DNA from: Betaproteobacteria bacterium HGW-Betaproteobacteria-20
GTDB taxonomy: Bacteria; Pseudomonadota; Gammaproteobacteria; Burkholderiales; Methylophilaceae
NCBI GenBank assembly: GCA_002842195.1
Contig: PHCL01000022.1
Coordinates: 1 to 10,197, forward strand
Direction of reading: 5' to 3'
DNA: 10,197 bases
In this document: piece after piece, positions 1 to 10,197 of the stretch
Layout of the letters: each line of letters opens with the position of its first letter
How positions within the stretch are numbered: position 1 is the first letter of the stretch
The notes under the pieces: generated by a model
Seen by the model: the letters and a program-made list of their open reading frames with translations, nothing else
What the model was told of the DNA's origin: nothing
Databases searched by the model: none
Translations under genes and position numbers: made by a program

Positions 1-775
1 ATTTTGATACCTGCGACCCGCCCGTCACTTCGTGGCCTTTAATCCAGGCATAACGCTCCCATTCACGACCGTTATTTTGATAATATTCTTCCAGCGCATC
101 CAGGTTTGATACCAGCGCGCCCTCACCACCAAACGGGCGTAGACGCATATCTACACGGAACACAAAACCATCTTCAGTAATCTCATCTATCGCCGCGATT
201 AGTTTTTTGGCAAGACGTGTGAAAAAATCCTGATTACTGATGGGTTTTTCACCCTCGGTTTCACCTTCTGATTCATAAGCGAAAATCAAATCAATATCAG
301 ACGAAACATTCAGCTCGCGTCCACCCAACTTACCCATACCGATTACAATCAAACTTTGCGGGTAGCCCTGCGCGTCCATGGGCTGCCCATACACGTCCAC
401 CAACCAGGTATTCAAGTAATCAATCGCGCTGTTAAGTACACACTCCGCAAGCTGTGTAGTGGTACGCATCACTTCTTGCAAATCAGCTAAACCATTCAAA
501 TCCCGTACAATAATTCGCGCCATTACATGGCTACGCAACCGCCTTAAAGCGCGTTTTAAAGAAATTTCATCAATTATTTTTTGCTGTGTCAAAAAATGCT
601 GCATGTCTTCTAACTGATACGCTTGCTGCATATTTTCTAGCAAATCATGCAGTAAGCCATTATCTTTTGTGAATAACCTTGCCACAAACGGGCTGCATGC
701 AACGGCATGGCTTACATAAGCCTCGGCACTAGATTGGACGTGGGTTTCAGACAGCAAATTTTCGAGTGTTAGCAT
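1..775 (-). CDS. glnE: Bifunctional glutamine synthetase adenylyltransferase/deadenylylase, N-terminal part (cut by window edge)
   Basis: GlnE attaches AMP to, and removes it from, glutamine synthetase in the cytoplasm, under PII control. The 258 visible residues begin with M-L-T-L-E-N-L-L and stay open to base 1, so the C-terminal adenylylating half lies outside. The nucleotidyltransferase motif of the deadenylylase domain is at residues 146-165: GMGKLGGRELN followed by SSDIDLIF, with presumed metal ligands D160 and D162. It is followed by RVDMRLRPFGGEGALV and EWERYAWIKGHEV, both typical of GlnE. The start at 775 is the first ATG after an in-frame TAA about nine codons upstream; no clear Shine-Dalgarno sequence precedes it. 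It is divergent from acs with about 100 bp between them. The family assignment is firm; the exact start is less certain. Confidence 0.93.
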   Translation of the reverse strand, partial: MLTLENLLSETHVQSSAEAYVSHAVACSPFVARLFTKDNGLLHDLLENMQQAYQLEDMQHFLTQQKIIDEISLKRALRRLRSHVMARIIVRDLNGLADLQEVMRTTTQLAECVLNSAIDYLNTWLVDVYGQPMDAQGYPQSLIVIGMGKLGGRELNVSSDIDLIFAYESEGETEGEKPISNQDFFTRLAKKLIAAIDEITEDGFVFRVDMRLRPFGGEGALVSNLDALEEYYQNNGREWERYAWIKGHEVTGGSQVSK

Positions 776-817
776 AGGTAATTTCAGGTAATATGACGTT
801 TACAATTTTGTTACATC

Positions 818-845
818 TTGTTTTTTTACTAGACCTGATTATAAG
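818..845 (+). promoter_or_regulatory. Putative acs promoter
   Basis: TTGTTT (818-823) and TATAAG (840-845) are separated by 16 bp in the glnE-acs divergent gap and lie about 30 bp before the acs ATG. The -10 is five of six to consensus but the -35 only three of six, so this is a weak sigma-70 prediction. No clear glnE promoter was found on the other strand. Confidence 0.3.
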
Positions 846-876
846 TCTGTAGAAATAATTTGAGGGGATTTTAAGC

Positions 877-2853
877 ATGTCAATTGAGTCAGTTCTACAT
901 GAAAACCGGATTTTTGAACCTAGCGCTGCGTTTGTAAAATCAGCCAATGTCTCTGGCATGGCGGCATACAACGCGCTATGTGCCGAGGCTGCCGCCGACT
1001 ACGAGGGCTTCTGGGCAAGGTTAGCACGCGAACTTTTAGTGTGGCATAAACCCTTCAGCAAAATACTCAATGATGATAACGCACCTTTTTACAAGTGGTT
1101 TGAAGATGGTGAGCTGAATGTTTCTGTCAACTGCTTGGATAAACATCTAACCACCATTCCTGATAAAGTTGCCATTATTTTTGAAGCTGACGATGGCAGC
1201 GCTAAAACAGTCACTTACAAAGCACTTTACCATCAGGTATGCCAGTTTGCGAACGGCTTAAAAAAGCTTAATTTAGCAGTAGGCGCCAGAGTGATTATTT
1301 ATCTGCCGATGGGCATAGAAGCCGTTGTAGCCATGCAAGCCTGCGCACGGCTCGGTTTAACGCACTCGGTAGTATTTGGCGGCTTTTCTGCCAAAAGTCT
1401 GAACGAGCGCATTGTAGATGCAGGCGCAGAAGCGGTAATTACCGCCGACGGACAATTTCGCGGTGGCAGAACCATTCCGCTAAAAATCGCCGTGGATGAC
1501 GGCATTGCGCTGGGCGGTTGCCAAAGCATTAAAAAAGTAATTGTACTGAAAAAAACCGGGCAAGCCATTGCCATGAATCACAACGACATTTGGTGGCACG
1601 ACCTCACAACAGGCGTCGCTGACACCTGCGAACCTGTGATGGTGAACGCCGAACATCCGCTATTTTTGCTTTACACTTCGGGTAGCACGGGCAAACCAAA
1701 AGGTGTACAGCATTCATCCGCCGGCTATCTGCTACACGCCATGAACAGCACGCGCTGGACATTCGACATTCATCCGGACGACATATTCTGGTGTACTGCA
1801 GATGTAGGCTGGATTACCGGCCACTCTTATGTGGCTTACGGCCCGCTCGCCATGGGCGCAACGCAGGTAGTGTTTGAAGGCGTCCCCACTTATCCGGATG
1901 CCAGCCGTTTTTGGCAGATGATAGCCAAGCATAAAGTGACTATTTTTTACACCGCACCCACGGCCATTAGAGCGCTCATTAAAGCTGCTGAAACCACACC
2001 CGCCACGCACCCGAAAAATTACGATTTATCCAGCCTGCGATTATTAGGCTCGGTAGGTGAGCCTATCAACCCCGAAGCGTGGATGTGGTATTTCGAGAAT
2101 GTTGGCAGTGGTCAATGTCCGATCGTAGATACCTTTTGGCAAACAGAAACGGGCGGCCATGTCATCACACCGCTACCCGGTGCTACAGCGCTGGTGCCCG
2201 GCTCTTGCGGGCTGCCGTTTCCAGGCATTGATATAGACGTAGTAGATGAAACAGGCAAAGAAGTGCCCTGGGGTACAGGCGGATTATTGGTCATTAAAAA
2301 ACCCTGGCCTTCAATGATACGTAACATCTACAACGACCCTGAACGCTATAAAACCAGTTATTATCCGGCAGATTTAGGCGGCAAAATTTACCTTGCGGGC
2401 GATGGCGCAGTGCGCGATGCCAAAACGGGCAACTTCACCATTATGGGCAGAATCGACGACGTGCTGAATGTATCAGGGCACCGCTTGGGCACCATGGAAA
2501 TTGAATCCGCGTTAGTGTCAAACCCATTGGTCGCAGAAGCCGCCGTAGTTGGCAAGCCACACGACATTAAAGGCGAATCAGTGGTCGCCTACGTGGTGCT
2601 GAAAGGTGCGCGCCCGACAGGTGAAGAAGCCAAAAAAATCGTCGCCAATTTACGTGACTGGGTAGGCAAAGAAATCGGCCCAATCGCCAAACCGGATGAA
2701 ATCCGTTTTGGTGACAACCTGCCCAAAACCCGTTCCGGCAAGATTATGCGCAGATTATTGCGTAGCCTGGCCAAAGGTGAAGCAATCACGGCGGATATTT
2801 CCACCCTGGAAAACCCAGCCATTCTGGAACAACTGAAAGAGGTGGTGAAGTAA
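877..2853 (+). CDS. acs: Acetyl-CoA synthetase (AMP-forming)
   Basis: Acs converts acetate, ATP and CoA into acetyl-CoA, AMP and pyrophosphate in the cytoplasm. The 658 residues match the usual length of about 650. An ACAS N-terminal region ([10 protein letters not shown], near residue 45) precedes the adenylation core with P-loop [11 protein letters not shown] at 266-276. [10 protein letters not shown] follows; its W421 corresponds to the tryptophan that limits the acyl pocket to acetate in characterised Acs enzymes, which favours acetate over propionate. SGHRLGT is at 533-539. PKTRSGK ends in K622, the catalytic lysine that is reversibly acetylated in this family. GAGGGG nine bases before the ATG is a good ribosome site and supports this start. 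The gene is monocistronic by appearance and ends before a REP-rich gap facing convergent cbpM. Propionyl-CoA synthetase was considered and is less likely. Confidence 0.95.
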
Positions 2854-2892
2854 ACAATAAAGCATCACAAAACAGCTTATAAAATGATTAAG

Positions 2893-3044
2893 TTCAGCAA
2901 ACGTAGCCTTGATGAAGTGTATCAGAAAAACTGATAAGCACTACTTAGCCAGTAAAACTGGCAAGTATTGCTAAATGGAATCGAGGGATTGCAGGCCTCA
3001 TTTATTCTCGATTCCACTGCGTTACATTGAGGCTACTTGCTGAA
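2893..3044. repeat. REP-like palindrome, copy 1 (interrupted)
   Basis: The outer arms are AGCAAACGTAGCC and GGCTACTTGCT, here extended to TTCAGCAA / TTGCTGAA. The inner arms carry GGAATCGAGG and TCTCGATTCC around a loop containing GATTGCAGGCCTCATTTA. It matches copy 2 almost throughout, except that after GATGAAGTGTA the left arm is broken by 55 bp (2922-2976) replacing two bases. The copy is decayed: CCTTGAT and ACATTGAGG replace the CCTCGAT and ACATCGAGG of better-preserved arms. Confidence 0.85.
2922..2976 (-). repeat. Double-hairpin insert, copy A
   Basis: This 55-bp segment interrupts REP-like copy 1. On the minus strand it holds two hairpins in order. The first is ACTTGCCAGT-TTT-ACTGGC-T-AAGT, whose stem can extend outward to AGCA/TGCT. 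The second is TATCAG-TTTTT-CTGATA, which uses one flanking base pair. The same two hairpins, in the same order and nearly the same sequence, occur at 8320-8369. No ORF is present, so it would be non-autonomous if mobile. Confidence 0.75.
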
Positions 3045-3141
3045 AGAGCAAACGTAGCCTTGATGAAGTGTAACGGAATCGAGGGATTGCAGGCCTCATT
3101 TACCCTCGATTCCACTGCGTTACATCGAGGCTACTTGCTCT
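3045..3141. repeat. REP-like palindrome, copy 2 (intact)
   Basis: This 97-bp element has outer arms AGAGCAA and TTGCTCT, then GTAGCCTTGATG facing CATCGAGGCTAC, and GGAATCGAGGG facing CCCTCGATTCC. The two middle segments (AAGTGTAAC and ACTGCGTTA) do not pair well with each other. Each half can instead fold alone: in the right half CCTCGAT and ATCGAGG enclose 13 bases. It is therefore built like two head-to-head REP units. It directly abuts copy 1 and shares its loop, suggesting tandem duplication. Confidence 0.88.
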
Positions 3142-3195
3142 GGCGTAATTTTCACATAACTTGGGGTCATCAAGGCTCTCGCTAGCTTTTGCTTG

Positions 3196-3489
3196 TTACT
3201 TTTGAAGTCTTGCGATTTCATCAAGTAGTTCAAGCACCATTGCAACTCCTGGTGTATTGATTTCAAGGTCGCGAGATAATCTCAATGCTTGCAAAGCGCG
3301 TTGGAGAGAGTCTCCACTAAAGCGCCAATCATCAGGCGAATGACCTGTAGGATTTAATATCCCTTCATACACCCAGGCAATCACGTGTTCTTCTGCTGCG
3401 TTAGTGGCATGACAAAGTTCTGTGATGGTCATGTGAATTTCGTTTTCAACAATAGACCCCTCTAATATCTGTATATTAGTGATACTCAT
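3196..3489 (-). CDS. cbpM: Chaperone modulatory protein CbpM
   Basis: CbpM is a small MerR-like protein that binds the J domain of CbpA and restrains its co-chaperone and DNA-binding activities. The 97 residues match the family's usual length of about 100. The segment ITELCHATNAAEEHVIAWV followed by EGIL resembles the winged-helix start of MerR_2/CbpM proteins, and the C-terminal part (RALQALRLSRDLEIN, then LELLDEIARLQ) is helical and coiled-coil-like. AAGGTG five bases before the ATG is the ribosome site and lies inside the end of cbpA. The start overlaps the cbpA stop as ATGA, which implies translational coupling. Identification rests on both sequence and the cbpA partner. Confidence 0.88.
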   Translation of the reverse strand: MSITNIQILEGSIVENEIHMTITELCHATNAAEEHVIAWVYEGILNPTGHSPDDWRFSGDSLQRALQALRLSRDLEINTPGVAMVLELLDEIARLQK

Positions 3490-4427
3490 GACGACACCTT
3501 CATATTCGCTCTAGGGTTGAAATCAAAAGCCTTAGCCATTGCGCGATAGGCCTCTTTTTCCTGCTCGCTTTCAGCGGGAGGGATGGTTATTGTGGTTACA
3601 ACATATAAATCGCCAGGCGTTAATCCTGGGATACCACGCCCTTTTAGGCGTAATTTTCGACCTGAGTTTGAACCTTGTGGAATTTTAAGTTCAACTGAAC
3701 CACTTGGCGTTGGCACGTTAACCGTGGCGCCCAGTGCGGCTTCCCAAGGGGTGATAGGTAAATCCATATAAACATCTCGACCTTCAATACGGAAAGAAGC
3801 GTTAGGCTTAAACGATATTTCGAGATAAAGATCACCAGCTGGACCAGTGCCTACTCCAGGGCCCCCCTGCCCGCGCAATCTAAGGTGTTGGCCGGCATGA
3901 ATGCCTTTGGGAATGGCAATATCCAGCTTGCGCTCTTGCATCACCACGCGACCCTGCACATCATGACTTGGCATTTGTAGTGAGATACTTCTTTTTGCCC
4001 CGTGATAGGCATCACTCAGGTCTATCATCACTTTGGCGTGATGATCCTGGCCTTTAGCATTCATATTCTGATTTTGCCTGCCTCTAGCATGGCGGCCAAA
4101 AAGGGCTTCAAAGAATTCACTTTGGTCAGCAGAGTTGGGGTCGAACCCACTGCCGCTGAATTCAAAGCCAGCATCCCAGTTAGGTGGCGGAGTGAAATCT
4201 TGACCATGTTTGGCCTGGCTACCTACTTGATCGTAAGCCGCGCGTTTTTCCGGATCTTTTAATACTGCGTAAGCCTCACCGATTTCTTTAAAGCGATCTT
4301 CAGCATCGGCTAGTTTGCTAACATCAGGATGGTATTTACGCGCAAGCTTGCGATAAGCGACTTTTATTTCATCGTCTGTTGCCGTTCTGGCAACGCCAAG
4401 TGCTTCATAGTAGTCTTTAAATTTCAT
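3486..4427 (-). CDS. cbpA: DnaJ-type co-chaperone CbpA (curved DNA-binding protein)
   Basis: CbpA stimulates the ATPase of DnaK and, in E. coli, also binds curved DNA in the nucleoid. The 313 residues fit the family (about 300). Residues 5-68 form the J domain, with HPD at 33-35. A Gly/Phe-rich linker follows (NWDAGFEFSGSGF). Then come two substrate-binding beta-domains with LDIAIPKGIHAGQHLRLRGQ and VELKIPQGSNSGRKLRLKG. There is no CxxCxGxG zinc-finger region, which separates it from DnaJ proper. The start M-K-F-K-D-Y-Y is standard, although the upstream ribosome site is weak. It is first in an operon with cbpM. Confidence 0.93.
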   Translation of the reverse strand: MKFKDYYEALGVARTATDDEIKVAYRKLARKYHPDVSKLADAEDRFKEIGEAYAVLKDPEKRAAYDQVGSQAKHGQDFTPPPNWDAGFEFSGSGFDPNSADQSEFFEALFGRHARGRQNQNMNAKGQDHHAKVMIDLSDAYHGAKRSISLQMPSHDVQGRVVMQERKLDIAIPKGIHAGQHLRLRGQGGPGVGTGPAGDLYLEISFKPNASFRIEGRDVYMDLPITPWEAALGATVNVPTPSGSVELKIPQGSNSGRKLRLKGRGIPGLTPGDLYVVTTITIPPAESEQEKEAYRAMAKAFDFNPRANMKVSS

Positions 4428-4463
4428 ATACGGGTCTGCTTATACTCATAAAAATTCAGTTTG

Positions 4464-4469
4464 ATTATA
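4464..4469 (-). promoter_or_regulatory. Candidate cbpA -10 box
   Basis: A perfect TATAAT on the minus strand lies 37 bp before the cbpA ATG, giving a leader of about 28 nt. No convincing -35 was found at 16-18 bp; TTATGA is 19 bp away. It lies just outside the IS30 relic, so the relic's end may have displaced the original upstream sequence. Confidence 0.35.
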
Positions 4470-4496
4470 TACACCTTACTACTGGATATCATAATA

Positions 4497-4649
4497 CGGA
4501 TTCAATTCTGAAGTACAACCATCGTAAAGCTTGATAATATCTGCGCAGGCATTTTCCAGCCAAGGAATTTTCCAGGTCTAGCATTGAGCACAGAAACAAT
4601 ACAAGGCAAGGTCTTGCAGCAATGCATCATTGAACAATAACTGACCCTT
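4497..4649 (-). pseudogene. Decayed 3' end of an IS30-family transposase
   Basis: On the minus strand a short open frame, closed by TAA upstream and by TGA at 4502-4504, encodes CIVSVLNARPGKFLGWKMP then AQILSSFTMVVLQN. This matches the usual C-terminus of IS30-family transposases, where an LNxRPRKxLG(W/F)KTPxEV motif is followed by a tail ending near VALQ(T/N). The arginine of RPRK is G here. The DDE catalytic core and N-terminal helix-turn-helix are absent. The bases around the stop (CTTCAGAATTGAATCCG) resemble the right terminal inverted repeat that overlaps the stop codon in several IS30 members. This is recalled family knowledge, not a search. I read it as a fragment left by deletion; no left end was found. 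Confidence 0.6.
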
Positions 4650-4692
4650 TATTTACCGTTAAATTTCGTTAATTTCGCATGCCTTCCTAATC

Positions 4693-4739
4693 GCTGCTCT
4701 GTCAGCCTTTATTTATAAGGCTCACAGGGCAGCGTTTTT
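4693..4739 (+). terminator. Strong rightward intrinsic-terminator-like hairpin
   Basis: GCTGCTCTGT-c-AGCCTT, loop TTTATTTA or shorter, then AAGGCT-c-ACAGGGCAGC, followed by GTTTTTCTCTC. The stem is about 16 bp with one T-G wobble and a symmetric C/C mismatch. The T-run is only on the plus side, so it would end rightward transcripts. The nearest upstream gene on that strand is acs, 1.8 kb away, so no coding transcript explains it. Confidence 0.6.
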
Positions 4740-4904
4740 CTCTCGTAGGTTTTATCACACCAATGAGATATGCAGATTTACTCATGGCTGAAACTCTTTC
4801 AGGTGTCTGGCTGACATCGGCTAGTTACTTTTAACAAAATCGTCACGATGCTGTCACTATTAATCGTTAAGCTAAGACCACCTTTAATTACAGGCTTAAT
4901 TATT

Positions 4905-5429
4905 ATGAATAAGGTGTATGTAAAAACGGTTAAAGCAGTCAATGAGTTTGAGCAAGGTAATCGCACGTTAAGTTTAAAGCACCGGCAGATATTAATGATG
5001 GTGGATGGTAAGCGCACAAATTCTGAGCTTGCCAATTTTTTTAGCTCACGCAATGCTTTGCAAATGCTGCTGGATTTAGAAAAACTCGGTTTTTTAATGT
5101 CTGCAGATGTCGCTAAAAATCAGCCTGTAAATAATCAAAGTAATCCAACCAAACCGACTGAAGATTCATTATCGCTTGAACATCTTACTTTTATTAAAAC
5201 TTTTTTAGTAGAAGAGGCACAGATGCAGTTAGGGTTAATGAGCCGCGAAATTGAGAAAAAAATAGTCGAGGTGCAAAATTCTGATGACCTTAAAACCTGT
5301 ATCGCACGCTGGCACATGGCTATTAGAGATTCCAGAAACGGCCGAACCGTTTCAGATAAATTGATGGAAAGATTAACCCATTTGCTGGCAAATCCACCGC
5401 ACGCGCTTGCGTCGGAGATGCTCTCGTAA
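4905..5429 (+). CDS. Hypothetical protein with winged-helix-like N-terminus
   Basis: I do not recognise a named family. The 174 residues begin M-N-K-V-Y-V-K-T. Residues about 20-75 (LSLKHRQILMMVDGKRTNSE, then LANFF and LLDLEKLGFL) resemble the small helical or winged-helix domain seen in many uncharacterised betaproteobacterial proteins, where a 'DGKRT..ELA' turn precedes a helix and a 'LEKLGFL' wing. A polar, Asn/Pro/Thr-rich linker follows (about 82-100), then a helical C-terminal domain (FIKTFLVEEAQMQLGLM onwards). No signal peptide, membrane segment or catalytic motif is visible. An in-frame ATG exists at 4848, but the 19 added residues lack a ribosome site. For 4905 there is only a weak AGG 10 bases upstream. 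The role is unknown; it lies 123 bp before prfC on the same strand. Confidence 0.7.
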   Translation: MNKVYVKTVKAVNEFEQGNRTLSLKHRQILMMVDGKRTNSELANFFSSRNALQMLLDLEKLGFLMSADVAKNQPVNNQSNPTKPTEDSLSLEHLTFIKTFLVEEAQMQLGLMSREIEKKIVEVQNSDDLKTCIARWHMAIRDSRNGRTVSDKLMERLTHLLANPPHALASEMLS

Positions 5430-5511
5430 GCAGCTAAGATTGGCGAAAATAGTTTAATTTCACACTAAAAAACCTGCTCCTACGCGTGAATGCCGGAGTT
5501 GAGGTTATTTC

Positions 5512-5552
5512 GGGTAAAATGTGGCCTTTGTATTTTTAAACACATTTTACCC
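5512..5552 (+). promoter_or_regulatory. Perfect 12-bp inverted repeat abutting the prfC start codon
   Basis: GGGTAAAATGTG (5512-5523) and CACATTTTACCC (5541-5552) are exact reverse complements separated by 17 bases. The right arm ends one base before the ATG of prfC, and no Shine-Dalgarno sequence is present. In RNA this would be a 12-bp hairpin at the initiation site; in DNA it could be a dimeric repressor site. TAAAAT in the left arm also resembles a -10 box, but lacks a good -35. Which reading holds cannot be told from sequence. Confidence 0.6.
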
Positions 5553-7124
5553 ATGTCACTATCAGACGAAATCAAACGCCGCCGTACCTTCGCTATTATT
5601 TCCCATCCAGATGCAGGTAAAACTACGCTAACCGAGAAACTTCTATGGTTCGGTGGCGCTATTCAAGTGGCGGGTGAAGTCCGTGGGCGCAAGGCTTCGC
5701 GCCACGCAACAAGTGACTGGATGGAGCTGGAGAAGCAACGTGGCATTTCGGTGACGTCATCTGTTATGCAGTTTCCCTACCGTGAACACATGGTGAACTT
5801 GCTGGATACACCCGGCCATGATGACTTTTCAGAAGATACATATAGAACATTGACCGCAGTAGACTCTGCGGTGATGGTGATTGACGCGGTAAACGGCGTG
5901 GAAGCACAAACCATCAAGCTGCTGAATGTGTGCCGCATGCGCGATACGCCGATTATCACGTTTGTTAACAAGCTGGACCGTGAAAGCCGCGAGCCGATTG
6001 AGCTACTGGACGAAATTGAAACCACTCTCGGCATGGAATGTGCGCCAATGACTTGGCCGATTGGCATGGGTAAAAGCTTTCGTGGCGTGTATAACCTGTA
6101 TACCGATACCGTTGCATTTTTTGATCCGCGTGCGGAAAAAGGCACTTCAGAAGTGATTAAAGGCTTGGATAATCCGCGCTTGGATGAGCTGCTAGGCCAT
6201 GTGGCAAATGAGCTGCGCGTAAATGTAGAACTGGTGCGTGGCGCATCGCACACCTTTGATGCTGCGCGTTATTTGAGTGGCAAACAAACACCGGTGTATT
6301 TTGGCTCTGCCATTAACAATTTTGGCGTGCAATCGTTGCTGGATGCCGTTGTAGACTTATCCCCCGCCCCGCTTGCCCGCAATACTGCAAGCCGTCCGGT
6401 TTTACCCGACGAAAATAAATTTTCAGGATTTGTGTTTAAAATTCAAGCGAATATGGATCCGAAACACCGCGATAGAATTGCCTTTTTACGCGTGTGTTCT
6501 GGCCGTTTTGAGCGCGGTATGAAAATCAAGCAAGTCAGCACAGGCAAGCTCATGGCGGTAAACAACGCCATTACCTTTATGGCGCAAGACCGCACCACCA
6601 TGGATGAAGCATATTCCGGCGACATTATCGGCATCCCGAATCACGGTACGATTAAAGTAGGCGATACGTTTAGCGAGGGCGAAACGTTAAAGTTCACTGG
6701 CATCCCGTCCTTTGCCCCTGAATTTTTCCGCCGTGCACGCCTGAAAAATCCACTTAAAATGAAACAGCTGCAAAAAGGCCTGCAACAACTGGCGGAAGAA
6801 GGCGCTTCGCAGTTATTTCGTCCATTATTATCCAATGACCTGATTTTAGGCGCGGTCGGCATGCTGCAGTTTGAAGTAGTCGCTCACCGCCTGGAACATG
6901 AATACGGCGTGGATATTGTGTTTGAAAATTACGACTGCTACACCGCAAGATGGCTGCGTGGCAAAGACTCCGACTTAAGCGCAATTGCTGACAAATACGG
7001 CTTTAACGTAGCGCTGGATGGCGCGGGAGAATACGTTTACCTCGCGCCTAACCGTGTGAATTTGCAAATGGCACAGGAGCGATACCCGGATATAGAGTTT
7101 TTAGAAACGCGTGAAATCATCTAA
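5553..7124 (+). CDS. prfC: Peptide chain release factor 3 (RF3)
   Basis: RF3 is a ribosome-associated GTPase that recycles RF1/RF2 after termination. The 523 residues match the family (about 525-530). Counting from M-S-L-S-D-E-I, the G1 P-loop HPDAGKTT is at 18-25, with the switch region [12 protein letters not shown] near 63-74. G3 DTPGH is at 85-89 and G4 NKLD at 139-142. Domain II and III signatures ([35 protein letters not shown]) distinguish it from EF-G and other translational GTPases. The frame is open back to 5490, but the added 21 residues look unlike coding and would span the inverted repeat, so 5553 is chosen. The missing ribosome site is odd. The gene may be cotranscribed with the downstream SEC-C gene, 37 bp away. 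Confidence 0.95.
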
Positions 7125-7135
7125 TGCCATGCGTA

Positions 7136-7155
7136 CCCTGAGCAAAGTCGAAGGG
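7136..7155 (+). repeat. Short dispersed-repeat fragment that supplies the next gene's ribosome site
   Basis: CCCTGAGCAAAGTCGAAGGG lies in the 37-bp prfC-ychJ gap. It matches a palindrome-like repeat (CCCTGAG...GTCGAAGGG) that I recall as common in many proteobacterial genomes. Its final AAGGG is placed six bases before the downstream ATG, as a Shine-Dalgarno sequence would be. Confidence 0.45.
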
Positions 7156-7161
7156 CTCACC

Positions 7162-7548
7162 ATGAACGGTTTTAATAAAAATCCCACTCAAAATCTCTGC
7201 CCATGTGAAAGCAGCAAACCATACAACGCTTGCTGCGAGCCGTACCATAACGGATTAGCCGCGCCAACCGCCGAGGCGCTTATGCGCTCTCGCTACACCG
7301 CTTTTGTACTGGGGCTAGAGGAATATCTGTTACATACATGGCATCCCGACACCCGTCCTGATGCACTAAACCTAACCGAAGACCCGCCAACCAAATGGCT
7401 GGGCTTGCAAGTAAAACGTGCTGAAAACACCGGCGAAACAACCGCAACAGTAGAGTTTATCGCACGCTATAAAGTGACAGGAAAAGCCGAACGACTGCAT
7501 GAACTAAGCCAGTTTATTCGTATGGAAAACCGCTGGTATTATTTATAG
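7162..7548 (+). CDS. ychJ: YchJ/UPF0225-family SEC-C motif protein
   Basis: The 128 residues begin with a SEC-C zinc-binding motif: C13 and C15 in LCPCESSKPYNACCEPYH, with C24 and C25 completing the four ligands. The remainder (AEALMRSRYTAFVLGLEEYL, and later FIARYKVTG) resembles the NTF2-like YchJ middle domain. Function in the family is not established; SEC-C motifs in SecA bind zinc and SecB or ribosomes, which hints at a protein-handling role only. E. coli YchJ is longer and has a second, C-terminal SEC-C motif; here only the N-terminal one is present. ATG 7162 has AAGGG six bases upstream. A GTG at 7111 in frame would overlap prfC and lacks support. Confidence 0.85.
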   Translation: MNGFNKNPTQNLCPCESSKPYNACCEPYHNGLAAPTAEALMRSRYTAFVLGLEEYLLHTWHPDTRPDALNLTEDPPTKWLGLQVKRAENTGETTATVEFIARYKVTGKAERLHELSQFIRMENRWYYL

Positions 7549-7620
7549 CTAATCCCAAAAACAATGTCATGCTACACAAAGAAAATTGGCAGTGATGTAG
7601 CAAAGGTCTGCATGTAGAAG

Positions 7621-8007
7621 CTATTTTTGGGCTGAATTTTGACGTAACCAACCCGCAAAATCAGCTTCATCAATATCGCCAGCTGCAACCGCGAGCATGG
7701 TTAAAGTTGCGTCTACCTGTGTAGCTTTTAGTTTATATCCGTTCAACCCTAAAAACACACCTATAGAAAGAAATGCCACACGTTTATTACCATCGACAAA
7801 AGCATGATTTTTAGCAAGTCCAAGCCCGTATGCCGCAGCTAAGTCTGCATAATCAGGATTACCGTACATTGCTAGATTTGGCGCACGATTTAATGCGGAA
7901 TCCAATAAACCCTCATCACGCACGCCCGATGCGCCGCCATGAGCAACCAAGCTCTCATCATGCAGCATAATTAAAAGCTGCTTATCTATCCAGCGCCACT
8001 GAGTCAT
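7621..8007 (-). CDS. doc: Doc (death-on-curing) family toxin of a type II toxin-antitoxin pair
   Basis: Doc proteins are Fic-fold toxins; phage P1 Doc phosphorylates EF-Tu and halts translation. The 128 residues match P1 Doc (126). The active-site loop HAFVDGNKR is at 68-76, with H68, D72, K75 and R76. Lysine at the position where Fic AMP-transferases have the second glycine of HxFxxGNGR marks it as Doc-like rather than an AMPylator. The start (M-T-Q-W-R-W-I-D) lies 18 bp after the antitoxin stop, with GAGAG about 12 bases upstream, so antitoxin comes first in the operon. Inverted bases CCCAAAAA/TTTTTGGG (7554-7561 and 7624-7631) flank its 3' end but are too far apart to be a clear terminator. 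The actual target was not determined. Confidence 0.9.
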   Translation of the reverse strand: MTQWRWIDKQLLIMLHDESLVAHGGASGVRDEGLLDSALNRAPNLAMYGNPDYADLAAAYGLGLAKNHAFVDGNKRVAFLSIGVFLGLNGYKLKATQVDATLTMLAVAAGDIDEADFAGWLRQNSAQK

Positions 8008-8025
8008 TTTTACAAAACTACTCTC

Positions 8026-8250
8026 TTACTTTGCCAACTCGTTAAAAGTATCGCGATACTCTCGCATAAATTCACGACCAATCTCAAGCTGTTCTTTAAA
8101 ATTAGGATTATGTGGCGTAATGGTTGCTGCGCCCGGCGCATCAGTTAAAAACACGGTATCGCCTTTTTCTAATTTAAGGCGTGCCAGCACTTCTTTAGGC
8201 AAAATCAGACCTACCGAATTGCCTATTTGAGTTAATTTTAAAGTGTGCAT
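8026..8250 (-). CDS. AbrB/MazE/SpoVT-type antitoxin
   Basis: The 74 residues open with LKLTQIGNSVGLILPKEVLA and LKLEKGDTVFL, the classic swapped-hairpin SpoVT-AbrB DNA-binding domain (residues about 3-40). The C-terminal tail (FKEQLEIGREFMREYRDTFN) is charged, helical and likely to bind and neutralise the toxin. The pairing with Doc is notable because P1 Doc is neutralised by Phd, which has a different fold. GAGG eight bases before the ATG is the ribosome site. The promoter overlaps a perfect palindrome, as expected for autoregulation. There is no sign of truncation. Confidence 0.88.
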   Translation of the reverse strand: MHTLKLTQIGNSVGLILPKEVLARLKLEKGDTVFLTDAPGAATITPHNPNFKEQLEIGREFMREYRDTFNELAK

Positions 8251-8269
8251 TGAGTAACCTCAGATTTAA

Positions 8270-8297
8270 GTTATAACAATTGTTATAATATATCCAA
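8270..8297 (-). promoter_or_regulatory. Antitoxin-toxin promoter with overlapping palindromic operator
   Basis: On the minus strand TTGGAT (plus 8292-8297) and TATAAC (plus 8270-8275) are 16 bp apart and 20 bp before the antitoxin ATG. Overlapping them, TTATAACAA and TTGTTATAA form an 18-bp perfect palindrome at 8271-8288. This fits an AbrB/MazE-type dimer repressing its own operon by blocking RNA polymerase. Confidence 0.65.
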
Positions 8298-8301
8298 TTT
8301 T

Positions 8302-8448
8302 GTAGGAGTGCAATTTATTAACAGCACTTGCCAGTTTACTGGCTTAGTGTTGGTTATCAGTTTTCTCTGATTGTGCGAAAGAAACTGGTGAGAGTGAATC
8401 TGGTGGAATTAGATCAGGTGATCTTCGCGCAATAAATTGCGCTCCTAC
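8302..8448. repeat. MITE-like element with 18-bp terminal inverted repeats
   Basis: GTAGGAGTGCAATTTATT (8302-8319) and AATAAATTGCGCTCCTAC (8431-8448) are inverted repeats with 17 of 18 positions matching. The 147 bp between the antitoxin promoter and the intI 3' end hold no ORF. The right end is itself a hairpin, GCGCAAT-AA-ATTGCGC (8427-8442), so each end may be a separate palindromic repeat of the GTAGGAGCGCAATTTATTGC type. No convincing target-site duplication flanks it. Confidence 0.6.
8320..8369 (+). repeat. Double-hairpin insert, copy B
   Basis: GCCAGT-TT-ACTGGC then ATCAG-TTTTCT-CTGAT (the last two stem bases reach into the flank) are the same two hairpins, in the same order, as copy A at 2922-2976 read on the minus strand. 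ATT borders it on both sides (8317-8319, 8370-8372). Removing it and one ATT joins GTAGGAGTGCAATTTATT to GTGCGAAAG, which resembles the uninterrupted repeat at the right end (GTAGGAGCGCAATTTATT then GCGCGAAG). Confidence 0.7.
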
Positions 8449-8457
8449 CCTAACCTA

Positions 8458-9441
8458 TCACAACACATCCAGCGGGCTACTTACACCCCGCCCACCCTTA
8501 TTCAAAACATGCGTATATATCATGGTAGTGCTTACGTCACTATGGCCTAACAACTCCTGAACTGTGCGGATATCATAACCACCCTCTAGCAAATGCGTAG
8601 CAAAACTATGGCGAAGCGTGTGTGGCGTTGCCAACTTGGTAATACCGCTCAAATTAACCGCTTTTTTAACCGCACGTTGCACCGTTTTTTCATCTGCATG
8701 ATGACGCCGCACCTTATTAGAACGTGGATCAACCGATAACTTAATGAACGGAAACACATACTGCCAAGCCCATGCCTTACCACCACTGGGGTATTTTCTA
8801 TCTAACGCCATTGGCATAAACACATCGCCATAGCCAGCGCTTAAATCTTCATTATGCAAAGCCTGCACTTTTAATAAATGCTGTTTTAACGGCTCAACTA
8901 AACTAACAGGCAACATCGTTACCCTATCTTTAAAGCCTTTACCTTCGCGCACCAAAATCTCACGTCGCGCTAAATCCACATCTTTAACACGCAATCGCAA
9001 GCACTCCATTACCCGCAAACCACTACCATAAAGCAAACTGGCAATAAGCCACATAGTGCCATCCAAACGGTTAAGCATTGCCTGAACCTCTTCTTTTGTC
9101 AGCACAACTGGCATACGTTTTGACACTTTCGCCTGTGTGACATTATCTAACCAAGGCAACTCAATACCCAACACCTCTTTGTACAAAAATAACAAAGCAC
9201 TTTTGGCTTGATTTTGTGTGCTTGCCGAAACATTACGTGAAACTGCTAAAAAACTTAAAAAACCCTCAACTTGCTCCGAGCTCATTTCTTTAGGGTGACG
9301 CTTGCCATGATACAAAATATAGCGTTTAATCCAGTCTACATAGGCCTGTTCTGTACGACGGCTATAATGTTTAACCCGAATACGCGCCACCACTTGATCC
9401 AATAGTTTTGGCTCGGCATTTGCTACAGGTGTGTTTGTCAT
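8458..9441 (-). CDS. intI: Integron integrase (IntI-type tyrosine recombinase)
   Basis: IntI recombines attI with folded single-stranded attC sites to capture and shuffle gene cassettes. The 327 residues (IntI1 has 337) carry an N-terminal SAM-like core-binding domain (about 13-100). The catalytic set is R143 ([13 protein letters not shown]), K171, H274 and R277 ([14 protein letters not shown]), H300 ([10 protein letters not shown]) and nucleophile Y309. The extra region unique to integron integrases lies at about 204-250: [20 protein letters not shown] and [11 protein letters not shown], which separates it from XerC/XerD. The C-terminus GVSSPLDVL is typical. AGGTGA seven bases before the ATG supports the start. 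It faces away from the cassettes, as is standard. It appears intact, so cassette capture may still occur. Confidence 0.96.
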
Positions 9442-9488
9442 ATTAAATTCACCTAATAATTGGTGTAATAAAAATTAACTAATGATTG

Positions 9489-9516
9489 ATTTTATTATGT
9501 ATTTAAAATATTACAA
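9489..9516 (-). promoter_or_regulatory. Putative intI promoter
   Basis: On the minus strand TTGTAA (plus 9511-9516) and TAAAAT (plus 9489-9494) are 16 bp apart, about 48 bp before the intI ATG. The region is very A/T-rich, so chance matches are likely. I see no LexA-type box. Confidence 0.35.
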
Positions 9517-9520
9517 TAAA

Positions 9521-9579
9521 TTAGACCCCTGCCCTACTAAATTTTTAGGGACGGATTTGGTGTCTACTTTACGTTGGGC
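9521..9579 (+). other. attI: Putative attI recombination site
   Basis: The first GTTRRRY core in the intI-proximal region is G-TTGGGC at 9573-9579; crossover is expected after G9573. The 15 bases ACTTTACGTTGGGCA here recur exactly at the attC end of cassette 1, as expected where a cassette joins attI. Upstream, CCCTA and TAGGG enclose a small inverted repeat (9532-9550). The outer limit of attI cannot be set from sequence. Confidence 0.65.
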
Positions 9580-10029
9580 AGCGAACCCCACGCAGCTTGA
9601 TACTTTACGAATTGGGGACGAGAAATATATTGGAATGAAATTCAAAAAAGCGTCAATGGCCGTTTACATTGCAATAGTTTCAATTACTGTTGCTGGTTGT
9701 GCCACCACCGGAACCGATGGAATAGTGCCAATAGGTCCAGATATGTATATGGTTGGTGGTCACGGAAAATTCACAGATTTTTCAGGCAGCGCGGTGAAGG
9801 CAAGGTTCTACCAAGATGCATCCAAGTTTTGCTCAGAAAAAAATAGGGTAATGCTGCCTATTAATAGCACGGCGCAAGACTCGGCTTATGCAACATATGC
9901 TTCTGCTGAAATACAATTCCGTTGTGTGCCTTCTGATGACCCTAGGCTGCCAAAATAAATGGAAAGAAATGCCCAACCCGGCGTTCGAGCGGGACTCGCC
10001 CAGAAGCGGGCGACCCCCTCAACTTTACG
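9574..10029 (+). mobile_element. Integron gene cassette 1
   Basis: This 456-bp unit runs from TTGGGC after the attI crossover to TTTACG before the next TTGGGC. It holds one ORF (9635-9958) in the standard orientation, away from intI, and an attC at its 3' end. The ORF fills most of the unit, as is usual for cassettes. Confidence 0.85.
9635..9958 (+). CDS. Cassette-encoded small lipoprotein of unknown function
   Basis: The 107 residues start MKFKKASMAVYIAIVSITV with a charged n-region, a hydrophobic h-region and lipobox V-A-G-C, giving lipidated C22. It is thus probably anchored to a membrane of the envelope after signal peptidase II. The mature part (DMYMVGGHGKFTDFSGSAVK, then FCSEKNRVMLPINST and AEIQFRC) contains two further cysteines that could form a disulfide. 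I recall similar uncharacterised lipoproteins in integron cassettes but can name no family or function. The frame is open back to 9482, but that stretch crosses the attI/cassette junction at 9573/9574, so the start inside the cassette is chosen. The ribosome site is weak (GAG 12 bases or GGA 0-1 bases upstream). Confidence 0.8.
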   Translation: MKFKKASMAVYIAIVSITVAGCATTGTDGIVPIGPDMYMVGGHGKFTDFSGSAVKARFYQDASKFCSEKNRVMLPINSTAQDSAYATYASAEIQFRCVPSDDPRLPK

Positions 10030-10035
10030 TTGGGC
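9971..10035 (+). other. attC: attC site of cassette 1
   Basis: R'' GCCCAAC (9971-9977) pairs with R' GTTGGGC (10029-10035). L'' GTTCGAG (9983-9989) pairs with L' CTCAAC (10018-10023), leaving C9986 unpaired; this is the extrahelical base that sets strand choice in known attC sites. Both spacers are five bases (CCGGC and TTTAC). The apex closes with TCGCCC-AGAAGC-GGGCGA. All hallmark parts are present in 65 bp. Confidence 0.92.
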
Positions 10036-10073
10036 ATTTTAAGTCCAGCATTTTCACCTAAGGGAAATATCGA

Positions 10074-10197
10074 ATGAACCGCTTACTAATTACTTTATTA
10101 GCAAGCGTAGCCTCGATGAAGTGTAACGGAATCGAGGATTTCTATCTGACAACAATCCTCGATTCCACTGCATTACATCGAGGCTACTTGCTTATAT
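10074..10197 (+). CDS. Start of the cassette 2 ORF, invaded by a REP-like palindrome (cut by window edge)
   Basis: The ATG has AAGGGA eight bases upstream and lies 44 bp after the cassette 2 boundary (10029/10030), a typical position. It encodes M-N-R-L-L-I-T-L-L-A, the look of a signal peptide. From the next codons the reading frame runs through the REP-like palindrome (10100-10192) without a stop, giving residues such as SMKCNGIEDFYL and DSTALHRGYLL that are simply the translated repeat. The frame is open to the window end. Either the repeat inserted in frame into a secreted protein's gene, or the true coding sequence is disrupted. No function can be given. Confidence 0.5.
   Translation, partial: MNRLLITLLASVASMKCNGIEDFYLTTILDSTALHRGYLLI
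10100..10192. repeat. REP-like palindrome, copy 3
   Basis: The arms AGCAAGCGTAGCCTCGATG and CATCGAGGCTACTTGCT, then GGAATCGAGGATT and AATCCTCGATTCC, match copies 1 and 2. The loop (TCTATCTGACAAC) is unrelated to theirs. As in copy 2, the middle segments pair poorly across the element, and each half can fold alone (CCTCGAT...ATCGAGG). The arms are better preserved than in copies 1 and 2. Confidence 0.88.

Follow-up and report, generated by a model that had tools for sequence, protein, structure and literature searches.

REP and REPIN sequences, together with the RAYT enzymes (TnpAREP) associated with them, are among the closest described counterparts of the repeat reported here. They are very small, intergenic, hairpin-forming and gene-less, occur in many copies with empty sites, and consist of a single hairpin or an inverted pair, with a bulged stem and a short GTAG or CGTC tag 5' of the stem, at the hairpin foot. 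According to the accessible parts of the respective sources, TnpAREP recognises the tagged hairpin and cuts at CT, in one system also at CA (PMC8266576), and sequencing reads have shown REP doublets being excised (PMC3116915). REP dimers lying within palindromes are described, in the available part of a further source, from three organisms (GTAG-15 of A. variabilis, GTAG-23 of T. roseum and CGTC-1 of H. neapolitanus), each dimer being tied to one kind of palindrome (PMC3733652). Other comparable systems are IS200/IS605 elements and their non-autonomous derivatives, classical MITEs and integron cassettes. Cyanobacterial short dispersed repeats of 21-27 bp, reportedly described by Elhai and co-workers in 2008, are extremely short and mobile and can sit in other repeats; we know of no double hairpin among them. 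Double-hairpin elements of mitochondrial DNA are said to have been treated in work on Allomyces. The name itself is documented for mitochondrial DNA in the part of the source available (PMC2800124).

The element analysed here resembles each of these known systems in part and misses their defining features, and we rate it as very small, gene-less, hairpin-based mobile DNA, which is a known kind. It shares with REPs and REPINs all the general properties named above, including a bulged stem with a short tag on its 5' side, but it lacks a GTAG or CGTC tag at the hairpin foot, it is built of two unlike hairpins, and its copies beside Y1 genes interrupt other repeats. Like the REP dimers, it is a small hairpin repeat nested in other palindromes, whereas it enters several unrelated repeats, itself, and sites without an evident palindrome. 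With IS200/IS605 elements and their derivatives it has in common hairpins near both ends, the lack of a target duplication and some signs of one functional strand; it differs in being gene-less and about 53 bp long, with hairpins that reach its tips and no fixed 5' tetra- or pentanucleotide. Unlike a classical MITE, it has neither terminal inverted repeats nor a target duplication. The mitochondrial elements also have two hairpins and are potentially mobile, but they are mitochondrial, and the likeness noted here is one of form. A literature search, with most subscription papers beyond its coverage, found no Methylotenera element of such form.

Copies in the window and the structure of the unit

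The window, meaning the whole stretch of 10,197 nucleotides that was analysed, is the whole of contig 237 in a genome of 1.86 Mb that is 82% complete. It holds two copies of the double-hairpin element, each 53 bp long: copy A at 2922-2974 on the minus strand (covariance model match of 71.9 bits, E 7e-14) and copy B at 8318-8370 on the plus strand (78.7 bits, E 1.7e-15). Each match takes in one flank base, and the limits given here come from an empty paralogue for copy A and, for copy B, from empty REPs and an orthologous empty repeat pair in genome G031. The sequence-only reading had described two hairpin modules with shared order and spacing; both are present as described, with their limits refined to those just given. 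The pattern GCCAGT-N{1,8}-ACTGGC-N{4,18}-ATCAG has two matches in the window against a mean of 0 in 200 dinucleotide shuffles, and folding of the copy A and copy B stretches compared with shuffles gives z values of -6.3 and -5.8, respectively.

Both copies lie within other repeats. Copy A was proposed to break the left arm of a REP-like palindrome, here called copy 1 (2896-3041, direct repeats D1 and D2), and this is borne out by two further repeats that lack the element at the same point: the uninterrupted copy 2 (3047-3139), which is an empty paralogous site for copy A, and a third uninterrupted copy of the same palindrome at about 10101-10191 (limits by eye), of which the segment 10137-10107 was used as an empty site. 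The empty junction in copy 2 and in the third repeat reads CCTCGATTCCGT^TACAC on the minus strand. Copy B is likewise nested where it had been placed, in a GTAGGAG-type palindrome, and splits GTAGGAGTGCAATTTA^TTGTGCG in the first member of an inverted pair of GTAGGAG-type REPs at 8302-8448 (inverted repeat I1, with arms 8302-8319 and 8431-8448 that are 94% complementary). The two hosts had been called unrelated palindromes, which is true of their sequences but not of their kind, since a GTAG tag (GTAGCCTTGATG...) is present in the host repeats of copy A as well, which makes both hosts REP-type.

The unit can be written 5'-TTAGCA-(hairpin 1, imperfect and bulged in its outer stem)-CTTATCAG-short loop-CTGR-3', where the last letters are CTGA or CTGG. 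It is mostly 52-55 bp long with sharp ends, it carries no gene, and in the aligned copies its two unlike hairpins stand in constant order; its two ends, TTAGCA and CTGR, do not form an inverted repeat. The covariance model was built from a first alignment of 23 copies, in which the 5' start is TTAG or TTAA, and in a wider set of copies the TTAG start is dominant, with few variants.

Hairpin 1 is held by compensatory changes. In an alignment of 108 distinct rows, which was fitted to the covariance model and so leans towards it, pairing holds in 92% of cells, both partners have changed in 16 of 20 pairs, and covariation scores 0.272 compared with 0.123 for shuffles and at most 0.074 for slid partners. 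In the first alignment, whose copies had been picked by the invariant inner stem, 94% of cells are paired and double changes occur in 4 of 20 pairs. Cells with G.T outnumber those with A.C by 75 to 49 (p 0.02, indicative only because the rows are related), and this wobble excess hints modestly that folding takes place in the written strand.

Distribution, insertion sites and mobility

Searching with a loose pattern brought up a third copy in the source genome and matches in 12 of the 52 genomes of the genus, of which the matches in three (L008, L009 and L010) look unrelated when read. At E<=0.01 the covariance model matches 41 of 52 Methylotenera genomes, with 32 matches in G013 and as many in G021, 28 in G039, 17 in G010, 13 in G037 and 5 in the source genome; the proposed search of the genome and its relatives with the consensus thus returned many copies and not two only. 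With the 135 genomes of the family outside the genus as a control, the family-wide search at E<=0.001 matches 38 of 52 genomes within the genus and 3 of 135 others, and the matches outside the genus include one in G164 and weaker ones in G149 and G156. The element family is close to confined to Methylotenera. The 53-mer has no match in the plasmid and INPHARED phage collections, nor has the copy-A block among the plasmids. One pattern hit in an uncultured proteobacterium (L179) was dropped, as the covariance model did not confirm it.

For the analysis of insertion sites, 142 matched rows were reduced to 117 with recognisable ends and, after removal of 19 tandem or adjacent copies, to 98 single copies in 46 flank clusters. 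Five clusters (8 copies) of tandem or nested remnants were dropped by hand, leaving 41 clusters and 90 copies for base counts; 40 clusters and 88 copies had enough flank for hairpin tests. Insertion is exact and without target duplication, with an ambiguity of one base (a T common to element and target). Base -1 is A or T in 41 of 41 distinct sites and base +1 is T or C in 39 of 41; the target is W^Y. A conserved 5' target tetranucleotide is absent from these 41 sites, positions -2 to -6 being variable, though -2 is without C.

When the flanks are joined, they match uninterrupted repeats elsewhere. The GTAGGAG repeat is found empty in both orientations (GCGCAATTTA^TTGCGCG and GCGCAATAAA^TTGCGC), the host repeat of copy A as CCTCGATTCCGT^TACACTTC, another repeat as CTTAGAAAA^TCGGAG (CTTAGAAAA^TCGGAGTGCCC), and a CCCCGT^CGCGAA repeat with mismatches. 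Of 30 loci retrieved for the interval of copy B, which runs from an antitoxin start to the end of an integron integrase, 12 could be read, and 5 of these 12 contain the element. Orthologues of copy B are present in G000, G013, G038 and G039 (with a damaged right end in G039). G031 keeps the inverted repeat pair and lacks the element, so that the comparison with relatives did yield an orthologous empty site at copy B. At the same locus, G009 and G030 have degenerate repeats at most, and G019, G037, G041 and G044 have no clear repeat and no element. The copy-B orthologue at L202 (G040:C36:68612-69188) is itself broken in hairpin 1 by another palindrome-bearing sequence. At the locus of copy A, a pattern search of the 420 bases that follow acs in 29 relatives, with the first 300 read, showed neither the repeat block with the element nor a clean orthologous empty REP; G038 has part of a similar palindrome after acs, with no evident element.

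The element also occurs in a viral genome and inside its own copies. A Mu-like viral contig of 38 kb (IMGVR_UViG_3300016484_000559), so typed by profiles for Mu transposase, HU and GemA, carries a copy at L288:7105-7157, directly after the HU gene. Two phage relatives (GemA 78% identical), which are alike over the part read, have the matching intergenic sequence immediately after the HU gene and lack the element; the empty site is not base-exact, as the HU ends themselves differ, and a third relative was not informative. The phage copy may represent a vehicle between cells. Copies are found inside the hairpin-1 arm of other copies (L011 and L145, with similar composites at L140 and L146), in head-to-tail arrays with a 53-bp period (for example, G021:C9:316875-317086), in unrelated REP families, and inside repeats beside Y1 genes (G000:C364 and G039:C118). 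Most copies read in G013 (L218-L232) share a longer repeat and are not independent insertions. This longer dispersed repeat holds the element, the two seem to spread together, and a similar unit occurs once in G030 (L282).

Mobility is well supported. The many copies, the paralogous and orthologous empty sites, and the phage copy with element-free relatives uphold what had been proposed from the window, namely, a very small non-autonomous mobile element.

The accompanying claim that the element favours hairpin DNA fared less evenly. With perfect 6-bp arms and loops of <=20, a hairpin spans 7 of the 40 distinct sites, compared with 4.7% of the control positions within the same flanks (p 0.002), and by the same strict score it spans 15 of 88 copies against 5.9%. 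The signal is weaker at other settings: 3 of 40 distinct sites have a hairpin with 7-bp arms (p 0.07) and 7 of 40 with 5-bp arms and loops of <=15 (p 0.07), and a looser score gives p<=0.1 at 10 of 40 distinct sites (median 0.39, KS p 0.17, Fisher p 0.02), all of these p values being indicative only because the genomes are related. At the clearest junctions the element lies in the loop or exactly at the boundary of loop and 3' arm, as in GCGCAA-taaa^TTGCGC, GGTGTGCAAA-ttaaaccat^TTTGCACACC and GGCGTA-ttacgttgcactaa^TACGCC. A simple hairpin is missing at most distinct sites, so that the refuting case named beforehand, with most copies lying outside palindromes, applies in part; hairpins are favoured, not exclusive targets, and to that extent the claim is partly supported. 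GTAG or CTAC occurs within 45 nt of 14 of 41 distinct sites, which is probably near the chance level.

To test the genomic setting, forty regions of 20 kb, selected around matches in four genomes, were searched with the covariance model, and 50 matches merged into 47 sites. All 47 lie outside ORFs of at least 200 codons, and the written strand is the C-rich strand at 31 of 47 (p 0.04, indicative only because the genomes are related), a bias that weakly fits lagging-strand targeting. In eight genomes, one of them of another genus (G164), a copy lies 2 to 5 bases upstream of tRNA-Ser(GCT) (L043, L044, L046, L047, L102, L123, L187 and L278). The stems of these copies differ, mostly with compensation, and the copies reflect either one old insertion common to these genomes or a site that is hit repeatedly.

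Candidate movers and rival explanations

The sequence-only reading had supposed that a RAYT or IS200/IS605 enzyme moves the element and had named a Y1 transposase as something to be sought in the genome. Y1 transposase matches number 76 in all and occur in 30 of 52 genomes. Copy number correlates with Y1 number (rho 0.47, p 0.0005, indicative only, across 52 genomes and rho 0.53 in the 25 genomes that are at least 95% complete), and of the 9 genomes that have at least five element matches, 8 have a Y1 match, with kinship and genome size ignored in both comparisons. However, 15 of 41 carriers have no Y1 match, a count that slightly lowered our confidence in the full mechanism. G009, which is one contig, has no Y1 match yet has six element matches at E<=0.01 (four at E<=0.001), and four genomes have a Y1 match and no element match. 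The supposition gains from the correlation, loses from the carriers without a match and is not established; the transposase that was sought is present in many of the genomes, but no element with tnpA between its ends was found in the places read.

Of the 76 Y1 matches, 30 loci were scanned, and three of these carry the element, with four matches in total; half-element patterns added to the full copies one left-end-like (L074) and one right-end-like (L080) sequence. The element lies within about 1.3 kb of Y1 genes at G000:C269, G000:C364, G030:C6, G032:C14 and G039:C118. In the last of these (L126, 86300-89000), inverted element copies stand on both sides of a 123-aa Y1 gene, each flanking copy interrupts a repeat that is also found empty, and GTAG-tagged repeats are closer to the gene than the element copies are. 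We read the scores and lengths as placing most Y1 matches of G037 with the IS200 type, unlike those of G021, G010 and G039. At G010:C24 (L076), a 283-aa Y1 gene directly follows acs, the gene that precedes copy A in the window (877-2853).

A model of hairpin 1 alone, run on the 52 genomes, returned mostly known copies. Five places were read (G033, G017, G041, G042 and G030), and none has a transposase between element ends; as candidates for an autonomous parent bounded by hairpin 1 at one far end and hairpin 2 at the other they were rejected, being decayed, nested or composite copies. The extra weak hits of this search in G008, G012 and G013 lie outside the five places read. A DDE-type transposase gene (DUF772, DDE_Tnp_1) in G033 lies beyond the neighbouring tRNA genes, not between element ends.

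Because insertion leaves no duplication, the ends are hairpins, G.T cells are in excess, the written strand tends to be the C-rich one, and copy number goes with Y1 number, we infer a Y1 enzyme acting in trans as the most economical reading. On whether such an enzyme moves, in trans, a non-autonomous element that acts as a single strand, our judgement is evenly poised between acceptance and doubt. One strand, when single-stranded (for example, in the lagging-strand template), would fold into both hairpins. A Y1-type HUH enzyme, either a RAYT or an IS200/IS605-like TnpA, would recognise these hairpins in trans, cut at both element ends and join the strand into another exposed single strand. Repeats able to fold or loop out, REPs and the element's own copies among them, would often serve as targets, though not as the only ones.

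The element could instead be the cognate repeat of a divergent RAYT lineage, with TTAG as the tag in place of GTAG and a second hairpin added, which we consider unlikely though worth weighing. TTAG precedes an imperfect, bulged hairpin on the 5' side, the place that GTAG takes in REPs, the element is near Y1 genes at the five loci named above, with inverted copies flanking the gene in G039:C118, and, in the part of the source available, the role of the tag varies between TnpAREP systems, one of which cuts at CT and CA (PMC8266576). However, the copies at G000:C364, G030:C6, G032:C14 and G039:C118 each interrupt another repeat that is known empty elsewhere or closes up once the copy is removed, and the repeats nearer to the gene in G039:C118 are the GTAG-tagged ones. 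It is decidedly unlikely that the mover is another recombinase, such as a REP-targeting IS110-type enzyme or a novel one. IS elements that insert into REPs are known, as stated in the accessible part of one source (PMC1525189), and the lack of target duplication and the 15 of 41 carriers without a Y1 match would agree with such an enzyme, but a target of only W^Y within unrelated host repeats does not suggest sequence-guided targeting.

The integron integrase encoded in the window (TIGR02249, 478 bits) is full-length and lies beside copy B at 8458-9441 on the minus strand, next to a Doc-family toxin/antitoxin pair (7621-8007 and 8037-8250, minus strand) in the same direction. Integron integrases act on folded single strands, according to the part of the source available (PMC11641012), and this one might move the element as a minimal hairpin cassette. 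We regard that as very improbable, and the integrase was rejected as the mover on distribution: 30 of 52 genomes have an integrase above cut-off, G010 (98% complete, 17 element matches) is not among them, G002 and G004 have one and no element match, and copies against intI give rho 0.27 (p 0.06). Integron crossover takes place at G^TT, whereas base -1 is never G in the 41 sites, which further sets the element apart from an integron cassette.

A structured RNA or terminator-like motif that is fixed at its loci and not mobile would account for the strong covariation, the intergenic position of all 47 sites and the shared positions upstream of tRNA-Ser(GCT), but we give it almost no credence, as it is contradicted by filled and empty repeats, self-nesting and the phage copy, and the window has no Rfam match at gathering score; copies may nevertheless have acquired a function once they had inserted. 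Passive spread of copies inside larger repeats, as the common longer repeat of most copies read in G013 might suggest, is scarcely credible and is contradicted for most copies outside G013, where flanks differ up to the element ends and the 98 single copies form 46 flank clusters.

Meaning for small repeats in Methylotenera

We tentatively suggest, with more reserve than conviction, that the element may represent a distinct class among minimal mobile DNA: a 53-nt, gene-less, two-hairpin single-strand element that is moved in trans, lands in folded loops of other bacterial repeats or of its own copies, thereby layers small repeats, and can ride a Mu-like phage. If confirmed, it would be among the smallest mobile elements described in bacteria. 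Its sharp ends, two-letter target and natural empty sites would make what a single-strand transposition substrate needs testable with one 53-mer oligonucleotide. The nesting of small repeats in small repeats also bears on the growth of REP-rich intergenic regions.
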